Shown one piece after another: positions 1 to 64,000 of a stretch of DNA of 64,000 nt; within the stretch, counting starts at the first letter, position 1, and each line of letters opens with the position of its first letter. Source of the stretch: Armatimonadota bacterium (GTDB taxonomy: Bacteria; Armatimonadota; Fimbriimonadia; Fimbriimonadales; Fimbriimonadaceae); NCBI GenBank assembly GCA_018268395.1, contig JAFDWQ010000006.1:62001-126000 (forward strand). The letters run 5' to 3'. The notes under the pieces were generated by a model. That model saw nothing but the letters and a program-made list of their open reading frames with translations. It had not been told where the DNA came from and did not search any database. The position numbers and the translations under genes were made by a program.

Positions 1-1276
1 CGATGTGGAACGCGGCCACGTCCATGACGCCACTGTCGACGCTCTTGAAGAAGTCGCTGATGCACAGTCGCCGTCCGTCCCGTTGCCGAGGGAACGTGAA
101 GCGGCACCGCTCGGTCCTCTGGTCGTCCTGATAGACGATCAGGTCGTTCCCTTGGCTCTGAGCCCAGAAGTAACCCCACTTTACGGCGGGACGGAGCACC
201 GAGGCCAGTTCTCTTTGCTTCCGCTCGAAGACGGGGCGGACGTTCTCTTCGAGCCAAGCGGCGAATTCGGGGTTCGACATCCCGTCAGGTCGCCGGTACT
301 GCCATTGACCTCGCCATAAGGCGACGGTGTTGATGTACTTGTACAGCTCGAAGAGGTCGAACCGGGTCGTCCTTTTCGCACCGTAGAACGGAAGCGTCGG
401 AACGGGTGCGTCTTCGGACACGTCGCTGCGCGTCCCGTCGAACACGTACAGGGCGGGGTCGACCGTCCCGACGCGGTGGCTCGACGTCCTTGCAACCGCA
501 TCCTCGTCGGGGCCTTCAGGCATGGGTCCGTCCGAACCGATCTGCTCCATGAGGCGAAGCCCTTCGAACGCGTCTTGAGCGTAGAACACGGTCCCTGCAT
601 AAACCTGGCGCAGATCCTGCTCGACGTAGGCCCTGGTCAAAGCTGCGCCTCCGAGGATGACCGGATACTGGGAGAGTCCACGATCGTTCATTTCCAGCAG
701 GTTGTCCCTCATGACGATCGTGCTCTTGACCAGGAGCCCGCTCAGGCCGATCACCTGGACCTGGTGCTCCCGCGCCTTGTCGAGGATGTTGTTGATCGGC
801 TGCTTGATCCCGATATTGACGACCCGGTAGCCGTTGTTCGAAAGGATGATGTCGACCAGGTTCTTGCCGATATCGTGGACGTCCCCCGCGACCGTCGCGA
901 GGAGGATCGACCCCTTTTCGCTCCCCTCCACCCGCTCCATCTTCGGTTCGAGATACCGCACCGCCGCCTTCATGACCTCGGCGCTCTGCAGGACGAACGG
1001 GAGTTGCATCTTGCCAGACCCGAACAGTTCGCCGACCGTCTTCATCCCTTCCAAGAGGATCTCGTTGATCACTTGGAGCGGCTCGTATCCGACCAGCGCG
1101 GCGTCGATATGGGATTCGAGGTTCTTTTTGGCACCGTCGACGATGTGCTTCTGAAGGGTCTGTTCGACCGTCAACCCCTCATAAGGGTCCACCGACGTGT
1201 CCACCGCCTTGACGTTCTCAAAGCGGGCCATCAGTTCGATCAGTGGATCGTACGTACAGACGGTCTCGTCGGGCAT
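1..1276 (-). CDS. metH: Methionine synthase C-terminal half (cap, cobalamin-binding and activation domains), 3' end cut by window edge
   Basis: Reading leftward from the ATG at 1276 gives about 425 residues with no stop before the window edge. The order is a helical cap region, a cobalamin-binding Rossmann domain with the DVHDIGKNL motif (DxHxxG, the histidine that ligates cobalt) and a later SGLLVKS loop and GGAAL segment, then an activation-type region containing RPAVKWGYFWAQ. These are the second half of cobalamin-dependent MetH, which carries the methyl group from methyl-folate to homocysteine. The substrate-binding half is a separate gene at 3018-4949, so the enzyme is split. The start is internal to what would be one polypeptide in Escherichia coli. 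Only about 40 bases separate it from the upstream methyltransferase gene, so co-transcription with 1318-2924 is likely. Confidence 0.9.
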   Translation of the reverse strand, partial: MPDETVCTYDPLIELMARFENVKAVDTSVDPYEGLTVEQTLQKHIVDGAKKNLESHIDAALVGYEPLQVINEILLEGMKTVGELFGSGKMQLPFVLQSAEVMKAAVRYLEPKMERVEGSEKGSILLATVAGDVHDIGKNLVDIILSNNGYRVVNIGIKQPINNILDKAREHQVQVIGLSGLLVKSTIVMRDNLLEMNDRGLSQYPVILGGAALTRAYVEQDLRQVYAGTVFYAQDAFEGLRLMEQIGSDGPMPEGPDEDAVARTSSHRVGTVDPALYVFDGTRSDVSEDAPVPTLPFYGAKRTTRFDLFELYKYINTVALWRGQWQYRRPDGMSNPEFAAWLEENVRPVFERKQRELASVLRPAVKWGYFWAQSQGNDLIVYQDDQRTERCRFTFPRQRDGRRLCISDFFKSVDSGVMDVAAFHI

Positions 1277-1317
1277 GGCGGCTAAGCTCCCGTTATGAGC
1301 CGAAGCGGCACGGACCT

Positions 1318-2052
1318 CTAGGCCCTTTCGGCGACGAACAGCATGTTCGAGGTCAAGACGATCCTCTTGTTGCCTGTTTCGGCAGCGTACAGCATCCGCA
1401 TCGGGACCGTCCCAAGTTTCCAGACTAGCTTGCGGACCGCGCTCACAGCACCGTGGACGACGATCTCTTCCTCGTAGCACCGGACGTTTTCGAAACCTGC
1501 CGCATGAAGACACTGACGCATCGACTGGGGCGTGTACGCGAGCTCGTGGGTCACGTCGCCGTACCGGATCGTGGGGCCGAAGATGCCTTGTCCGTTAGGG
1601 ACGCGCCCGATCAGACACCCCTTGCGCCGCAGGACCCGGGCGACCTCGTCGAGCGTTTCGAACAACTCTGCCCGCGTAAGATGCTCGAGCACGTCCATGA
1701 ACACCGCCACGTCGAGCTTGCCGTCTGCGACCGAATGCAGATAATCCGAGAGCGTCCCTAACCGGACTTCCTCCAATCCTAGCGAACGGGCGACCGCGAC
1801 CATCGCGGGAGACACGTCGACGCCTTCGACGTTCCCATAGCCGCGTTTTTTGAGGACGTCGACCAACGCTCCGTATCCGCATCCAAAGTCGACGATCCGG
1901 GCGTTGCGGTCGGACGGAAAATGTCTCTCGCACAGTCGCCGCAAGTTCCGTTGCTTCTTGCGAAGGCTGCCCCCGACGTCGTTCAAGGTCAATCGGGACG
2001 ATCCCGAGGAAACGTAGTCGTCGTAGATCCGGGTCTTCCAGTCGACGGGCAC
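1318..2052 (-). CDS. Class I SAM-dependent methyltransferase
   Basis: The 244-residue product has the class I methyltransferase fold signature: motif I IVDFGCGYGALVDVL, an acidic residue after the second strand (VEGVDVS), and a DVAVFMDVLEHL post-motif. It resembles ubiquinone/menaquinone-type or small-molecule methyltransferases, but the substrate cannot be read from sequence. I place the start at the GTG at 2052 because it lies 11 bases after the metF stop and has an AAGGTAGG-like ribosome site upstream. A longer frame back to 2181 would overlap metF by more than 100 bases. It sits between metF and the MetH C-terminal gene, so it is probably co-transcribed with the methyl-group cycle and uses SAM derived from it. 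Confidence 0.85.
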   Translation of the reverse strand: MPVDWKTRIYDDYVSSGSSRLTLNDVGGSLRKKQRNLRRLCERHFPSDRNARIVDFGCGYGALVDVLKKRGYGNVEGVDVSPAMVAVARSLGLEEVRLGTLSDYLHSVADGKLDVAVFMDVLEHLTRAELFETLDEVARVLRRKGCLIGRVPNGQGIFGPTIRYGDVTHELAYTPQSMRQCLHAAGFENVRCYEEEIVVHGAVSAVRKLVWKLGTVPMRMLYAAETGNKRIVLTSNMLFVAERA

Positions 2053-2063
2053 GCCTCTGGCAC

Positions 2064-2924
2064 CTACCTTCCCGTCAGGCTGACGCAGACCACCCGTGTC
2101 GACAGCGAGCGGTTTAAGGTGTAAAAGTGGATCCCTGGCGCCCCCTTGGCCAAGAGTTCCCTGCATTGTCCGATCGCCCATTCGATGCCGAGCGCCAGGA
2201 CGGCCTGCTCGTCATCGGAATACTTTTCCAACCGCTCCATCAGCGCCGACGGCACGGAAGCCCCGCACATGGTCGTGAACCGCTTGAGCTGAGCGACGTT
2301 GGTCACAGGCATGATCCCTGGAAGAATCGGCACATCGATCCGTTGTCTTCTCAGACGCTCGACGAACCGAAAGTATTTCTCATTGTCGAAAAAGAGTTGC
2401 GTTATAAGGAAATCACAACCTGCATGCACCTTTTGGACCAAGCGTCGAAGATCGTCTTCTGGGTCGGGGTTTTCCGTGTGCCCCTCCGGATAGCAGGCCG
2501 CGCCGATGCACATGGACTGACCGTCGCGGATGTACGACACGAGTTCGTCCGCGTATCGGAAATCGGAAAAACCCTCGTCCGGAACGTCCTTCGGCGGGTC
2601 ACCTCGCAGGGCTAAGACGTTGTCGACCTGGTTCGACGCCAGCGAGTCCAGAGTCGATCCGATCTCCTCGCGGGTGTGGCCACGGCACGTCAAGTGCGCG
2701 ACGGCCTCGATGCCGATGGTGTTCTTGATGTGGCTCGCGATCTCCACCGTCCGGTGGCGGGTGCTCCCTCCGGCACCGTAAGTCACGGACACGAACCCAG
2801 GTCCCAGCTCGGCGAGGTGCTCGATCGTCCCGTACAACCGGGCTAGTCCGACGTCCGTCTTCGGCGGGAAAAACTCGAAGCTGAAGGTCGGCTCGGGACG
2901 CCGGAGGAGGTCGGACACGCGCAT
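2064..2924 (-). CDS. metF: 5,10-methylenetetrahydrofolate reductase
   Basis: The 286-residue protein begins MRVSDLLRRPEPTFSFEFFP and carries the MetF hallmarks: the FEFFPPK motif, VSVTYGAGGSTR, HLTCRGHTREEI and LALRGDPP. It is a full-length TIM-barrel flavoprotein of usual size that reduces methylene-THF to methyl-THF, the methyl donor for MetH. The ATG at 2924 is preferred over an in-frame GTG at 2939 because GGAGG lies correctly spaced before it and overlaps that GTG. A TATACT hexamer at 2941-2946 could be its -10. It heads the minus-strand cluster and is divergent from the MetH N-terminal gene, which places the donor- and acceptor-side genes on either side of an intergenic space of about 90 bases. 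Confidence 0.95.
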   Translation of the reverse strand: MRVSDLLRRPEPTFSFEFFPPKTDVGLARLYGTIEHLAELGPGFVSVTYGAGGSTRHRTVEIASHIKNTIGIEAVAHLTCRGHTREEIGSTLDSLASNQVDNVLALRGDPPKDVPDEGFSDFRYADELVSYIRDGQSMCIGAACYPEGHTENPDPEDDLRRLVQKVHAGCDFLITQLFFDNEKYFRFVERLRRQRIDVPILPGIMPVTNVAQLKRFTTMCGASVPSALMERLEKYSDDEQAVLALGIEWAIGQCRELLAKGAPGIHFYTLNRSLSTRVVCVSLTGR

Positions 2925-2940
2925 GTCTCGGGCCTCCACG

Positions 2941-2946
2941 AGTATA
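2941..2946 (-). promoter_or_regulatory. Predicted -10 hexamer for metF
   Basis: TATACT on the minus strand lies 16 bases before the metF ATG, so this transcript would have a short leader holding the GGAGG site. No convincing -35 is visible. Confidence 0.4.
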
Positions 2947-3004
2947 ACTGACGGCTTCTCGCCCCCGGAGCGGCCGATCGGCGGTCAGGCTCGCCGTCGG
3001 GGTC

Positions 3005-3010
3005 CATAAT
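3005..3010 (+). promoter_or_regulatory. Predicted leaderless -10 of the metH N-terminal gene
   Basis: CATAAT ends 7 bases before the ATG at 3018, and no ribosome site lies between. Transcription would begin at or next to the start codon. Confidence 0.5.
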
Positions 3011-3017
3011 GGGCACT

Positions 3018-4949
3018 ATGGACTCCTCTTTCCTGGAAGCGCTCGGTTCGCGGGTGTTGGTCTGGGACGGGGCCATGGGCACCCAGATCCAAGCCGCCGA
3101 CCTCGATGACTCCGCGTTCGTCCTCGATCCTTCAAGGGACTGGGCCGGGCCGGTCGCGGAAGCCGCCCGTTCCCTCGAAGGAAAGGTGCTCGAAGGGTGC
3201 AACGAGATCCTCAACCTGACGCGTCCGGACGTCATCGAAGAGATCCATGCCGCCTATTACGCGGCCGGAAGCGACATCGTCGAGACCAACACTTTTGGCT
3301 CGACGTCGATCGTACTTGCCGAATACGACGTTCCGGAGCTCGTCTACGAGGTCTCCTATACCGCGGCCCGGATCGCCCGACGGGCAGCCGACCGTTTCGA
3401 AGGCAAGTTCGTGTCCGGCAGTATCGGCCCTGGCACCAAACTCGTCAGCCTTGGGCACACGACGTGGGACGAGTGCTTCGAAACGTACCTGACGTCGTAC
3501 ACGGCGCTGCTGGAAGGCGGTTCCGACCTGCTCCTTATCGAAACCCAACAGGACTTGCTGCTCGTGAAGTGCGCGGTCTGCGCCATGAACGAGGCCATGG
3601 AAAGGACGGGGCGGCACGTCCCGATCATCGTCCAAGTCACGATGGAGCAGACCGGCACGATGCTCCTCGGCAGTGAAATCGGAGCAGCCCTGAACATGGT
3701 CGAGTGCTTCCCGAACGTCGTCGCGGTCGGATTGAACTGCGCGACCGGACCCGTCGAGATGGGCGACCACGTCCGGTTCTTGAGCCGTCATTCGACCCGA
3801 CCGATCTCGGTCCAACCTAACGCGGGTCTGCCCGTCATGGAGGGCGGCCGGGCCGTGTACAAACTCACTCCCGGACAGCTCGCCGACCATCACCGGACGT
3901 TCGTCGAGGACCATGGGGTCGCCTTGGTCGGAGGGTGCTGTGGCACGACGCCGGAACACATCCGGGCCGTCAGCGAAGCCGTGAACGGCCTGAAGCCTTC
4001 AGGCGAAGCCCACTGGCAGAAAGTCCGTCGCCTCTTCCCTGGCTTCGACTTTGCGATGACGGAGCCGGCTCGAGCGGAGGCCCTGTCGCTTGTCGGGTGT
4101 TCGAGCCTCTACCAGTTCCAGCCGTACCGACAGGACACGAGTTTCCTGATCATCGGTGAAAAGACGAACGCTAACGGGTCGAAGGCGTTCCGCGAGATGT
4201 TGGCCGCCGAGAACTGGGAGGGCCTGACCGAACTCGCGAAAGAGCTTGAGGCTGAAGGTTCGCACGTCCTCGACGTGTGCACCGCTTACGTCGGCCGCGA
4301 CGAGGTCCGCGACATGAAGACCCTCTTGCACCGCTACAACCGCCATGTGACGGTCCCGATCATGGTCGACTCGACCGAAGTGGACGTCATCGAAGCCTCG
4401 CTCCAGACGTTGGCCGGAAAGCCGATCGTCAATTCGATCAACTTCGAAGACGGCGAGACGCGCACCCAAAGGGTCTTGGCCCTCTGCCGCAAGTACGGGG
4501 CCGCCGTCGTCGCGCTGACGATCGACGAGCGGGGCATGGCGAAGTCGGTCGACGACAAGGTCGCGATCGCCGAGCGCACCCTCGATGCGACGCGGGCCTT
4601 CGGTCTTCCCGACCACGACGTCTTCTTCGACTGCTTGACGTTCACCCTCGGCTCTGGCGACGAGGAGTTCCGAAAGTCGGCCGTCGCCACGCTCGAGGCC
4701 ATCCGTGAGATCCGTTCGCGCCATCCCAACGTCAACGCCACCCTCGGGGTCTCGAACGTCAGCTTCGGCCTTAAACCTGCGGCCCGGATGGTGCTGAACT
4801 CGGTCTTCCTCCAGTACGCCCTTGAGGCGGGCCTGACTTCGGCCATCGTGCACTTCAGCAAGATCCGGCCACAGAGCCAGGTGGAACCAGAGGTCTGGAC
4901 CGTGGCTTCCGACCTGGTCTTCGACCGACGCCGGTTCGCGGTCGCCTAG
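3018..4949 (+). CDS. metH: Methionine synthase N-terminal half (homocysteine- and folate-binding domains)
   Basis: The 643-residue protein has two domains. The first, up to about residue 325, is a homocysteine methyltransferase barrel: WDGAMGTQIQ, ETNTFGST, and zinc ligands in LNCATGP and GGCCGTTPEH. The second, from about residue 370, is a pterin-binding barrel: IIGEKTNANGSKAF, DVCTAYVGRDE, PIMVDSTE, INSINFEDG-like and GVSNVSFGL segments. It then stops, lacking the cobalamin and activation modules, which are encoded at 1-1276. The two must assemble to catalyse homocysteine plus methyl-THF to methionine plus THF. The ATG at 3018 was chosen over one at 3009 because a CATAAT box overlaps the earlier codon. 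The 3' end overlaps the convergent enoyl-CoA hydratase gene by 4 bases. Confidence 0.93.
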   Translation: MDSSFLEALGSRVLVWDGAMGTQIQAADLDDSAFVLDPSRDWAGPVAEAARSLEGKVLEGCNEILNLTRPDVIEEIHAAYYAAGSDIVETNTFGSTSIVLAEYDVPELVYEVSYTAARIARRAADRFEGKFVSGSIGPGTKLVSLGHTTWDECFETYLTSYTALLEGGSDLLLIETQQDLLLVKCAVCAMNEAMERTGRHVPIIVQVTMEQTGTMLLGSEIGAALNMVECFPNVVAVGLNCATGPVEMGDHVRFLSRHSTRPISVQPNAGLPVMEGGRAVYKLTPGQLADHHRTFVEDHGVALVGGCCGTTPEHIRAVSEAVNGLKPSGEAHWQKVRRLFPGFDFAMTEPARAEALSLVGCSSLYQFQPYRQDTSFLIIGEKTNANGSKAFREMLAAENWEGLTELAKELEAEGSHVLDVCTAYVGRDEVRDMKTLLHRYNRHVTVPIMVDSTEVDVIEASLQTLAGKPIVNSINFEDGETRTQRVLALCRKYGAAVVALTIDERGMAKSVDDKVAIAERTLDATRAFGLPDHDVFFDCLTFTLGSGDEEFRKSAVATLEAIREIRSRHPNVNATLGVSNVSFGLKPAARMVLNSVFLQYALEAGLTSAIVHFSKIRPQSQVEPEVWTVASDLVFDRRRFAVA

Positions 4950-5698
4950 TCGACGACGTACGTGGCCGGTCGCTTCTCCAGGAAAGCGCCGACGCCCTCT
5001 TGACCCTCCGCGCCCGCCCTGGCGACGGCCAGTTCCCGGGCGCTCCGTTCGAGGGGGTAAGGGCCTTCGACGCTCAGTTTCTTGGCTTTCGCCACGGCTT
5101 GCGGCCCGCACTTCAGGACCGAAGCGACGCGGTTCGCGACCCCTTCGTCCAAAGCATCGTCATCGACCACGTCGTGGACGAGCCCGATCCTCAGCGCGGT
5201 TTCCGGTCCGAACGCCTCTGCCGTCGTGAACAACCATCTGGCGTTCCCGTTTCCGATCTTGGGTAGGACGAAATTCGAGATCGTTGCAGGGATCAGTCCG
5301 AGCCGGACTTCGCTGAAACAGAACAGTGCCGAACGGCCGACGATCGCGACGTCGCTCGCCGCGACAAGTCCGCAACCGCCTCCGAACGCTGCCCCGTGGA
5401 TCCTGGCGATGACGACCGCGGGGCAGTCCACCATCGATTGGAACAGGCCCGCAAGCCGCATCGCGTCCTCGACGTTCTGTTCCTCTGTGTAACCGGCGGC
5501 CTTACGCATCCATTCCAGGTCCCCGCCCGCGCAAAAGGACTTCCCTTCGCCGGCGAGGACGACGACCCTTGTCGAGTCGTCGACGTCACGAAAGGCCGAG
5601 GTCAAAGCAGCGATGAGTTCGTCGTTAAAGGCGTTGCGGACGTCGGGCCGGGCTAGAGTCAGCCGGAGGACGGAACCGTCCCGTTCGGTCTTGAGCAT
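4946..5698 (-). CDS. Enoyl-CoA hydratase/isomerase family protein
   Basis: The 250-residue crotonase-fold protein has [11 protein letters not shown], the oxyanion-hole segments [15 protein letters not shown] and [17 protein letters not shown], and [13 protein letters not shown]. The glutamate at the end of SEVRLG matches the general position of a crotonase active-site residue. It likely hydrates or isomerises enoyl-CoA thioesters, with the exact substrate unknown (methylglutaconyl-CoA hydratases look similar). It is a single-gene unit. A CATACT box ends 5 bases before the ATG, suggesting a leaderless transcript. Confidence 0.88.
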
Positions 5699-5703
5699 GC
5701 CTC

Positions 5704-5709
5704 AGTATG
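5704..5709 (-). promoter_or_regulatory. Predicted leaderless -10 of the enoyl-CoA hydratase gene
   Basis: CATACT on the minus strand is followed by five bases (GAGGC) and then the ATG at 5698. Confidence 0.45.
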
Positions 5710-5760
5710 CCCGTCTCGAGAAGCCAGAGCCGGCCCGGTCGGGCTAAGCCTGGGAGACGG

Positions 5761-5766
5761 TAACCT
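5761..5766 (+). promoter_or_regulatory. Predicted leaderless -10 of gpmA
   Basis: TAACCT is followed by seven bases and then the ATG at 5774. No Shine-Dalgarno sequence is present. Confidence 0.5.
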
Positions 5767-5773
5767 GCACTCA

Positions 5774-6379
5774 ATGCCGAAGCTCGTCCTTGTCCGCCAC
5801 GGCCAGTCGCTATGGAACCTTGAAAACCGCTTCACAGGTTGGATCGACGTCCCCCTGACGAAAGTCGGCGAGCAAGAGGCGAAAGCCGCCGGTGAAAAGC
5901 TGCGAGGCACTCCGATCGACGTGGCCTATACCAGCGCCCTGAAGCGGGCGCAACGGACACTCGACCACTTGCTGGGCGCGATCCCGCTGGACGTCCCCAT
6001 CATCAGCGATAAAGCTTTGAACGAGCGCGACTATGGCGACCTGAGCGGCCTCAACAAAGACGATATGAGGCAGAAGTACGGCGAAGAGCAGGTCCACATC
6101 TGGCGTCGGAGCTTCGATGTCCGTCCGCCGGGCGGCGAGGCTTTGAAGGACACGGCCGCCCGGACTTTGCCGTTCTTCGAGCGGGCGATCATGGGCGACG
6201 TCCGCCAGGGCAAGAACGTCCTCGTCGTCGCCCATGGGAATTCGAACCGCTCCATCGTCATGGATCTGGAGAAAATGAGCCCCGAACAGATTTTGGCCCT
6301 TGAACTGCCGACCGGCGTGCCGCGGGTCTACGAACTTGAAACCGACGGGCGCGTCGTTTCCGTAACGGATATGCGGTGA
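5774..6379 (+). CDS. gpmA: 2,3-bisphosphoglycerate-dependent phosphoglycerate mutase
   Basis: The 201-residue cytoplasmic enzyme carries the histidine phosphatase motif [10 protein letters not shown], the partner arginine in SALKRAQRT, the acid/base glutamate region [11 protein letters not shown] and the second catalytic histidine in [19 protein letters not shown] and the substrate-binding tail ([11 protein letters not shown]) match GpmA rather than generic phosphatases. It interconverts 3- and 2-phosphoglycerate in glycolysis and gluconeogenesis. It is shorter than the 250-residue E. coli enzyme, with loss mainly in the central insertion. The next gene starts in a GTGA overlap with its stop, so the two form an operon. 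Confidence 0.93.
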
Positions 6380-6816
6380 CGCCGGTGGAACCTAAACCCT
6401 TTGTCCCGATGTCGCCTGAGGAGTATCAGGCGAACCAAGACAAGCAGCAACTCGACTTGCTCGTCGTGCTCTGGTACGTCAACATGGTGTTCGGCCTGAT
6501 GCCGGGCTGCCTGGGCGCGGTCTATGGTTCGATGGGGTCGTTGTTCGCGTTCCTCCCGACGAAGGGGACGACTTCCGGAGACGTCATGATCACGGCCACG
6601 ATCTTTGGAGGAATGGGGATCGTTCTCTTGGCGGTTTCGGTGTTGCTGATCGGTCTCAGCTTTTTTGCGGCGCGCTCGATCCGGGACCGGAAGAACCTGA
6701 CGTTCGTGATGGTCGTGTCTGCGCTCAACTGCCTCCACATGCCTTTAGGCACGGGCTTGGGCGTGTTCACGTTCATCGTGACCTCACGCCCGACCGTGAA
6801 AGCGCTCTTCCGCTAG
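6376..6816 (+). CDS. Small integral membrane protein of unknown function
   Basis: The 146-residue protein starts at a GTG overlapping the gpmA stop codon, so it is translationally coupled to gpmA. After a soluble N-terminus (about 28 residues, proline-rich then glutamine-rich), hydrophobic segments at about 29-60, 72-100 and 110-135 predict three to four membrane helices. I do not recognise a family. The 3' end overlaps the convergent cyclophilin gene by 4 bases. Confidence 0.75.
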
Positions 6817-7358
6817 CGCTGGCGCCGGATCCTAAGGATCCTGTCGCCCCGTTCGATCTTGTCGACGACGGCGAAGCCCCGTACGACTTTGCCGAAGACC
6901 TCGTACATTCCGTTCAACCTGAAATTGTCCTTCAGGTTGATGAAGAACTGACTGTCGCCGCTGTCGTCCATGGGAGATTCGAGGGCCATTCCGACGGTGT
7001 ACTTGGCATGGGTCAAGTCGTTGATCTCGTACTTGACCGTCTTGCCGCTTCCCTTTTCACCGAGGCCCGGAACCTCGCCGAATTTGCCCTTGTTCTTCCG
7101 CGCGAACGCTGTGCTGACTTTCTTCGACGTGGGGTCGCCCGTTTGGACGACGAAGTCGTCGACCTTGCGATGGAACATGATGCGGTCGTAGAACTTGTCG
7201 TCGACCAGCTTGATGACGTGAGCCACGAGGTTGGGCGCCTGCCCGGCGTCGAGTCCGATGGTGAACGTGCCGCGGCCCTGCACGACGACGTCGACAAGAG
7301 TGAGCGTTTCGGGCGCGGTCTGAGCGAGCGCGCAAGCCATGGTAAATGCGGCCAGCAT
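6813..7358 (-). CDS. Cyclophilin-type peptidyl-prolyl cis-trans isomerase, exported
   Basis: The 181-residue protein starts with a short signal peptide (MLAAFTMACALAQ) followed by a cyclophilin domain. That domain contains FYDRIMFHRKVDDFVVQTGDP (HR-x-x-x-F-x-x-Q-x-G-D is the active-site core), GMAL for the usual MA segment, SQFFINLKDN and YEVFGKVVRGFAVVD. It should catalyse proline isomerisation of exported proteins outside the cytoplasm. The HRKVDDF segment replaces the more common HRVI-x-x-F. A TAGACT box 6 bases before the ATG suggests leaderless expression. Confidence 0.9.
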   Translation of the reverse strand: MLAAFTMACALAQTAPETLTLVDVVVQGRGTFTIGLDAGQAPNLVAHVIKLVDDKFYDRIMFHRKVDDFVVQTGDPTSKKVSTAFARKNKGKFGEVPGLGEKGSGKTVKYEINDLTHAKYTVGMALESPMDDSGDSQFFINLKDNFRLNGMYEVFGKVVRGFAVVDKIERGDRILRIRRQR

Positions 7359-7364
7359 GGGCTT

Positions 7365-7370
7365 AGTCTA
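7365..7370 (-). promoter_or_regulatory. Predicted leaderless -10 of the cyclophilin gene
   Basis: TAGACT on the minus strand is followed by AAGCCC and the ATG at 7358. Confidence 0.5.
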
Positions 7371-7393
7371 GCCCCTAGGACAGCGACTTGGCG

Positions 7394-7561
7394 CTAGGCG
7401 CTCTCGTACGACATTTCGAGCGACTTCAGCCGCTCGTCGATCGAATCCCGGATACTGTCCGGCGAGTCGGCAGAACCCGCTTGGCCGGCCCGGTCGATCA
7501 GGCTCGCCGAGATATAGCCGGCGGCGAATCCGATCAGCAAGATAGTCAGGTTCTTGGCCAC
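7394..7561 (-). CDS. 55-residue small membrane-anchored protein
   Basis: A GTG at 7561 opens a 55-codon frame ending in TAG at 7394. The product starts MAKNLTILLIGFAAGYISAS, one membrane helix, followed by a polar, charged tail (SIRDSIDERLKSLEMSYESA) that should be cytoplasmic and helical. It lies between the cyclophilin gene and the terminator of the giant secreted protein, all on the minus strand. An A-rich AAAATA stretch precedes the start by about 7 bases. I do not recognise the family; the amphipathic tail suggests a partner-binding role, which is inference. Confidence 0.6.
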   Translation of the reverse strand: MAKNLTILLIGFAAGYISASLIDRAGQAGSADSPDSIRDSIDERLKSLEMSYESA

Positions 7562-7579
7562 AGACTTCTATTTTGGACC

Positions 7580-7619
7580 AAAAAAACGGTGCCAGGCCCT
7601 GATCTTGGGCCCGGCACCG
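7580..7619 (-). terminator. Rho-independent terminator of the 7642-12123 gene
   Basis: The arms CGGTGCCAGGCCC (7587-7599) and GGGCCCGGCACCG (7607-7619) pair over 13 bases with a 7-base loop. On the minus strand they are followed by a T run (the A run at 7580-7586), 23 bases after the stop codon. Confidence 0.85.
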
Positions 7620-7641
7620 TCTTCACGGTCGTCGTCCGGCT

Positions 7642-10600
7642 TTACGGATCGACGTAGAGGTTTCCGGACGTGGATCCGGCCGAGGACGTCGCCGTGAACT
7701 GCACGGCCACGGTCCTCGAGACCTTGCTCGTCTCGACCTGGAAGTTCGCGGAGAGTTTGCCTGCCGGGATGGTGAGCACGCCCGAACCCTTGACCCTCGC
7801 GTAGTTGGTATTGCCGCTCGTCACCGTGACGGTGATCCCGCCCGGAGGCGCCGGCCCGTCGATCGTGACGGTACCGAGCGAATTACCTCCACCGTTCACC
7901 CTCGGCGGGTTGAAGGTGAGGTTACCGATGCCCGGGGACCGCACGATGACCGAGCCCGTGACCTGAGTCGGGAAGAGCTTGGCCGTGACCGTGACCGCGG
8001 TCGTCACGGCGACGGCCTTGGTCGGGACCAGGAACGAGAATTGGGACAGTCCCGCCGTGACGGTGACCGAAGCCGGGATCGAGATGATCCCTGCCGGAGC
8101 CGCCGTCAGCGTGATGACCGTACCGGTCGTCGCCTGAGTACTGAGCGTGATCGTCCCCTTCGTCGTCAGGCCACCAAGGACCGTAGACGGGCTGAACGAG
8201 AGGCTGAGCAAGGCAGGCGGGTTGACCGTCAGGACCTTGCTGTCCTTCACGAGGGCGGAGCCGACGACCGAGATGGTCGTCTTCTTCTGCACCGGAGTCC
8301 GGCGCGTCAGACACGTGAACTGGACGCTCGACTGGGCTTCCGGGACCACGATTTCCGCCGGGACGGTCGCCGCGCTGGTGTCGCTCGACGTGACCGACAG
8401 GGTCAGGCCTCCAGGAGGCGCCGGCCGTGTCAGCGACACCGTGCCGGTCGAGTTCTGCTGGAACCCGATGACCGTCGTCGGAGACAACGTCAGAGTGGCC
8501 TTGATGCCGCGAACGATCACCGTGCGGTACTTGTCGCTGAATCCAGGCTTGGTCGCATGGATGTTGGTCGTCGTGTCCGTGTTGACGATCGACGTGTTGA
8601 ACGTGAACGAACTGCTCGTCGTCTGGCCCGCAGGGATGGTGACCTGCGTGTCGGACAGCGTGCCCGCGTTCGCGTTCGAGTTCGACAAGCTGACCGTCAG
8701 CCCGTTCGGGCCGGCCGGCCGCGTCAGTGAGACCTGACCCGTGATGACCGTGCCCGCCGTCACGTCGGTGCCCGGCGACAGGACGATGTCCAGGATGTCG
8801 ATCGGGTCGATGTTCAGCGTGCCGTTAACGGACGTGCTGCCGTCGTCGGCCTTCAGGGTCGTGAACCCGCTGGAGATGGTCAGCGGCGCGGTCACCGTGA
8901 AGGTGATCTGGCCGGTCTGGGCCGGGACGCTGATCTGGACCGGCAGGGCCTGTCCATTGATCTTGGCGCCCGCGTCGCCTGCGACCTGACTGATCGTCAC
9001 CGTCCTCGCCGATCCGGTCTTACCGAAGAACCGGACGGTCGCGGTCGAATCGTCGCCACGGTTGACGCGGCTCGGATTGAAGGTGAAGTCCTTCAGTGTC
9101 GCGGGGTTCAACGTGACCGACTTGGTCTTGTTGACTCCCAAGAACGAGGCCGTGACCGTGGCGGTCGTGGAGACCGGCACGCCCATCGTCGGGATCGTGA
9201 TCTGAGCGTTCTTGGCGTTCTGCGGCACGACGACCTGCGGCGGGTTGGGCAGCAGGATGACGTCCGGCCGGTCGGTGCTCAAGATCACCGGGAGTCCGCC
9301 TGCTGGGGCGAAGTCGGTGATGTTCACGCTGACGACCAGGTTGTTACCGCCCTGGGTCACCTGCGGGGCGACCGACATGTCGGACAGCCACGGGAGGATC
9401 GTGAGGCGGGTCTCTTTGAAGTCGTTGTCCAGGATCGCCTTGATCGACGACGTCTGGTTCGAGACCACCGGCAAGGAGTAGATGGTCGCGCTCGCGGTCG
9501 TCTGGCCTTCCGGAACGACGATGTCCGTCGTCAGCAGCGAGGAGTTCGGGTCGAAGGACGTGGCCGTCGCGTTCGAGGTCGTCAGCGTGATGCTGACGCC
9601 GCCTACCGGCGCCGGGTCTTCCAACGAGACCGTGATCGTCGACTGGGCGTTGAACCCGCCCGGGATGGACGTCGGGGCGACGGTGACGCCCGTCAACCGC
9701 GGCAAGACGACGCGCGCCTTGATGATCCAACCGTTCGAGAGGGCGAAGTCCGGCTGGTTGCCAGACGGCTGTCCGACCTCCAGGTTGGACTTGAACGCGT
9801 TAGCCGTGATGAACGGCGGGATCCCGATCCCGTTGTCCGTGCTCGGCACAGGCGGCTGCTGGTCCGGGTTGTTCCAGACGACCTGGCTCCAACCGCCGAT
9901 CCAGCACCCTCCGAAGTTGTCGACGTAAACGTCGGTGACGCGGTCTTCCGTGTCGTTACCGATGTAGGTCGAGTACTGAAAAGCCGAACCCGCCGGGTTC
10001 ATGACCGAGATGAAGCCGTCCGTCGTCGACGGAGGGTCTTGGTCGGGATCGCCGACGTTCGCACCGTTGACGGAAGTGTCGCCACCGTCGTAATCAGGGT
10101 CCTCGGCTGTTTCCGGGTCACCGTTCGCACGGTCGGTCGTGACGATGCTGCCTGGGATCGACGGCGAAGCCGTGAACAGGCCGGTGATCGTAAAGGCCAC
10201 GACGCCGCCGACGTAGCAGTTGCCGCGGCCGTCGACGGCGAGCGCCGTCGGGAACACGTTGCCCGTCGACCGAAGGCCGGTCGAATAGCCCAAGGCGCTG
10301 CCGTCCGCCGTCAGCTTCGTCAGATACATCTGGTTCGTGCTGAAGTTCTGGTTGTAGGCGCCCGGAGTGCGTTGGAAGTTGAAGGACTTCGTGAAGCCCG
10401 TGACGAAGACGTTCTGATCGGCGTCCATCGCGACGCCGTTCGCCGAATCGTCGTCAGCGCCGCCGAGCGTCGCTGCCCAATACGTCGTGCCGTCCTCTTT
10501 GACCCGGACGACGAAAGCCGTCACGTTCTGCAGCCACCGGCCGCCTTGGAAGACGCCCGTGACGCCATCGAAGACGCCCGGGGTCGTGCCGAACGAGGGG

Positions 10601-12123
10601 TCGGCGGCGAATCCCGTGTCTTCGACGCCAGCGAAGGTGACCGTTCCGACCACGGCGACTTCGTCGAGCTTGTTGACGGTCATGTTGCCGATGTTGACGT
10701 CGACCTTTCCGGCGACCATCAGCTTGTAGCCGACGTTGCCCGAGGAGTCGAGCTGCATGACCCAACCCGCTTTCTTCGCGGCCGTAGTGGTCGTCGGGAG
10801 ATAGTTGACGAACCCCTGTCCGAGAAGCGTCGTGACGTCGGAGTTGCCCGCGACGTAGACGTGGCCCGAGGCGGTCACTTGGATCTTCTTGAACGTCGCG
10901 GTCGTCAGTGCGCCCGGCTCGTTGATGTACCGGACGAAGTCAGGCGTCACCGATCCGCTACCGAACGTGAACTTGCCGACCCAGGCCCGGACGCCCGCGC
11001 TCTTCACGTTCACGGCTCCGGCAAAGTCGGCCGAGTTCGTCGTACCGCCGATCCAGAGTGCCCGGGTGTCCTCGTCGAAACCGATGCCGAGACCGTTGTC
11101 CGTGCCGCTCCCGCCCATGACGGCGGAGTAGGTCACGGTGTAAGCGTTGCCGTCCATCTGGTTGATGAACGTGTCGACGCCCTGGACGTTGAACTTGTCG
11201 TACGGTCCGGCGCTGACCGGGAAGGTGATCGAACTCGTGGACCCCGCCATGTAGAGCGTTCCGTTCGATTCGGCCGTCACGGCGTTGACGCGCTCGTCAG
11301 GGTTCGGCTGCTGGGGATACGGGTCGCTGCCCACGTAGCTGCCGAAGATGCGCGGATCGATGACGAGGGGAAGGCGCGGATCGTAGGCACCGAGCTGGAC
11401 CTTCACGGTGCCGTTCGCCGTTTTGTAGAACGAAGCGTCCACGTGGCGGGCCGAGTTGCCGACCGGCTGGTAGACCTTGAGGTCGGCGATGTTCAGGTCG
11501 CCGATCGAAGTCTGAAGCGTCAGCTTCTTTCCGTCCGACGTCATGCCCTTCGCTCCTTGGAAGGACATCTCGATCAGGTTCGGGTTGGCGCCCGGGTCGA
11601 CGATCAGGTCGTATCGGACGTCACCGTTCAGGCGGTAGTGGCGCGTGTGGATGCCCGGGTAGACCGACTTGACGACGGCTTCCTGGTAGCTGTGGACGTT
11701 GCGCACCGTCTTCCCCGGAAGGAAGTAATCGGTCGAACCCTTGGTCGGGCCATAGGCTTGCGTCAAGGACCGCCCGGAGCCGCCGACGAAATTGACGGCG
11801 ACGACGTTGCCTTTGCGGCGCAACCGGTCCTGACCGGCGACCTTGTCGTAGTCTTTGAACGGCGAAGGAGCCTCGTACGGCTTCCCGCTGTCGACATATT
11901 TGTACTGGTCGACGACGAAACCGTCGCCGGTGACCCAGTAGTCCAGTCCTGGCGATTGCGACAAGAACTTCGCCCGGGCGTCCCACTGGCCGCCGTTCTC
12001 TTTGAACGTGGCGACCGCGCGGGCCCGGGCCGCATCCGTGCCCTTGTCGGCTTGCGCCACGGCCCCCATCGAGGCCAGGGCCAGTAGCCCGAGCGCTGCA
12101 TACCTAGTATTAGTCCACTTCAT
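7642..12123 (-). CDS. Giant secreted beta-propeller (SBBP-type) protein with Ig-like repeats
   Basis: The 1493-residue protein has a signal peptide (TRYAALGLLALASMGAVAQA). An N-terminal DUF7948-like domain follows (about 35-260: ENGGQWDARAKFLS, GSTDYFLPGKTVRNV, YDLIVDPGANP). Next is an SBBP-type propeller (about 260-760) with recurring blades such as GLGIGFDEDTRALWIGGTTNS and GVAMDADQNVFVTGFTKS. From about 800 to the end there are roughly eight to nine repeats of about 80-90 residues with the theme 'GG-x-x-x-TVTLS-x-PAPxGG'. It ends in a beta-strand without a membrane anchor. A surface or secreted role in adhesion or polymer binding is inference. GGAG lies well spaced before the ATG. An upstream TATAAT (12204-12209) implies a leader of about 75 bases containing an inverted repeat, and a terminator follows at 7580-7619. 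Confidence 0.88.
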   Translation of the reverse strand: MKWTNTRYAALGLLALASMGAVAQADKGTDAARARAVATFKENGGQWDARAKFLSQSPGLDYWVTGDGFVVDQYKYVDSGKPYEAPSPFKDYDKVAGQDRLRRKGNVVAVNFVGGSGRSLTQAYGPTKGSTDYFLPGKTVRNVHSYQEAVVKSVYPGIHTRHYRLNGDVRYDLIVDPGANPNLIEMSFQGAKGMTSDGKKLTLQTSIGDLNIADLKVYQPVGNSARHVDASFYKTANGTVKVQLGAYDPRLPLVIDPRIFGSYVGSDPYPQQPNPDERVNAVTAESNGTLYMAGSTSSITFPVSAGPYDKFNVQGVDTFINQMDGNAYTVTYSAVMGGSGTDNGLGIGFDEDTRALWIGGTTNSADFAGAVNVKSAGVRAWVGKFTFGSGSVTPDFVRYINEPGALTTATFKKIQVTASGHVYVAGNSDVTTLLGQGFVNYLPTTTTAAKKAGWVMQLDSSGNVGYKLMVAGKVDVNIGNMTVNKLDEVAVVGTVTFAGVEDTGFAADPSFGTTPGVFDGVTGVFQGGRWLQNVTAFVVRVKEDGTTYWAATLGGADDDSANGVAMDADQNVFVTGFTKSFNFQRTPGAYNQNFSTNQMYLTKLTADGSALGYSTGLRSTGNVFPTALAVDGRGNCYVGGVVAFTITGLFTASPSIPGSIVTTDRANGDPETAEDPDYDGGDTSVNGANVGDPDQDPPSTTDGFISVMNPAGSAFQYSTYIGNDTEDRVTDVYVDNFGGCWIGGWSQVVWNNPDQQPPVPSTDNGIGIPPFITANAFKSNLEVGQPSGNQPDFALSNGWIIKARVVLPRLTGVTVAPTSIPGGFNAQSTITVSLEDPAPVGGVSITLTTSNATATSFDPNSSLLTTDIVVPEGQTTASATIYSLPVVSNQTSSIKAILDNDFKETRLTILPWLSDMSVAPQVTQGGNNLVVSVNITDFAPAGGLPVILSTDRPDVILLPNPPQVVVPQNAKNAQITIPTMGVPVSTTATVTASFLGVNKTKSVTLNPATLKDFTFNPSRVNRGDDSTATVRFFGKTGSARTVTISQVAGDAGAKINGQALPVQISVPAQTGQITFTVTAPLTISSGFTTLKADDGSTSVNGTLNIDPIDILDIVLSPGTDVTAGTVITGQVSLTRPAGPNGLTVSLSNSNANAGTLSDTQVTIPAGQTTSSSFTFNTSIVNTDTTTNIHATKPGFSDKYRTVIVRGIKATLTLSPTTVIGFQQNSTGTVSLTRPAPPGGLTLSVTSSDTSAATVPAEIVVPEAQSSVQFTCLTRRTPVQKKTTISVVGSALVKDSKVLTVNPPALLSLSFSPSTVLGGLTTKGTITLSTQATTGTVITLTAAPAGIISIPASVTVTAGLSQFSFLVPTKAVAVTTAVTVTAKLFPTQVTGSVIVRSPGIGNLTFNPPRVNGGGNSLGTVTIDGPAPPGGITVTVTSGNTNYARVKGSGVLTIPAGKLSANFQVETSKVSRTVAVQFTATSSAGSTSGNLYVDP

Positions 12124-12173
12124 CGAATCCGCTCCACTGCGCGCCGTGCGATCCTACGCGACGCCACAATGCC

Positions 12174-12192
12174 CCGACAGACAGGCTGTCGG
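12174..12192 (-). promoter_or_regulatory. Inverted repeat in the leader of the giant secreted protein gene
   Basis: CCGACAG and CTGTCGG are perfect 7-base arms around a 5-base loop. They sit between a TATAAT hexamer (minus strand, 12204-12209) and the ATG at 12123, so they could be an mRNA hairpin or an operator. Confidence 0.4.
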
Positions 12193-12203
12193 AGTGCCTT
12201 GTG

Positions 12204-12209
12204 ATTATA
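12204..12209 (-). promoter_or_regulatory. Predicted -10 hexamer of the giant secreted protein gene
   Basis: A perfect TATAAT on the minus strand lies about 80 bases upstream of the ATG at 12123. No clear -35 is visible 16-18 bases upstream of it. Confidence 0.45.
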
Positions 12210-12275
12210 ACTCAATGAGCAGACGGGCGCGCACGGGTGAAATGTTCGAAAAAAGACGTCAAGCCGTCGCAGGGT

Positions 12276-12899
12276 TCAGAGCGGTCGCAACGGTTCCGGG
12301 CTCAGGAAGGCCGTGTTGTCGTAAAACGGCAACCCCATGGCCCGGGCGAACGCCGCCGACCGAGCGACCAAGGGGCCCGCATGCGCGTTCAAGGCCGTTC
12401 CGACCGTCGCACCGACGACCGACTGACTCACGATCAAGGGCGGCAACCGGCCTCCCTTCCAATACAGGACGGTCCGGTGCACGGTCACCGATCCCATACC
12501 GCGAGAGGGCGCCTCGGTCAACGCGACGACGGCGTCGATCTCCGCGAGAGTCCCCTTGGTCAACCTCTTGAACAACCCCTGACCCTCGAGCCGGACGTAC
12601 GTGCGGGATCGAAGGTCGACGGACATCCGCTCGTTGGACAGGAGAGCCCAAAGACCGGCCATGAACACGGCGGCCCCGAGCCACGTCCTTTGGACCGGCT
12701 CGATCGGAAGCGGCGACACCGGGAGCGTCGAAAGCGGACCGAGGACCAAGCACGCCCAGACGAGGAAGTCGTACCACCTTGGTGGCGCGAACACAAGCCT
12801 GGTCTCCCCTGCGGTCCGTCCTTCCAACGGCGTCTCCAACCCGACTTTCAAACGAGGGCGGGGCCGGCCCTGCCTCTCGCCCGGGCGGTGCTCGTACAC
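12276..12899 (-). CDS. Two-helix membrane protein of unknown function
   Basis: The 207-residue protein starts at a GTG (MYEHRPGERQ). Two membrane helices follow at about 44-65 (WYDFLVWACLVLGPLSTLP) and 72-92 (TWLGAAVFMAGLWALLS), then a basic region with a strand-rich domain (MSVDLRSRTYVRLEGQGLF, GSVTVHRTVLYWKGG) that resembles membrane-anchored PH-like domains. The start was set by the TACAAT box 6 bases upstream. It is divergent from the MFS transporter gene 36 bases away, and each gene has its own leaderless box. The family call is weak. Confidence 0.7.
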   Translation of the reverse strand: MYEHRPGERQGRPRPRLKVGLETPLEGRTAGETRLVFAPPRWYDFLVWACLVLGPLSTLPVSPLPIEPVQRTWLGAAVFMAGLWALLSNERMSVDLRSRTYVRLEGQGLFKRLTKGTLAEIDAVVALTEAPSRGMGSVTVHRTVLYWKGGRLPPLIVSQSVVGATVGTALNAHAGPLVARSAAFARAMGLPFYDNTAFLSPEPLRPL

Positions 12900-12905
12900 G
12901 AGACG

Positions 12906-12911
12906 ATTGTA
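12906..12911 (-). promoter_or_regulatory. Predicted leaderless -10 of the 12276-12899 gene
   Basis: TACAAT on the minus strand is followed by CGTCTC and the GTG at 12899. Confidence 0.5.
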
Positions 12912-12923
12912 GTCGCGCCGGGC

Positions 12924-12929
12924 CACAAT
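12924..12929 (+). promoter_or_regulatory. Predicted leaderless -10 of the MFS gene
   Basis: CACAAT is followed by GGGCGG and the ATG at 12936. It lies only 12 bases from the opposing TACAAT box, so the two promoters are nearly back to back. Confidence 0.45.
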
Positions 12930-12935
12930 GGGCGG

Positions 12936-14159
12936 ATGGCATGGACGAAGGCGCACCGGCTCGTGCTCCTTGTCGCCTGGCTTGGCTGGACGTTCGACGT
13001 CATGGACGCGGCGATCTTCAACCTCGCCAAGCCGCAAATGGTCAAGGAGTTCCTCGGAAGCGCCGAAGCGTACGCCGCCCATGGAGCGTCGGTCGAAGCC
13101 CAGATCCTGAACGTCTTCCTGATCGGGTGGTCGATCGGCGGCGTGCTCTTCGGATGGGCCGCCGACCGCTTCGGCCGCGTCCGCGTCCTGGCCTTCACGG
13201 TCCTGCTCTATTCCGTCTTTACGGGGCTGACCGCCCTTTGCCGCGACGCCGGCCAAGTGGCCGTCTTACGGTTCCTGGCCGGGTTAGGGATCGGCGGCGA
13301 ATGGGCGGCCGGGGCCGCTCTGGTCGCCGAGTCGGTCCCTGAATCCACTCGGGCCAAGGCCGCCGCTTGGCTGCAGACTGCGGCGGTCGTGGGCCCCGTC
13401 CTCGCGGCCGTTGCCAACCTCGCCCTTGCCGAAGCCGGTTGGCGCGCCCTGTTCCTCGTCGGGTCCCTGCCCGCCGTCTTCGCCGTCGTCGCCCGATTGG
13501 CGCTACGCGAACCCGCTGCCCCAGCGTCGGATCCGCAGGAGCCTGTACACGGCCCTGCCGGGCCGTGGCCATGGAAAAGGATGGGTGTGGCCCTCGTGCT
13601 GGGTACGGCGGGTATCGCGATGGCTCAGAACGTCTCGTTCTGGCTGCCGAACTTCGTCAACGCCCTCAGCCCGGGAGTGACGGCCCTCGAAAACAAGTCG
13701 CGCATGCTAGCGACCACCATGTCGTTCCATGTCGGGACGCTCATCGGAGTCTTCCTCGTCCCTTGGCTCTGCGACCGCCTCGGAAGGCGCAAAGCGTTGC
13801 TGCTCTGCTTCCTGGCGAGCCCGCTCATGGTCGTCTTCGTCGCCATGACTGCAAAGTCGTACGTGTCCTTGCTCATGCTCGCGCCACTGATGTCGGTCTT
13901 TTCGATCGGTATCGGGGCCGGGTTCGTCCTGTACTTTCCGGAGCTGTTCCCTCGGGCGTTCCGGGCGACGGGAGCCGGGCTGGCTTACAACGGCGGACGG
14001 ATCCTGGCAGGCCTCTTCCCACTCCTTACCGCGCAACTCATCCAAGGGTCGAAAGGAGACGTGGCCAAGTCCATCGCACAGACTTCGGTCGTCCTCGCGG
14101 TCGGCGCTTTAGCCCTCCTGTTCTCCCCGGAGACGCGAGGTCAGAGGCTCCCGGCATGA
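12936..14159 (+). CDS. Major facilitator superfamily transporter (sugar/acid symporter-like)
   Basis: The 407-residue protein has about 12 hydrophobic helices. The cytoplasmic loop motif GWAADRFGRVRVLAFTV (MFS motif A, G-x-x-x-D-R-x-G-R) follows helix 2, and a second copy, LCDRLGRRKALLL, occupies the symmetric position between helices 8 and 9. WTFDVMDAAIFNLAKPQM and RFLAGLGIGGEWAAGAALVAE resemble the metabolite:H+ symporter group that includes sialate, shikimate and aromatic acid carriers. It exchanges or imports a small organic solute across the inner membrane; the substrate is unknown. Forty-four bases separate it from the M23 gene downstream. Confidence 0.9.
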   Translation: MAWTKAHRLVLLVAWLGWTFDVMDAAIFNLAKPQMVKEFLGSAEAYAAHGASVEAQILNVFLIGWSIGGVLFGWAADRFGRVRVLAFTVLLYSVFTGLTALCRDAGQVAVLRFLAGLGIGGEWAAGAALVAESVPESTRAKAAAWLQTAAVVGPVLAAVANLALAEAGWRALFLVGSLPAVFAVVARLALREPAAPASDPQEPVHGPAGPWPWKRMGVALVLGTAGIAMAQNVSFWLPNFVNALSPGVTALENKSRMLATTMSFHVGTLIGVFLVPWLCDRLGRRKALLLCFLASPLMVVFVAMTAKSYVSLLMLAPLMSVFSIGIGAGFVLYFPELFPRAFRATGAGLAYNGGRILAGLFPLLTAQLIQGSKGDVAKSIAQTSVVLAVGALALLFSPETRGQRLPA

Positions 14160-14203
14160 ACGTGCGGGGCCTCGAACGGCCGTTCGGAGTACCCTATGAG
14201 GCT

Positions 14204-16363
14204 GTGAAGTCCACCGCCGTGGCCCTCATGTGCCTGACCGGAACCTTCGCGTCGGCACAAGCGCCGCTCGTCGTCCGCGTCAAAGATACGCAGGGGAAGA
14301 CGTCTCTGTGGCTCGTCCGAGGCGGCTCCAAGTCACGGATCGCCGACGCCGACGACGCGACGCCCCTCTCGTGGTCCCCGGACGGCCGGTGGTTCGCCAT
14401 AGGACGCCAGGCCGCGAGCGGAAAGTGGCGGCTCAGCCTCGTCGACACGACCGCGGCCGCGCTCACGCCCGTACCTCTCGACGGCGAACGGTCGCGGCCC
14501 TCCTGGGCGCCGGACGCCAAACGCTTCGTCACCGAGTCGTCGAAGGGACTGGAGACGGTCGACCTGTCCGGTTCGGAGCCGAAGGTCACGTCCGTCCTCC
14601 CGACGGGCTCTTCGCCGGCTTGGAGCCCGAGCGGAGGGCGCATCGCTTTTCTGGCAGCGAAAGGCGCCAAAGGCGTCTGGGTCGCAGGTGAGGACGGCTC
14701 GTCCGCGCATGCCGCTGAGAGGACCCTGTCCGGTCAAGGACTGGCCTGGTGCCCGGACGGTCGCGTTCTTTCGATCGTGGCTTCGGGCGCCAAGCCGAAG
14801 CAGATGAAGCTTTACGTGGCCGCCGCGAACGGGCAGGGCATGAAACCTGTCAAGACGGTCGACGGACCGTTCCACGCTTGGTCTCCGAACGGGCGCGCCG
14901 TACTGTGCGTCGCAGGAGGGCAATGGGGCCTCGCAGGGGTCAAGGACGGTTCGTGGTTCGGGCTCGGACTGGATCCGAACGTCGCACCGGACTGGGTGAA
15001 TTCAGACACGGTCGTCGGCGTCGAAAAGGGCCGACTGGTCGAAGTCGACCGAAAGACGGGAACGTCCAAGAGCGTCGGCGGCGTCCCTGAAGGACGGGTC
15101 GTCGGCTTCAGCCGGTGCCGCGGACTCGTCCTCGACGGCAAGTTCGACAGTCCGTTCGGGACCATGCCCGTCCCCAACCTGGGACGCATACGTGTCCAAG
15201 GCACCGTCCAAGCCGTCGACCCCGATGAACTCGTGGCCACCATCCGCGTCTGGTCCGTCACGACTTCGGACGGCATGGAGCTCAACTTGGCCAAGTCCGT
15301 CGAGCAGGAGGTCCAGATCCTGCCGTCTTCGAAACGTCAGGGCCTTTCCGGCGACAGCCCCTTGCAGGTCACGGACTTCGTCCAAGAGTCAGAAGTCGCC
15401 GTCACCCTTTTCGGTTCGAAAGCGGGCGTGGCCGGACCGCTCGCCGTGGACAGGGCGTACATCCCGAACGCTTGGGTCGAGTCCTTGTCCCCCGAATCGC
15501 TCCGGACGAGCACGGCCCCCCGGACGTTGGACTACGACGGCGTCTCGATGGACGTCGTGACGGTTTCGATGGACTTTCCCGTCGTGGGCAAGGTCAACTG
15601 GTCGGACACGTTCTTGGCGGACCGTGACGGAGGCAACCGCCGGCACCACGGCCAGGACCTGATGGCGCCGAAGATGCGTCCCCTTGTCGCGGCGTTCGAC
15701 GGCACTGTCTCCTTCAACCGCTCGGCCAAGGGCCACAACACGATCACGCTGCGGGGTGACGACGGCTGGACCGTCGTCTATATGCACGTCAACAACGACC
15801 GTCCGGGCACGGACGATGGCGGTGGAGGCGACCGCTACGCGTTCGCGCCTGGACTGAAGTCCGGCGCTAGGGTCAAGCGCGGCCAACTCGTGGGCTACTG
15901 CGGCGACAGTGGGAACGCCGAAGGGACCGCACCGCACTGCCATTTCGAACTCCATGACAGCGTGGGCGGCGGAGTCCTTAACGCGACGCCGTCCTTAAAA
16001 GACGCCGAGAAACTCGAAGCTCCCGTCTACTATGCTCCCGCACCCGACGAAAAGCCGGAGGAAGGTGAAACACGTTGGGACGGCCAGATCGTCCACGTCG
16101 ACACCGACCGCAAGGTCCTGACCCTCGAGTTCATCGGTGAACTGACGGCGGACGGTACGGCCCGGTCGACGCTCGCCCCGAAGCTGGTCTACGTGAGTCT
16201 GGGATCGGGTTGCGCCCTGAACCTCCGGTCTGGACCGGAAGCGTCCAGGGCGTTCAACGATCTCAAGCCGGGCCTGTTCGTTTCGGTATTCGGAAAGGCA
16301 CCGGGCCCGGACCAGGCGATGACGGCCCGACGTGTGGCGATCGGGCTGTCGGTCGGCGAATAG
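14204..16363 (+). CDS. Secreted M23 metallopeptidase with N-terminal beta-propeller
   Basis: The 719-residue protein begins at a GTG with a signal peptide (MKSTAVALMCLTGTFASAQA). Residues about 30-330 hold PD40/TolB-like blades with repeated W-SPDGR signatures (LSWSPDGRWFAIG, PAWSPSGGRIAFLA, HAWSPNGRAVLCVA). A linker domain follows. Residues about 480-600 are a LytM/M23 peptidase with zinc ligands in RRHHGQDLMAP (H-x-x-x-D) and the H-x-H of PHCHFELHD, plus the typical VYMHVN strand. A small beta domain ends the protein. It probably acts on peptidoglycan cross-links, with the propeller serving as a docking surface. Fusion of a propeller to M23 is less common than coiled-coil or LysM fusions. 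The GTG was chosen because it gives the signal peptide directly. Confidence 0.88.
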   Translation: MKSTAVALMCLTGTFASAQAPLVVRVKDTQGKTSLWLVRGGSKSRIADADDATPLSWSPDGRWFAIGRQAASGKWRLSLVDTTAAALTPVPLDGERSRPSWAPDAKRFVTESSKGLETVDLSGSEPKVTSVLPTGSSPAWSPSGGRIAFLAAKGAKGVWVAGEDGSSAHAAERTLSGQGLAWCPDGRVLSIVASGAKPKQMKLYVAAANGQGMKPVKTVDGPFHAWSPNGRAVLCVAGGQWGLAGVKDGSWFGLGLDPNVAPDWVNSDTVVGVEKGRLVEVDRKTGTSKSVGGVPEGRVVGFSRCRGLVLDGKFDSPFGTMPVPNLGRIRVQGTVQAVDPDELVATIRVWSVTTSDGMELNLAKSVEQEVQILPSSKRQGLSGDSPLQVTDFVQESEVAVTLFGSKAGVAGPLAVDRAYIPNAWVESLSPESLRTSTAPRTLDYDGVSMDVVTVSMDFPVVGKVNWSDTFLADRDGGNRRHHGQDLMAPKMRPLVAAFDGTVSFNRSAKGHNTITLRGDDGWTVVYMHVNNDRPGTDDGGGGDRYAFAPGLKSGARVKRGQLVGYCGDSGNAEGTAPHCHFELHDSVGGGVLNATPSLKDAEKLEAPVYYAPAPDEKPEEGETRWDGQIVHVDTDRKVLTLEFIGELTADGTARSTLAPKLVYVSLGSGCALNLRSGPEASRAFNDLKPGLFVSVFGKAPGPDQAMTARRVAIGLSVGE

Positions 16364-16364
16364 G

Positions 16365-16937
16365 TCAGGGGCGGCCCTTGAGGGCGAAGTCGACTTCGAG
16401 CATCGCGAGGTCGACGAGTTGGCGGGCTTCATTGATGGATCCGCCATAGGCCCCTTGGACGTGAGTGAGACCGACCTTGGCCCTCTGAAGAGCGGCGAGC
16501 GCCTGCTTCATCCGTTCGTGGCTCCGGACGACCTGGTCGTGGGGGTACTTCGAAGCTGGCTGCTCGTTCCCTTTGCCGATCTTCGCGACTTCGGCCTGAA
16601 CGTCCATCGGCCTCGTCGGCGCGTTCGGTGACCAGACGTAAGCGGCCCGAAGGACGCGCGACGCCAGGTTGTCGATCTCTATCGCCCGGTGGCGGTGTCC
16701 GTTGTAGATCGGTAAGGCGTTGCGCATGGCCTTCTGAGCGGCCGCGAGGTCCTTCATGACGACTTGCATCGCTGCATGGTCGGCGTCTTTGGCGGGCGGC
16801 GTCTTGTGCCGCTTCTGGCCCTGGGTCGTGACGGGACGGTCGCCTTGAACGACCCGCCCTTTTCGGTTCTGCGCGGAAGCCGACAGGGCTGAAAGTGCCA
16901 AAGCTCCGACCAGCGACATCAATAGGATCTTCTTCAT
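16365..16937 (-). CDS. Secreted alpha-helical protein of unknown function
   Basis: The 190-residue protein starts MKKILLMSLVGALALSALSA, a clear signal peptide cleaved near ASAQ. A basic low-complexity stretch follows (about 22-50), then a mostly helical body with two long amphipathic helices (HAAMQVVMKDLAAAQKAMRN; HERMKQALAALQRAKVGLTH) and a histidine cluster NGHRHRAIEIDNL. The ATG at 16937 is preferred over an upstream in-frame start at 17003 because GAGAAGAGA precedes it and the signal peptide begins there. The helical pattern resembles periplasmic four-helix or heme-binding spacer proteins, but I cannot name a family. It converges on the M23 gene with one base between stops. Confidence 0.78.
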   Translation of the reverse strand: MKKILLMSLVGALALSALSASAQNRKGRVVQGDRPVTTQGQKRHKTPPAKDADHAAMQVVMKDLAAAQKAMRNALPIYNGHRHRAIEIDNLASRVLRAAYVWSPNAPTRPMDVQAEVAKIGKGNEQPASKYPHDQVVRSHERMKQALAALQRAKVGLTHVQGAYGGSINEARQLVDLAMLEVDFALKGRP

Positions 16938-17022
16938 TCTCTTCTCTCCAAAACAGGGGCTTCTCCCGTGCCGGAGTGACGCGACCGCCGGAAGAATGTT
17001 CACGGGCCCTCGCTCTTTGGGC

Positions 17023-17028
17023 CATGAT
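17023..17028 (+). promoter_or_regulatory. Predicted leaderless -10 of the M28 peptidase gene
   Basis: CATGAT is followed by CACGTC and the ATG at 17035. Confidence 0.42.
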
Positions 17029-17034
17029 CACGTC

Positions 17035-18192
17035 ATGATGCTGGCTGTTTTGAGCTCGGTCCTCCTTTCCGACGGCCCGTTCGACCTGGACGCGGTCGAC
17101 CCTGAGCGGCTGCGTGCGACCGTCAGCCATCTCTCCTCGATGAACACGAGGAACACGAACACGCCCGAATGCGTGGAAGCGTGCAAGTGGGTGATGTCGA
17201 AATTCGAAGAGGTCCCTGCTTTCAAAGGGAACGTCGAACTGATGTCCTATCACATCACGAAAGGGTCGAGGGTCCCCAAGGACCTCGACGTCGTCCAAGT
17301 CGTCGCGACGCTTCCCGGCAAGACCGGCCGCACGATCGTGATCGGAGGGCACCTGGACTCGATCAATATGGCCCAGGGTGCCGACCCCTACACGGCTCGC
17401 GCTCCCGGCGCGAACGACGACCTGAGCGGGGTTTCTATGACCTTGGAAGCGGCCCGACTGATGGCCTCGAAGCAATGGAACGCGACCATCAAGTTCGTGG
17501 CGTTCACCGGCGAAGAGCAGGGCCTCCTCGGATCAAAGGCCCTTGCCGCCAGGGCTAAAGCCGAAAACTGGGACGTCGAAGCCGTCCTGAGCAGCGACAT
17601 CGTCGGCTCCAGCCAGAACAAACTCGGTCAAAAGGACGATCAGCACATCCGGCTCTTCAGCGAGGAATCGGACAAGCACCAGGGGCGCGAGTTGGCCCGG
17701 TTCATCGAGTGGCAGACGCGACAGAGCGTCAAAGGCTTCGGGGTCAAGCTGGTGTTCCGTCGGGACCGCTTCGGCCGCGGAGGCGACCACACGTCCTTTA
17801 CCGCACAGGACTACGCCGCGGTGCGTTTCACCGAGGTCTTCGAGGAATACGCGTACCAGCACACGATCGACGACCTACCCGAGCACATGGACTTCCGATA
17901 CCTGGCGAACGTGACGCGGGTGAACCTCGCCGCTTTGGCCTCGCTCGCGGATGCGGGCGAGCCGCCGACGGGAGTCCGCGTCGTCCTTGACCAGTCTGCC
18001 GATACGACCCTTAGGTGGACGACAACACCAGGGACGTCCTACACCGTGTTCTGGCGCGCGACGACGAGTCCGGTCTGGGAAGGCGCGTTCGAGGTCGGAG
18101 AAGCTTCGACCTACGTCGCCAAGCGCATCAACAAGGACGACCATGTCTTCGCCGTCGGCGCGAGGGGCGGCGTCCCCGTCGTCGCACGCTGA
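17035..18192 (+). CDS. M28 family metallopeptidase (secreted aminopeptidase)
   Basis: The 385-residue protein starts with a short hydrophobic leader (MMLAVLSSVLLSDG). A zinc-peptidase domain follows with the expected ligand sequence: GGHLDSIN (His and Asp), GANDDLSGV (bridging Asp), TGEEQGLLGS (catalytic and ligand Glu), SSDIVGSS (Asp) and EYAYQHTIDD (final His). The C-terminal 80 residues form a fibronectin-III-like sandwich (GVRVVLDQSADTTLRWTT). It should release N-terminal residues from peptides outside the cytoplasm. The start is set by the CATGAT box; a second in-frame ATG follows immediately. Confidence 0.9.
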   Translation: MMLAVLSSVLLSDGPFDLDAVDPERLRATVSHLSSMNTRNTNTPECVEACKWVMSKFEEVPAFKGNVELMSYHITKGSRVPKDLDVVQVVATLPGKTGRTIVIGGHLDSINMAQGADPYTARAPGANDDLSGVSMTLEAARLMASKQWNATIKFVAFTGEEQGLLGSKALAARAKAENWDVEAVLSSDIVGSSQNKLGQKDDQHIRLFSEESDKHQGRELARFIEWQTRQSVKGFGVKLVFRRDRFGRGGDHTSFTAQDYAAVRFTEVFEEYAYQHTIDDLPEHMDFRYLANVTRVNLAALASLADAGEPPTGVRVVLDQSADTTLRWTTTPGTSYTVFWRATTSPVWEGAFEVGEASTYVAKRINKDDHVFAVGARGGVPVVAR

Positions 18193-18299
18193 CGCGGTCT
18201 ATCCGTTTTCTTACTCCGGACGGGCGTTTGCCGACGACCTTCCTCCGCCCCGCGTCGCCTCTCGGGTCAAGGCCGTCGGACGGCCTGAAGAGAACGACA

Positions 18300-18425
18300 A
18301 TGGACAAAGACAAGAAAATGCCCGCGAACAAGCCGACCACGGACAAGGACAAGAAGCCGATGCACGCGTCGACGCCGAAACGGGACACCGAGAAGAAGTC
18401 GTCGCCTTCGAAAGGCGGTAAGTGA
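18300..18425 (+). CDS. 41-residue lysine-rich peptide
   Basis: ATG at 18300 opens 41 codons encoding a strongly basic, low-complexity peptide (MDKDKKMPANKPTTDKDKKP then a Lys/Ser-rich tail ending SPSKGGK). GAAGAGA lies about 8 bases upstream as a ribosome site. The next frame starts in a GTGA overlap, so the two are one unit with a terminator at 18640-18669. It is likely a disordered nucleic-acid-binding or counter-ion protein; the family is unknown. The operon layout argues against a chance frame. Confidence 0.55.
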   Translation: MDKDKKMPANKPTTDKDKKPMHASTPKRDTEKKSSPSKGGK

Positions 18426-18631
18426 CGGACATGGACCGACCTGGGCCCCACGATCCGCCCCGTCCCCAGCCACCGAGCGAACCTCTGCACGATCCGCCCA
18501 CGCCTGGACCGATGGACCCCGTCGAGGATCCTCCTCACCCGGGTCAGGGCACGCACACGCCCGACGATCCGGACCCGCAGGAGACGCCGCAAAGGCCTGA
18601 CAAGCCTGGTGGCCCTCCGCCACGGGACTGA
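18422..18631 (+). CDS. 69-residue proline/aspartate-rich acidic peptide
   Basis: The frame starts at a GTG overlapping the previous stop (GTGA) or at an ATG nine bases later. The product is almost entirely Pro, Asp, Gly and His (for example PGPHDPPRPQPPSEP and DPVEDPPHPGQG), hence disordered and acidic. It pairs with a basic peptide just upstream, an unusual charge-complementary couple. A terminator hairpin follows 9 bases after the stop. No family is recognised. Confidence 0.5.
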   Translation: MTDMDRPGPHDPPRPQPPSEPLHDPPTPGPMDPVEDPPHPGQGTHTPDDPDPQETPQRPDKPGGPPPRD

Positions 18632-18639
18632 CGGGTTTT

Positions 18640-18669
18640 GGCCGCCTCGGACAACACTCCAAGGCGGCC
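18640..18669 (+). terminator. Hairpin terminator after the small basic/acidic peptide pair
   Basis: GGCCGCCTCGG and CCAAGGCGGCC pair with an 8-base loop and one mismatch. A pyrimidine- and T-rich stretch (TACTCTTCTGTTCTTC) follows. Confidence 0.6.
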
Positions 18670-18755
18670 TACTCTTCTGTTCTTCGTCGGATCTGACCAA
18701 GGGTGCGCCGACCGTCCCGGGAACCACGGGCCCCCGCTCGTCCAATATAAGAGAG

Positions 18756-20765
18756 ATGCTGCTCAGAACCCCCTTGGCCGCGGCGGCCCTTGTCCTGTCC
18801 CTCGCCTCCCAAGCCCAAGAGATCCCCCAGACCATCAAAGACGCCGTGGCACGGGCGGACGCCGTCGTCGCCAAGATCGTAGCCCTGCCCGCCGGCGAAC
18901 GGACCTTTGAGAACACTTTCGTAGCCCTCGACGACGCTTCGGCACGGCTGGACGGCGAGACGTCGCTGTTCCTCTTCATGCAGAACGTCTCGACCGACGC
19001 GAAGACCCGTGACGACGCCCGCGCCGCCGAAGAGTTCGTCGTCAACTGGTCGATCGACCTCGGTCAGCGCGAAGACCTCTACAACGTCCTCAAAAGCGTC
19101 GCCGACACCCGCCGTCCACAACTTTCCGGAGAAGCCGCGCGGCTCGTCGACTTCTCCATGCGCGACTATCGGCGCTCTGGCATGGCGCTTCCGAAGGAGA
19201 AGCGCGACCGGCTCGCCGCGATCGAAAAGGAGCTCCAGAAGCTCGGCGTCGACTTCGAGACCAACATCGCCGAAGACCAGACTAAACACCCGCTCACGGC
19301 CTCGGAGTTGAAGGGCGTGCCGAAGGAGGTCCTCGAGCGACAGACCAAGGTCGGGGAGACCTACCTCCTCGGTTTCGACGGCCCGACGTACGGCGCGGTC
19401 ATGGACTACTGCGAGGTCGAGACGACCCGCCAGAAGATGCAGTGGCTCTATCGGCGCAGGGGCGGCCAGAAGAACGTCGACCTGCTCCAGAAGATGCTTC
19501 CGTTGCGGTGGGAGTCGAGTTCGATGCTCGGCTACAAGACCTTCGTCGACTACGTGGTCGAGACGCGTATGGCGAAGAACGCGGCCAACATCCAGAAGTT
19601 CTATGCCGATCTGAAGCCGATCGTCCGCAAGAAGGCCCTCGCCGACTTCGCCGAGTTCTCGAACGCCAAGCGCCGCATGACGAAGAACCCCAAGGCGCAG
19701 CTCATGCCCTGGGACTACAGTTTCGTCAAGAACGACCTGATGCGCACGAAGTACCAGGTCGACAGCCAAAAGGTCGCCGAGTACTTCCCCATGGAGTCCG
19801 TCGTCAAGGGCCTGTTCGACATCACCCAGCGGCTGTACGGCGTCGAGATGGTCGACGTCACGTCCAAGGCCAAGGAACTCGGGATGCCCGTCTGGCATCC
19901 GGACGTCAAGCTCTACGAGTTCAAAGACAAATCGAGCGGCGTTCTGATCGGCCGGATGTACACCGACCTCTATCCGCGCGACAACAAGTACTCGCACGCG
20001 GCGTGCTGGACCCTGAACGTCCGCCACGACTTTCTCGACGGCAAGCAGTCCGTCCCGCTTTGCGCGCTTGTGTGCAACTTCACCAAGGGCACCAAGGACA
20101 AACCCTCGCTCTTGCCCCATGACGAAGTCGAGACGTTCTTCCACGAGTTCGGCCACGGGCTGCACACGTTGTTCAGCGACACCCGCTTCGCACGGTTCGC
20201 GGGAACGGGCGTCAGCCGCGACTTCGTCGAAGCTCCGAGCCAGATGATGGAGAACTGGGTGTGGAACCCGACGGTCCTCAAGACGTTCGCCAAGCACTAT
20301 AAGACGGGCGCGCCGATCCCGAACACGTTGCTCCAAAGCATGAACGCCGCCCACGCCCTGGGCAGCGGGATCGAGACCGAGAGCCAGATCTATCTCGGCG
20401 AAATGGACCAGACGTTCCACTTGGCCAAAGACGGCAAGATCGACACGACCAAGGCCGCCTGGGACGTCTACGACAAGGACACGCTCTACAAGCACGTCCC
20501 CGGCACGTACTTCCAGGCGTCGTTCGGCCACCTGGTCGGCTACGAAGGCGCCTACTATGGCTACCTTTGGTCGCTCGTCTATGCACAGGACATGTTCCAG
20601 CGCTTCGAGCAGCTCGGCGTGCTCGACCCCAAGACGGGCGCGTACTATCGGGACAAGGTGCTCTCCAAGGGCGGCACGAAGGACGAGACCGACCTCCTCA
20701 AGGACTATCTCGGCCGCGAGCCGAAGATGGACGCGTTCCTCAAGCACCTCGGCTTGAAGAAGTAG
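18756..20765 (+). CDS. M3 family oligopeptidase, exported
   Basis: The 669-residue protein carries a signal peptide (MLLRTPLAAAALVLSLASQA) and a long helical M3 peptidase body. The zinc site is FFHEFGHGLHTLF at about residue 463 (HExxH), with the downstream glutamate ligand in DFVEAPSQMMENW. Other M3 signatures are DLYPRDNKYSHAAC and ASFGHLVGYEGAYYGYLWS. It resembles the thimet/oligopeptidase A branch more than PepF. M3 enzymes cleave short peptides inside a deep channel, and here the leader places the enzyme in the periplasm. The start is preceded by AATATAAG, with either TATAAG or CAATAT as a leaderless box. Confidence 0.92.
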   Translation: MLLRTPLAAAALVLSLASQAQEIPQTIKDAVARADAVVAKIVALPAGERTFENTFVALDDASARLDGETSLFLFMQNVSTDAKTRDDARAAEEFVVNWSIDLGQREDLYNVLKSVADTRRPQLSGEAARLVDFSMRDYRRSGMALPKEKRDRLAAIEKELQKLGVDFETNIAEDQTKHPLTASELKGVPKEVLERQTKVGETYLLGFDGPTYGAVMDYCEVETTRQKMQWLYRRRGGQKNVDLLQKMLPLRWESSSMLGYKTFVDYVVETRMAKNAANIQKFYADLKPIVRKKALADFAEFSNAKRRMTKNPKAQLMPWDYSFVKNDLMRTKYQVDSQKVAEYFPMESVVKGLFDITQRLYGVEMVDVTSKAKELGMPVWHPDVKLYEFKDKSSGVLIGRMYTDLYPRDNKYSHAACWTLNVRHDFLDGKQSVPLCALVCNFTKGTKDKPSLLPHDEVETFFHEFGHGLHTLFSDTRFARFAGTGVSRDFVEAPSQMMENWVWNPTVLKTFAKHYKTGAPIPNTLLQSMNAAHALGSGIETESQIYLGEMDQTFHLAKDGKIDTTKAAWDVYDKDTLYKHVPGTYFQASFGHLVGYEGAYYGYLWSLVYAQDMFQRFEQLGVLDPKTGAYYRDKVLSKGGTKDETDLLKDYLGREPKMDAFLKHLGLKK

Positions 20766-20780
20766 GCCCAGGGCGCTTCC

Positions 20781-20829
20781 CTCGCCTTTCGCCGCGCTGG
20801 CGAAGGGCGAGGCGGGCGGCCCGCCCGCC
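20781..20829. terminator. Two adjacent GC-rich hairpins after the M3 peptidase gene
   Basis: CTCGCCTTTCGCC (20781-20793) pairs with GGCGAAGGGCGAG (20799-20811) over 13 bases with one wobble. A second palindrome, GGCGGGCGG-C-CCGCCCGCC, spans 20811-20829. There is no T tract, so termination is inferred from position and stability. Confidence 0.45.
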
Positions 20830-20945
20830 TCTCGAAGAACTACGGCCGCGAGTCGCGCCTGTTTGGGTGGCCAGGACACGTGCGCTGGTTCGTGCGCCCT
20901 TGGCCTGGTTCCGAAGGAAAACGCTGTGCTCGCTCGACCTTGTTC

Positions 20946-20951
20946 TAGAAT
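20946..20951 (+). promoter_or_regulatory. Predicted leaderless -10 at 20946
   Basis: TAGAAT is followed by GAGAAG and a GTG at 20958. This is the best reason to consider the frame that follows as a gene. Confidence 0.35.
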
Positions 20952-20957
20952 GAGAAG

Positions 20958-21287
20958 GTGAAGCGGCTGCAGCGGACTCTGGCGACGAGGGCCGCCGCAC
21001 CGTCGGTCGGAACCCGCTACGCCTCCTTGGAGGCGCCTGGACCGTCGCTCGGACCCGTGCGGCGTTCCGGAGCCCCGTTCCAGGGGTCGTCAGAACAGCC
21101 AAGACAAGTTCCTTCGGAACCGGGGTGCAACGGGCACGAGCCATCCCGTTCACCCCGGCCACCCCGGAGGAGGTCAGCATTGGTCTGGCCACCCGCCGCC
21201 CGGCGAAGATCGTGCTGGACACACGGGGATCGTCACTGGGAAACGAACCCACACGTTCGAGGCTTCGTATGGCGACCATCCTCCTGA
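20958..21287 (+). CDS. Doubtful 109-residue frame overlapping a dispersed repeat
   Basis: A GTG start placed 6 bases after TAGAAT begins a basic frame (MKRLQRTLATRAAAPSVGTR). Its second half is simply the translation of the repeat at 21107-21199 and is Arg/Pro-rich. It may be the remnant of a small gene whose 3' part was replaced by the repeat, or no gene at all. The rest of the 20766-21356 gap holds hairpins and repeat sequence only. Confidence 0.22.
   Translation: MKRLQRTLATRAAAPSVGTRYASLEAPGPSLGPVRRSGAPFQGSSEQPRQVPSEPGCNGHEPSRSPRPPRRRSALVWPPAARRRSCWTHGDRHWETNPHVRGFVWRPSS
21107..21199 (-). repeat. Dispersed repeat, family B copy 1
   Basis: This stretch of about 93 bases matches 22578-22672 almost throughout. 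It begins AGTTCCTTCGGAACCGGG, includes CGGGCACGAGCCATCCCGTT and ends TGGCCACCCGCCGC. The first 16 bases contain the palindrome GTTCCTTCGGAAC. Confidence 0.75.
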
Positions 21288-21356
21288 TCCTCGGGCCAAA
21301 CCCTGGTCCAGGTGGCGCGGTCGGGGGGCGAAGATATTCAGAGCCATTGGAAGTGA

Positions 21357-22379
21357 ATGATCAGGATATGCGCGTTCCTCTTCGTCCTTGCCGTCTGCGG
21401 CTGCGCAGACCCCGGCACCGATACCACGAAACTTGCTCCGCCTGGTGACCGGCCAAAGGCTGCCACCAGGCCCGAATATGTGTTCCTCTCCAGCGATCCT
21501 GGCGGTCCATTTTTCGTCGAGTGGGCGGCCGCAGACGGCGCAATCCTCCAGACGACCGCATGGCACAAAGAGCGGCCATCGCTTGCGGGGGAACCAAGGG
21601 TCGCTGCCTCGTCCGACCTGCGACTCGTGGTCGGCCGGATCGGCGGCGACCTTCGAAGCGTCGCCTTCGGCGAGCCGAAGTCCCGGTTGCTGCTTTCGAG
21701 GGAGGCACTCTCAGTGATCGAGGAGAAACATCAGTGCGGGGAAGACGCAATCGGTGCGGCGATGGGGCCTTCTGCAAAGAGCGTCTGGCTGTTCTATCGC
21801 TTGAATCCAAACGGCTGGGGCATCGTCGCGCTCGAACTGGCCCTGCCCTCGGGCGAGGTCGAATCGTCCAAGGTGTTCTCACTTCAGGAGTTGTTGGAGT
21901 TGAACTTTGAAAGGCATTGGACGCACGCGGAGAGGGCCCTGAATGGGCAGGACGGCCGAATTCTCCTGGTCGTTGCTTCAAGGCGCTCAGTCGACGTCGA
22001 AAACAACTCCGAGCCGTGCACACTTGAGTTCAACCCTCGGACGAAGTCGCTAAAGTTCCTTTGGTACGGAGATACGGCTGCCGGAAGCCGCATTAGGGAT
22101 CCGGTAGTCTGCAACGGCGGTCAGGCGGGGTTCGCGGGTCAGGCTAACCAGCCGTTCCGCCTGTACCACGCCGGAGCCAAGTGGCAGGTCCCTGACGGCT
22201 CCTTGGCCGTCGCTCAGGACGACGCTGTGCACGTTCTCGTCGGAGACCGAAGGCTCTTGAGCTACGACGGTTCCGGGAAGAGGGTCGGGGAGACGCAGTT
22301 GCGGTCTCAGCACGGTGGACCGATCGGCAGCCTCCTTTTCGCGGCCCAGCGGCCATCCACGACGGGTGGCAAGACTTAA
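21357..22379 (+). CDS. Lipoprotein of unknown function
   Basis: The 340-residue protein starts MIRICAFLFVLAVCGCADPG; the lipobox AVCGC predicts lipidation at a cysteine near residue 16. The body is strand-rich with two-residue turns (LVVGRIGGDLRSVAFGEPKS, LLSYDGSGKRVGETQL), suggesting a small propeller; no family is recognised. GGAAGTGA precedes the ATG. The last codons (STTGGKT) and the TAA stop lie inside a copy of a short dispersed repeat (22363-22385), so the C-terminus may have been created by repeat insertion. It stands alone between repeat copies. Confidence 0.7.
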   Translation: MIRICAFLFVLAVCGCADPGTDTTKLAPPGDRPKAATRPEYVFLSSDPGGPFFVEWAAADGAILQTTAWHKERPSLAGEPRVAASSDLRLVVGRIGGDLRSVAFGEPKSRLLLSREALSVIEEKHQCGEDAIGAAMGPSAKSVWLFYRLNPNGWGIVALELALPSGEVESSKVFSLQELLELNFERHWTHAERALNGQDGRILLVVASRRSVDVENNSEPCTLEFNPRTKSLKFLWYGDTAAGSRIRDPVVCNGGQAGFAGQANQPFRLYHAGAKWQVPDGSLAVAQDDAVHVLVGDRRLLSYDGSGKRVGETQLRSQHGGPIGSLLFAAQRPSTTGGKT

Positions 22380-22411
22380 GGGTGACGGACGGGTGGCCAG
22401 ACCAAGGGTGA
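22363..22411 (+). repeat. Two tandem copies of a short CGGGTGGC-type repeat
   Basis: Two units, CGGGTGGCAAGACTTAAGGG-TGA (22363-22385) and CGGGTGGCCAGACCAAGGGT-GA (22390-22411), stand in direct orientation. The same motif occurs inverted at 22646-22668 and 21173-21197 and again at 23303 and 23337. Confidence 0.7.
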
Positions 22412-22728
22412 CGGCATCCGGGTGGCCTGCTTGTCGCGCGTTCCGACTTGGGCCAATGTCCACTCTTGCCGCGACAGGCAGGTCCGAAGGACACGGGCGC
22501 TCCGTCTCCGAACGATCAGGGTAGAACCGCACTCAGTGGTCGCGAGGATGTTTCACGCTGGTCGGGCGACGAAGGCCAGTTCCTTCGGAACCGGGCTGCA
22601 AACGGGCACGAACCATCCCGTTCACCCCGGCCACCCATCGGGAGGTCACCCTTTGGTCTTGCCACCCGCCGCACCCACTTTCATCGCTGGGTAAACGGCG
22701 CAAGAGACAACGGGAACCGCTTTGCAGA
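22380..22728. other. Gene-free stretch between two orphan genes, largely repeat sequence
   Basis: It holds one short repeat unit (22390-22411) and the family B repeat (22578-22672). A segment at 22420-22440 (GGTGGCCTGCTTGTCGCG) recurs nearly identically near 60450. I see no convincing coding frame. Confidence 0.5.
22578..22672 (-). repeat. Dispersed repeat, family B copy 2
   Basis: It matches 21107-21199 in the same orientation, including the GTTCCTTCGGAAC palindrome and CGGGCACGAACCATCCCGTT. Its right end is an inverted copy of the short CGGGTGGC-type unit. Confidence 0.75.
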
Positions 22729-23235
22729 ATGAAAAACACATGGGAGCTTCCGAGAGGCAGCATCGCCTGGCTTGACGTAGACTGGCAGGATCTAATTGAC
22801 AGGGTGTTGTCGTGTTGTGATTCGAACTGTAGGGTGTTCGTCGACTCAATTGATAGCATACGTGATGACGACATCATTCTGCAGTCACTCATAACAAACC
22901 TTGGCATAAACCCAGACGTACGCAGTCCGGGTTCGATGCTGAGTGTCCGAGCGAGCAAACTGCATGAGGCATTGCGGAATCATCCCGCGTGGTTCACGGG
23001 CTATGACTGCGTGTGGATAACTGCCGCCGACCACGAATCGGGCCTATCCAGACCTAGCTTCGTGTTAGAAGCGGCCGCGGAAACCGGAAAGTGGCCAAGC
23101 GTGTCGCGTTGCTGGGGCGACGTGTTCGATTGGATGCAAGCCAACCACGTTGCAGTCGGTATGGCATCCGGATATCAGTTACTGCTCTTGTCGGTAGACA
23201 CGTCCTTTACACAGCGCATGATACTGCATGGATAG
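22729..23235 (+). CDS. Orphan 168-residue cytoplasmic protein, base composition unlike its neighbours
   Basis: The frame MKNTWELPRGSIAWLDVDWQ... is clean and ends at TAA/TAG-type stop 23235. It has no signal peptide or membrane helix. The codon use (many ATA, GTA, TTG, AAC and TGT codons) and visibly lower GC stand apart from the rest of the window, suggesting recent acquisition. Repeats border it on both sides (22578-22672 and 23303-23364). Two cysteine pairs (SCCDSNC) and several tryptophans are notable. No family or function is recognised. Confidence 0.65.
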   Translation: MKNTWELPRGSIAWLDVDWQDLIDRVLSCCDSNCRVFVDSIDSIRDDDIILQSLITNLGINPDVRSPGSMLSVRASKLHEALRNHPAWFTGYDCVWITAADHESGLSRPSFVLEAAAETGKWPSVSRCWGDVFDWMQANHVAVGMASGYQLLLLSVDTSFTQRMILHG

Positions 23236-23302
23236 TCTGACTGGGCTTGGCGACTTTCCGGCGGGTCGCCTAACCATGCTGACAAGGCAATTTCTGCGGC
23301 GG

Positions 23303-23364
23303 CGGGTGGCCAGACCACGGGTGACTACTCGCCCGGCGGGTGGCAGACCCCTCGCTAGGGGTGC
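23303..23364 (+). repeat. Two more units of the short CGGGTGGC-type repeat
   Basis: CGGGTGGCCAGACCACGGGT-GA (23303-23324) and a degenerate unit CGGGTGGCAGACCCC..GGGGTG (23337-23364) follow the orphan gene. A further fragment CGGGTGGCCCGGTCTGGC lies near 23446. The rest of 23236-23538 shows no gene. Confidence 0.6.
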
Positions 23365-23538
23365 CGAGCACTTGCCATGACTGCCCTGGCGGTCAACCCC
23401 GATTCTTGATTACAAAAATACCGCGCTTGGAGCTCTAGTGTGGACGGGTGGCCCGGTCTGGCAACACGACATGACGAGCCTTCCGAGCGCGACCGTCACG
23501 TTGCAGACCGGGTCAAAGACGTCACCAAGGTGCCGGGC

Positions 23539-24198
23539 TCACGCCGCGACAGAGAGCTGTGGTTCGGCCACGCCGTCTTCCCAGAGCACGACCGGCACGC
23601 TCGCCGGGCTCGTCAGGCCGTCCCGTTTAGCCGTCACCCGGAAAGCGATATAGACGCCCGGCGTGGCCTGGTGGGTGTACTTCGTCTTTTTGGTCGTGTC
23701 GAGGATCGACCAGGCGCCGCCGGAAACGAGCCTGTACTCGACCGCGAACTGCGTCGTCTCGATGTTGCCGTTGCGCTTCCAAGCGAGCTTCACGAGGCCC
23801 TGGCCGTCGGCGTTCGCCACCAGGTTCAGAGGTGTCGTCGGAGGCGTCTTGCTTCCCGGGGTCTTGTGCGGCGGCAGCATGAGCTGGTCGAGGAGGCCGT
23901 CGGGGACGGTCTGGTTCGCCCGGAACGTCTTCGCCCACTTGCTGATCACGGCCTTGCTCGACTTTTTCTGAAGGTTCTTATTGTCCAGGGCCTGATTGGC
24001 GGAGCTCCGCGAGCCGACCCATGTATTGAGGGACGACGTAAAGGACGTCGCCGCGCCACTAATCTCCAAGAGGTTCGCCGGATTCAGCCCGAGCGCTATG
24101 GCATTGGCGGAGCAGACCGTGTTAAAGTTCTGCAGCGCGACGTTCAGTTCCGGATCTGCGACGATCTCTGTGATGTATTTGCTAGTGGGATCGGCCAT
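23539..24198 (-). CDS. Fibronectin type III domain protein
   Basis: The 219-residue protein has a helical N-terminal half (about 1-115, Ala/Asn/Ser-rich, including KKSSKAVISKWAKTF). A fibronectin-III sandwich follows (about 125-215) with the expected tryptophan and tyrosine positions: PLNLVANADGQGLVKLAWKR, TTQFAVEYRL, YTHQATPGVYIAFRVTAK. No signal peptide is present. GGAAG sits before the ATG. Proteins with this build occur near phage or contractile structures and as surface proteins. The local context of repeats and orphan genes gives no further hint. Confidence 0.75.
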   Translation of the reverse strand: MADPTSKYITEIVADPELNVALQNFNTVCSANAIALGLNPANLLEISGAATSFTSSLNTWVGSRSSANQALDNKNLQKKSSKAVISKWAKTFRANQTVPDGLLDQLMLPPHKTPGSKTPPTTPLNLVANADGQGLVKLAWKRNGNIETTQFAVEYRLVSGGAWSILDTTKKTKYTHQATPGVYIAFRVTAKRDGLTSPASVPVVLWEDGVAEPQLSVAA

Positions 24199-24321
24199 GG
24201 GCTTGCTTCCTTGTCGTCGGTCGTGTCGACCTCATACACTCTTTCATGTTGGAAGGCCGCCTTTCGTTCTTTAGGCCTTCGTCCGACGAAAGGGGAAAAA
24301 TCTTTCCTGGCGAGACGGCGT

Positions 24322-24354
24322 CGCTTGACGATCAAGCGGTCCGACCTGTAGCAT
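24322..24354 (+). promoter_or_regulatory. Predicted promoter with overlapping inverted repeat, reading into the 21-bp array
   Basis: TTGACG (24325-24330) and TAGCAT (24349-24354) are 18 bases apart. The perfect inverted repeat CGCTTGA-CGA-TCAAGCG (24322-24338) covers the -35, a typical operator position. Downstream lie an 8-codon frame at 24364 and then the tandem array at 24443. Confidence 0.45.
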
Positions 24355-24442
24355 GCCGACAGTCATGAAGACGGTTCGATTTGCACTTTGATGACATGTC
24401 TACGCCGCAAATGTGCACAAAACGCGTGTCCCCTCCGTCACT

Positions 24443-24610
24443 TTCATGGTGTAAACCCTCGTGTTCATGGCGTAAACCTTCGTGTTCATGGCGCAAACCC
24501 TCGTGTTCATGGCGTAAACCCTCGTGTTCACGGCGTGAATCCGAGGATTCATGGCGTGAAGCATCGGATATTTGGCGTGAATCCGAGGGTTCATGACGTG
24601 AAGCATTGGT
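24443..24610. repeat. Tandem array of eight 21-bp units
   Basis: Eight head-to-tail units of exactly 21 bases run from 24443 to 24610. Units 1-4 are near-identical (TTCATGGCGTAAACCCTCGT plus G). Units 5-8 are diverged and alternate in type: 5 and 7 contain GTGAATCCGAGG; 6 and 8 contain GTGAAGCAT(C/T)GG. There is thus a 42-base higher-order period in the second half. Because 21 is a multiple of three, open frames reading seven-residue repeats exist on both strands (for example SWRKPSC on plus, HAMNTRV-type on minus). No ribosome site makes any of them convincing. There are no unique spacers, so it is not a CRISPR array. Confidence 0.9.
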
Positions 24611-24795
24611 TTTACGGCCCGACGTCGACGGGAGCGCTGCCTCACGGAAGTCCGGCCCAAGCGCCGGCGTGCCGAGGCGGCCCGTCCCGTATCCGACCCG
24701 GTGTCACCCCAAGACCGGACCAGGAACGCCAAGATCAGACTCCCGGTCGGGCCCGCTGGCCGAGGCCCGGCGACCGTCGACCGGTCCTTTCCGGC
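24611..24795. other. Gap between the tandem array and the retropepsin-like gene
   Basis: GC-rich sequence with several short palindromic words but no hairpin followed by a T run, and no supported gene. Confidence 0.4.
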
Positions 24796-25974
24796 TCAGC
24801 CGGTCGAGTTGACCAGCACCTGACGGTCGACTTCGAGCCGCATGAGCTGGCCGTTGCGCGAGAGGTCGAGTTTGACCTTGGAACCGGTCGTGCCTTTCAT
24901 CATGTTCCCGGCCTGGCGGAAGGTCATGAGGGCGGCATCGGAACCGTCGATCGAGAGGACGTCGTCGCCGCGTTTGATGCCGGCCTTCTCGGCGGGGCTG
25001 CCGGGGATGACCCATGCGACGCGAAGGCGCTTCGTGCGGGGGTCGGGGAACGCGAGCACGCCCGTATCGGCCACCTGTTCGTCGGCGACCTTGCCCGAAA
25101 AGTTCTCGAATAGCACCCTGCGGTGCTTCATGTCGACGGTGATGTTGAAGTTCTTCAAGAACTCGAACCCGACGGTGCCGTCCTGATCGGCGCTGCTGGA
25201 AGGCAGGTCGATGACGCCGAAGACGCACTCTGGGACGGGCACCCCGAAGATCTTGATCTTGTTCAGCCGGACGTGGAAGGTGTCCACCGCACCGGACGCG
25301 ACCATGGACTGGCCCATGAAGTCGGCCTTCTTCCCTTCCGGCCAGACCTTGGCCTCTTCGAGCGAGTCCTTGTGGGTCACGGCATAGTGGGCGTTCCCCG
25401 TGTCAAGGGCCATGTGCAGCTTGCTGCCGTTCTCCATCTCGACCGACATCATCATCGAGTTGACGCCGATGGGCAGGAGTTTGGTCATGAAGGTCGTCTT
25501 GTTGTCCGGCGCGACCTTAGTGAGGTCGTAGTCCTCGCCGAAAAAGACGAACTTCTGCTTTTCGAAGTTGATCTGAAAGGCGGTCGCTCCGAAGGGCTGG
25601 AAGCCGAGGATGCCGTCGCAGTGGGTGCCGTAGGAGAGCGTGTAGTGGTCGGTGGGCTGTTTGACGATCTCCATGTCGGTGGTCGTCATGGCCCGTTCGC
25701 CGATCTTGAGGGTCTTGAGGGGGACGGTCTTGGCGTCGAACGATCCGACGAAGTCGACGAGCTTCATCGTGCCCGTCGGCTTGCCGACGTCGAGGTTGTC
25801 GCCGACGATGACGGATCCGGAGAACCCGGTGTCGTACATCAGGGACGCTTTGGTGCCGTTGACGGTGACGTCGACGATGATGGCGTCCTCGCCGATGCGG
25901 AAGGGGACTTCGACGGGTTGCGCGGAGGTCGCGGCCAGGGTGCCTGCGAGAAGGGCGGCAAGATGCACGGTCAC
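24796..25974 (-). CDS. Retropepsin-like aspartic protease with PDZ domain, exported
   Basis: The 392-residue protein has a leader (VHLAALLAGTLAATSAQP) followed by two aspartic protease half-domains. Each carries a catalytic motif: SLMYDTGFSGSVI (about 45) and HMALDTGNAHYAV (about 190). A PDZ domain lies at about 305-385 (LRVAWVIPGSPAEKAGIKRG, DDVLSIDG). Clan AA proteases with PDZ domains act in the periplasm or cell surface; the substrate is unknown. The start is a GTG, either 25974 or 25968. A TAAAGT hexamer lies directly upstream (25977-25982) and AGGTGA sits between, so leadered or near-leaderless translation cannot be settled. Confidence 0.85.
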   Translation of the reverse strand: MTVHLAALLAGTLAATSAQPVEVPFRIGEDAIIVDVTVNGTKASLMYDTGFSGSVIVGDNLDVGKPTGTMKLVDFVGSFDAKTVPLKTLKIGERAMTTTDMEIVKQPTDHYTLSYGTHCDGILGFQPFGATAFQINFEKQKFVFFGEDYDLTKVAPDNKTTFMTKLLPIGVNSMMMSVEMENGSKLHMALDTGNAHYAVTHKDSLEEAKVWPEGKKADFMGQSMVASGAVDTFHVRLNKIKIFGVPVPECVFGVIDLPSSSADQDGTVGFEFLKNFNITVDMKHRRVLFENFSGKVADEQVADTGVLAFPDPRTKRLRVAWVIPGSPAEKAGIKRGDDVLSIDGSDAALMTFRQAGNMMKGTTGSKVKLDLSRNGQLMRLEVDRQVLVNSTG

Positions 25975-26058
25975 CTACTTTACAACGCGCGAGGGGCAAG
26001 AGTGGCTCGCGCAGTCCCGACCAGACCCGGTTCTGGCGAGAGCACGGTGAATGTCCTG

Positions 26059-26064
26059 TATAAT
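26059..26064 (+). promoter_or_regulatory. Predicted -10 of the liv importer operon
   Basis: A perfect TATAAT lies 49 bases before the GTG at 26113, leaving a leader with the strong AAAGGAG ribosome site. Confidence 0.55.
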
Positions 26065-26112
26065 CCGCGCACTTGCGCCCCGGGCGACCCTCGGGACAAA
26101 GGAGCGACAGTG

Positions 26113-27399
26113 GTGACTAGGACAAGACTCTTCGGCACGACGTTCGGTCTGGCGGCATTCCTTGCGGCAGGCCTCATTTCCGGTTGCACCCCGACAGGCG
26201 GCAGTGGCGGCACGACCGGCACCAGCGGCAGCACGGGCACGGGCGGCGGCGCCACGACGGGCACCAGCGGCGGCTCTGGCCCGACCAGTCGGCCCGCTCC
26301 TCCCAAGGACGGCAACGAGATCACGGGCAACGAGATCAAGATCGGCCTGGTCGCGAGCCAGAACGGCGACCTTCGGCCTTGGGGCGAGGACAGCATCAAG
26401 GGCGCCCAGCTCGCGGTCGACGAGATCAACAAAGCGGGCGGCATCAACGGCATGACCGTCAGGCTGCAGATCGCGGACAGCAACAGCACTCCTGAAGGCG
26501 GCAAGACGGCGGCCCAGAAGCTGATCGGCGACGGCGCCATCGCCATTCTCGGCGAAGTCTCGAGCGGCATCACGCAACAGATGGTCACGGTCGCGTTCGA
26601 CGCGGGCGTCCCGGTCATCGCGATCGGCGCCACCAAGACCGACCTCACCGATTCCGGCAGCAACGTCTTCCGCGTCTGCTACAACGACGACTTCCAGGGC
26701 GCGGTCATGGCCAAGTTCGCCTTCGAAGAGCTCGGCCTGAAGAACGTCGCGATGATGACGGACAACAAGCAGCCGTACTCGCAGTACCTCAGCCAGTCGT
26801 TCCAGAAGAACTTCGAGAAGCTCGGCGGCAAGATCGTCGCCGAAGAGAAGTACGAGTCAAAGCAGAGCCAGTTCGCCGGTCAGATCGACAACCTGAAGCA
26901 GAAGAACCCTGAGGGGGTGTTCCTCAGCGGCTACTTCAACGAGGTCGGCCCGATCGCCAGCCAGATGCGCCAGCAAGGCCTGAAAGTGCCGCTCTTCGGC
27001 GGCGACGGCTGGGACTCGAGCGAACTTCTGACTTCGGGCGGCGACGCGATCGTCGGCAACTTCTTCTGCAACCACTACAACGAGAAGGAAGACCGTCCAG
27101 AGGTGAAGGACTTCCTCACCAAGTGGAACGCCAAGTACAAGGGTGTCCCGGGTACGACGATGGGCGCCCTCGGCTATGACGCCGCCGCGCTCGTCATGGA
27201 CGCCGTCAAGAGGGCCAAGGGCAAGAAGTCGAAAGACGTCACCGAGGCCATCGAAGACACGACCGACTTCAAGGGCGTCAGCGGATCGATCACGCTGAAG
27301 GGCCAGAACGGCACGCCGGCCAAGCCTGCGCTCGTCGTCGAAGTCACCAAGAGCGGCTTCGTCCCGAAGAAGTCGTACGCGCCGTCCGAGATCAAGTAA
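26113..27399 (+). CDS. livK: Branched-chain amino-acid type ABC transporter substrate-binding lipoprotein
   Basis: The 428-residue protein begins with a lipoprotein signal (FGLAAFLAAGLISGC). A Gly/Thr/Ser-rich low-complexity tether (about 28-70) and a type I periplasmic binding domain follow: IKIGLVASQNGDLRPWGEDS, GAQLAVDEINKAGGINGM, GVPVIAIGATKTDLTDSG, KNVAMMTDNKQPYSQYL. It should bind amino acids or similar small solutes for the permease encoded directly downstream. GTG starts at 26110 and 26113 are both possible after AAAGGAGCGACA. The tether is longer than in most LivK proteins, as expected for a lipid-anchored version. Confidence 0.93.
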   Translation: MTRTRLFGTTFGLAAFLAAGLISGCTPTGGSGGTTGTSGSTGTGGGATTGTSGGSGPTSRPAPPKDGNEITGNEIKIGLVASQNGDLRPWGEDSIKGAQLAVDEINKAGGINGMTVRLQIADSNSTPEGGKTAAQKLIGDGAIAILGEVSSGITQQMVTVAFDAGVPVIAIGATKTDLTDSGSNVFRVCYNDDFQGAVMAKFAFEELGLKNVAMMTDNKQPYSQYLSQSFQKNFEKLGGKIVAEEKYESKQSQFAGQIDNLKQKNPEGVFLSGYFNEVGPIASQMRQQGLKVPLFGGDGWDSSELLTSGGDAIVGNFFCNHYNEKEDRPEVKDFLTKWNAKYKGVPGTTMGALGYDAAALVMDAVKRAKGKKSKDVTEAIEDTTDFKGVSGSITLKGQNGTPAKPALVVEVTKSGFVPKKSYAPSEIK

Positions 27400-27400
27400 G

Positions 27401-28591
27401 TTGCTGACGGCGAGCTTAGACCTTGTGGCAGGACTGGACGTTTCCATCCTGCCACAACAGTTGGTGAACGGACTCCTGCTCGGGGCGATCTACGCTTTGA
27501 TCGCCCTGGGTTACACCATGGTCTACGGCGTCCTCCGGTTGATCAACTTCGCCCACGGCGAAGTGTTCATGCTCGGTTCTTACGCCGCCTTGTTCACGTC
27601 GTGGGCGCTCGGCTTTTCGCCGGACGCGTTGCGGGGCGGGATCGAAAAGCCCTCGACCTGGATGACGCTGGCGGTGATGCTCCTCGTGAGCATGCTCGCC
27701 TGTGGCCTCGTCGGCGTCTTGATCGAGCGGCTCGCCTACCGGCCGATGCGGAGCCAACCGCGCACGGCGTCGCTGATCACCGCGATCGGCGTCTCCCTCT
27801 TCTTGCAGTACGCAGGCGGGCTGTTCTTGCCCCAGTCACCACCGCCGTCCATCAGCGAGCAGGTCAACCCTTATCGCAAGGACGTGATCAAAATGACGCT
27901 GCGGCCGGCACCGGCCGAGGTCGTCCAGGAAGCGGCCACCGCACGCAAGGCTGCTGAAGACGCGCAAAAGGTCTATGACGCGGCCGAGAAGAAGGACAAG
28001 GACGCGGGCCTGAAGTCGAACCCGGAGACCGACAAGCTCGGCAGCGCGTTCCGCGACCTCGACCGCAAGGCGATGAGGAGCGAAGGCAAGGTCGTCCAAC
28101 AGTCGGTGATGCTCAACATCCCGTTCGGCCAGCTCATCATGCTCGTGACTACGGTGGCCCTGATGCTGATCTTGCGTCACATCGTCCTCTACACGAAAGC
28201 CGGCCGCGCGATGCGGGCCGTCTCCCACGATTTCGATTCGGCGTCCTTGATGGGCGTGAACGTGAACAACGTCGTGACGACGACGTTCCTCATCGGGTCG
28301 GCGCTTGCCGGGGCCGGAGCGATGATGTACGCGACGATCCTCCGCACGAACCTGACCCCGTTCCTTGGTGTGACTCCGGGCGTCAAGGCGTTCGTCGCGG
28401 CGGTCCTAGGCGGGATCGGCAACATTCCCGGCGCTGTACTCGGCGGCCTTCTGATGGGGGTCGTGGAGACGCTGGTCGTCTGGCTCGGCTTCAGCGGCTA
28501 TAAGGACGCGGTCGCGTTCGTCGTGCTGATCGCCGTCCTTCTGTTCCGACCGGGCGGCCTACTCGGCTCTTCGAAGGTGGAGAAGGTATGA
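27401..28591 (+). CDS. livH: Branched-chain amino-acid ABC transporter permease with an inserted charged segment
   Basis: The 396-residue membrane protein starts at a TTG one base after livK. It contains LivH signatures (NGLLLGAIYALIALGYTMVYG, INFAHGEVFMLG, GRAMRAVSHDFDSASLMGV, GGIGNIPGAVLGGLLMGVVE). Typical LivH proteins are near 300 residues. The excess is a hydrophilic block at about 150-235, rich in Ala, Lys, Asp and Glu (EAATARKAAEDAQKVYDAAE), which predicts a coiled coil extending from the membrane between helices. It forms the translocation channel with LivM. An in-frame GTG at 27425 is an alternative start. Confidence 0.92.
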   Translation: MLTASLDLVAGLDVSILPQQLVNGLLLGAIYALIALGYTMVYGVLRLINFAHGEVFMLGSYAALFTSWALGFSPDALRGGIEKPSTWMTLAVMLLVSMLACGLVGVLIERLAYRPMRSQPRTASLITAIGVSLFLQYAGGLFLPQSPPPSISEQVNPYRKDVIKMTLRPAPAEVVQEAATARKAAEDAQKVYDAAEKKDKDAGLKSNPETDKLGSAFRDLDRKAMRSEGKVVQQSVMLNIPFGQLIMLVTTVALMLILRHIVLYTKAGRAMRAVSHDFDSASLMGVNVNNVVTTTFLIGSALAGAGAMMYATILRTNLTPFLGVTPGVKAFVAAVLGGIGNIPGAVLGGLLMGVVETLVVWLGFSGYKDAVAFVVLIAVLLFRPGGLLGSSKVEKV

Positions 28592-29778
28592 AGTTTTGGG
28601 CCGTCCGCCTTCTTTCGGTGGCCGTCGCGTTCGCGGTCTGCATCGGATTCGACAACTTCGCCCAGGCCACCATCCCGAACTTCTACCGACTGGTCGTCCT
28701 GGCCGGTCTGTACGTGACCCTGGCGGTCAGCCTCAATCTGATCAACGGGATCACCGGTCAGTTTTCGATCGGTCACGGAGCGTTCTACATGGTCGGCGCC
28801 TACGCGACCGGCTACTTCTCGAAGCACGCCTTTCATGGTCAGGCGCCACCGTTCGTCTGGATGTCCCTCATGGCCGTGTTCGGGGCGTTCTTCGCCGCCG
28901 TCGCAGGGTTGATCGTCGGTCTACCGAGCCTAAGGCTCCGTGGGGACTATCTTGCGATCGTCACGTTGGGCTTTGGCGAGATCATCCGTATCATCACCCA
29001 GAACGTCGAAGAGATCGGCGGTTCCTACGGCATGAACGTGCGGCCGTTCGGGTCTCCGCCCCACGCGCTGTCGCTCGTGTTGCTGCTGGCAGTTTTGTGC
29101 GTCGCCGTTTGCCGGAACCTGCTCAAAACGTCGCACGGACTTCCCTTCATCGCCGTCCGTGAGGACGAAGTCGCGAGCTCGGCCATGGGGGTCAAGACAG
29201 CGACGGTCAAAGTCACGTCGTTCATCATCGGTTCGGCCTTTGCGGGAGCCGCGGGCGCTTTGCTCGCCCACTCCGAGACGTTCATTTCGCCCGACACGTT
29301 CAAGATGGACGTCTCGTTCATCATCTTGACGATGGTCGTCCTCGGCGGTACGGGGTCGATCACGGGCTCGGTCATCTCGGCGGTCGCCCTGTTCGGCATC
29401 CCTGAGTATTTGCGCTATCTGCAGTCGATGGTCGGAGGCGGTTCGATCATGGGCGCCATTTTCGCGATCGGGCTTGTCGTGTCCGGACTTCGGTACGTTC
29501 AACAGAACTGCCACGTCGGACTGGGCAAGAAGCTCGGATTCTACGGTCTGTGCGTGTTGGGCGGTTTTGTCGTCCAGTTCGCCTTGACCCCGCTGTTCAA
29601 CCTCGTCCCGGCCCTCGCCGCGCTCAGGATGGAAGTGTCCGGCCTCCGGATGGTCATCTTCTCGGCGGTCCTGATCATCTTGATGCTCCTGCGTCCGCAA
29701 GGCATCTTCGCCCACCACGAGTTCGGATGGAACGCGCTGGCCCGTCTGCTCCGCGGCAAGAAGGGAGCGGCGGCTTGA
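28588..29778 (+). CDS. livM: Branched-chain amino-acid ABC transporter permease
   Basis: The 396-residue inner-membrane protein overlaps livH by 4 bases (ATGA). Family signatures include LVVLAGLYVTLAVSLNLING, GQFSIGHGAFYMVGAYA, LRLRGDYLAIVTLGFGEI and FAGAAGALLAH. It is the LivM partner of LivH. It is slightly longer than usual because of extra hydrophobic segments in the C-terminal third (residues about 300-370). Confidence 0.93.
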   Translation: MKFWAVRLLSVAVAFAVCIGFDNFAQATIPNFYRLVVLAGLYVTLAVSLNLINGITGQFSIGHGAFYMVGAYATGYFSKHAFHGQAPPFVWMSLMAVFGAFFAAVAGLIVGLPSLRLRGDYLAIVTLGFGEIIRIITQNVEEIGGSYGMNVRPFGSPPHALSLVLLLAVLCVAVCRNLLKTSHGLPFIAVREDEVASSAMGVKTATVKVTSFIIGSAFAGAAGALLAHSETFISPDTFKMDVSFIILTMVVLGGTGSITGSVISAVALFGIPEYLRYLQSMVGGGSIMGAIFAIGLVVSGLRYVQQNCHVGLGKKLGFYGLCVLGGFVVQFALTPLFNLVPALAALRMEVSGLRMVIFSAVLIILMLLRPQGIFAHHEFGWNALARLLRGKKGAAA

Positions 29779-30545
29779 GCGAGAAGGTCTTGACCCTGAC
29801 CGATGCGACGATCCGGTTCGGTGGGCTTGTCGCTGTCAACAAAGTCTCGTTCGACCTCCAGAAAGGCGACCTCTTCGGCCTGATCGGTCCGAACGGTGCG
29901 GGGAAGACGACCTGTTTCAACCTGATCACGGGCGTCTATAAGCCGACGAGCGGAGAGATCCGGTTCAAAGGAAAGCAAGTCGGCGGGCTCCCGCCCGCCA
30001 AGATCGCCCGGATGGGGATTTGCAGGACCTTCCAGAACATCCGGCTCTTCCCTGCCTTGTCGGTCGTCGAAAACGTCGTCGTAGGCGGGTTCTTACGCCA
30101 TCGGACGACCCTGGCCAGTGCCCTGATGTACCTGCCGTCGGCTATCCGGGAAACGGAGAGGCTCCGGCAGGAAGCGATGGCCCTGCTCGACGTCATGGAT
30201 CTGGCCGACGTCGCCGATACGCGCTCGGCCGACCTCCCCTATGGCAAGCAGCGCCGTCTCGAGATCGCAAGGGCGATGGCGACCCAACCGGACCTGATCT
30301 TGCTCGACGAGCCTGCGGCCGGAATGAACCCGCAAGAGAAAGAAGACTTGCAGTCGACCGTCCGCCGGATCCGCGACGACTTCGGAAAGACCGTGTTGCT
30401 GATCGAGCACGACATGCGCTTCGTCATGGGTCTTTGTGAGCGGATCGTCGTCCTGGACCACGGTGAAGAGATCGCACAAGGGCCACCTGAGGCCATCCGG
30501 AACGACAAGAAAGTCATCGAAGCCTATTTGGGCGAAGCCGTGTGA
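29775..30545 (+). CDS. livG: Branched-chain amino-acid ABC transporter ATP-binding protein
   Basis: The 256-residue ATPase starts at a TTG overlapping the livM stop (TTGA). Walker A is GPNGAGKT, the signature loop is SADLPYGKQRRLEIARA, Walker B is LILLDEPAAGMNP, and the switch histidine lies in LLIEHDMRF. TIRFGGLVAVNKVSF and the AAGMNPQEKEDL segment are typical of LivG. No livF-type second ATPase follows. The next gene is convergent birA, overlapping by 22 bases, so the partner ATPase must lie elsewhere or LivG acts as a homodimer. Confidence 0.93.
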   Translation: MSEKVLTLTDATIRFGGLVAVNKVSFDLQKGDLFGLIGPNGAGKTTCFNLITGVYKPTSGEIRFKGKQVGGLPPAKIARMGICRTFQNIRLFPALSVVENVVVGGFLRHRTTLASALMYLPSAIRETERLRQEAMALLDVMDLADVADTRSADLPYGKQRRLEIARAMATQPDLILLDEPAAGMNPQEKEDLQSTVRRIRDDFGKTVLLIEHDMRFVMGLCERIVVLDHGEEIAQGPPEAIRNDKKVIEAYLGEAV

Positions 30546-31237
30546 CCCGCGTCGGCACCGAAAAGGCTCTCGGCGGCCATGACCGCGGCCGGTCGGCCAT
30601 CGATCAATCCTTCTAGCCGCCCGTCGTCACCGACCCGGACGGCGGTCATCCGCTCTCCCGCAACGGTCGTGTAGGCCTTTCCCGGCGTGTCGTCGACTTC
30701 GCCCCAACCGGCGGCCAGGTCGCTCCACGTCTCGGGCCAAGATCCTTGAAGGATCATGGCCGCCAGGTCACGTCCGAGTCCGCGTGGGTCCACGGCCCTA
30801 CCAGCGTCGGCGAGGGTCGTTGCGGTTTCACGGACCTCCGACGGCAGCGAAGAAGGCCCTACGTTGATCCCGATCCCCACTACGGGGACGACCCGGCCAG
30901 TGGCGTCCGGACGCAGTTCGGTCAGGATCCCGCCGAGCTTACGACCCTCCCAAGTGAGATCGTTCGGCCACCGCACCCGGCATCCGACAAGCTTTGCCGT
31001 GACAACGGCGGCGTGCATGCCGAACAGCCAGGGTCTTGGGTGGTCGGCGGCGCCTCTAAGGATCAGACTCATCGCGAGGCTCTCGCCCCGGACGCTGTAC
31101 CAGGTGCGACCGAACCTTCCCTTGCCTCCCGTCTGGTGACGGGCAAAGACGACGTCCGTCTCGTCGGCGGGATCGAGGAGGAGCCTGACGGCCTCGTCTT
31201 GAGTCGACGGAGTCTCGTCGATCTCCAGCCAGGTCAT
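30524..31237 (-). CDS. birA: Biotin--[acetyl-CoA-carboxylase] ligase, catalytic domain only
   Basis: The 237-residue protein contains the biotin ligase core: GGKGRFGRTWYS (the G-R-G-R-x-G biotinyl-AMP loop), LAMSLILRG, VRWPNDLTWEGRKLGGIL and VVGIGINVGPS, with a small C-terminal SH3-like domain. There is no N-terminal helix-turn-helix, so it attaches biotin but should not repress transcription. It starts in an ATGA overlap with the nadC stop, and the three genes 30524-32570 form one operon. Confidence 0.92.
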   Translation of the reverse strand: MTWLEIDETPSTQDEAVRLLLDPADETDVVFARHQTGGKGRFGRTWYSVRGESLAMSLILRGAADHPRPWLFGMHAAVVTAKLVGCRVRWPNDLTWEGRKLGGILTELRPDATGRVVPVVGIGINVGPSSLPSEVRETATTLADAGRAVDPRGLGRDLAAMILQGSWPETWSDLAAGWGEVDDTPGKAYTTVAGERMTAVRVGDDGRLEGLIDGRPAAVMAAESLFGADAGHTASPK

Positions 31238-32091
31238 GTCCGGACTTCGAGGTGGAACGGGAGGGCCGGCGCCGAGTGGGTCAGGCCTCCGACCGAGACG
31301 ACATGAATCCCGGATGCCGCGACTCCGCGCACCGTTTCGAGGCTCACTCCGCCACTGGCCTCAAGGACGACCTGTCGCCCGTACTTCTTAGCGGCTTCGG
31401 CCATAGCGAACGGGTCCATGTTGTCGAGCATCACGACGTCTGCCCCGCATCGGACGGCTTCATCGACCTGCTCGACGGTTTCGCATTCGACTTCGATCTT
31501 GGTCATATGGCCCGTCGAATGCCGGGCCCGGGCGACGGCCTCAGATATGGAGCCCGCAGCCTGAATGTGGTTGTCCTTGACCATGACGCCGTCGAAGAGT
31601 CCCAAACGGTGGTTCTTGCCCCCTCCGCAGCGAACCGCGTATTTCTGGAGCGACCGCAGACCGGGGACCGTCTTGCGCGTGTCCGTTACGTCGACGCCCG
31701 AGCCTTCTAACCGTTCGACGAACTTACGGGTCAAGGTGGCCGTCCCGCTCAAGAGCATCAGAAAGTTGAGCGCGGTCCTCTCCCGGGCAAGCAGTTTCGT
31801 GGACAGGGAGCGGCCCTTCAGGACGATATCGCCGGGATGGACCGGCTCCGAATCCTCAAACTTGATGTCGACGAAGCAGTCGTCAGGATCGTTCTCTTCG
31901 TCGGCAAGAAGGTACGCCGCGATCCCGCAGCCGCACAGGACGCCGTCGGCTTGTGCTTCGATCTCCCAATCGACGACCGCGTCCGGGTTCAAACAGGCGG
32001 CGCTCAGATCTCCCGGCCCAAGGTCTTCCTCAAGGGCGGCCCAGGCCTGTTCCATCCAACCTTCAGGCGACGGGTGCTTCCAGCCCGTCAT
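31234..32091 (-). CDS. nadC: Nicotinate-nucleotide pyrophosphorylase (carboxylating)
   Basis: The 285-residue enzyme has LEEDLGPGDLSAACL, RERTALNFLMLLSGTATLT, TRKTVPGLRSLQKYAVRCGG (quinolinate and PRPP binding), NHRLGLFDGVMVKDNHI and LEASGGVSLETVRGVAASG. It converts quinolinate and PRPP to nicotinate mononucleotide in NAD synthesis. The ATG at 32091 overlaps the upstream stop codon (ATGA), which fixes the start against longer frames. NadA and NadB are not in the window. Confidence 0.93.
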   Translation of the reverse strand: MTGWKHPSPEGWMEQAWAALEEDLGPGDLSAACLNPDAVVDWEIEAQADGVLCGCGIAAYLLADEENDPDDCFVDIKFEDSEPVHPGDIVLKGRSLSTKLLARERTALNFLMLLSGTATLTRKFVERLEGSGVDVTDTRKTVPGLRSLQKYAVRCGGGKNHRLGLFDGVMVKDNHIQAAGSISEAVARARHSTGHMTKIEVECETVEQVDEAVRCGADVVMLDNMDPFAMAEAAKKYGRQVVLEASGGVSLETVRGVAASGIHVVSVGGLTHSAPALPFHLEVRT

Positions 32092-32570
32092 TCCTGGGAG
32101 ACCTCGACCCCGCACCGGCCCGTGAGCTCGTCCAAGAGAGTGGAGTAAGGGACTTCCATACCGTTCCGGACCCATCCTACCGGAACCTTGAGACGGCCTG
32201 CGACCAGGTGCGCGACGGGCTTGAGGACGACGCTTCCCGAGCGGTAGACGACTTCGAACCGGTCCTGGCCCATCGCCCGGATCTGTTGGACTTCTGTGTA
32301 GGCGATCCGTTTGCGGTTCGTAAACCCGACGACCTCGAAGGCATCGTCGAAGAATTCGACGGACGTGACCTCGGCCTGACGCTGGACCAAGTCGGTCAGG
32401 GCCAGTTTGCCTAGGTCTGCCGCAGCGCCGGCGACGCTCCGGAGCCCCTTGGCCAAATCGCCGTCCTGAAGGACCGACTGGCCTTTCTTCTTAGCGCTGG
32501 CCCGGGCCTGTCGCGCGCCGACGCCGAACCAATGCAGCACTTCGGCAGGCGTGTAGGTGACCCGTTGCAT
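32088..32570 (-). CDS. Unknown 160-residue protein heading the nadC-birA operon
   Basis: The protein starts MQRVTYTPAEVLHWFGVGAR and has a basic helical stretch followed by a strand-rich region (VTSVEFFDDAFEVVGFTNRK, FEVVYRSGSVVLKPVA). I do not recognise it. The CATAAT box 7 bases before the ATG at 32570 (a GTG lies at 32573) predicts leaderless transcription of the whole operon. Coupling by ATGA to nadC suggests constitutive co-expression rather than a shared function. Confidence 0.7.
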   Translation of the reverse strand: MQRVTYTPAEVLHWFGVGARQARASAKKKGQSVLQDGDLAKGLRSVAGAAADLGKLALTDLVQRQAEVTSVEFFDDAFEVVGFTNRKRIAYTEVQQIRAMGQDRFEVVYRSGSVVLKPVAHLVAGRLKVPVGWVRNGMEVPYSTLLDELTGRCGVEVSQE

Positions 32571-32577
32571 CACGATG

Positions 32578-32583
32578 ATTATG
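32578..32583 (-). promoter_or_regulatory. Predicted leaderless -10 of the 32570-nadC-birA operon
   Basis: CATAAT on the minus strand is followed by seven bases and the ATG at 32570. Confidence 0.5.
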
Positions 32584-32642
32584 TCTACGGTCCGCCCTGA
32601 GATCGGTTGCCGGTCCTCTGCAGGCGGGTGGGGGCAAAGTGG

Positions 32643-32715
32643 AGGCGCCGAGCAGATTCGAACTGCTGGATGAGGGTTTTGCAGACCCTTCCCTTAACCA
32701 CTTGGGTACGGCGCC
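32643..32715 (-). tRNA. tRNA-Cys (anticodon GCA)
   Basis: The minus strand folds as a complete cloverleaf. The acceptor arms are GGCGCCG and CGGCGCC. The anticodon arm AGGGT-CTGCAAA-ACCCT has GCA at the anticodon, and the T arm is CAGCAGTTCGAATCTGCT-like. The discriminator is T and the 3' CCA is not encoded. Confidence 0.95.
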
Positions 32716-32747
32716 GGGGAGGGTCAATATACCTTGCGCCCGTGCCG

Positions 32748-32753
32748 CATAAT
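32748..32753 (+). promoter_or_regulatory. Predicted leaderless -10 of the MmcQ/YjbR gene
   Basis: CATAAT is followed by GGGCGC and the ATG at 32760. The first ten bases, CATAATGGGC, match those upstream of the metH N-terminal gene. Confidence 0.52.
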
Positions 32754-32759
32754 GGGCGC

Positions 32760-33092
32760 ATGAGCCTGGAGAGGATCCGCGCCGTCTGCCTTTCGATGCC
32801 GGGTGCCGTCGAAGACCATCCTTGGGGCGACTACGCGTGGAAGGTCGGCGGCAAGGTGTTCTGCATCTCGGGCGAGAGCGGGACCGGCGTCACGGTGAAG
32901 GCCAGGCCAGAGGACCAGGAGGGGCTGACCCAAGATCCGGCGGTCAACGTCGCAGCCTACGTCGGACGGTTCGGATGGGTGACCGTGGACGTCGGCGCCG
33001 GCACGACGGACCTGGCCGAGGGCTTGATCGCCGATTCGTACAGGCTCGTCGTCGCCGGGCTACCGAAGTCCAAACGGCCGGCTCACTCGTAG
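32760..33092 (+). CDS. MmcQ/YjbR family protein
   Basis: The 110-residue protein has the compact MmcQ/YjbR pattern: CLSMPGAVEDHPWGDYAWKV near the N-terminus, GGKVFCISGE, VTVKARPEDQEGL and WVTVDVG. Members have a double-wing-like fold proposed to bind DNA, but their role is not established. It ends in a 10-base convergent overlap with the M42 peptidase gene. Confidence 0.85.
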   Translation: MSLERIRAVCLSMPGAVEDHPWGDYAWKVGGKVFCISGESGTGVTVKARPEDQEGLTQDPAVNVAAYVGRFGWVTVDVGAGTTDLAEGLIADSYRLVVAGLPKSKRPAHS

Positions 33093-34138
33093 CTGTAATC
33101 GCCGCTGTGGCAGTCCTCGATGTACCTCGCGAGGAGATCGATCGAAGCCTGGACGTCGGACTTGTGGACCGTCTCGTTCACAGTGTGGACGTAGCGGCAC
33201 GGCACGGACAGGGTGAACGCGGGGATCCCTCCGTTCAGGCGTTGCACGCCGCCAGCGTCGGTGCCTCCCATCGGAAGCAGTTCCAACTGGTACTTGATCC
33301 CGTTCTTCGAGGCCAAGTCCCTGAAGTGGTTCACGACTTTGGGATGACAAATGAGCGAACTGTCCAGGATCTTGATCGCCGTTCCCTCACCGAGTTTGGT
33401 CACACTGAGTTCGTCCGGAATGCCTGGAAAGTCGTTCGACAAGGTGATGTCGATGGCGACGCACACGTCCGGCTTGATCGCAGATCCCGACGCCGTCGCG
33501 CCCCGGAGTCCGATCTCTTCTTGGACCGTAGCGACGGCATAGATGTCGACGGCATGGTCTTTGGCGGCTTTGAGGGCCTCGATCATGACGAAGACGGCGA
33601 CGCGGTCGTCCATCGCCTTGCAAGTGAACAGGTCGCCCATCTGCTGGAACGTCCGGTCCATCGTCACACCGTCACCGATCTGGACCTTAGACTTTGCACC
33701 TTCGCCGGAGTGGCCGATGTCGATGAAGTAATCGTCGATCGTCATCTCCTTGTTCTGCTCTCCGGCCGTCAGGAGGTGCTTGGGTTTGGTGCTCTGCATC
33801 AAGACGCCCTTCAGCGGCCCGCCCGACGTGTGGACGAGGACGCGCTGGCTCGCCATCTGGCGCGGGTCCCAGCCTCCGACGGGGGCGATGCGAAGGAACC
33901 CCTTGTCGCTGACGTGCTTCACCCGGAAACCGATTTCGTCCATGTGGGCGGCCAACATCAGCTTGCGGCCCGTCCCGCGAGGCGAATTGGCCGGCTTAAA
34001 GGCCGTCAAGTTGCCCAAAAAGTCCGTCGTCAGTTCGCAGAAGGAGCCCAGTTCCCTCTTGACGATCTCGCGCACGGCGTCTTCTTGGCCCGGACAGCCG
34101 TGGGCTTCGGTCAGCTCCTTCAAAAGTTCAACGTTCAT
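33083..34138 (-). CDS. M42 family glutamyl aminopeptidase/endoglucanase-like peptidase
   Basis: The 351-residue cytoplasmic enzyme carries the M42 zinc ligands: LMLAAHMDEIGF (His, Asp), CKAMDDRVAVFV (bridging Asp), TVQEEIGLRGA (catalytic and ligand Glu), VAIDITLSND (Asp) and YVHTVNETVH (His). M42 enzymes form large tetrahedral complexes that trim peptides produced by other proteases. Start is the ATG at 34138; AAAAAT 7 bases upstream may be its -10, since no ribosome site is seen. Confidence 0.9.
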   Translation of the reverse strand: MNVELLKELTEAHGCPGQEDAVREIVKRELGSFCELTTDFLGNLTAFKPANSPRGTGRKLMLAAHMDEIGFRVKHVSDKGFLRIAPVGGWDPRQMASQRVLVHTSGGPLKGVLMQSTKPKHLLTAGEQNKEMTIDDYFIDIGHSGEGAKSKVQIGDGVTMDRTFQQMGDLFTCKAMDDRVAVFVMIEALKAAKDHAVDIYAVATVQEEIGLRGATASGSAIKPDVCVAIDITLSNDFPGIPDELSVTKLGEGTAIKILDSSLICHPKVVNHFRDLASKNGIKYQLELLPMGGTDAGGVQRLNGGIPAFTLSVPCRYVHTVNETVHKSDVQASIDLLARYIEDCHSGDYSYE

Positions 34139-34177
34139 TCGAAGGATTTTTACCCTTCGGCAGCGACGCTACGCTCC

Positions 34178-34726
34178 CTACTGGGCTTGGGCCCACATGC
34201 TTTGCATCAGCCGGGTCGAATAGACAAGCTTGACGCCACCTTTGTAGATCCCGCCGGACATCCTTTGATGGACGACTTCGCCTTTCAGGTCTTGGAACTG
34301 GCCCTTGACGGCGACGTTGAAGTCCAAGCTTTTGCCTTGGGGAAGCTCTCGGTCGCACTCGAATCCGAACCCGCTCCGCGAGATGTCGGTGATCTTGACG
34401 TTGACCGGGCCGTCTGGCGCCTGCCATACGGCAGGGAGCTTTTGGACCAAAGTCCGGCCGTCACAGTCGGCTGGACGGCACGTCGCGGCCTGGGCCAGCG
34501 TCAGGACGAGGTTTTGCTCTTGCACCAAGGCGACCGTAGCGTGGGCGACGTGTTCTTCCCGGTCGCCATGGACGGTGACCGTCAGCTTCGAACCGATCGG
34601 AGGGATGTCCTCCGTCATCGACACGACCCAGTTGAGCCCGCTGCAATGCAGGAGCCACCCCTGGTACTTCTTGCCGTCTCCAAAGCCTCCTAGGGTTATT
34701 CGCTTACCCTGGAGTCTGGACTCCAT
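34178..34726 (-). CDS. PilZ domain protein
   Basis: The 182-residue protein has an N-terminal YcgR-N-like beta region (about 1-95) and a C-terminal PilZ-like domain with [20 protein letters not shown], matching the D-x-S-x-x-G c-di-GMP contact. The preceding RxxxR arginine pair is not obvious, so c-di-GMP binding is uncertain. YcgR-type proteins act on flagellar motors, which fits the motility operon 2 kb away. The ATG at 34726 was preferred over an in-frame TTG at 34744. Confidence 0.78.
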
Positions 34727-34872
34727 ACTCTGATTCTTCGGCAATCGATAATCGTTTGCTCAGGCCCACTTGCTTGTCAGGGACTGCAATCGGTGGTATC
34801 CATCCGCCAAACCGATGGGAGCGGGACGACTTCGTCGCCGCCAGGGTCCGGCCGGTATCCTCAGGGGGTTCC

Positions 34873-35808
34873 ATGCCGCACAACGTGATCATCGTCGGAT
34901 CGGGCCCAGCCGGGTACACGGCCGCCCTGTATGCCGCACGCGCCGACTTGAAGCCCCTCCTGTTCACCGGCCCGGAGCCCGGCGGCCAATTGATGATCAC
35001 GACCGACGTCGAGAACTACCCCGGCTTTCCGGAAGGGGTCATGGGGCCGGACATGATGGACCTCTTCCGCGACCAAGCGGCCCGGTTCGGAACCGACATC
35101 CGCTCCCAGACCGTCAACCGGGTCGACCTCTCGCGCCGGCCGTACAAGGTCTTTGTCGGCGACGAAGAGTTCGAGACCAAGTCCTTGATCGTGTCCACCG
35201 GAGCCTCGGCCAAGTGGATCGGTATCGAAAGCGAAAAGACGTTCGGCGGCTTCGGGGTCAGCGCCTGTGCGACCTGTGACGGTTTCTTCTTCCGGGGGAA
35301 GGAGGTCATCGTCGTCGGGGGAGGGGACACGGCCATGGAGGAGGCGAACTACCTGACCCGTCACGCGTCGAAAGTCGTCGTCGTCCATCGGCGCGACACC
35401 TTGCGGGCCAGTAAGATCATGCAACAGCGCGCGTTGGACAACCCGAAGATCGAGTTCGTCTGGAACGCCGCGGTCCAAGAGGTCTTGGGCGTGACGGAGC
35501 CGCACCGGAAGGTCACGGGCGTAAAGCTCGCCAGCACGGTCGACGGGAAGGAGTGGGAACGATCGATCGACGGCGTGTTCGTCGCGATCGGTCATAAGCC
35601 GAATTCGGACGTCTTCGCCAAATGGCTCGAAACGGACGAACTGGGATACATCAAGGTCGAACCGTACTCGACACGGACGAAGCTGCCGGGCGTGTTCGCC
35701 TGTGGTGACGTCACCGACCGGACATACCGCCAAGCGGTGACGGCGGCCGGAACCGGGTGCATGGCCGCGATCGACGCCGAGCGGTTCCTCGAATCCGAAG
35801 GAGAGTGA
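34873..35808 (+). CDS. trxB: Thioredoxin reductase
   Basis: The 311-residue flavoprotein has an FAD-binding motif [20 protein letters not shown], the redox-active ACATCDG, an NADPH-binding [14 protein letters not shown] and the C-terminal FAD segment [21 protein letters not shown]. It reduces thioredoxin with NADPH. AGGGGG lies before the ATG, and TATCCT (34856-34861) may be the -10. The next gene starts at the very end of trxB, so a secreted protein is co-expressed with it. Confidence 0.94.
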
Positions 35809-35810
35809 CG

Positions 35811-36875
35811 TTGCCGGCCCTCCTGCTGTTCTGCCTATCGACGGGTTTGGACTGGCACCGGACCGAGGTGCCGAGCAGGTTTCCGAACGGAGCGGTCCGG
35901 ATCGTGAAGACGTTCTCGGATCCCTTGTCGCCCCAGAAGCGTTCGCCACTAGGCGACTGGTCTTTCGACCGTCTTTCCGTCGTCGCGCTCAAGGACAAAG
36001 ATTCCGAATCGGACCGTATCCGTGTGTTCGGTTCGTCCGGGCCGGACCGCCTTGTCACGACCGGGCGAGCGGCTGCGTTCTTCGAAGTCCTGTTCGACCT
36101 GAACTACTCGGCGTTCCGCTTGGACCATTCGCCGCAGTTCGGTGACGGGTGCATCGACGTCTACCTGGCGACCGGTGGTGATCCGGGCGGACAGCAACTG
36201 TTCTCGGAAGACCCTCAGCCGTTGAGGCCGTATGTCGGCAGTTCTCGGGTGAACACGGTGTACATCTACGACGTCGGGAGTCTGACGGACCCCCTCGAAG
36301 CGTGCCGCGAGCTTGCCCACGAGTACGGCCATGCAACCCTTCCACCCGTCCGGATTCCCAACGCGCCGGAAGAGTGGGTCAACGGCGACCTCGGCGAACG
36401 GATCTATCTCTCGTGGCTCGCCGACGCCCTCAAGTCAGGGCGAATCGATTCGGCGGTCACGTTCGGTGCCGATTTCCGGTCCGTGCGAGCCTATGTCTCC
36501 GGCAAGGTGGACAAGTTGGTCTCCCCCGTCGTTCTTCGTGGACCCGACGCGGCCGCTCTTGCCAAAGGGGGGCGTCCGGGGTTCGACGCGTACCTTGGTC
36601 TCGCGGCCTACGCGTTCCGTCACCTGCCGCTCGACGTGTTCCGCCGCTCGCTTGTCCTGAACCCGGACCAGACCGCGTCGGGCTATGCCAAGGCCCTCGT
36701 CGAAGCCGTCACCGAGAAGCGGGACGTGTCCGTTTCGGACCGAGGATCGAAAGCGCTTTGGATCCCTGTCGGGGCCGCGGGCCAGGTCGCCGGAGGAACG
36801 GTCAGGGCGCGAAAGGGCGCCTGGTGCCTTGTCGCCGTAAAAGGAAAAGTCCGGATCTTGAACCCCGCCCCCTGA
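35811..36875 (+). CDS. Secreted HExGH putative metallopeptidase
   Basis: The 354-residue protein begins at a TTG (35811, well spaced after GAAGGAG) or at a GTG (35805) overlapping the trxB stop. The leader is MPALLLFCLSTGL. A zinc-site motif CRELAHEYGHATLPP appears at about residue 168, followed some 20 residues later by GDLGERIYLSWL, whose glutamate could be the third ligand. The upstream half is strand-rich, and no family is recognised. Coupling with trxB suggests shared expression only; a role in the cell envelope is inference. Confidence 0.68.
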   Translation: MPALLLFCLSTGLDWHRTEVPSRFPNGAVRIVKTFSDPLSPQKRSPLGDWSFDRLSVVALKDKDSESDRIRVFGSSGPDRLVTTGRAAAFFEVLFDLNYSAFRLDHSPQFGDGCIDVYLATGGDPGGQQLFSEDPQPLRPYVGSSRVNTVYIYDVGSLTDPLEACRELAHEYGHATLPPVRIPNAPEEWVNGDLGERIYLSWLADALKSGRIDSAVTFGADFRSVRAYVSGKVDKLVSPVVLRGPDAAALAKGGRPGFDAYLGLAAYAFRHLPLDVFRRSLVLNPDQTASGYAKALVEAVTEKRDVSVSDRGSKALWIPVGAAGQVAGGTVRARKGAWCLVAVKGKVRILNPAP

Positions 36876-36945
36876 GGAATACCGGGCGCGCGCCGAACAT
36901 CAATACTGACAGCCGCCCTTAGGAGCGCTGTTCGGAGCGCAGCGC

Positions 36946-37959
36946 TTGTCAGAAATCCTCTCCCAAGCCGAAATCGAAGCCTTGCTCAGCTCACTGAACC
37001 CTGAAGCGGGTCCGGTCGCTGAAGCGAGCGCTCCAGAGTTCGCGCCCGCGACGCCGGGTCAGGCTCGCCCGCGCCAGGTCTCGACGGCCTATGAAGTCTA
37101 CGACTTCCGTCGACCCGACAAATTCAGCAAAGACCAACTCCGTACGCTGCAGATGTTGCACGAAACGTTCGCGCGCATCAGCGGCAGCAGCCTGTCGGCC
37201 TTTCTTCGTAGCCCGGTCAACATCGATCTCATTTCGCTCGAACAGGTCCCGTTCGAGGAGTACCTTCGCAGCATCCAGAGCAGTGTGTTCACGGTCATGA
37301 CGATCCCGCCCCTGAACGGTCAAGCCGTACTGGAGATGGAGTTCGCGACCGTCCTGATCATGATCGACAAGCTCTTGGGCGGACCCGGCCGACCGATGGA
37401 GCGCTCGGTCTTGACCGATATCGAGCAACCGCTGGTCAAGCAGATGGTCGAGCGCATGTTCCACGCGCTGAAGTCGGCATGGGAAGGTGTCGTCATCGTG
37501 AACCCCGGGATCGAGTCGATCGAGACCAGTGCCCAGTTCGTCCAGATCGCACCGCCGACGGACATCGTCATCAGCATCCTCTTCGAAATCCGGATCGGCG
37601 ACGCGCGCGGTGCCATGAGCCTTTGCATCCCCTACATGGTCTTGAAACCTGTGACGACCAAGCTCAGCGCCCAGAAGTGGTTCGCGAGCGGGAACAGGAA
37701 GCAAAAACCCGAGTATCGGCGCGCCCTTGTCCATCACATCAACGCTGCGCCCGTCGAGTGCACGGTCAAGCTCGGCAACTGCAAATTGAACGTCCGTGAC
37801 TTCCTGCACTTGAAGAGCGGAGACGTCGTCCGGCTGGACCAGCGCTCGGAGCGCGACATTCTGATGCTCGTCAGCAGGACACCCAAATTCGAGGGCCGGC
37901 CGGCCCTTCACGGGCGGAAGCTCGTGTTCAACGTCACCGGACCTTATATCGAGATCTAA
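36946..37959 (+). CDS. fliM: Flagellar motor switch protein FliM
   Basis: The 337-residue protein starts at a TTG with the canonical CheY-binding N-terminus MSEILSQAEIEALLSSL. A CheC-like middle domain (KDQLRTLQMLHETFARISGS, LGGPGRPMERSVLTDIEQ, VSISILFEIRIGDARGAMS-like) and a C-terminal SpoA domain (VKLGNCKLNVRDFLHLKSGDV) follow. It sits in the C ring and passes CheY-P signals to the motor. GGAG is spaced 8 bases before the TTG. It is the first gene of a seven-gene operon. Confidence 0.95.
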   Translation: MSEILSQAEIEALLSSLNPEAGPVAEASAPEFAPATPGQARPRQVSTAYEVYDFRRPDKFSKDQLRTLQMLHETFARISGSSLSAFLRSPVNIDLISLEQVPFEEYLRSIQSSVFTVMTIPPLNGQAVLEMEFATVLIMIDKLLGGPGRPMERSVLTDIEQPLVKQMVERMFHALKSAWEGVVIVNPGIESIETSAQFVQIAPPTDIVISILFEIRIGDARGAMSLCIPYMVLKPVTTKLSAQKWFASGNRKQKPEYRRALVHHINAAPVECTVKLGNCKLNVRDFLHLKSGDVVRLDQRSERDILMLVSRTPKFEGRPALHGRKLVFNVTGPYIEI

Positions 37960-37960
37960 C

Positions 37961-38860
37961 ATGCCCAGAATCGCCCAAGACGTACTCAACAAGCTCAGCA
38001 CCGTTGTCGGCCAGGTGTGGCAGACCGTGTCTACGACCGTCAGCGAAGCTGCCGGGTTCGCGGTCAACTTCAGCAACCCGCTCGTCCTTGCGACGACGGG
38101 GGCCGACATCCAAGCGGAAGTCAATTCACCCCGCTTCGTGATCACGTTTTCGTTCGCCAGTCAGCCGGAAAACGGCATGATGGTGTTCCTGTCGCCGGAC
38201 ACGGTCGCCGATCTCTACGCCTCGTTGAAGGGCGAAATGCCGCAGACGGTGGACGAAGGTCTCGTGGCCGACGTTCGGCCCGTCCTCGAAGCGATCGTAC
38301 AAGGAATCTGTCTTGGCGTCGGAAGCGCACGCAACGAGCCGATGGTCGCGAGCGGTCTGACGGTGCGCTACCAAATCCCGACGTTGACGACATCGATGCA
38401 AAAGTCAGAGGAGCTCGTCCGCTGTAACGTTCCGGTCAGTTACGAGGAGTTCTCGGGCACCGTGGTGTGGCTCCTCGATTCGGAAGTCGGCTACCACGTG
38501 GCCGGAGTCGAACCCGGTGACGAACGCAGCCCCTTCGCGTCGGTCTCGGGCTCGGGATCGGCGAACGGCGCGGACGCGCCGATGTTCGACGAGAGCGGCC
38601 TTGAGATCATCATGGACATCCCGCTCGACGTCAGCGTCGAATTGGGGCGTGTCAAGCTTCAAGTCCGGGAGGTCTTGGAACTCGGAGCCGGATCGATCGT
38701 GGAGATCGATAAGGCGGCGGGGGAACCGGTCGACGTCCTGGTCAACGGCCGGCTCGTCGCACGGGGCGAAGTCGTCGTGATCGACGACAATTTCGGCGTC
38801 CGTATCACCGAGATCTTGAGCGTGCACGAGCGGCTCATGAAGCTGAACGAGGCGGCGTAA
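37961..38860 (+). CDS. fliY: Flagellar motor switch protein of the two-domain FliY type (FliN with CheC-like domain)
   Basis: The 299-residue protein is far longer than plain FliN (about 130). Residues about 30-190 form a CheC/CheX-like domain (NGMMVFLSPDTVADLYAS, VRPVLEAIVQGICLGV). A variable Ser/Gly linker (about 190-205) precedes a C-terminal SpoA/FliN domain (MDIPLDVSVELGRVKLQVRE, LGAGSIVEIDKAAGEPVDVL). FliY proteins combine C-ring structure with, in some lineages, CheY-P phosphatase activity. The usual phosphatase motif (D/S-x3-E-x2-N) is not evident here: the EAIVQGICLG stretch lacks the Asn. It starts one base after the fliM stop. Confidence 0.9.
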   Translation: MPRIAQDVLNKLSTVVGQVWQTVSTTVSEAAGFAVNFSNPLVLATTGADIQAEVNSPRFVITFSFASQPENGMMVFLSPDTVADLYASLKGEMPQTVDEGLVADVRPVLEAIVQGICLGVGSARNEPMVASGLTVRYQIPTLTTSMQKSEELVRCNVPVSYEEFSGTVVWLLDSEVGYHVAGVEPGDERSPFASVSGSGSANGADAPMFDESGLEIIMDIPLDVSVELGRVKLQVREVLELGAGSIVEIDKAAGEPVDVLVNGRLVARGEVVVIDDNFGVRITEILSVHERLMKLNEAA

Positions 38861-39465
38861 TGCGCGCGGTCATCTCCGCCGTCACGGTCGTCGCTACCGG
38901 CGTCGCCGTTTCCGCCCAGAGCTTAGGCACGAAGGCGGACGTCGTCGCCAAGACGGCCTCCGGGCCGATCGTCCGGCCGATGGACCTCCTCCAAATAGTG
39001 GTGGCCTTGGCCGTCGTCGGATGGTTGTTGAAGTGGGCGCTCCCCAAGGTCGCGGGCAGGCTTGCGTCCAAACCCAAAACGAGCCCAGGCTCGACGATCT
39101 CGGTCGACGAGACCTTGTCCCTCGGTAACGGGCACCTCCAAGTCGTGACGGTCCGCGGACGGGCCTTGCTGCTCGCCGTTTCCGCGACCGGGACCACGTT
39201 CCTGACCGACCTGACGCCCGCCACGGCCCCCGGAACGACCGCCGCGCCCGAAGAGACGCCCGCGTTCTTCGAAATGCTCGACGCCGCCGATGGCACGTCC
39301 GAGCCGACGGCACTGAACGCGACGACCCCGAGCGACGATCCCGGCAGCATGTCGATGGACGATGCGATCGCTTTGATTTCGGCCGCCCGCAAGCGGCTCG
39401 ACACTCCGGAAGCGACGGGCACCGGTGCGCTCGATAGGCTCAACCGCCTGACGGGAGGACGATGA
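38860..39465 (+). CDS. fliO: Flagellar biosynthetic protein FliO
   Basis: The 201-residue protein overlaps the fliY stop by one base (TAATG). It has a leader (VISAVTVVATGVAVSA), one membrane helix (about 45-63, DLLQIVVALAVVGWLLKWAL) and the FliO core SVDETLSLGNGHLQVVTVRG. An acidic Thr/Ala-rich cytoplasmic tail follows. FliO helps assemble the FliP ring of the export gate. Position between switch genes and fliP is typical. Confidence 0.85.
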   Translation: MRAVISAVTVVATGVAVSAQSLGTKADVVAKTASGPIVRPMDLLQIVVALAVVGWLLKWALPKVAGRLASKPKTSPGSTISVDETLSLGNGHLQVVTVRGRALLLAVSATGTTFLTDLTPATAPGTTAAPEETPAFFEMLDAADGTSEPTALNATTPSDDPGSMSMDDAIALISAARKRLDTPEATGTGALDRLNRLTGGR

Positions 39466-40226
39466 ACCCGAAGGCCACCGTGTTCCTCCGGTCGGCGCTT
39501 GTCCTCCTTCTGATCGCGTTCGCGGTCATGGCGACGCCCCAGTCCGTCCTAGTCCCGAGCATCCAACTCGGCGTGGGCCCCGCGAAGGGCCAAGACCAAC
39601 TGAGCACGAGCCTGCAACTGTTGGCGCTCTTGACCGTCCTTAGCATCGCTCCGGCCATCCTGATCTTGTCGACCGCGTTCACACGCATCGTCATCATCCT
39701 AAGCTTCGTCCGGACAGCCCTCGGAACGCAGTCGATCCCACCGAACCAGGTCATCGTCGGGCTCAGTCTGTTTTTAACCTTTTTCGTCATGGGGCCGACG
39801 TACGAGCGCATCAACAAGGAAGCCATCGTCCCGTACACGGCCAAGCAGAACCCCATCACCTTCGACGAAGCCGTGAAGAGGGCCGAAAAGCCCGTGAAGG
39901 AGTTCATGCTGAAGAACACCTATGAGGGCGACCTCAAGATGTTCCTCGAGATGCGGAAGCAGACCCCGAAGAACCGGGAAGAACTCGACATCTTCTCGCT
40001 GATCCCGGCGTTCGTGATCAGCGAACTGAAAACGGCCTTTATCATCGGCTTCTACATTTTTGTCCCGTTCGTGATCATCGACTTGATCGTCGCGAGCGTG
40101 ATGATGGGCATGGGCATGATGATGATGCCGCCTGTCGTCGTCTCCCTGCCGGCCAAACTCCTCGTGTTCGTCCTTGCCGACGGTTGGAGCGTGTTGGCCC
40201 ACGCCATCCTCTCGGGGTATTCGTGA
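39462..40226 (+). CDS. fliP: Flagellar export gate protein FliP
   Basis: The 254-residue protein overlaps fliO (ATGA) and has a signal-like N-terminus, LLALLTVLSIAPAILILSTA, FTRIVIILSFVRTALGTQ, PPNQVIVGLSLFLTFFVM, IPAFVISELKTAFIIGFYIF and GMGMMMMPPVVVSLPAKLLV, all highly conserved in FliP. FliP forms the pentameric core of the export gate with FliQ and FliR. Confidence 0.96.
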   Translation: MNPKATVFLRSALVLLLIAFAVMATPQSVLVPSIQLGVGPAKGQDQLSTSLQLLALLTVLSIAPAILILSTAFTRIVIILSFVRTALGTQSIPPNQVIVGLSLFLTFFVMGPTYERINKEAIVPYTAKQNPITFDEAVKRAEKPVKEFMLKNTYEGDLKMFLEMRKQTPKNREELDIFSLIPAFVISELKTAFIIGFYIFVPFVIIDLIVASVMMGMGMMMMPPVVVSLPAKLLVFVLADGWSVLAHAILSGYS

Positions 40227-40492
40227 ACCACGCCGTCGTCCTCGACTTGGCCCGCCAGGGTATGACCGTCGCCCTGATGGTGACGCTTCCCGTGCTCGCC
40301 GTCGCCTTGTTCACCGGTCTTGCCGTCAGCGTCTTTCAGGCCGTCACGCAGGTCCAGGAAATGACGCTGACGTTCGTCCCGAAGCTGATCGGGGCGGCCA
40401 TCGTCCTGCTGACGATGGGGAGTTGGATGCTCACGACCCTGGTCAAGTTCACCCACCTGTGCTTTACGCACGCGGCCCAGATCACCCAGTGA
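40223..40492 (+). CDS. fliQ: Flagellar export gate protein FliQ
   Basis: The 89-residue, two-helix protein starts at a GTG in a GTGA overlap with fliP. AVSVFQAVTQVQEMTLTFVP and KLIGAAIVLLTMGSWMLTTL are FliQ signatures. Four copies pack around the FliP5R1 core in known structures. Confidence 0.95.
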   Translation: MNHAVVLDLARQGMTVALMVTLPVLAVALFTGLAVSVFQAVTQVQEMTLTFVPKLIGAAIVLLTMGSWMLTTLVKFTHLCFTHAAQITQ

Positions 40493-41241
40493 AGCTCGAC
40501 GCCCACTTTCTGTTCGCCTGCCTGTGCATCTTCGTGCGTTGCACGGCGATGCTCTTGTCCGCGCCGGGTTTGGGAACCGTCGTGCCCGTCGTCGTCCGGA
40601 CGCTATTCGGAGCGCTTCTGACTTTCTGTCTTGTACCGACCCTTCAACCTCTGATCGGCGAGATGCCTGGGACGTTTCTCGGGCTCGGGATGGCGGTCGC
40701 GCACGAAGCGATGATCGGCGTCCTGATCGGCGGTTTCCTCCAGCTTCTCGTGTCTGGTGCACAAGCCGCCGGAGCGTTCCTGGACGTCCAGATCGGCACC
40801 GGCTCGGCCCAAGTCTTCAACCCGTTCCTTGGAGTCACGGCGACCCCGCTCAGTCAGTTCAAGGCGGTCTTGACGACCGTGCTCGTGTTCCTTTTGAACG
40901 GCCATCGGACGATGATCGCCGCCTTTGCGAAGAGCTACGACATGTCCGGTCCGACCCTTCACTCCGTCCAGGACAACCTGTTGGGGTTCATGACGACGAC
41001 GAGCCTCGTCAGCCTGCAGATCGCGGCACCCGTCGCGGCCGTGACGTTGATCATCGACTTCGCTGCGGGCATCGTCAACAAAGCCGTCCCTCAGACGCAG
41101 CCGTTCCTCTTGTCGCTGCCCGCCAAGCTCGCCGCCGGCATCGTCGTCGTCTCACTCGGGCTACCCGCCCTCGTCGCGGCCGTTCAGAGCGGCCTCGACT
41201 CCGCGTTCACCCATTTGGGTCGAGCGTTAGGAGGCGGATAG
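40489..41241 (+). CDS. fliR: Flagellar export gate protein FliR
   Basis: The 250-residue membrane protein starts at a GTG overlapping the fliQ stop. FliR features include MLLSAPGLGTVVPVVVRTLF, AHEAMIGVLIGGFLQLLVSG, AGAFLDVQIGTGSAQVFNP and AAPVAAVTLIIDFAAGIVNK. It completes the export gate and is followed directly by flhB. Confidence 0.94.
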   Translation: MKLDAHFLFACLCIFVRCTAMLLSAPGLGTVVPVVVRTLFGALLTFCLVPTLQPLIGEMPGTFLGLGMAVAHEAMIGVLIGGFLQLLVSGAQAAGAFLDVQIGTGSAQVFNPFLGVTATPLSQFKAVLTTVLVFLLNGHRTMIAAFAKSYDMSGPTLHSVQDNLLGFMTTTSLVSLQIAAPVAAVTLIIDFAAGIVNKAVPQTQPFLLSLPAKLAAGIVVVSLGLPALVAAVQSGLDSAFTHLGRALGGG

Positions 41242-42312
41242 GTGCCTGAACAACCTGCGGGCGAACGGACGGAACAGGCGACGCCTCGCCGAAAGCTTGA
41301 GGCGCGCAAGAAAGGAACCGTCGCGAAATCGAACGACATCACGGGAGCCCTTGGGCTTTTGACGATCGCCTTGATGGCTCCTTCCGTCTTCACGAGCCTC
41401 TCGACGGCGTTCCTGAGGGGCGTCAATACGTCGATCGCACGGGTTCCGTCGACGGTTTCGCCCGTGGAAGTGGGACGGTACTCGGCCACACTGTTGGCGC
41501 CCGCTGCGGCCGGGGTCCTGCCGCTCCTCGCGGCGGTCATGGTGGTCGGGCTCGTCAGCAATTTCGCACAGGTCGGCTTCGTCCTTAGCGGCGAAGCGCT
41601 GTCGCCCAAACTGGAGCGCCTCAACCCGCTTCCGGGCTTCCAAAGGATGTTCTCGGCGCGATCCACCTTCGAGGGTCTGAAGGCGATGGGCAAGATGGGC
41701 CTCTTCGGGATGATCGCCTACGGCGCGGTCCGCGAGCACTGGGACAAGCTCTTGGGACTTGCCTGGTTGACACCGGCGCGCTCGACGGCGATCGTCGCCG
41801 AAACGATGCAGTCGGTCTTGGTCCGGGTCGGGCTGGCGTGGTTGGCCGTGGCCGTCATCGACTACATCTTCCAGCGGAAGCAAGTGGACAAGCAGCTCAT
41901 GATGACCCGCGACGAACTCCGCCGCGAAATGAAGGAGCAGGAAGGGTCACCGGAGGTTAAAGGGGCGCAGATGCGGCGGCGGCGGCAATTGGCCAAGGGT
42001 GGGCTTGCCTCGAAGTTGAAAACAGCCGACGCCGTGATCACGAACCCCACCCACTTCGCCATAGCGATCCGCTACGAACGGAGCACCATGTTCGCACCGA
42101 TGGTGGTCGCGAAGGGTGCGGACTACCTGGCCCTGCGCATCCGACAAATGGCGACCGACCTGGACGTCCCGATCGTGGAGAACAAGCCGCTGGCCCGCGC
42201 CCTTTACAAGCAGTGCGAGGCAGGCGATTATGTCCCTCGCGACCTGTTCGCGCCGGTCGCCGAAGTCTTGGCGTACGTCTACCAGACCGTCAAAAAGGTG
42301 AAGCGGGGCTAA
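41242..42312 (+). CDS. flhB: Flagellar export switch protein FlhB
   Basis: The 356-residue protein starts at a GTG abutting the fliR stop. A basic N-terminus (TEQATPRRKLEARKKGTVAK) leads into four membrane helices. The cytoplasmic FlhB-C domain holds the autocleavage site NPTHFAIAIRY (N|PTH), KGADYLALRIRQMATD and ENKPLARALYKQCEAGDYVP. FlhB switches export from rod/hook to filament substrates. FlhA and the ATPase genes are not in the window. It ends in a 4-base convergent overlap. Confidence 0.95.
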   Translation: MPEQPAGERTEQATPRRKLEARKKGTVAKSNDITGALGLLTIALMAPSVFTSLSTAFLRGVNTSIARVPSTVSPVEVGRYSATLLAPAAAGVLPLLAAVMVVGLVSNFAQVGFVLSGEALSPKLERLNPLPGFQRMFSARSTFEGLKAMGKMGLFGMIAYGAVREHWDKLLGLAWLTPARSTAIVAETMQSVLVRVGLAWLAVAVIDYIFQRKQVDKQLMMTRDELRREMKEQEGSPEVKGAQMRRRRQLAKGGLASKLKTADAVITNPTHFAIAIRYERSTMFAPMVVAKGADYLALRIRQMATDLDVPIVENKPLARALYKQCEAGDYVPRDLFAPVAEVLAYVYQTVKKVKRG

Positions 42313-44102
42313 CCGCCCCCCTTAAGTCCGGGAAGGTTTTCTAACGAGATCGAGTAGGTCGAGCCCTTCGTGCCTCGAGGTACAAGGACGATGACATACT
42401 CCCGCGGCTTGTCGGTCGAGAGGAGCGAATAAGCGTTCGTCGCATCGACCGACGTCAACGGTAGGCCGATCTTGTTACCGGCCGCGTCGCACACGAGGAT
42501 CTCGTATTCCCAGTTCGAAGTCGTCCAATGCAGGAGGGCGGGATCGTTCGGTTTCAGGGTGAACTTCCAGACTTGGATCCCCTTGCCCGTGTCGCCTTTC
42601 GCGGCCGCAGATTTGGAGAACGGTTTCACGGCGGCAACCGACCGTTCCAGCCGGTACTCGCCGCTACCGCCGTCGCCTTGAGCAGAGACCGCAAGGACGT
42701 AACGGCCGGGCCGCGTCACGACGACGGTCTGTTCGATCCGTTGCTCGTCGACCCCTACCGAGCGTGTCCAGACAGGTTGGCCGTCCGGGCCGTATAGGAC
42801 GACTTCTTGAGCGAACGAAACCGCCTCGGTCTTGACCGTCACGACCTCGCCGACAGAACCGTCGAACTCCCAGTAGCCGTTGCCGCCGATCTTGAGCGGG
42901 GCTCCGTGCGACGGGCCGGCGACGAAGTCCGAGGCGGCCCGATCGACCGTCAGAGTGTACTGATCGCGGTCTTTCTTCGCCGGATCGACGGCGACCCAGA
43001 CGTCGCTGTTTTGAAGCACGCGGACGACAGAGATGCGGCCGTCCTGATAACGGCCCTCCATTTCGAGAAGGGACTGGGGGGCGGCCGGGTCCGACGGCTT
43101 CGGGTTGAACGGGCTCGTTTCCGGCTTCTTCGGATCGAACGCCGCGATCTTCGGTGCGGGAGCGACGACGATCGTCGTTTCAGGTCTCAGTTCGGGGGTC
43201 TCGAACCTGAGGAACTCGCCGGCCTTCAGAGACAGCTTCCAGAGCCCTCGCTTTCCCGTTTCCGCGCCCGACTTTCCGGCCGTGCCCGTCCGTTCTAAGT
43301 CTTTCGGAACGATCTCGGTCGCGCCGACCCGGACTTTGCCCTGAGTTTGGCCATGGGTCGAGCAGAACAGATAGTACGCGCCGTCCAACGGTGCAAAGAC
43401 CGCCTGTCGCATCACGGACTGGAAGTCTTCAAGGAACACCGGATTGGGAACGCCCGTTGGTGCGATCACGATGTCAGGGGAGAAAGCGGTATGGCCTTCG
43501 CGCCCACCCCCGACGTCGTCGATCTGGATGATTTGTCCAGCCTTGAGCGAAACGCGCGTCAAGAACCGATCGTTACCGGCAAGATCGTATTGGGACGTGC
43601 CGCCTAAGGCCACGTCGACGGACTTGTACGTCCTATAACGCAGGAACATCTGACCGCCCGCTTTGTCGCGGAAGCACCTACCGTGAATCCGATAGGCGCC
43701 GTCCTTTTCGCACTGCCACAGCAAAAGGGGCCGTTGGTCGCCTGGATACCGGTCGTCGTTGAACGCCAAGACCTTGTCCTTATCATCGACGATCTCGATG
43801 GCCGGGTCGAAGAAGTCGCTGCGCGCTTCCACGATGACGACGTCTCCGGCTTTCAAGTCCAAGTTCCACTCCGTGAACTCGCCCGGAGTCAGGATGCTCT
43901 TGGTTTCTTCGCCGTCCAGGTATCTGGCGACAGTGGCGTCGGTGTTCGCGAGAACGTCCGCGAGATGGCCCTGACCGCCGCGGCCCCCTCCGACCTGCGA
44001 ACCACCGAAGCCTCCACCCGCCATTCCGCCGCCTTGAGCCCGGACAGCGCCGACGTTCAGGCACAGCAAGACGGCCATCGCCGCAACGACATTGGTTTTC
44101 AT
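42309..44102 (-). CDS. Secreted protein with pre-peptidase C-terminal (PPC)-like beta domains
   Basis: The 597-residue protein has a signal peptide (MKTNVVAAMAVLLCLNVGAVRA) and a Gly-rich low-complexity segment (about 24-46). Several beta-sandwich units of the PPC type follow, each introduced by a pattern like 'W-x-L-x-L-K-A-G-D/E' (TEWNLDLKAGDVVIVEARSD, GLWKLSLKAGEFLRFETPEL, QVWKFTLKPNDPALLHWTTS) and ending in a 'GxYxLxV' strand (YVLAVSAQGDGGSGEYRLE). There is no catalytic motif. These modules typically aid secretion or binding. GAGGGGAAC is a good ribosome site. It is transcribed toward the flagellar operon. Confidence 0.82.
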   Translation of the reverse strand: MKTNVVAAMAVLLCLNVGAVRAQGGGMAGGGFGGSQVGGGRGGQGHLADVLANTDATVARYLDGEETKSILTPGEFTEWNLDLKAGDVVIVEARSDFFDPAIEIVDDKDKVLAFNDDRYPGDQRPLLLWQCEKDGAYRIHGRCFRDKAGGQMFLRYRTYKSVDVALGGTSQYDLAGNDRFLTRVSLKAGQIIQIDDVGGGREGHTAFSPDIVIAPTGVPNPVFLEDFQSVMRQAVFAPLDGAYYLFCSTHGQTQGKVRVGATEIVPKDLERTGTAGKSGAETGKRGLWKLSLKAGEFLRFETPELRPETTIVVAPAPKIAAFDPKKPETSPFNPKPSDPAAPQSLLEMEGRYQDGRISVVRVLQNSDVWVAVDPAKKDRDQYTLTVDRAASDFVAGPSHGAPLKIGGNGYWEFDGSVGEVVTVKTEAVSFAQEVVLYGPDGQPVWTRSVGVDEQRIEQTVVVTRPGRYVLAVSAQGDGGSGEYRLERSVAAVKPFSKSAAAKGDTGKGIQVWKFTLKPNDPALLHWTTSNWEYEILVCDAAGNKIGLPLTSVDATNAYSLLSTDKPREYVIVLVPRGTKGSTYSISLENLPGLKGGG

Positions 44103-44176
44103 GGTTTGTTCCCCTCTTGTAGAGCTTTCAGCCGGCCCGATGGTTACAGTCCGAACTTACTGTTCCTGTCGTAGGC

Positions 44177-44923
44177 TCAACCTTTGTATCCAGCGGTCCG
44201 GAAATACAGAAGACTGGCTTTGATCGCCGCCAACGGATCGCCAGCAGCGGAGTCGAATTCGACGATGCCGAACGCGGTCTTGCAGGCGTCGAGCTGCTTC
44301 AAGACAGGCGGCCAGTCCATTTCTCCCTGGCCGGCAGGCACGTGGGTCTCGGCCCGGCAAGACGTTCCGTCTTTGAGATGGACCAGATGGACGCGCTCTC
44401 CGTGAGCCTTGAGAAGCCCGGGAACGTCCTGACCGCCACAATGCGCCCACCAAAGGTCGACTTCGAGCAGCATATGGTCCGGGCAGGACGACTCCGTCAT
44501 GATCTCATAAGCGGTCCGGTCTCCGACCTTGACGAATTCCCCGCTATGGTTGTGGAAACCGAACTTGCGCTTGGCTTTGGCCACTTTCTCGCCGAATTTC
44601 TGCAAGCGGATGCCGCACCTGTCCCATCCGTCGGCATAAGCCCGCTCCGGAAGACCGGGCACGACGATGTACGGACAGTCCATGACCTCCGCGTCAGCAA
44701 GGACTTGGTCCAGCTGTTTCTCGCACTGGTCATATCCGACGTGCATGCCGCAGAACTTCAGTCCGGCGTCCCGGGCCATCGTTGCGAACTCTTTGGTCGA
44801 CTTACCTGCCGTCCCTGCCGCTTCGACGTACCGGTAACCCATCTTTCCGATCGCCTTCAGGGTGCCCGCGGGATCCGCGTTCATCTGATCCCGAACGGTG
44901 TAGAGCTGGACTCCGATCTTCAT
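44177..44923 (-). CDS. Sugar phosphate isomerase/epimerase (xylose isomerase-like TIM barrel)
   Basis: The 248-residue protein begins MKIGVQLYTVRDQMNADPAG. It has the AP-endonuclease-2/xylose isomerase barrel pattern: YRYVEAAGTAGKSTKEFATM, LKFCGMHVGYDQ, GFHNHSGEFVKV, MLLEVDLWWAHCGGQDVPGL, VHLVHLKDGT and GIVEFDSAAGDPL, where the E, D, H and E residues are likely metal ligands. It may isomerise inositol- or hydroxypyruvate-type substrates; the exact one is unknown. A GATACT box 6 bases before the ATG fixes the start. Confidence 0.85.
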   Translation of the reverse strand: MKIGVQLYTVRDQMNADPAGTLKAIGKMGYRYVEAAGTAGKSTKEFATMARDAGLKFCGMHVGYDQCEKQLDQVLADAEVMDCPYIVVPGLPERAYADGWDRCGIRLQKFGEKVAKAKRKFGFHNHSGEFVKVGDRTAYEIMTESSCPDHMLLEVDLWWAHCGGQDVPGLLKAHGERVHLVHLKDGTSCRAETHVPAGQGEMDWPPVLKQLDACKTAFGIVEFDSAAGDPLAAIKASLLYFRTAGYKG

Positions 44924-44929
44924 GTCCGC

Positions 44930-44935
44930 AGTATC
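44930..44935 (-). promoter_or_regulatory. Predicted leaderless -10 of the isomerase/epimerase gene
   Basis: GATACT on the minus strand is followed by GCGGAC and the ATG at 44923. Confidence 0.5.
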
Positions 44936-44969
44936 CCCCAGTCTGGCGTCCGATGGTCCAGACTGAAGC

Positions 44970-45455
44970 GTGGACCTGGAACCGATCGACCCGCACGCCC
45001 GCATCGGGCACGTCCATCTGAAAGTCTCGGACTTAGAGCGGTCTCTCGCGTTCTACTGCGGTGTGCTGGGCTTCACGTTGACCCAACGGCTCGGGCGCCA
45101 GGCCGCCTTCGTGTCCGCCGGGGGCTATCACCATCACATCGGTCTGAACACATGGACGAGCCTCGGTGGACCCCGGCCCGCGGACGGGACGACCGGCCTG
45201 TTCCATGTCGCCGTCTTGTATCCAAGCCGCAAGGCTTTGGCTGTCGCCGTCCGGCGTCTGCTCGAGCAAGGGGTCGTGTTCGACGGTGCAGCGGACCATG
45301 GCGTCAGCGAAGCCGTCTATCTGCGGGATCCCGACGGCAACGGGATCGAGCTTTATTGGGACCGCCCCGAAAGCCAGTGGCCCCGGAACGCCGACGGTGG
45401 GATCGAAATGGTGACGTTGCCCTTGGACTTGAACGGACTTTTGTCCGAATCCTGA
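44970..45455 (+). CDS. Glyoxalase/VOC family dioxygenase-like protein
   Basis: The 161-residue protein has two betaalphabetabetabeta modules: RIGHVHLKVSDLERSLAFYC, GVLGFTLTQ, GGYHHHIGLNTW and GLFHVAVLYPSRKALAVAVR, ending VSEAVYLRDPDGNGIELYWD. Histidines in the first strand of each module and the glutamate in GIELYW match a metal site as in CatE-like extradiol dioxygenases. The substrate is unknown. The GTG start follows CAGACT by 5 bases; the promoter is divergent with the isomerase gene 46 bases away. Confidence 0.85.
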   Translation: MDLEPIDPHARIGHVHLKVSDLERSLAFYCGVLGFTLTQRLGRQAAFVSAGGYHHHIGLNTWTSLGGPRPADGTTGLFHVAVLYPSRKALAVAVRRLLEQGVVFDGAADHGVSEAVYLRDPDGNGIELYWDRPESQWPRNADGGIEMVTLPLDLNGLLSES

Positions 45456-45458
45456 GGT

Positions 45459-46043
45459 TCAGCCCTTAGGTCGACCGGTGACGGTGACCTGGATTTGCGT
45501 CACCTTGGCGTCCTTTTCCCTTATGATGGAAAGCGTGACCTTGTTGCCTGACTTCGTGGTACCCGACAAGAGTCGGGTCTCGGACTCCGGCCTCTTGACG
45601 CCCGACTTCGCCGTGAGGTTCAGCCCGGCCGAAAGGTGCTTCGTCACGATCTCGATCTCGTCGGGCGTCGTCCATGTGGATCCGACGGTCGCGCCGGCTG
45701 ACGAATCTGTCCGGTACGCGCCCTCTTTGACGTCCGCGGCCGGATACGCGTAATAACCCATGTCCTCGAGGTCCTTTGCGGCTTCACGGACCTTGGGGCT
45801 TTCTTCGGCCTCGAGCTTGGCTTGGCTGGCAGGCGACTTCGAAGGGTCGCGCGGGACGGAGTCTCGGACCAACCCTTTCGCTTGAGGTTCGGAGGTTTCG
45901 CCAGGACCCGTCGAAGACTTGACCTCGGACTGGTCCGATCGCTTCGTCGGATCTTCGATCTTGACGCCCGGCTCCGGTTTGGAAGAGCAACCCACGAGGG
46001 TCACGAGCATGGCCACGGCAAAAGCCCAAGTCCGGAACATCAT
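45459..46043 (-). CDS. Lipoprotein of unknown function
   Basis: The 194-residue protein has a lipobox (MLVTLVGCSSKPEPG, lipidated Cys near residue 19) and a charged, Ser/Pro-rich linker (about 25-75). A small domain of about 110 residues follows (GYYAYPAADVKEGAYRTDSS, TTPDEIEIVTKHLSAGLNL, VTLSIIREKDAKVTQIQVTV). It is probably anchored to the outer or inner membrane facing the periplasm. No family is recognised. TACACT 6 bases before the ATG suggests leaderless expression. Confidence 0.75.
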   Translation of the reverse strand: MMFRTWAFAVAMLVTLVGCSSKPEPGVKIEDPTKRSDQSEVKSSTGPGETSEPQAKGLVRDSVPRDPSKSPASQAKLEAEESPKVREAAKDLEDMGYYAYPAADVKEGAYRTDSSAGATVGSTWTTPDEIEIVTKHLSAGLNLTAKSGVKRPESETRLLSGTTKSGNKVTLSIIREKDAKVTQIQVTVTGRPKG

Positions 46044-46049
46044 GGCGCG

Positions 46050-46055
46050 AGTGTA
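46050..46055 (-). promoter_or_regulatory. Predicted leaderless -10 of the 45459-46043 lipoprotein gene
   Basis: TACACT on the minus strand is followed by CGCGCC and the ATG at 46043. Confidence 0.5.
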
Positions 46056-46226
46056 CCGGCGCGCCCTTAGAGCGGACCGCCTCGGGCGGTTCTGCCGGTG
46101 CCGCCCTGCCTACGTCGGTTCGGCGCGCCACAGTTCATTAGTGTTCCTTAATGGTCTGTTCAGGTCGCGTTCAGAGACCTTAGCGATGATGTCGTCGTCG
46201 GAATCCCCCCGACAGAGAGGTCATCA

Positions 46227-47087
46227 ATGAACATCCGAACGCCCTTCTTCCTTTCCCTGGCCGTTTTGGCCGCATGCCCGTTGGCTACCGCCCAAGACGT
46301 AATGGCGGTCACGACGGGGAACCGGCTCGTCCGTTTTCAAGCGACCGACCCGACACAGATCCTTGCGGACATGTCGTTCACCGGATTGTCGCAAAACGAC
46401 TTGGTGCTCGGTCTCGACTACCGGCCGGCGACGGGCGAGTTGTACGCGATGGGCAGTTCGAGCACGTTGTACAAAGTCGACGCCGGAACCGGTCAAGCCA
46501 CGGCCGTCGGCGCACCCTTCGCTCCGGGCCTGAACGGAGTCGAGTTCGGCTTCGACTTCAACCCGACGGTCGACCGTATCCGTGTCACGAGTGACAAGGG
46601 TCAGAACCTCAGGTTGAACCCGAACACGGGGCAAGTCGCGGTCGTCGATACGGACCTGGCGTTCGCGGCGGGAGACCCTAACGCCGGTGCGCGGCCGAAC
46701 ATCGTCGGATCGGCCTATACGAACAACTTCAACGGTGCCACGTCGACGACCCTGTTCGACATCGACAGCGACCTGGACGTCCTCGTCACCCAAGTCCCGC
46801 CGAACAACGGCACGCTGAACACGGTCGGCAGTCTCGGTCTTGACGTGACGAGCCTCGTCGGTTTCGACGTCCTCGGCACCGATCAAGCCTATGCGGCCTT
46901 GACACGGGCCGGCGACTTCCGGAGCGCCTTCTACCGGATCGACCTTTCCACCGGAAAGGCGGGGTACATCGGAGCGATCGGTGGGGACGTGTTCCAGATT
47001 CGGGACATCGCCATGGTCCCCGAGCCGTCCTCGGCCGTCGTCTTGACCCTTGGCGCCCTCCTGCTCCGGCGTAAGAAACGGTCTTGA
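46227..47087 (+). CDS. DUF4394 domain protein with PEP-CTERM sorting signal
   Basis: The 286-residue protein has a signal peptide (FFLSLAVLAACPLATAQ) and a DUF4394 propeller-like domain (NRLVRFQATDPTQI, GLDYRPATGELYAMGSSS, FGFDFNPTVDRIRVTSDKGQ, NLRLNPNTGQ). The C-terminus is VPEPSSAVVLTLGALLLRRK-KRS, a classic PEP-CTERM tripartite signal (VPEP, hydrophobic helix, basic tail). PEP-CTERM proteins are processed by exosortase and sent to the surface or exopolysaccharide matrix. No exosortase gene lies in this window. GAGAGG precedes the ATG. Confidence 0.88.
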   Translation: MNIRTPFFLSLAVLAACPLATAQDVMAVTTGNRLVRFQATDPTQILADMSFTGLSQNDLVLGLDYRPATGELYAMGSSSTLYKVDAGTGQATAVGAPFAPGLNGVEFGFDFNPTVDRIRVTSDKGQNLRLNPNTGQVAVVDTDLAFAAGDPNAGARPNIVGSAYTNNFNGATSTTLFDIDSDLDVLVTQVPPNNGTLNTVGSLGLDVTSLVGFDVLGTDQAYAALTRAGDFRSAFYRIDLSTGKAGYIGAIGGDVFQIRDIAMVPEPSSAVVLTLGALLLRRKKRS

Positions 47088-47120
47088 CCCGGCTCGGACG
47101 TCAAAGCCCAAGACGTGGGC

Positions 47121-47642
47121 TCAATCCTCCGACCGAAGGTCGAACACGTAGACCATGAACTCCATGTCGATCGAACGCCCGTCCTGCCGGTGGGCGTTCG
47201 GTTCGACTCCATAGGACTCGAACCCGAGCGAACGATAAAGGGACTTGGCCCGTTCGGCAACGGAGCTGACCCCGAGCGTGACCTGCGTGAACCCGACTCG
47301 GGTTCGGGCTTCCTTCAGCACGGTCGTCATGAGCGCCCGTGCAAGACCTTTCCCCCGGGCTTCAGCATCGACATAAAGGCCCCAGATCTGCGCTCCGTGC
47401 CTCCGCTTCGACCCCTTTTGCCTCCGGAAACCGACCATGCCGGCGAGCGCCCCCGCGTCGTCGAACGCACCGACGACGAAACCGGCTTCCGAAGGCGAGT
47501 ACCGGTCTGAGACTTCCGCTGCGCTCATCGAAGACTCCTCGTCCAACGTCGCTCCGAATGCGAACGGATCTGAGGACAGGGCATGGAGCCGGAGCCGATG
47601 GGCGGTGTCGCACTCGTGAGCTTCTACGATGCGGACGTGCAC
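47121..47642 (-). CDS. GNAT family N-acetyltransferase
   Basis: The 173-residue protein shows the GNAT core: GFVVGAFDDAGALAGMVGFR, QIWGLYVDAEARGKGLARAL (motif A, the acetyl-CoA pyrophosphate loop R-G-K-G-L-A) and VGFTQVTLGVSSVAERAKSL, then YRSLGFESYGVEPN. It acetylates an amine on an unknown small molecule or protein. The GTG start is set by TAACAT 6 bases upstream. The divergent DUF1697 gene starts 45 bases away with its own leaderless box. Confidence 0.88.
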   Translation of the reverse strand: MHVRIVEAHECDTAHRLRLHALSSDPFAFGATLDEESSMSAAEVSDRYSPSEAGFVVGAFDDAGALAGMVGFRRQKGSKRRHGAQIWGLYVDAEARGKGLARALMTTVLKEARTRVGFTQVTLGVSSVAERAKSLYRSLGFESYGVEPNAHRQDGRSIDMEFMVYVFDLRSED

Positions 47643-47648
47643 CGGCCA

Positions 47649-47654
47649 ATGTTA
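47649..47654 (-). promoter_or_regulatory. Predicted leaderless -10 of the GNAT gene
   Basis: TAACAT on the minus strand is followed by TGGCCG and the GTG at 47642. Confidence 0.52.
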
Positions 47655-47674
47655 CATTCCTCGCGGAGCCCGAG

Positions 47675-47680
47675 TACGAT
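47675..47680 (+). promoter_or_regulatory. Predicted leaderless -10 of the DUF1697 gene
   Basis: TACGAT is followed by GGCCCG and the GTG at 47687, which defines an otherwise ambiguous start. Confidence 0.5.
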
Positions 47681-47686
47681 GGCCCG

Positions 47687-48220
47687 GTGCCCGAATACGC
47701 CGTGTTCCTTCGGTCGCTGAACGTCGGCACGACGAACCGTATCAAGTCTGCCGACCTCTGCGACGTGTTCCGATCGGTCGGAACGCGGGACGTTCGAACG
47801 TTCCTTCAATCGGGCAACGTCCGGTTCCAGCACGACGACACGGACGTGGAGACGGTCGCACAACTGGTCGAACGCGGACTGGAGGAAGCCGGGCTGAAAC
47901 GCGTCGCGGCCATCGTCAGGACGTTGGAGGACCTTGACGGTCTTGCGGCCGGGAAACCGTTCGGGTCCGGCGATGGTGCCGGTCTGTCCCGGTTCGTCGT
48001 CTTGTTGCGCAGGCCCTATACAGGTGACTTCTCAGGGTTGAAAAGCCCCGATTGCACGTTTGTCGGCTCGACGCCGACCGAGGTCTTCTTGACCGCGCCG
48101 AAAGGTCTGCCTCGTCCCGCAAACCCTAACGCGACGATCGAGAAGGTCACGGGTTCGCCGTGTACGGGCCGGTTCTGGAACGTCGTCGTCGATTTCGCTG
48201 CGTTCTGCCGCAAGGGGTGA
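47687..48220 (+). CDS. DUF1697 family protein
   Basis: The 177-residue protein begins MPEYAVFLRSLNVGTTNRIK and follows the DUF1697 pattern: AVFLRSLNVGTTN, FRSVGTRDVRTFLQSGNVRF, VETVAQLVERGLEEAG and the end TIEKVTGSPCTGRFWNVVV. Members are small cytoplasmic ferredoxin-like-fold proteins without a settled function. The GTG start is the only one that reproduces the family's usual N-terminus. Confidence 0.88.
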   Translation: MPEYAVFLRSLNVGTTNRIKSADLCDVFRSVGTRDVRTFLQSGNVRFQHDDTDVETVAQLVERGLEEAGLKRVAAIVRTLEDLDGLAAGKPFGSGDGAGLSRFVVLLRRPYTGDFSGLKSPDCTFVGSTPTEVFLTAPKGLPRPANPNATIEKVTGSPCTGRFWNVVVDFAAFCRKG

Positions 48221-48238
48221 ACCGGCGTTCGACGCCGG

Positions 48239-48244
48239 TAACAT
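48239..48244 (+). promoter_or_regulatory. Predicted leaderless -10 of the 48251 gene
   Basis: TAACAT is followed by CGGGAC and the ATG at 48251. Confidence 0.52.
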
Positions 48245-48250
48245 CGGGAC

Positions 48251-48973
48251 ATGGCCCCAGTGTTGTGGATCCTTGCGGCCTGGAACGACGGTGCGGTCGT
48301 CGGAGTCGGCGGAACGGTCACGGCGCTCGACGAAGGGACCCGAGTCCGGATGGCCAGTGAACTGGTCACGATCGACTATGCGAAACGGAAGGTCTCGACC
48401 GACTTCGTGTTCCGGAACGACGGCGAGGCGACCACGGTCCTGATGGGTTTTCCGGAAGAGGGCGGTGGAGACATCCAGATTCCGACGGCCCCACGCAAGA
48501 CGTACTTCGAGTCGTTTTCGTCCTGGGTCGACGGAAAGCCGGTCGAGACGGCCCTCAAGGTCGCCGAGTCCAACGCCGACGAGCAGTTTTACAAGCAGTG
48601 GTGGACCAAATCGGTGGTTTTCGAGGCCGGCCAGACCCGTCGCGTGCGCAACGAATACGTGACCCAATACGGTTCCAATACGATGTCGATCGATTGGCTG
48701 ACGTACGTCCTTGGTACTGGGAGGACATGGGCCGGGACGATCGGCTCGGCCAAAGTCGTCGCGGACATCTCAGGCGTTCCTAAGGGCTCGTTCGTCGTGT
48801 CGAACCCCAAGTACCACCGGCGGTCGGGGAACAAGATCGTGTGGGAGTTCCGAGACTTCGAGCCCGAAGAACTCACGTTCGAGGTTTCCATCGGCCGCGT
48901 CCGGACAGTTCGGGCCTGGGAGCCGAAGGCCGGAACCGAGACGGCCGGCGTCGGCTATGTGTTCCGACGCTGA
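48251..48973 (+). CDS. Exported DUF4424-like protein
   Basis: The 240-residue protein has a weak leader (MAPVLWILAAWNDGAVVGVG) and a strand-rich body of the DUF4424 kind: ELVTIDYAKRKVSTDFVFRN, DGEATTVLMGFPEEGGGDI, SFSSWVDGKPVET, TRRVRNEYVTQYG, then GTGRTWAGTIGSAKVVADIS. It resembles proteins that support extracellular assembly or stress responses, but the function is not known. The classification is by pattern only. Confidence 0.65.
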   Translation: MAPVLWILAAWNDGAVVGVGGTVTALDEGTRVRMASELVTIDYAKRKVSTDFVFRNDGEATTVLMGFPEEGGGDIQIPTAPRKTYFESFSSWVDGKPVETALKVAESNADEQFYKQWWTKSVVFEAGQTRRVRNEYVTQYGSNTMSIDWLTYVLGTGRTWAGTIGSAKVVADISGVPKGSFVVSNPKYHRRSGNKIVWEFRDFEPEELTFEVSIGRVRTVRAWEPKAGTETAGVGYVFRR

Positions 48974-48982
48974 CGACCGGGT

Positions 48983-49228
48983 CTAGTGCGCCTTGAACTG
49001 GTCCATGCCGACGTTGGCGTGGCACGTGTGGCACAGCACCTCGCAGTTCTTGACTCCGTCGAGGTCTCCGAGACCGCTGTTCTTCTTGCGGTGGTAGTTC
49101 GCGGTCCTTGCCGAGACCCGGGTCTGGCAACGGGTCAAGTAATGGGTCGCGCAGACCTCGCGCTTGCATTCGCAACGGCCGCCGGCCCGCGCATAGGCTT
49201 CGGCTTTCGTCTCCTCGGAAAAGGCCAT
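48983..49228 (-). CDS. Small HNH endonuclease domain protein
   Basis: The 81-residue protein is essentially an HNH module. Zinc-type cysteines occur in GRCECKREVCATHYLTRC, the catalytic histidine region is ANYHRKKNSGLG, and NCEVLCHTCHANVG supplies the N and final H. It cuts or nicks DNA; stand-alone HNH proteins of this size are often remnants or regulators near restriction or phage genes. No such partner is nearby. The start is the ATG at 49228, giving a complete domain. Confidence 0.8.
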   Translation of the reverse strand: MAFSEETKAEAYARAGGRCECKREVCATHYLTRCQTRVSARTANYHRKKNSGLGDLDGVKNCEVLCHTCHANVGMDQFKAH

Positions 49229-49381
49229 GACACAACAGGACGGTAGCAGGGCCCTGTATGGTTCAGTACACTTTGCCCGGACCATCGCTAGACCAGTGTG
49301 CGGTCCCGTCGGGAATCGAGGACGGCCGATCCAGAAGGGGTGTGACGCCAGTTTGTGGGAACCGGACGCGTATCGGCCGCG

Positions 49382-49387
49382 TAAAGT
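49382..49387 (+). promoter_or_regulatory. Predicted leaderless -10 of the CxxCH protein gene
   Basis: TAAAGT is followed by CTGGGG and the ATG at 49394. The same hexamer occurs upstream of the retropepsin gene. Confidence 0.48.
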
Positions 49388-49393
49388 CTGGGG

Positions 49394-49741
49394 ATGTTGA
49401 AATTGTCGGTCTTGCCGTTCTTGTTCGTCGCCTTGAATCCTCAGCCTCCCGTTCAAACGCCCCAGACCTCGGGTGCAAAGCCGATCGAGTTCAAAAGGAC
49501 CGTCGTCCCCCTCGTCAAGAAGTACTGCGTCGGGTGCCATGCCGGTCCCAAGGCGGCCGACGGGATCGACCTCACCAAGTTCAAGACCCAAGCGGACGTC
49601 GACAAGAACCTTCGGCTTTGGAGAAAAGTGGGCCGAGAAGTCGGCGAAGGTCACATGCCGCCTTCGTCCGCCGCGCAGCCGAATGCGAAAGACCGCAAAA
49701 CGATCGTCGACTACTGCAACGGGCTCAAGAAGCCGCAATAG
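49394..49741 (+). CDS. Exported Planctomycete-type cytochrome c-like domain protein
   Basis: The 115-residue protein has a leader (MLKLSVLPFLFVALN) and one heme-binding motif YCVGCHAGPKAADGIDLTKF, with downstream GHMPPSSAAQP that supplies a methionine candidate for the sixth ligand. The arrangement matches the short cytochrome c domain found before DUF1592/1588-type proteins in Planctomycetes, here standing alone. It would shuttle electrons in the periplasm. A strong terminator follows. Confidence 0.82.
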   Translation: MLKLSVLPFLFVALNPQPPVQTPQTSGAKPIEFKRTVVPLVKKYCVGCHAGPKAADGIDLTKFKTQADVDKNLRLWRKVGREVGEGHMPPSSAAQPNAKDRKTIVDYCNGLKKPQ

Positions 49742-49759
49742 ACCTCTGGTGAACAAACA

Positions 49760-49787
49760 GGCCCGGACTTCGACAGAAGTCCGGGCC
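49760..49787. terminator. Bidirectional hairpin between convergent genes
   Basis: GGCCCGGACTTC and GAAGTCCGGGCC are perfect 12-base arms around GACA. It lies 18 bases after the CxxCH gene stop and 14 bases after the stop of the minus-strand gene at 49802, so it can serve both. Confidence 0.8.
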
Positions 49788-49801
49788 CGACGAAGTCCGG
49801 A

Positions 49802-51388
49802 TTACGGATTGACGATCCAGCCGGCCTTGTCGATGCTTACTTGCAGAAGGTTCGTCGTGACCGGTCCGGTCTGGCGCAGGCTCAAGCGGGCCTTCATCAA
49901 CTTCGTGGTCTGTTGGACGAACCTGTCAGGATTGGAGCCGAGGACCGTGTAGAGGGCATCGGTCGTCAAGGGGTTCGAGACCGCCGCTTGGGTCCAAGAG
50001 TTCGTCGTCCAGTCCCAGAGTTCGAGGGTCTGCTGAAGGCCCAACGTGTTGACCTTGCCCGTCATCTCGAACCTGAGCTTGCTGACGTCCGACCAGAGGC
50101 ACGTCCCTTCGAACTCGATCTTTACGGGGTCTCCGCCGAGCGTGGCCGGACCACGACCGACGACGAGATACTGCTGATCGACCGTCAACAACTGGCTGAC
50201 ACCGCCGCTGACGATCGCGCCGGCCGCAATCGTGACGTTGTCCGTTTTGAACGGCGTTTTGGTGGCTTCGGACACGTCGACGATATAAAGCCCGCTGTTG
50301 ATGTCGCTAATGAGCACCGTCCCGCTCGGGAAGAAGGCGTAGTTGCTCCAGGCCCCGACGAAGTCCGTGCGGTCGTCCGCCGGGAAAGTGTCGTACCACC
50401 CGACTTGCGGAGGGTTGAACCGGTCGACGTTCGTGTCGAAGATCCGCAGCCCGGACGAGTAGTCGGCTTGGAAAACGAACCCGTTCCGGTTGTAGAGGTT
50501 GTGGTCGATCGACGTCGTGCCGGTCGTATAGGTCGCGACGAGGTCGGCCGTCGCCAATACGCTGACGTCGAATACCAGGGTCCGGGTCGTGCTCACGCCG
50601 CCGTAGTACTCGTCCAGCTCGTCGTCCACGTAGAAGTACTTCTTGTCCGGGCTAAGCCAACCTTGGTGCGTATAGCCGACGAACGGATAGGAGATCCTGC
50701 GGATCAGACTGACGCTGTTTTTGTTCGTGACGTCCCAAATCTCCATACCGCGGTCTTCACCGGAGCCGAACATGATCTGCTTGCCCGCGTAAGGCCCCTC
50801 GGTGTACGTGACGACTTGCGCGTCGTGCTGATAGGTCGTCGTGATCGAGTTCGAACCGACGCGCACCGGGTTCAACGGGTTGGCCAAGTTGAAGCACATC
50901 GTCGTGCCGGTGCCGTCCCTCGAACCGCACGTGTAAAGGAAGCCGCTGACCGTGTCCAGACAGAGGTTGTGCGTCCGGCCCGGGCTGGTCAAGGTCTTGA
51001 CCAAAGTCACGTTGTGGTTGTCGATGTCCGACATGTCGATGACCTGGACACCGGTCCCTTGGGCTTCGGTCACGGCATAGGCCGTCGACTGATAGACTTT
51101 GACGTCCCCCCACGTGCTCGAGGTGTGCGGGACGTTCGCGAAGTAGACCGGGTTCGCCGGGTCGGTCACTTCGACGAAGGCCAGTTTGTTGTTGGCACTG
51201 AAGAGAGCGTATTCGCGGCCCGAAGGGCTGACGTATCCCCAGCAATCGTTGCCGGCAGACGCGTTGAACGAGCCGAGGCTAAGGTTCTTGTACAACGTGA
51301 CGTTCTTCGTCAGTTGAGCGTCGGCCCAGAGGGCCGCTGCAGAACAAAGGCCTGCGAGAAGGAGCCGGTGGATCCAGGTACTGGTCAT
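49802..51388 (-). CDS. Choice-of-anchor B / LVIVD-repeat secreted protein
   Basis: The 528-residue protein has a signal peptide (LLLAGLCSAAALWADAQL) and LVIVD-type propeller repeats: GREYALFSANNKLAFVEVTD, PANPVYFANVPHTSSTWGDV, GTGVQVIDMSDIDNHNVTLV and YPFVGYTHQGWLSPDKKYFY (a hallmark of choice-of-anchor B proteins, with DDELDEYYGG). It ends in a beta domain (ELWDWTTNSWTQAAVSNP, VTTNLLQVSIDKAG). No sortase or PEP signal is found. Surface display or secretion is likely. GGAACC lies just before the ATG, and TACTTT about 90 bases upstream may be its -10. Confidence 0.85.
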   Translation of the reverse strand: MTSTWIHRLLLAGLCSAAALWADAQLTKNVTLYKNLSLGSFNASAGNDCWGYVSPSGREYALFSANNKLAFVEVTDPANPVYFANVPHTSSTWGDVKVYQSTAYAVTEAQGTGVQVIDMSDIDNHNVTLVKTLTSPGRTHNLCLDTVSGFLYTCGSRDGTGTTMCFNLANPLNPVRVGSNSITTTYQHDAQVVTYTEGPYAGKQIMFGSGEDRGMEIWDVTNKNSVSLIRRISYPFVGYTHQGWLSPDKKYFYVDDELDEYYGGVSTTRTLVFDVSVLATADLVATYTTGTTSIDHNLYNRNGFVFQADYSSGLRIFDTNVDRFNPPQVGWYDTFPADDRTDFVGAWSNYAFFPSGTVLISDINSGLYIVDVSEATKTPFKTDNVTIAAGAIVSGGVSQLLTVDQQYLVVGRGPATLGGDPVKIEFEGTCLWSDVSKLRFEMTGKVNTLGLQQTLELWDWTTNSWTQAAVSNPLTTDALYTVLGSNPDRFVQQTTKLMKARLSLRQTGPVTTNLLQVSIDKAGWIVNP

Positions 51389-51510
51389 GATCGTAGGTTC
51401 CGGTGAGGAAGACGCCGGGCGGACAGCCCGAAGTTCAAGGTGGGTTAAAGTACCACAGGCAGGGCGCGGGTGGATACCGGTTTTCGATCAGAAACCGCTC
51501 ATCTGCGAGG

Positions 51511-52065
51511 TCAACGGACCAGGCGGATGCGGACCGACGTGCTCGTAAAAATGCCCTTGGGCACCTGTTCGTAGTACGGTCGAAGCTCTCGGACGGCCTT
51601 TTCTTCGTCGGCAGGGGTCAACGGGCCTCCGATCCATGCGGTCAAGGGCTTGGTCGTGTCATAGACGACCCGGAACTCGTAGTCTCCCGGGGAGTCCGAG
51701 AATTTCGAAACCCAAGGCTCGCTCCAGGCCATGCCTCCCAGAAGGTCGACGGACTTGCCAGGTTTCAACTCCAGAAAGTCTTCGACCCTCGCCGGATTCG
51801 TATTGCCGCAACCTGCTTCCCACTGGGGAACCTTCCAAAACAGTGTGCCGACCGGACGGAACTGGACCTGACAGAGCGGCGCTTTGCGGCCCTCCTGCAT
51901 GCTGTCGCCTTGGATCACGATCCGGACAGACGTCTTTCCGACGTTCTTAATGGGAGCCCTGAAGAGGACTTTCTCGCCGATGTGACAGACTGCCTGAACG
52001 GGTTGCAGTCCGATTTCAAGGACAGGCGCCTCGAGAACGGCTGCGGCAAGTGCGGCGAGCATCAT
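51511..52065 (-). CDS. Exported protein of unknown function
   Basis: The 184-residue protein starts MMLAALAAAVLEAPVLEIGL, a short leader, followed by a sandwich-like beta domain: CHIGEKVLFRAPIKNVGKTS, VRIVIQGDSMQ, PGKSVDLLGGMAWSEPWVSK and PGDYEFRVVYDTTKPLTAWI. The 'neutral N-V-G-K-T/S ... F-L-x-L-K-P-G-x-S' layout resembles Ig-like CARDB domains. AAGGA lies 2-6 bases before the ATG at 52065. Function is unknown. Confidence 0.7.
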   Translation of the reverse strand: MMLAALAAAVLEAPVLEIGLQPVQAVCHIGEKVLFRAPIKNVGKTSVRIVIQGDSMQEGRKAPLCQVQFRPVGTLFWKVPQWEAGCGNTNPARVEDFLELKPGKSVDLLGGMAWSEPWVSKFSDSPGDYEFRVVYDTTKPLTAWIGGPLTPADEEKAVRELRPYYEQVPKGIFTSTSVRIRLVR

Positions 52066-52413
52066 GTCCTTGACGATCCGGACCGAACATCGGTTCACGG
52101 CCGCACTCGGGCTATGGCGCCTCAGCGAGGCGTCGCGATGCTGGCCTATGTCCGTAGCGGGCAGGGCGGATGGTTCCCTGCGGTCGCGATCGCCGAACTG
52201 GCCCAAGTGCAACGGGCACTTGGGAGTCGCAAAACTTTGCCCGAGATGGCTGACGAACTTCGCGCCAACGCTGGGACCAGGAACGCCTAGCCTGCCGACC
52301 GCAAGTCCGAGGAGTCCGCAGACCGGCACACCGTCACCACCTATTTTCACGAACTCCTCGCGGCGCTCTACCCGCTCGAACTTCAGGAGGCCCTGACCAA
52401 GCCTCGGTCCGCT

Positions 52414-52761
52414 TTGGACGTTAGCGACGCACGCGCCCTCCTGAAGTTCCTCGAATGCAACCCGTACTTCTTCCGCTCCGGCTATAAGAAGCAGCGGGCA
52501 GTCCACCGTCTCCCACTGGCCAAGCCAGGCACCGACGAACGGGAACGGGCTCTCAGTGTCCTGCGCTCATGCCTGTTGAACCCTTCGAAGCCGGTCGTTC
52601 CTGACTGGCCAAGGCTCGCGCGTGTGACCGACCGCGAAGACTTGACCATATTGTTACGGGAAGCGGAAGAGAGTTCCGAATCCCGTGTCCTGCAAAACGC
52701 GGCTCGACTGCGGCAGTACCTGACCGGACTGGAAACGCAGTCTCGACGGAGATCCGGGTGA
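52414..52761 (+). CDS. Unknown protein with no canonical 5' start
   Basis: From a TTG at 52414 the frame gives 115 residues (SDARALLKFLECNPYFFRSG, DERERALSVLRSCLLNPSKP, DREDLTILLREAEESSESRV), a helical repeat-like protein. However, the same frame is open back to 52291 and reads like protein (FHELLAALYPLELQEALT) with no ATG, GTG or TTG in that stretch. It may use a rare start (a CTG after AGGAGG at about 52388), or it is a truncated remnant. No family is recognised. The gap 52066-52413 otherwise contains only a hairpin-like GGCGCCTCAGCGAGGCGTC near 52117. Confidence 0.5.
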   Translation: MDVSDARALLKFLECNPYFFRSGYKKQRAVHRLPLAKPGTDERERALSVLRSCLLNPSKPVVPDWPRLARVTDREDLTILLREAEESSESRVLQNAARLRQYLTGLETQSRRRSG

Positions 52762-52859
52762 GCCGCATGACGGTGATTTCGGACCGGCGCCGACGAAACT
52801 GGAGCCGGCCGGTCCACGAAGCCGTTCACGTCAGGGCCAAGCCCGGCTCATTACCCAAG

Positions 52860-53624
52860 TCAATCCGAGAGGAGACGGAGCAGCAGCCTCCAGGCGGTCA
52901 TGTCGGGGGGGTCGTCGGGGTAACAACTGCGGCGAAGTTCCATGTCGAAGAACCGCCGGGCATAAACCAGGAAGTCGTTACCGTCCTTGAACCGTCGGTT
53001 TTCGACATGTTCGCCATAGCTTGAACTGGAGAACCGGCCCCGGACGCACTTCATCACGGTCCCGCCCTCTTTGTGCGCAGTGTGGAATTCGGCTCCGTCT
53101 TGCATCCTCTCCAAGATCCTCCGTTGAACGTCCTCTGGAGACCTGAGATCGGACTCGAACGCATCGTAACGTTCCAGCACCTTTCGGTAGATCCCGTCCG
53201 GTTCGTCGGACATCGGAGGGAGCTCCGCGGGCTCGAGCCCTCTGGTCCAGTAGCCGAACCAGCTTGCCGCGGAGTTCGCGAAGTAGTCGTCGTTCTCCGG
53301 CCTGAACTTGGACCAATCGGACGTGACCGTCACCGTGAACCAACGTTGCAGCGGCCGCACTTCGTCCAGTTTCAGTGACAGCGTGAACGGACACCCGTTC
53401 ACCTTACAGGCCGTCTCCATGACGAGTCGCCAGCCGTCCCTCCGAGGAGTCAACAAGGACATCAGGTGGCGTTCGAACACGACTTGCAGCTCTTCTGGGG
53501 AGCGGACGTCGCGGAACGTGAGCACGTGCGAGGCGAAGGTGACCCTGCTCAAGGCCCACGATTTTAACCCTTGAAGCCTTTCTGCGACGTCATGTGGACC
53601 GTTACTCCAAAATGTCTGAACCAT
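52860..53624 (-). CDS. Unknown cytoplasmic protein of 254 residues
   Basis: The protein starts MVQTFWSNGPHDVAERLQGL (ATG preceded by GGGAAG) and contains no leader. It is rich in aromatic and charged residues (DGWRLVMETACKVNGC, LDEVRPLQRWFTVTVTSDW, YDAFESDLRSPEDVQRRILE). I do not recognise it. It is divergent from the ECF sigma gene with 56 bases between starts, so it may share that control region. A TTG near 53561 is another possible start, preceded by TTAAAAT. Confidence 0.6.
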   Translation of the reverse strand: MVQTFWSNGPHDVAERLQGLKSWALSRVTFASHVLTFRDVRSPEELQVVFERHLMSLLTPRRDGWRLVMETACKVNGCPFTLSLKLDEVRPLQRWFTVTVTSDWSKFRPENDDYFANSAASWFGYWTRGLEPAELPPMSDEPDGIYRKVLERYDAFESDLRSPEDVQRRILERMQDGAEFHTAHKEGGTVMKCVRGRFSSSSYGEHVENRRFKDGNDFLVYARRFFDMELRRSCYPDDPPDMTAWRLLLRLLSD

Positions 53625-53680
53625 ACGCTTCCCGAGCGGTTCTGGAACAGCACGGTTGCACAGTCGCAAGCGTAACGGCG

Positions 53681-54238
53681 ATGATCTACGAACGGATCCT
53701 GGTGGAAAGGGCCAAAGGCGGGGACAGGCGGGCGGCGGAACACGTCGTCCGGCGCCACTACCCGGCGGTCTATCGGTTCCTACGTCACTTGACTTGGGGA
53801 CACGAGGACGCCCAAGACCTGGCCCAGACCACGTTCCTTCGAGCATCGCAAGGGATCGAGGGGTTCCGGTTCCAGTGTTCGTTCGGCCACTGGCTCCACA
53901 AGATCGCGTACCGCGAATATCAACGATGGCTCAGGGACAGACGGGAGACGGCACCGCTCGACGAAGCCGGTTCCGTTCCCTCGCCCGATTCTTGCGGTAC
54001 GGCCCTGATCGCGCTTTTCGGCGCGCTCGACCGTCTCGACGACGACCTTCGGACGACCTTCTTGCTTCACGAGGTCGAAGGGGCGTCGGTCAAAGAGACG
54101 GCCGACATCACGGGCGTTCCGGATGGAACGGTCAAATCCCGTCTGTCGCGGGCCAGGGCCCTTCTCCAACGGCACCTATCCTCGGGCGAACCTGCGACTG
54201 TGCGACCGAAATGGGAAGAAAGACATGAATCGTCCTGA
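53681..54238 (+). CDS. ECF-type RNA polymerase sigma factor
   Basis: The 185-residue protein has sigma region 2 (DRRAAEHVVRRHYPAVYRFL, GHEDAQDLAQTTFLRASQGI, FRFQCSFGHWLHKIAYREYQ) and region 4 (LRTTFLLHEVEGASVKETAD, ITGVPDGTVKSRLSRARALL) separated by a short linker. It directs transcription of an unknown regulon. The ATG at 53681 gives the standard length; longer in-frame starts exist upstream. The next gene overlaps by 14 bases, the usual sigma/partner arrangement. Confidence 0.9.
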   Translation: MIYERILVERAKGGDRRAAEHVVRRHYPAVYRFLRHLTWGHEDAQDLAQTTFLRASQGIEGFRFQCSFGHWLHKIAYREYQRWLRDRRETAPLDEAGSVPSPDSCGTALIALFGALDRLDDDLRTTFLLHEVEGASVKETADITGVPDGTVKSRLSRARALLQRHLSSGEPATVRPKWEERHESS

Positions 54239-55058
54239 TACGAGCCTTGAGCGGTTAGTCCGCGAGCTGCGCAACGACCTCTCGGACAACGGGGTCGAGA
54301 AGGCGGTCGGCGCCTTTGCCCCGACACCTGCCTCGCCGAAGCCTCGGCATGGTCCGAAGGTGTGGCGGGCGGTGGCGCTGACCGCGTGCCTCTCGGTCGT
54401 CGGTATCGGTCTGTTGGTCCCGAAGAAGTCGTCCGCCTCGGCGTCCTTTGCGCGCCTCGTAGCGACGCAAAAGAACCGCGAGGTCATGTTCCAGATCCTG
54501 CCGTACGACGTGGACAAGGATGCGGGCCCGTCTCCCAAAATTTGGAGCGGGTACGTCATGGGCCAGAGATGGCGGTACATCCAGTCGAACTTCGAACAGG
54601 CCTTCGACGGGACGGGCATGACCACTTACAACGCCATCGGCGAACGGCCGTTTGCGACGGTCCAGCGAGGTCAAAGTCCGGGTATGGGCAACATTCTCGG
54701 AAGTGCGGACCTCGGTAAGTGGAAGAACGATCCGGAGTCATTGAGCCTGGAGCACAACGTGACGTGGCGGGGACGAAAGGTCGACAAGTACGTTTCGCGT
54801 TTCACCTGGCAAGACGCCAAGGGCGAGCCGATCGTCGGTCGCTCGACCCTTTACGCCGACCCTGTGCGCGACCTGCCGCTCTATGCCGAGCACATCTATC
54901 CGTCCGGTAACGGCTATGCGTTCGAATGGAGATACGTTGATCCTCCGGACGAGGAACTTCTCAAAATCAAGGTTCCGCCAGGGGTCGAAGTGAAGGAAGT
55001 CGAACCTGCCGTCAGTCGGCCTGGGCCCCCCGAGAAAGCTCAACGGGCCAAAGGCTGA
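54225..55058 (+). CDS. Membrane protein coupled to the ECF sigma factor, probable anti-sigma partner
   Basis: The 277-residue protein has a cytoplasmic N-terminus of about 45 residues (LERLVRELRNDLSDNGVEKA) and one membrane helix (about 49-64, AVALTACLSVVGIGLLVP). An extracytoplasmic beta-rich domain follows (SGYVMGQRWRYIQSNFEQAF, VTWRGRKVDKYVSRFTWQDA). No zinc-binding anti-sigma motif is present, so the anti-sigma role rests on gene order and topology. GGAAGAAAG lies before the ATG. The periplasmic domain resembles MucB/RseB- or LolA-like sensors only loosely. Confidence 0.72.
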   Translation: MNRPDTSLERLVRELRNDLSDNGVEKAVGAFAPTPASPKPRHGPKVWRAVALTACLSVVGIGLLVPKKSSASASFARLVATQKNREVMFQILPYDVDKDAGPSPKIWSGYVMGQRWRYIQSNFEQAFDGTGMTTYNAIGERPFATVQRGQSPGMGNILGSADLGKWKNDPESLSLEHNVTWRGRKVDKYVSRFTWQDAKGEPIVGRSTLYADPVRDLPLYAEHIYPSGNGYAFEWRYVDPPDEELLKIKVPPGVEVKEVEPAVSRPGPPEKAQRAKG

Positions 55059-55067
55059 CCAAGACCA

Positions 55068-55103
55068 GACGATCCTCCGATCCCTCCGGGACGGGGGGTC
55101 GTC
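55068..55103. terminator. Imperfect hairpin between convergent genes
   Basis: GACGATCCTCC and GGGGGGTCGTC pair with one bulge around a short loop. It lies after the 54225-55058 stop and just after the stop of the small minus-strand gene at 55120. Confidence 0.45.
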
Positions 55104-55119
55104 CTGTGGCCGCAAAGGG

Positions 55120-55272
55120 CTATCTGTGATGCTTGAAGTACTGGATCTCGCGTTCGTGCTTTTTCGCAGCTTCGAGAGAATCGAACGTTCCCAGGTTCCT
55201 GCGCTTCCCGCTCTTCTCGTCGGTCTTGCGCGAGTAGATCCTGTACTGACCAGACTTGAGTTTGCGGATCAT
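55120..55272 (-). CDS. 50-residue basic protein resembling an integrase arm DNA-binding unit
   Basis: ATG at 55272 opens 50 codons ending in TAG. The product is MIRKLKSGQYRIYSRKTDEK, then SGKRRNLGTFDSLEAAKKHE and REIQYFKHHR. The 'K-x-G-x-Y-R-x-Y-S-R ... K-R-R-N-L-G-T-F-x-x-x-E-x-A-x-x-H-E-R' layout is that of a three-stranded sheet plus helix seen in AP2-like/arm-type DNA-binding domains. It therefore looks like a complete tiny DNA- or RNA-binding protein rather than a fragment. No ribosome site or leaderless box is clear, so the promoter is unknown. Confidence 0.75.
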   Translation of the reverse strand: MIRKLKSGQYRIYSRKTDEKSGKRRNLGTFDSLEAAKKHEREIQYFKHHR

Positions 55273-55383
55273 GAATCAGGTGACGCCCGGTCGAGAGTTA
55301 TGCGACGGGACGTTGATGCGTGAGGGCGATCGATCGGACGAGTGCCCGCTTTCCCAAGGGGGACGCAGGCCGTGCGACCGATG

Positions 55384-55389
55384 TAACCT
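55384..55389 (+). promoter_or_regulatory. Predicted leaderless -10 of the 55396 gene
   Basis: TAACCT is followed by CCCCTC and the GTG at 55396. The hexamer equals that of gpmA. Confidence 0.52.
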
Positions 55390-55395
55390 CCCCTC

Positions 55396-55917
55396 GTGAC
55401 CGTTTCCGAACAGATCCAACTCGCCGGCACCATCGTGGCCGCGGTCGCCGCCGTCTTGGCCTACGCCCAGATCAAGTCAGCGGTCAAGTCCTTGGGACTC
55501 AACGCCGTCGTCTCGCGGCACGACATGTTCTTCACCCTGACGCAAGCCGTGACTCCGGACATGGTCCGCACGGTCGAGCTGCACCTTGCCGACAACTTCG
55601 ATCTCGAGCGTTATCGACAGGATTACGCAGGCCGCCCGTTACGCATCGAAAGTTATGCCCTGATGAAGCGGAAATACCTCTACATCTACTTTCTGTACAC
55701 GCTGGAGGAAGACGGTTATTCCGAAGAGAGCGGCGTCATCGCCAACCGCTGGTTGACAGAACTCGCGAAATACTACGAGTTCGCCGACTTCCACGCTTCC
55801 CAAGGCAAGTACTACGGCGGTTTCAAAGACTATGTGGACCGCATGACGCACGGTCTTCGTCCAGAACGATGGATGGTGCAGGAAGGGCACGAAAACGACC
55901 CTGATTGGCGCTCTTGA
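55396..55917 (+). CDS. DUF4760-like membrane-anchored protein
   Basis: The 173-residue protein has one N-terminal membrane helix (VSEQIQLAGTIVAAVAAVLA), then a cytoplasmic helical domain: SAVKSLGLNAVVSRHDMFFT, MKRKYLYIYFLYTLEEDGYS and ANRWLTELAKYYEFADFHAS. It resembles DUF4760 proteins, which have no assigned function. The start is set by the TAACCT box. It lies at the edge of the second accessory stretch. Confidence 0.65.
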   Translation: MTVSEQIQLAGTIVAAVAAVLAYAQIKSAVKSLGLNAVVSRHDMFFTLTQAVTPDMVRTVELHLADNFDLERYRQDYAGRPLRIESYALMKRKYLYIYFLYTLEEDGYSEESGVIANRWLTELAKYYEFADFHASQGKYYGGFKDYVDRMTHGLRPERWMVQEGHENDPDWRS

Positions 55918-56000
55918 AGGGGACCGAGGGGGGTCGAAATCATCGCGACATTGAGCGGTCACGCGCGGGCCCCAAGGCCGTCGTCGACAGAGCGGAAAGG

Positions 56001-56222
56001 TCAGTGGTCCTGACGTTGTGCCGATCGCAGAGAACCCACGGCCTTCGGCAGGAACGTCGCACCCACGAGGCCGGAAGCGATCACGACGACACCGAAGAAC
56101 GGGGGACGAGGAACATGGGTCACTGAGAGGGCCGCTAACCAGACAAGCGCGACACAACACTTGATGAAGACGGCGCGGAGCATCCATGCCAAGAACGTCC
56201 TTTCCGTCGCGATGAACCGCAT
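56001..56222 (-). CDS. Small two-helix membrane protein
   Basis: The 73-residue protein starts MRFIATERTFLAWMLRAVFI and has helices at about 10-33 and 42-62 (PPFFGVVVIASGLVGATFLP), ending with a basic tail. It has the size and shape of toxin-like or stress-type small membrane proteins, but no family is recognised. An upstream in-frame start at 56318 exists but reads poorly. Confidence 0.5.
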   Translation of the reverse strand: MRFIATERTFLAWMLRAVFIKCCVALVWLAALSVTHVPRPPFFGVVVIASGLVGATFLPKAVGSLRSAQRQDH

Positions 56223-56280
56223 GAGTCGGAGTAGCTTACAGTACACCGATGGTTCCACAATACTCAGGTAAGGTCCGAGC

Positions 56281-56784
56281 ATGCCGGGCGTTCCTGACGT
56301 TCGAACTCGGTTTTCCAAGGCCGGCCACGCCGGTTCCGAGCAAGGTCACCGTCACGGTCGCCGGACTGGGCCATGTCCTCGTTTACGCTCAGCGGAACTG
56401 GTTCGGAGATCCGCCGAAGGCGGCGCCTTCGGAAATTCGATGTACTTCTGCGCCTCGCTCGGAGAGGTCGGCATCTGGCGCGTCAACCCGACGGGCCAAC
56501 TGGAGCGGTTCTGCACGCGGCTGCAGCACAACGTGATCCAAGGCGGTGCAGGGATGGTCTTCGGCAAAGGGGGCGCTTTCGGAAGTGACATCTACATGTC
56601 CGACCTCGTCGCCGGGAACATCTTACGGATCACGCCCGACGGCACGCCTACTGTCTTCCTCAGCGGCCTTGACCATCCCACAGGCATGGCGTTCGGGCCG
56701 TCCACGCTCTATATCTCAGAGGCTGGGCGTAACCGCATTCTCATGTTCGCTCCACTGTCCGGATCAAAACCGGACGGGCGCTGA
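56281..56784 (+). pseudogene. Remnant of an NHL/SMP-30-type propeller protein
   Basis: The frame reads as a clear propeller from about 56435 on: GGAFGNSMYFCASLGEVGIW, RVNPTGQLERF, GGAFGSDIYMSDLVAGNILR, ITPDGTPTVFLSGLDHPTGM, AFGPSTLYISEAGRNRILMF. Upstream of that point this frame turns into Arg-rich noise while the +1 frame (from 56249) reads more like protein (GFPRPATPVPSKVTVTVAGL). This indicates a frameshift and loss of the 5' part. It also ends early, after about three blades, so it is unlikely to be functional. Confidence 0.6.
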
Positions 56785-56853
56785 CGCGTTCTGGCGTATC
56801 ACTGCTGAAGTCCGCCGATTCGGCCGTTAGTAAGCGATCCTGTGCTTCTTCAT

Positions 56854-56878
56854 CCCCACTCTCCTCTTCATGTGTCCG
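56854..56878 (+). repeat. Partial copy of the family A hairpin repeat (left half)
   Basis: CCCCACTCTCCTCTTCATGT followed by GTCCG matches the left arm of the repeats at 58066 and 59029 with several changes. The right arm is absent. Confidence 0.5.
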
Positions 56879-57229
56879 CCGTTCGACATCCGCTCCAAGC
56901 CGCAGGGCCACATTTGGACTGCAAGGCGAATAGCTCGACCACTGCACAAAAGAAGAAAGCCTGAAGAGCGGGCACAACGCCAACATCTCACTCTCGAACC
57001 CTCTCTATACGAGTCCCTCCGTCAGCTTGGCGCGTTGTTCATAGGTCAGACGCCGGCTCCGCCACACTTCCGATCCATGTTACTGTCCGGCGCGAGCTCG
57101 CCCTTGCTCCATACTCTCGGGTGCCTTCCTGCCGCATCAGCCAAGAGCAGACCCACGCGGATCCTCGCCACAGAACGACCTTCGGTTCTGCGAACCGTTG
57201 AGACCGGATGCCTTGACAATCTTGAAGGT

Positions 57230-57235
57230 CAGAAT
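57230..57235 (+). promoter_or_regulatory. Predicted leaderless -10 of the 57242 gene
   Basis: CAGAAT is followed by GTCGCA and the GTG at 57242. A perfect TTGACA (57213-57218) sits only 11 bases upstream of it, too close for a standard spacing. Confidence 0.38.
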
Positions 57236-57241
57236 GTCGCA

Positions 57242-57682
57242 GTGGACGAACGCGAACCGCCGGCAGCGATCGAATTGGTCAAATCCGCGCTCAAGGAATA
57301 CCCTGAGGTTCAAGGTGAGGAAGTCCAGGGGACGTTCTCAGTCACAGCCGGGCCGGGCGGTTTCAATGTCTCGATTCAAGAGTCCAATGGCGAACAGATC
57401 GTCTCCGCAGGTTTTTGGCACGACCACTTTGACGACGCCATAGCCGCCTCCGACTGCTTTCTTTGGCTCCTGACCCCTCTGACGCGGGTCGTGGAAAAGC
57501 GGAAACGGGGACGCACAGTGGGAGCCCGGCTCGAACGGCTCGAGAACGACGAATGGGTTCCTATGGGAAGCACGTCGAACCTTTTCCAGTCGCCGTTCGC
57601 CAAAGCCGAAGATGTCGTCCTTCAGAACCGCCACATCGAACGCGACCCTCCTGATCAAGTGAGGGGCCCGGGTCAGCCTTGA
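57242..57682 (+). CDS. Orphan 146-residue cytoplasmic protein
   Basis: The protein starts at a GTG (VDEREPPAAIELVKSALKEY) and has a compact alpha/beta pattern: VQGTFSVTAGPGGFNVSIQE, SNGEQIVSAGFWHDHFDDAI, AASDCFLWLLTPLTRVVEKR, TVGARLERLENDEWVPMGST. It has no leader or membrane helix. The frame extends upstream to 56870, but that part is not protein-like. It resembles small immunity-type proteins only in size. Function is unknown. Confidence 0.6.
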   Translation: MDEREPPAAIELVKSALKEYPEVQGEEVQGTFSVTAGPGGFNVSIQESNGEQIVSAGFWHDHFDDAIAASDCFLWLLTPLTRVVEKRKRGRTVGARLERLENDEWVPMGSTSNLFQSPFAKAEDVVLQNRHIERDPPDQVRGPGQP

Positions 57683-57709
57683 CGTACGATCCCGCCAGCG
57701 TGCGCCGAC

Positions 57710-57964
57710 CTAGGTGCCGGCGTCCCGGCCCGAGCCAGAGCGGGCCGCTTTCCTCAGTCTCCTCCCTTGTTCATAGCGATCGATGTAAGGCATGAGCGAA
57801 GCCATCGTGACCCCGAACAAGACCGCGGATGTCAGGAGGACGGGGAGGGGTTTCAGAGTTCCCCTCGGGAGTTCCACGACCAGATGGCTTGCGAGTCTGG
57901 CGAACGCATAACAGACCGCCCGCACGATCCACGTCTGTCGCCCGTCGCTCTCTTCGCCGCTCAA
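57710..57964 (-). CDS. Small membrane protein, uncertain start
   Basis: The 84-residue frame from a TTG contains one or two hydrophobic segments (ARLASHLVVELPRGTLKPLP, VLLTSAVLFGVTMASLMPYI) followed by a basic tail (DRYEQGRRLRKAARSGSGRD). The start codon is not certain; a TAAGAT hexamer lies about 20 bases upstream. An overlapping frame (57771-57983) is less plausible. Confidence 0.4.
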   Translation of the reverse strand: MSGEESDGRQTWIVRAVCYAFARLASHLVVELPRGTLKPLPVLLTSAVLFGVTMASLMPYIDRYEQGRRLRKAARSGSGRDAGT

Positions 57965-58065
57965 CCACGTACCTCGAAGTCACATCTTACAGTGAAAGGT
58001 CATCGGAAAAGCATCGGAGCTCGACAGCACTTCTCATCGCGTTTCCTAAGGCCCTGCGCTTCTCT

Positions 58066-58131
58066 ACCCCCAACCCCCTCCTCATGTGTCCGGCACGAAC
58101 CATCCGGTCCACACGAAGAGGGGGCTCCGGA
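58066..58131. repeat. 66-bp hairpin repeat, family A copy 1
   Basis: It differs from 59029-59094 at only 2 of 66 positions. The arms CCCCCTCCTCATGTGTCC and GGTCCACACGAAGAGGGGG form a stem around CGGCACGAACCATCC. Confidence 0.85.
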
Positions 58132-58203
58132 GCACGGTAGGCACTAGTTCATCTTCTGAACACGCCTCGACCCAATGGCACACGTTGCGCGGAGCGCGTT
58201 GCT

Positions 58204-58989
58204 TCAGGGCACCCGCTCGTAGACCACGCTCAGGTCCTCGCCGTAGACCGCCTTATACTTCGACAGATCGAGCGATAGCTTCGTCAAGTCCTTGCTCGGA
58301 CGAAGGATGAAAGACTCGTAGTCGACCATGGTGCCCTTGGGTTCTGGACCGATCAACACGACGAACGGACCGGCGACCAGCCACGGAAGATTTTGGAAGC
58401 CGGGTTCCTTGGACGACCATGTCTTCTCGCCGATCTCGATCTCGGCAGGGACGTTGGGAACAGCTCTCGAAACGCGCCGATAGCGGCCGACATAGCGGAC
58501 GTGCAGCATCGGGTCGTCGCGCAAGAGGCGGACACGGTTATCGGGCACTCCGTACTCGATGGGCGGCTCGCTGACGAGCACGTCGCCCCTTTCCGTGACT
58601 TTCAGCGTCCAAGGTGGCCCTTGCTTGCGCTTGATCGTGACAGTGTCACCCTCTAAAGTCCAGGTTTCGGTCCGACCCTTATACCGACCACCATAGGCGA
58701 CCTTGCCGTCGGGCGAGAGCGTCACCGGGATGATGCCGTAGTCCATGAAGTTCATCACGGAGGGCTCGGTGTCGTCGCCGAAAAAGTGAGCCGTCCAGTA
58801 TTCGCCGCCGACTCTGGCCACGGTCTTCGAGGCCTGCACCGTTTCAGCCTTTTGCGCGACGGAAGGACTACCGTTGCCGTCCGGACCACAGCCTGCGGCG
58901 ACGATCCATAAGGTCCAGGTGACGACCGATACGGGACGGGCAGCCTTCACGAGACCGCAATTCCTTCTGCCGCTTCCCTTCCGCGCCAT
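58204..58989 (-). CDS. Lipoprotein of unknown function
   Basis: The 261-residue protein has a basic N-terminus, a hydrophobic core and a lipobox (VVTWTLWIVAAGCGPDGNGS). The body is strand-rich (GGEYWTAHFFGDDTEPSVMN, GGRYKGRTETWTLEGDTVTI, RVRLLRDDPMLHVRYVGRYR). No family is recognised. TATCAT lies 7 bases before the ATG at 58989; an ATG at 58998 is also in frame. It is flanked on both sides by the two 66-bp hairpin repeats, so the repeat-gene-repeat block could be a mobile cassette. Confidence 0.65.
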   Translation of the reverse strand: MARKGSGRRNCGLVKAARPVSVVTWTLWIVAAGCGPDGNGSPSVAQKAETVQASKTVARVGGEYWTAHFFGDDTEPSVMNFMDYGIIPVTLSPDGKVAYGGRYKGRTETWTLEGDTVTIKRKQGPPWTLKVTERGDVLVSEPPIEYGVPDNRVRLLRDDPMLHVRYVGRYRRVSRAVPNVPAEIEIGEKTWSSKEPGFQNLPWLVAGPFVVLIGPEPKGTMVDYESFILRPSKDLTKLSLDLSKYKAVYGEDLSVVYERVP

Positions 58990-58996
58990 CTTTTCC

Positions 58997-59002
58997 ATGA
59001 TA
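58997..59002 (-). promoter_or_regulatory. Predicted leaderless -10 of the 58204-58989 lipoprotein gene
   Basis: TATCAT on the minus strand is followed by GGAAAAG and the ATG at 58989. The purine stretch could also act as a weak ribosome site for it. Confidence 0.4.
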
Positions 59003-59028
59003 GTGGATCGGGCAATCCGGATGGCTCC

Positions 59029-59094
59029 ACCCCCAACCCCCTCCTCATGTGTCCGGCACGGACCATCCGGTCCACACGAGGAGGGGGCTCCGGA
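59029..59094. repeat. 66-bp hairpin repeat, family A copy 2
   Basis: It is in the same orientation as 58066-58131, with arms CCCCCTCCTCATGTGTCC and GGTCCACACGAGGAGGGGG. The two differences both lie in the right half. Confidence 0.85.
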
Positions 59095-59170
59095 TCCCCT
59101 TTCTGTCCAAGCCATGCATGGTGCTCCGAACGCGATCAGGGGCGGAAACTCGAAGGGCACTGCGTTCGGC

Positions 59171-59176
59171 TATCCT
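59171..59176 (+). promoter_or_regulatory. Predicted leaderless -10 of a 20-codon mini-gene
   Basis: TATCCT is followed by CTCGCC and a GTG at 59183. Confidence 0.45.
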
Positions 59177-59182
59177 CTCGCC

Positions 59183-59245
59183 GTGATCCCTAAGCAGATC
59201 AAGGAACTCGACGATCGCGCTCTGCTGGAACGGAACACTTGTTGA
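59183..59245 (+). CDS. 20-residue upstream peptide coupled to the next gene
   Basis: A GTG placed 6 bases after TATCCT opens a 20-codon frame (MIPKQIKELDDRALLERNTC) that ends in a TGA overlapping a TTG (TTGA at 59242). That is the same coupling seen between livM and livG. The composition is protein-like and helical. It could be a leader peptide that couples translation of the next gene, or the 5' remnant of a gene fused to it by frameshift. Confidence 0.45.
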   Translation: MIPKQIKELDDRALLERNTC

Positions 59246-59949
59246 ATCCTCTGAAGGTGCGGCCGAACATGAAGACCGTCGTCAAAACGTTGGAGACAGC
59301 CACTTGGAAGCGGTCAGACGGCGACGTAAGCGTCCTGCGGCTGGATCTGGGCAAGAGATCGTGGATCGGCACAGGCGGCCACGATTGGCGCATGCTCGTG
59401 GCCGGGTCTCTGGGGCTGCAGCGAGCGGCCCAGGCGCTCTGCTTGCTCTTGGAACCGCGCAGCGTCGTTTGGATCCGAGGCGGTCCAGTTCCTCCACCGT
59501 CGCTCTTGTCGGCTCGATGGAACATTGAGACGTTCACAAGTGGAACGTGGCTGGTCCACGGCTTGGAGACCCATGTCGATCTGAAGTCGTGGCGCGCCGT
59601 ACGGCACAAGTTGGAGTTCTCGCCCCGCCGGTGGCACGTCCCTTCGGTTCCGGCGCTCGAGTCAAATCCCGATTGGGAGGGCTATCGAAGGATGTACGAG
59701 GGCCAGACATCATGGCGCGACGACGGCTCGACCGTGCACCTTCCGCTTGACCGTTCGGGGCTGCTCCTGCTCGCTAGGAACTGCCGGGACGCAGCCGGCG
59801 ACCGTCGAGAACTGATCGACTATGAGCTCTTGTTCCCTCATGGCGACACGTGCATCCGTGTGCTCTATTCCAGCTTTCGGAAGACGTTCCGATACTTCTG
59901 GGAGTCGGATGCCGACCGTGTCGCAAGGGAGTCCGGCGTTACACCCTAA
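59242..59949 (+). CDS. Orphan 235-residue cytoplasmic protein
   Basis: The protein from the TTG at 59242 (MNPLKVRPNMKTVVKTLETA) contains LRLDLGKRSWIGTGGHDWRM, LVAGSLGLQRAAQALCLLLE, DGSTVHLPLDRSGLLLLARN and FPHGDTCIRVLYSSFRKTFR, but no family is recognised. There is no leader. An ATG at 59269 is the alternative start. It sits between the hairpin repeats and another leaderless orphan gene. Confidence 0.62.
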   Translation: MNPLKVRPNMKTVVKTLETATWKRSDGDVSVLRLDLGKRSWIGTGGHDWRMLVAGSLGLQRAAQALCLLLEPRSVVWIRGGPVPPPSLLSARWNIETFTSGTWLVHGLETHVDLKSWRAVRHKLEFSPRRWHVPSVPALESNPDWEGYRRMYEGQTSWRDDGSTVHLPLDRSGLLLLARNCRDAAGDRRELIDYELLFPHGDTCIRVLYSSFRKTFRYFWESDADRVARESGVTP

Positions 59950-59983
59950 CTCGCCGCTCGTAGCTTTGCCAAAAGGAGCGGTC

Positions 59984-59989
59984 TATAAT
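59984..59989 (+). promoter_or_regulatory. Predicted leaderless -10 of the 59995 gene
   Basis: A perfect TATAAT is followed by five bases and the GTG at 59995, the strongest box of the set. Confidence 0.55.
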
Positions 59990-59994
59990 CCGCC

Positions 59995-60399
59995 GTGCGC
60001 GTCATCGGCCTTCACAAGTGGCCTGTCTCCGAAGAAGGGATCGACGCCGATGCTGAGGGCCTCGAACCCTTCGACGACTGGCGGGCCCAGATCGCAGATA
60101 ACTGGAAGATGGCCTGGCTCGTCGTCTTGACCCACGACGGCCCTGCTTCCGACATCGACTTTTCTTCGTTCGGCTATCCGCCGGACGGCGATGCGACTTC
60201 TCCGCGCGACTCGTGGCAAGCGGCGTGGGACGAACACCTGATCGAAGATTCCGCAGAGACATCGACGGTCGCCTTCTTCCTGCACGACGAACGACCGTCG
60301 GGAACGCTCTACTACGACGACGCCGAACTCCCCTTACCAGAGCCGTCGGACCTTCCGGTCGGCATGACGGACGAGGTCGCGTACAGCAGTCCGACGTAG
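59995..60399 (+). CDS. Orphan 134-residue acidic protein
   Basis: The protein starts at a GTG (MRVIGLHKWPVSEEGIDADA). It is strongly acidic and aromatic-rich (DNWKMAWLVVLTHDGPASDI, DSWQAAWDEHLIEDSAETST, LPLPEPSDLPVGMTDEVAYS), with no leader or membrane helix. Small acidic cytoplasmic proteins of this kind are often immunity or anti-defence factors, but nothing here proves that. The gap to 60661 contains no supported gene, only a repeat fragment near 60450. Confidence 0.62.
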   Translation: MRVIGLHKWPVSEEGIDADAEGLEPFDDWRAQIADNWKMAWLVVLTHDGPASDIDFSSFGYPPDGDATSPRDSWQAAWDEHLIEDSAETSTVAFFLHDERPSGTLYYDDAELPLPEPSDLPVGMTDEVAYSSPT

Positions 60400-60660
60400 C
60401 GGCCTCATCGCTCAGTCCCTTTGTGCGGGCGTCCGGAAGGCCATCGGCAGGTGGCCCGCTTGTCGCGAAGCACTTCTTCGGCCCGTCACGGCACGTCGCC
60501 GCCACAGGCGGTTCCAGCACGGACCGCGCTCCGCACGCCTGTCTCGACAGGTAACGCGGCTCCTAGTGCGGGAGTGCGTTCGTCGGGACAAGCGTTCCGC
60601 CGCCGTATAGTCTTCCTTCCTCGTCTAAGGTCGGAACTGCGCTGGATAGGTATCGTCCGT

Positions 60661-61575
60661 TCAGCAAAGGACAATGACCTTCTGGGAGAGGTTCTCGAAC
60701 CTTATAGCCTCGCCCTCATCTGAGTAAAAGCAGGAGAGGAACCAGCCGATCTCTGTGTGTAGCCAGACTGCCTCAGGTGATATTCCAGCTGTGGCGACAG
60801 GTTGCAAAACACAGGGCGGAATTCTCCCGTGCCTCATTATGCCTTGATACATTGCCGTGTGATAGCTTGTGGTCACGATCAGATTCGTCGGATTAATAGA
60901 GAGGTTTGTGCCTGCGCTGGTTTCGTGAACCAGTCGCATCGCCCGTAGATAATCCGCGGGATTGTTTCGCCTATCAGCGTACCAGCCCAAAGGTAGTCCG
61001 ATGAACACGACCAAGTGACGGTTTCGCTCCTGCCGCCTCTCCCACTGCTGGTATGCGTCCGAGTACTTTCTGTAGATCAATCGGGCCAGTCGATCGGGAT
61101 CTGCTGGGATCGAGTCAATACGCTTTATTTCATGGTCGACAGATTTCGACTCTCCCTGGTAGAAGCCTACAGTGGTCCAAGCGTCAGGTTTTGGGCCGCT
61201 GTGACTATCCGGCCATGTAGCTCCCGGTACTTTCCTTGCAATGAACGATCTAACCGTCGCTTCATAGGCGATGTCTTGAAGTCTAGACGTGGTTTCGAGC
61301 TCTGCTGCGTGACCAGCAAGATCATGGAGAAACGTTTCCCAAATTAGATTGCCTATGTGCTTGGGGCACGCCTCGGCTTCTTCGGCAACTCCTAGAACTG
61401 CGCACACGGCGTCAAAACCGACATGGTCGTTTTCCGAGATTATTGTTCCAGGGCTTCGGTGAGCCGCCGCCAGACCACGAAAGCCAGGCATCTCGCCGAA
61501 CTGTGGTCTGTCTTTTAGTAGTCTCTCTACTCGCTGGGCAACCGCTGTTGTCGGATCTATCGCAATCGTCATCAT
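60661..61575 (-). CDS. Orphan 304-residue protein with a possible PD-(D/E)xK nuclease motif, downstream of nrdJ
   Basis: The frame starts MMTIAIDPTTAVAQRVERLL, only four bases after the nrdJ stop on the same strand. Its base composition is visibly lower in GC with more ATA, TTA and AGA codons than nrdJ, so it looks acquired. Residues 130-144 read PDAWTTVGFYQGESK, matching the pattern P-D-x(10)-E-x-K of PD-(D/E)xK nucleases. An upstream helix carries E80. Other regions (LARLIYRKYSDAYQQWERRQ, RNRHLVVFIGLPLGWYADRR) suit such a fold. A restriction-like or repair nuclease is inference. Confidence 0.6.
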   Translation of the reverse strand: MMTIAIDPTTAVAQRVERLLKDRPQFGEMPGFRGLAAAHRSPGTIISENDHVGFDAVCAVLGVAEEAEACPKHIGNLIWETFLHDLAGHAAELETTSRLQDIAYEATVRSFIARKVPGATWPDSHSGPKPDAWTTVGFYQGESKSVDHEIKRIDSIPADPDRLARLIYRKYSDAYQQWERRQERNRHLVVFIGLPLGWYADRRNNPADYLRAMRLVHETSAGTNLSINPTNLIVTTSYHTAMYQGIMRHGRIPPCVLQPVATAGISPEAVWLHTEIGWFLSCFYSDEGEAIRFENLSQKVIVLC

Positions 61576-61579
61576 CGAG

Positions 61580-64000
61580 CTAACTACACCCGCTCGTCTC
61601 GCCGCACGTGTTGCACTTCAGGCAGACCCCGTTCCGCACGAGCGTATAGGAGCCGCAATTGGTGCAGGGATCGGCTTCGTAGCCCTTGAGACGGGCGACG
61701 CGGACGGCCTCGGTGCGGGTTTCGGGTTTCGGGTTTCGGGTCTCGGTGCCGGAACGGACTGTGGCCACGCCGACAGGTGCCGGGGTTTCGACATAGGCGT
61801 AGTTGCCGTGACCGTTCCGTTCGTTGCCTGCGTGCGACGCGCGCTCCCCGACACCCGGGCCCCGGACCCCGTACCCCGAACTCGAGTGGTCTTCCCGCGT
61901 GACGCCGGGGGCGATGTCGTCGATCGGGCCTTGGTCTTCCTCCTCTTCGAAGTCGAGGCCGGGCTGATTGGGGCCGCCGATCGCGTCGTGGCGGAGGTCT
62001 TCGGGCTTGACCTGGACGAGGTCGTAGCGGCCGAGATAGGTCATGGCGAGCTCGCGGAAGATGTAGTCGATGACCGAGGTCGACATCTTGATGTTGTCGT
62101 GGCCCATGACGACGCCGTTCGGCTCGAAGCGGCTGAAGGTGAACGCCTCGACGAACTCCTCGAGGGGGACGCCGTGCTGCAGGCCGAGCGAGATGGCGAT
62201 GGCGAAGCAGTTCATCAGCGAGCGGAACGCGGCGCCTTCGCGGTGCATGTCGACGAAGATCTCGCCGAGGGTGCCGTCCTCGTACTCGCCCGTGCGCAGG
62301 TAGACCTTGTGGCCGCCGACGAGCGCCTTTTGGGTGTAGCCCTTGCGTCGCTGGGGCATGAGGCGTCGGCGGGCGATGTAGCGGTAAACGAGCTTTTGGG
62401 AGGCGGCGAGGATTTCTGCGTGTTCGGAAGTCCGGTAGTCCGGTCGTTCGGATCCGGAACCGGACCACTCCGAACCACCCGAACCGACCGGACGCTCTTC
62501 CTCGAAAGAGGCCTCCAAAATCGCCGCGGCGGCGTCGTCGGTCGAGGCGTTGAGGGGCTGGCTGAGCTTGCTGCCGTCGCGGTAGAGGGCGTTGGCCTTG
62601 AGGCCGAGCTTCCACGAGAGCATGTAGGCGTCGTTGACGTCCTCGACGGTGGCGTTGGCGGGAAGGTTGATCGTCTTGCTGATCGCGCCGCTGAGGAACG
62701 GCTGGGCGGCGGCCATCATGCGGATGTGGCCCTCGGCGCTGATGAAGCGCTGCCCGCGTTTGCCGCACTTGTTGGCGCAGTCGAAGACCGGATAGTGGGC
62801 GGGTTCGAGGTGGGGCGCGCCTTCGATCGTCATGGTGCCGCAGACGTAGTCGTTGGCGGCTTCGACCTCGGCCTTGGTAAAGCCGAGCGCGGCGAGCATG
62901 TCGAACGACCAGTCGTCGAGCTGGGCCGAGCTGAAACCGAGCTTCTGTTTGCAGAACTCCTCGCCAAAGGTGTACTTATTGAAGGCGAAGCGGAGTTCGA
63001 AGGCGTCCTTGAGGCCCGCTTCGAGCTTGGCGAGGGCGGCGTCGTCGAAGCCCTTCTCACGGAGCGTGTCGTGGTTGACGGCGGGCGAGCCTTTGAGGGT
63101 GCCGTGTCCGACGGTGTAGGCGACGATGTCCTCGATCTGTTCCTGGCTGTAGCCGAGCCGGCGGAGGGCGACGGGCACGGACTGGTTGACGATTTTGAAG
63201 TAACCGCCGCCCGCGAGCTTTTTGAACTTCACGATGGCAAAGTCGGGCTCGATGCCGGTCGTGTCGCAGTCCATGATCAGGCCGATCGTGCCGGTGGGGG
63301 CGAGGACGGTGACCTGGGCGTTGCGGAAGCCGTTCTGCTCTCCGAAGGCGAGGGCGTCGTCCCATGCCCTTCGGGCCGAGTCCAAGAGGTCCTGCGGGCA
63401 GTATCTGGCGTCGATCGGGACAGGTCTGACGCCCAGACCTTCATACTCCGATGCAGGCGCAGAATGGGCCGCTCGGCGGTGGTTGCGGACGACCCGGAGC
63501 ATGTGCCCGCGGTTCTTGTCGTACTTCGGGAACGGGCCGAGCTTGCCCGCCATTTCCGCGCTGGTCGCATAGCTTTCGCCGCCGAGGATGCTGGTGAGGG
63601 CGCCTGCGATCGCGAAGCCTTCGGGCGAATCGTAAGGGATCGCCATCTGCATGAGCAGGGCGCCGAGGTTGGCGTATCCGAGGCCGAGGGTGCGGAAGTC
63701 GTAGCTGAGCTGGGCGATTTCTTTGCTCGGGAACTGGGCCATGAGCACGCTGATCTCGAGCACGACCGTCCAGAGCCGGATGGCGTGGCGATAGGCTTCG
63801 ATGTCGAAGCGGCCGGTCTTCGGGTCGTAGAGCGTGCAGAGGTTGATGCTGGCGAGGTTGCACGCGGTGTCGTCGAGGAACATGTACTCGCTGCACGGGT
63901 TGGACGCGTTGATGCGGCCGTCCTCGGGGCAGGTGTGCCAGTCGTTGATGGTGGTGTCGTATTGGGTGCCGGGGTCGGCGCTGTGCCAGGCGCTCGTGCA
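61580..64000 (-). CDS. nrdJ: Vitamin B12-dependent (class II) ribonucleotide reductase, 5' end cut by window edge
   Basis: The visible 806 residues start at the window edge. [11 protein letters not shown] near 63890 holds the catalytic N-x-C-x-E triad. [20 protein letters not shown] is the phosphate-binding region, and [15 protein letters not shown] and [20 protein letters not shown] follow. A TSCPD-type domain ([40 protein letters not shown]) and a C-terminal zinc/redox tail ([29 protein letters not shown]) complete it. It makes deoxynucleotides with adenosylcobalamin and needs no oxygen. Two linker regions are of low complexity: [16 protein letters not shown] (about 62440) and [15 protein letters not shown] (about 61725). 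Confidence 0.95.

Follow-up and report, generated by a model that had tools for sequence, protein, structure and literature searches.

The window analysed here, a stretch of 64,000 nucleotides from the genome of an Armatimonadota bacterium, contains a tandem array of 21-bp units. The array lies 245 bp upstream of a minus-strand gene for a 219-aa protein. The features of the region are the following:

23539-24198, minus strand: 219-aa gene of the array-linked family (N-terminal helices, C-terminal Fn3), with 12 copies in this genome
24206-24212, minus strand: AAGGAAG, probable ribosome binding site of the 219-aa gene, preceding the ATG at 24198 (from the sequence)
24269-24275, minus strand: CCTAAAG motif at -77 of the 219-aa gene, between array and start, recurring near -75 in other family members
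24322-24338, no strand: perfect inverted repeat CGCTTGA-CGA-TCAAGCG in the interval between array and gene (sequence only)
24423-24634, no strand: 21-bp tandem array including degenerate edges, core 24443-24610 (TRF, unit listing, autocorrelation extent)
24443-24526, plus strand: A block, four units TTCATGGCGTAAACCCTCGTG (sequence, unit listing)
24527-24610, plus strand: B-C-B-C block with 42-bp period (TRF, unit listing, folding)

The window array and its surroundings

According to TRF (score 160) and the unit listing, the array core consists of eight contiguous 21-bp units in the order A-A-A-A-B-C-B-C, far more than chance would produce. A preliminary description had reported eight exact 21-base units. 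This holds for their contiguity and length, but not for their sequences, which are not identical; unit 7 starts with TATTTGG, a sign of degeneracy towards that end. The described division into near-identical units 1-4 and units 5-8 that alternate between two variants agrees with a second TRF period of 42 bases (score 148). The A units read TTCATGG[T/C]G[T/C]AAACC[C/T]TCGTG. Units 5 and 7 end in TCCGAGG[A/G] and units 6 and 8 in GCAT[C/T]GG[A/T] (B units finish in ...TCCGAGGA/G, C units in ...GCATCGGA). The two-part structure corresponds to complementary spacers in units 1-4 and units 5-8. Because CGAGGGT in the B-C-B-C block is complementary to ACCCTCG in the A block, the two halves can pair. 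As RNA, the array folds units 1-4 against units 5-8 (z -2.06); the DNA fold has a z of -2.27.

Expression of the array had been attributed to a possible plus-strand promoter, TTGACG-N18-TAGCAT, accompanied by the inverted repeat. Both elements are found where they were described, the former at 24325-24354. However, the putative promoter is a bare consensus match (9/12, with 0.1 expected in shuffles) inside the 5' region of the minus-strand gene. Moreover, the arrays keep their place with respect to the family gene, and those in Bacteroidota are upstream of a promoter-like TTTG/TAnnTTG pair; both observations argue against expression from this site. The lack of a ribosome site is confirmed for the array, whereas the opposite strand has AAGGAAG and the array-linked gene; the link to the adjacent 219-aa gene family had been overlooked.

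Next to the array, genes for the Fn3-domain protein and for a PDZ aspartyl protease are found, and no Rep or ParB-type DNA-binding protein was recognised there. The syntenic protease-livK locus of three congeners contains neither the array nor the 219-aa gene.

Linkage of period-21 arrays to a gene family

The 219-aa protein did not match any Pfam or NCBIfam family. Its AlphaFold model (mean pLDDT 91.7) has helices at 15-31, 40-94 (one long helix) and 100-105, followed by a C-terminal Fn3 fold. Fn3 is matched by 11 of 50 family members, with a best E of 1.5e-5. No DNA-binding fold was recognised in the family protein, with its helical N-terminus and Fn3 domain, and the best matches listed were all Fn3. 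The pI ranges from 4.4 to 11.6 in the family. About half of the related genomes that were searched contain relatives. A single-protein search of viral contigs and plasmids returned no relatives, and in Verrucomicrobia, Planctomycetes, Acidobacteria and the other genomes reached, only Fn3-domain matches in large proteins were found.

The search for other arrays in the genome that the preliminary description had recommended proved worthwhile, as it uncovered both further arrays and the gene-family link. An array was called when a period of 21 was present with at least 65% identity over 63 nt within 500 bp upstream of a gene, and 50 family genes from the window genome and its relatives were evaluated. 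Arrays with periods of 21, 42, 63 or 84 are present upstream of 26 of these 50 genes and downstream of none, and none of 250 shuffled upstream regions of family genes gave a comparable period-21 signal. Upstream of other ORFs, such arrays were called in 3 of 619 cases, two of which represent the same C3 array beside a family paralog. With TRF as an independent detector, arrays were found upstream of 28 of 55 and downstream of 0 of 54 family genes; the upstream periods were 21 (25 genes), 42 (15), 63 (5) and 84 (1), with only two others. When no threshold was applied, the strongest of 102 lags fell on a multiple of 21 for 41 of the 55 upstream regions, versus 8 of 54 downstream regions. Since the family genes share ancestry, the p-values overstate independence. 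Roughly half of the family stays below the array threshold, with a weak lag-21 signal in several cases. Of the 16 genomes that carry family genes, 12 have an array beside at least one of them. In about 860 kb, a crude gene caller, which overlooked the C3 stretch, delimited 178 intergenic stretches of at least 200 bp; three of these were called with period-21 arrays, namely the window array, an array near crcB, and a congener array that is partly overlapped by a called ORF.

The period of all 30 family arrays is 21 or a multiple, with 5-17 units, and the arrays are mostly placed 80-250 bp before the family start codon. Their sequences, in contrast to period and position, are nearly free and differ between paralogs. 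Even gene pairs that are 84% and 72% identical have unrelated arrays. Array and protein similarity are weakly correlated (Mantel r 0.19, p 0.005), and with a correlation of this size we reject co-evolution of the array sequence with the protein. Local-alignment z-scores between arrays are inflated by tandem repetition, and no array homology is claimed from them. Most puzzling of all is the turnover of array sequence between paralogs that are nearly identical, which speaks against a simple mode in which the encoded protein recognises a specific sequence.

In the window genome, period-21 arrays are upstream of 6 of the 12 family copies and end about 100-245 bp before the start. The six differ in sequence (TTCATGGCG..., GGGCCACTTCATGGCGCAAAA..., GGGAAAGAAGAAAATTCCCCC..., TTCCGACCCGTGTCTTGCTTC..., CCGTTCCCGAACGGTCCGG... 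and CGCCGACATCGGCGGACGATC...); the word TTCATGGCG is common to the arrays of the two closest paralogs, which are 69% identical, and is absent from the other four. One 21/42-bp array of different sequence, C3:408834-409074, came from a 400-kb sample of the genome and precedes a paralog of the 219-aa gene by 267 bp. Altogether, the genome has seven differing arrays or families. The window repeat is also found at C1:985617-985719 and C5:283804-283984, where the match covers the array only and not the flanks; the C5 array includes a 56-base run of N, which makes its length provisional. At C1:107262 (L175 7262-7499), a 42-bp array ACCAGGCCTGGAAAACTGTTC/CCGGCATGAGGTGAGAAGCTC follows crcB and runs into a masked stretch, so that parts of this array, too, are concealed by N. 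None of these three loci has a family gene nearby, and an array can thus exist alone. Of the 291 genomes of the phylum, only the window genome itself has the core pair pattern of the window array.

The window genome also has a separate dispersed repeat family, GGTGGCCCGGTCTGGCAAC...GCAGACCGGGTC, with copies at 23445-23530 of the window, at about 5400-5700 of L016, at about 10100 of L188 and at about 8200 of L175. It directly follows two family genes on their 3' side and also occurs close to one of the orphan arrays.

The module of array and gene recurs across paralogs and in two phyla. The evidence from Bacteroidota is a single Odoribacteraceae MAG (the genome of L145), which has five homologs and period-21 arrays upstream of four of them. 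Its proteins align with the family profile over their full length (195 columns, hhalign probability 98%, E 1.5e-13). The choice of this MAG was not blind, because it was reached via its TTCAYGNCGTGAA array. The arrays beside its family genes have sequences other than TTCAYGNCGTGAA, and all differ from each other (TTCACGGGTGATCGGGGAGCT/TTAATGGATGATCGGGGGACG; GAAAGTGACGTCACTTTAAGC; a 42-bp unit; GGCGGGTAGGCAGATTCCCGG). One weak family homolog with no clear array was found in a Nitrosomonadales genome. No description of the array-gene link was found in the openly searchable literature.

The array as a DNA element

The variation between array units has no codon-phase bias (combined p 0.96), and the distances from array to start fall in all three codon phases, so that the 21 bp should not be equated with seven codons. 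A coding heptapeptide repeat is rejected by the codon-phase test, and L231, L232 and L238 also have in-frame stops between array and gene. The array is non-coding, as had been presumed in the preliminary description.

In the Bacteroidota copies, the region between array and start can be read with the promoter consensus of this phylum (TTTG/TAnnTTG; PMC7366714). L291 and L306 have a consensus match to a promoter-like TTTG-N18/19-TA..TTG pair at -131/-130. A -7-like element is present at -109 in L291, L301 and L306, with the TTTG box at the right distance in two of them (L291 and L306), and the arrays end at -163, -224 and -250. The promoter and leader regions of the three are 75-78% identical, whereas the L306 array is unrelated to the other two. 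In the window genome, most array-bearing copies have CCTAAAG-like elements between array and start, compared to about 1% in the control. With the starts as predicted, the family arrays are thus upstream of promoter-like elements in the Bacteroidota copies and of CCTAAAG in the window genome. Since these elements fall between array and start, the array is most likely outside the message and acts as DNA.

Twenty-one bp correspond to two turns of B-DNA. Dyad symmetry (p<0.05 against column-permuted controls) is present in 10 of the 30 arrays. In folding, the arrays have a mean z of -1.44 for the sense and -1.54 for the antisense strand relative to such controls, with z below -1.64 for 14/30 arrays in sense and 10/30 in antisense. 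The sense strand has the lower value in 15 of 30 arrays, which amounts to no strand preference. Many arrays are self-complementary on both strands.

Proposed role, rivals and related systems

The module may be defined as a strict 21-bp-period array together with a gene for a protein of about 215 aa that has a helical N-terminus and an Fn3 C-terminus. We are slightly inclined to believe that it is a module of several phyla, in which each helical-Fn3 gene has its own 21-bp-periodic array, with the period selected and the sequence free and rewritten at each locus. As for the mechanism, the array may be a helically phased cis-acting DNA platform upstream of the adjacent gene's predicted promoter, a proposal to which we give an even chance. 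As double-stranded DNA upstream of the promoter, it would present a row of equivalent sites two helical turns apart. A binder would line up on one face of the DNA and could control the adjacent gene, or be organised for it. Slippage in whole units would gain or lose copies, so that the phase would be kept while the sequence drifts and is rewritten. The protein-binding array, which had been put forward earlier as an economical reading, is accepted here, and the binding is what we infer.

Two serious rivals have to be weighed against the DNA platform. The array could be transcribed, as a leader, separately or in antisense, and form a row of hairpins as a structured RNA, in which case folding and not sequence would be kept. 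The better folding compared to column-permuted versions, the folding of units 1-4 against 5-8 in the window array, and units of L301 that change in a compensating way, from GTGACGTCAC to GTTACGTAAC, are all in favour of this idea. However, DNA dyads would give the same signal, a strand preference is absent, many arrays have no self-complementarity, ten array loci had no match in Rfam, and where promoter-like elements are readable, the arrays are upstream of them. On balance, a structured RNA seems unlikely.

The second serious rival is a contingency locus, in which cells differ in how many 21-bp units they have, and this number tunes or switches the expression of each family copy. Whole-turn spacing would be kept and sequence would be irrelevant, which would explain the constant period with free sequence. 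The multigene family, the 5-17 units per array in front of the start, the block duplications (superperiods of 42, 63 and 84) and the rapid turnover also fit. The hmw repeats of Haemophilus, short units of 7 bp, offer a comparison. Like the hmw1A-type contingency loci, which carry tandem repeats in the promoter region (PMC8262952), the arrays precede genes that belong to a multicopy family. However, the hmw1A-type loci share one repeat sequence at homologous loci, whereas the 21-bp units here differ from locus to locus and across phyla. The divergence of units within arrays suggests that many arrays are not slipping now. We regard a contingency locus as quite unlikely on its own, but a contingency switch would be compatible with the helically phased platform, as its purpose.

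Another possibility is that the array serves as a partition-like site, or as one that organises the nucleoid, and is bound by the protein encoded beside it or by a partner of that protein; the orphans would then be additional sites with equal specificity. The iterons of plasmid replication and partition are direct repeats about two helical turns apart, next to a gene and with quasi-palindromic units, and the arrays here resemble them in all these respects. They differ from iterons in that no Rep/Par gene and no DNA-binding fold is recognised, and in the many paralogous loci per genome. The orphan arrays with the window sequence at two other places and the weak correlation of array and protein similarity speak for own-array binding; the wide range of pI and the unrelated arrays of nearly identical proteins speak against it and make it improbable.

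Neutral minisatellite slippage without function would be consistent with the rapid turnover and the orphan copies, but it would give varied periods and places, and not multiples of 21, with two exceptions, and none downstream. The preliminary description had named slippage without conservation as the alternative to a functional array. Sequence is indeed unconserved, but conservation is seen both in the period of 21 bp and in the location in front of the family genes, and purely neutral slippage appears very improbable. Finally, an operator array of AAA_14/DUF4143 ATPases is hardly tenable: its core palindrome TTCAYGNCGTGAA straddles start codons of such genes in other phyla (pattern search, neighbour genes), but this core is missing from most of the other family arrays, and a search of the window genome (99.8% complete) gave no DUF4143 match and no AAA_14 match above the cut-off.

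Subirana and Messeguer have described non-coding bacterial satellites of 20-23 nt with constant size and variable sequence in many bacteria, with no gene association or function reported (PMC8161180; PMC6749651). The window array has the features of this known but unexplained kind: constant head-to-tail units in at least 4 copies (eight of 21 bp), absence of coding, and a unit length of 21 (related 40-41/42). Like the satellite hosts, the window genome has several families that share a unit length but differ in sequence, and the sequences are confined to the species. Unlike the satellites as reported, the arrays here are tied to one gene family, at a fixed place and in two phyla, and as far as the openly searchable literature shows, this cross-phylum link is new. 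As a statistically strong association, it makes the satellite enigma (PMC8161180) testable: if the module of several phyla is real, the satellites gain their first gene partner, and hence a testable function. If selection keeps the period and not the sequence, this would point to DNA geometry, or repetition as such, being what is recognised, an unusual situation among bacterial regulatory elements.

Several minor observations were made along the way. Pairs of the form TTCAYGNCGTGAAT-GATAATC-ATTCAYGNCGTGAAT straddle or adjoin the starts of AAA_14/DUF4143-type ATPases in several phyla (L057, L062, L087, L089, L096, L105, L114 and others), and are likely an autoregulatory operator, with the ATPases identified by eye from the translations. 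Bacteroidales RUG10906 has more than 20 dispersed intergenic TTTTCANNNNNNTGAAAAT arrays of about 20-21 bp (L047, L048, L050, L051, L053 and about 20 more). Their ends are often inverted (AAACTATT...AATAGTTT), and no family gene is nearby. Kinship of the family arrays with the dispersed TTTTCANNNNNNTGAAAA arrays of this genome was rejected; the latter are likely convergent, because there is no family gene in those pieces. A long 21-bp array, TTCACGTCGTGAAGGATACGC, reaches the contig end in L060 (5071-5566, Nitrosomonadales). In the window itself, the heptamer CGGGTTT is repeated 4.4 times at 61716-61746.
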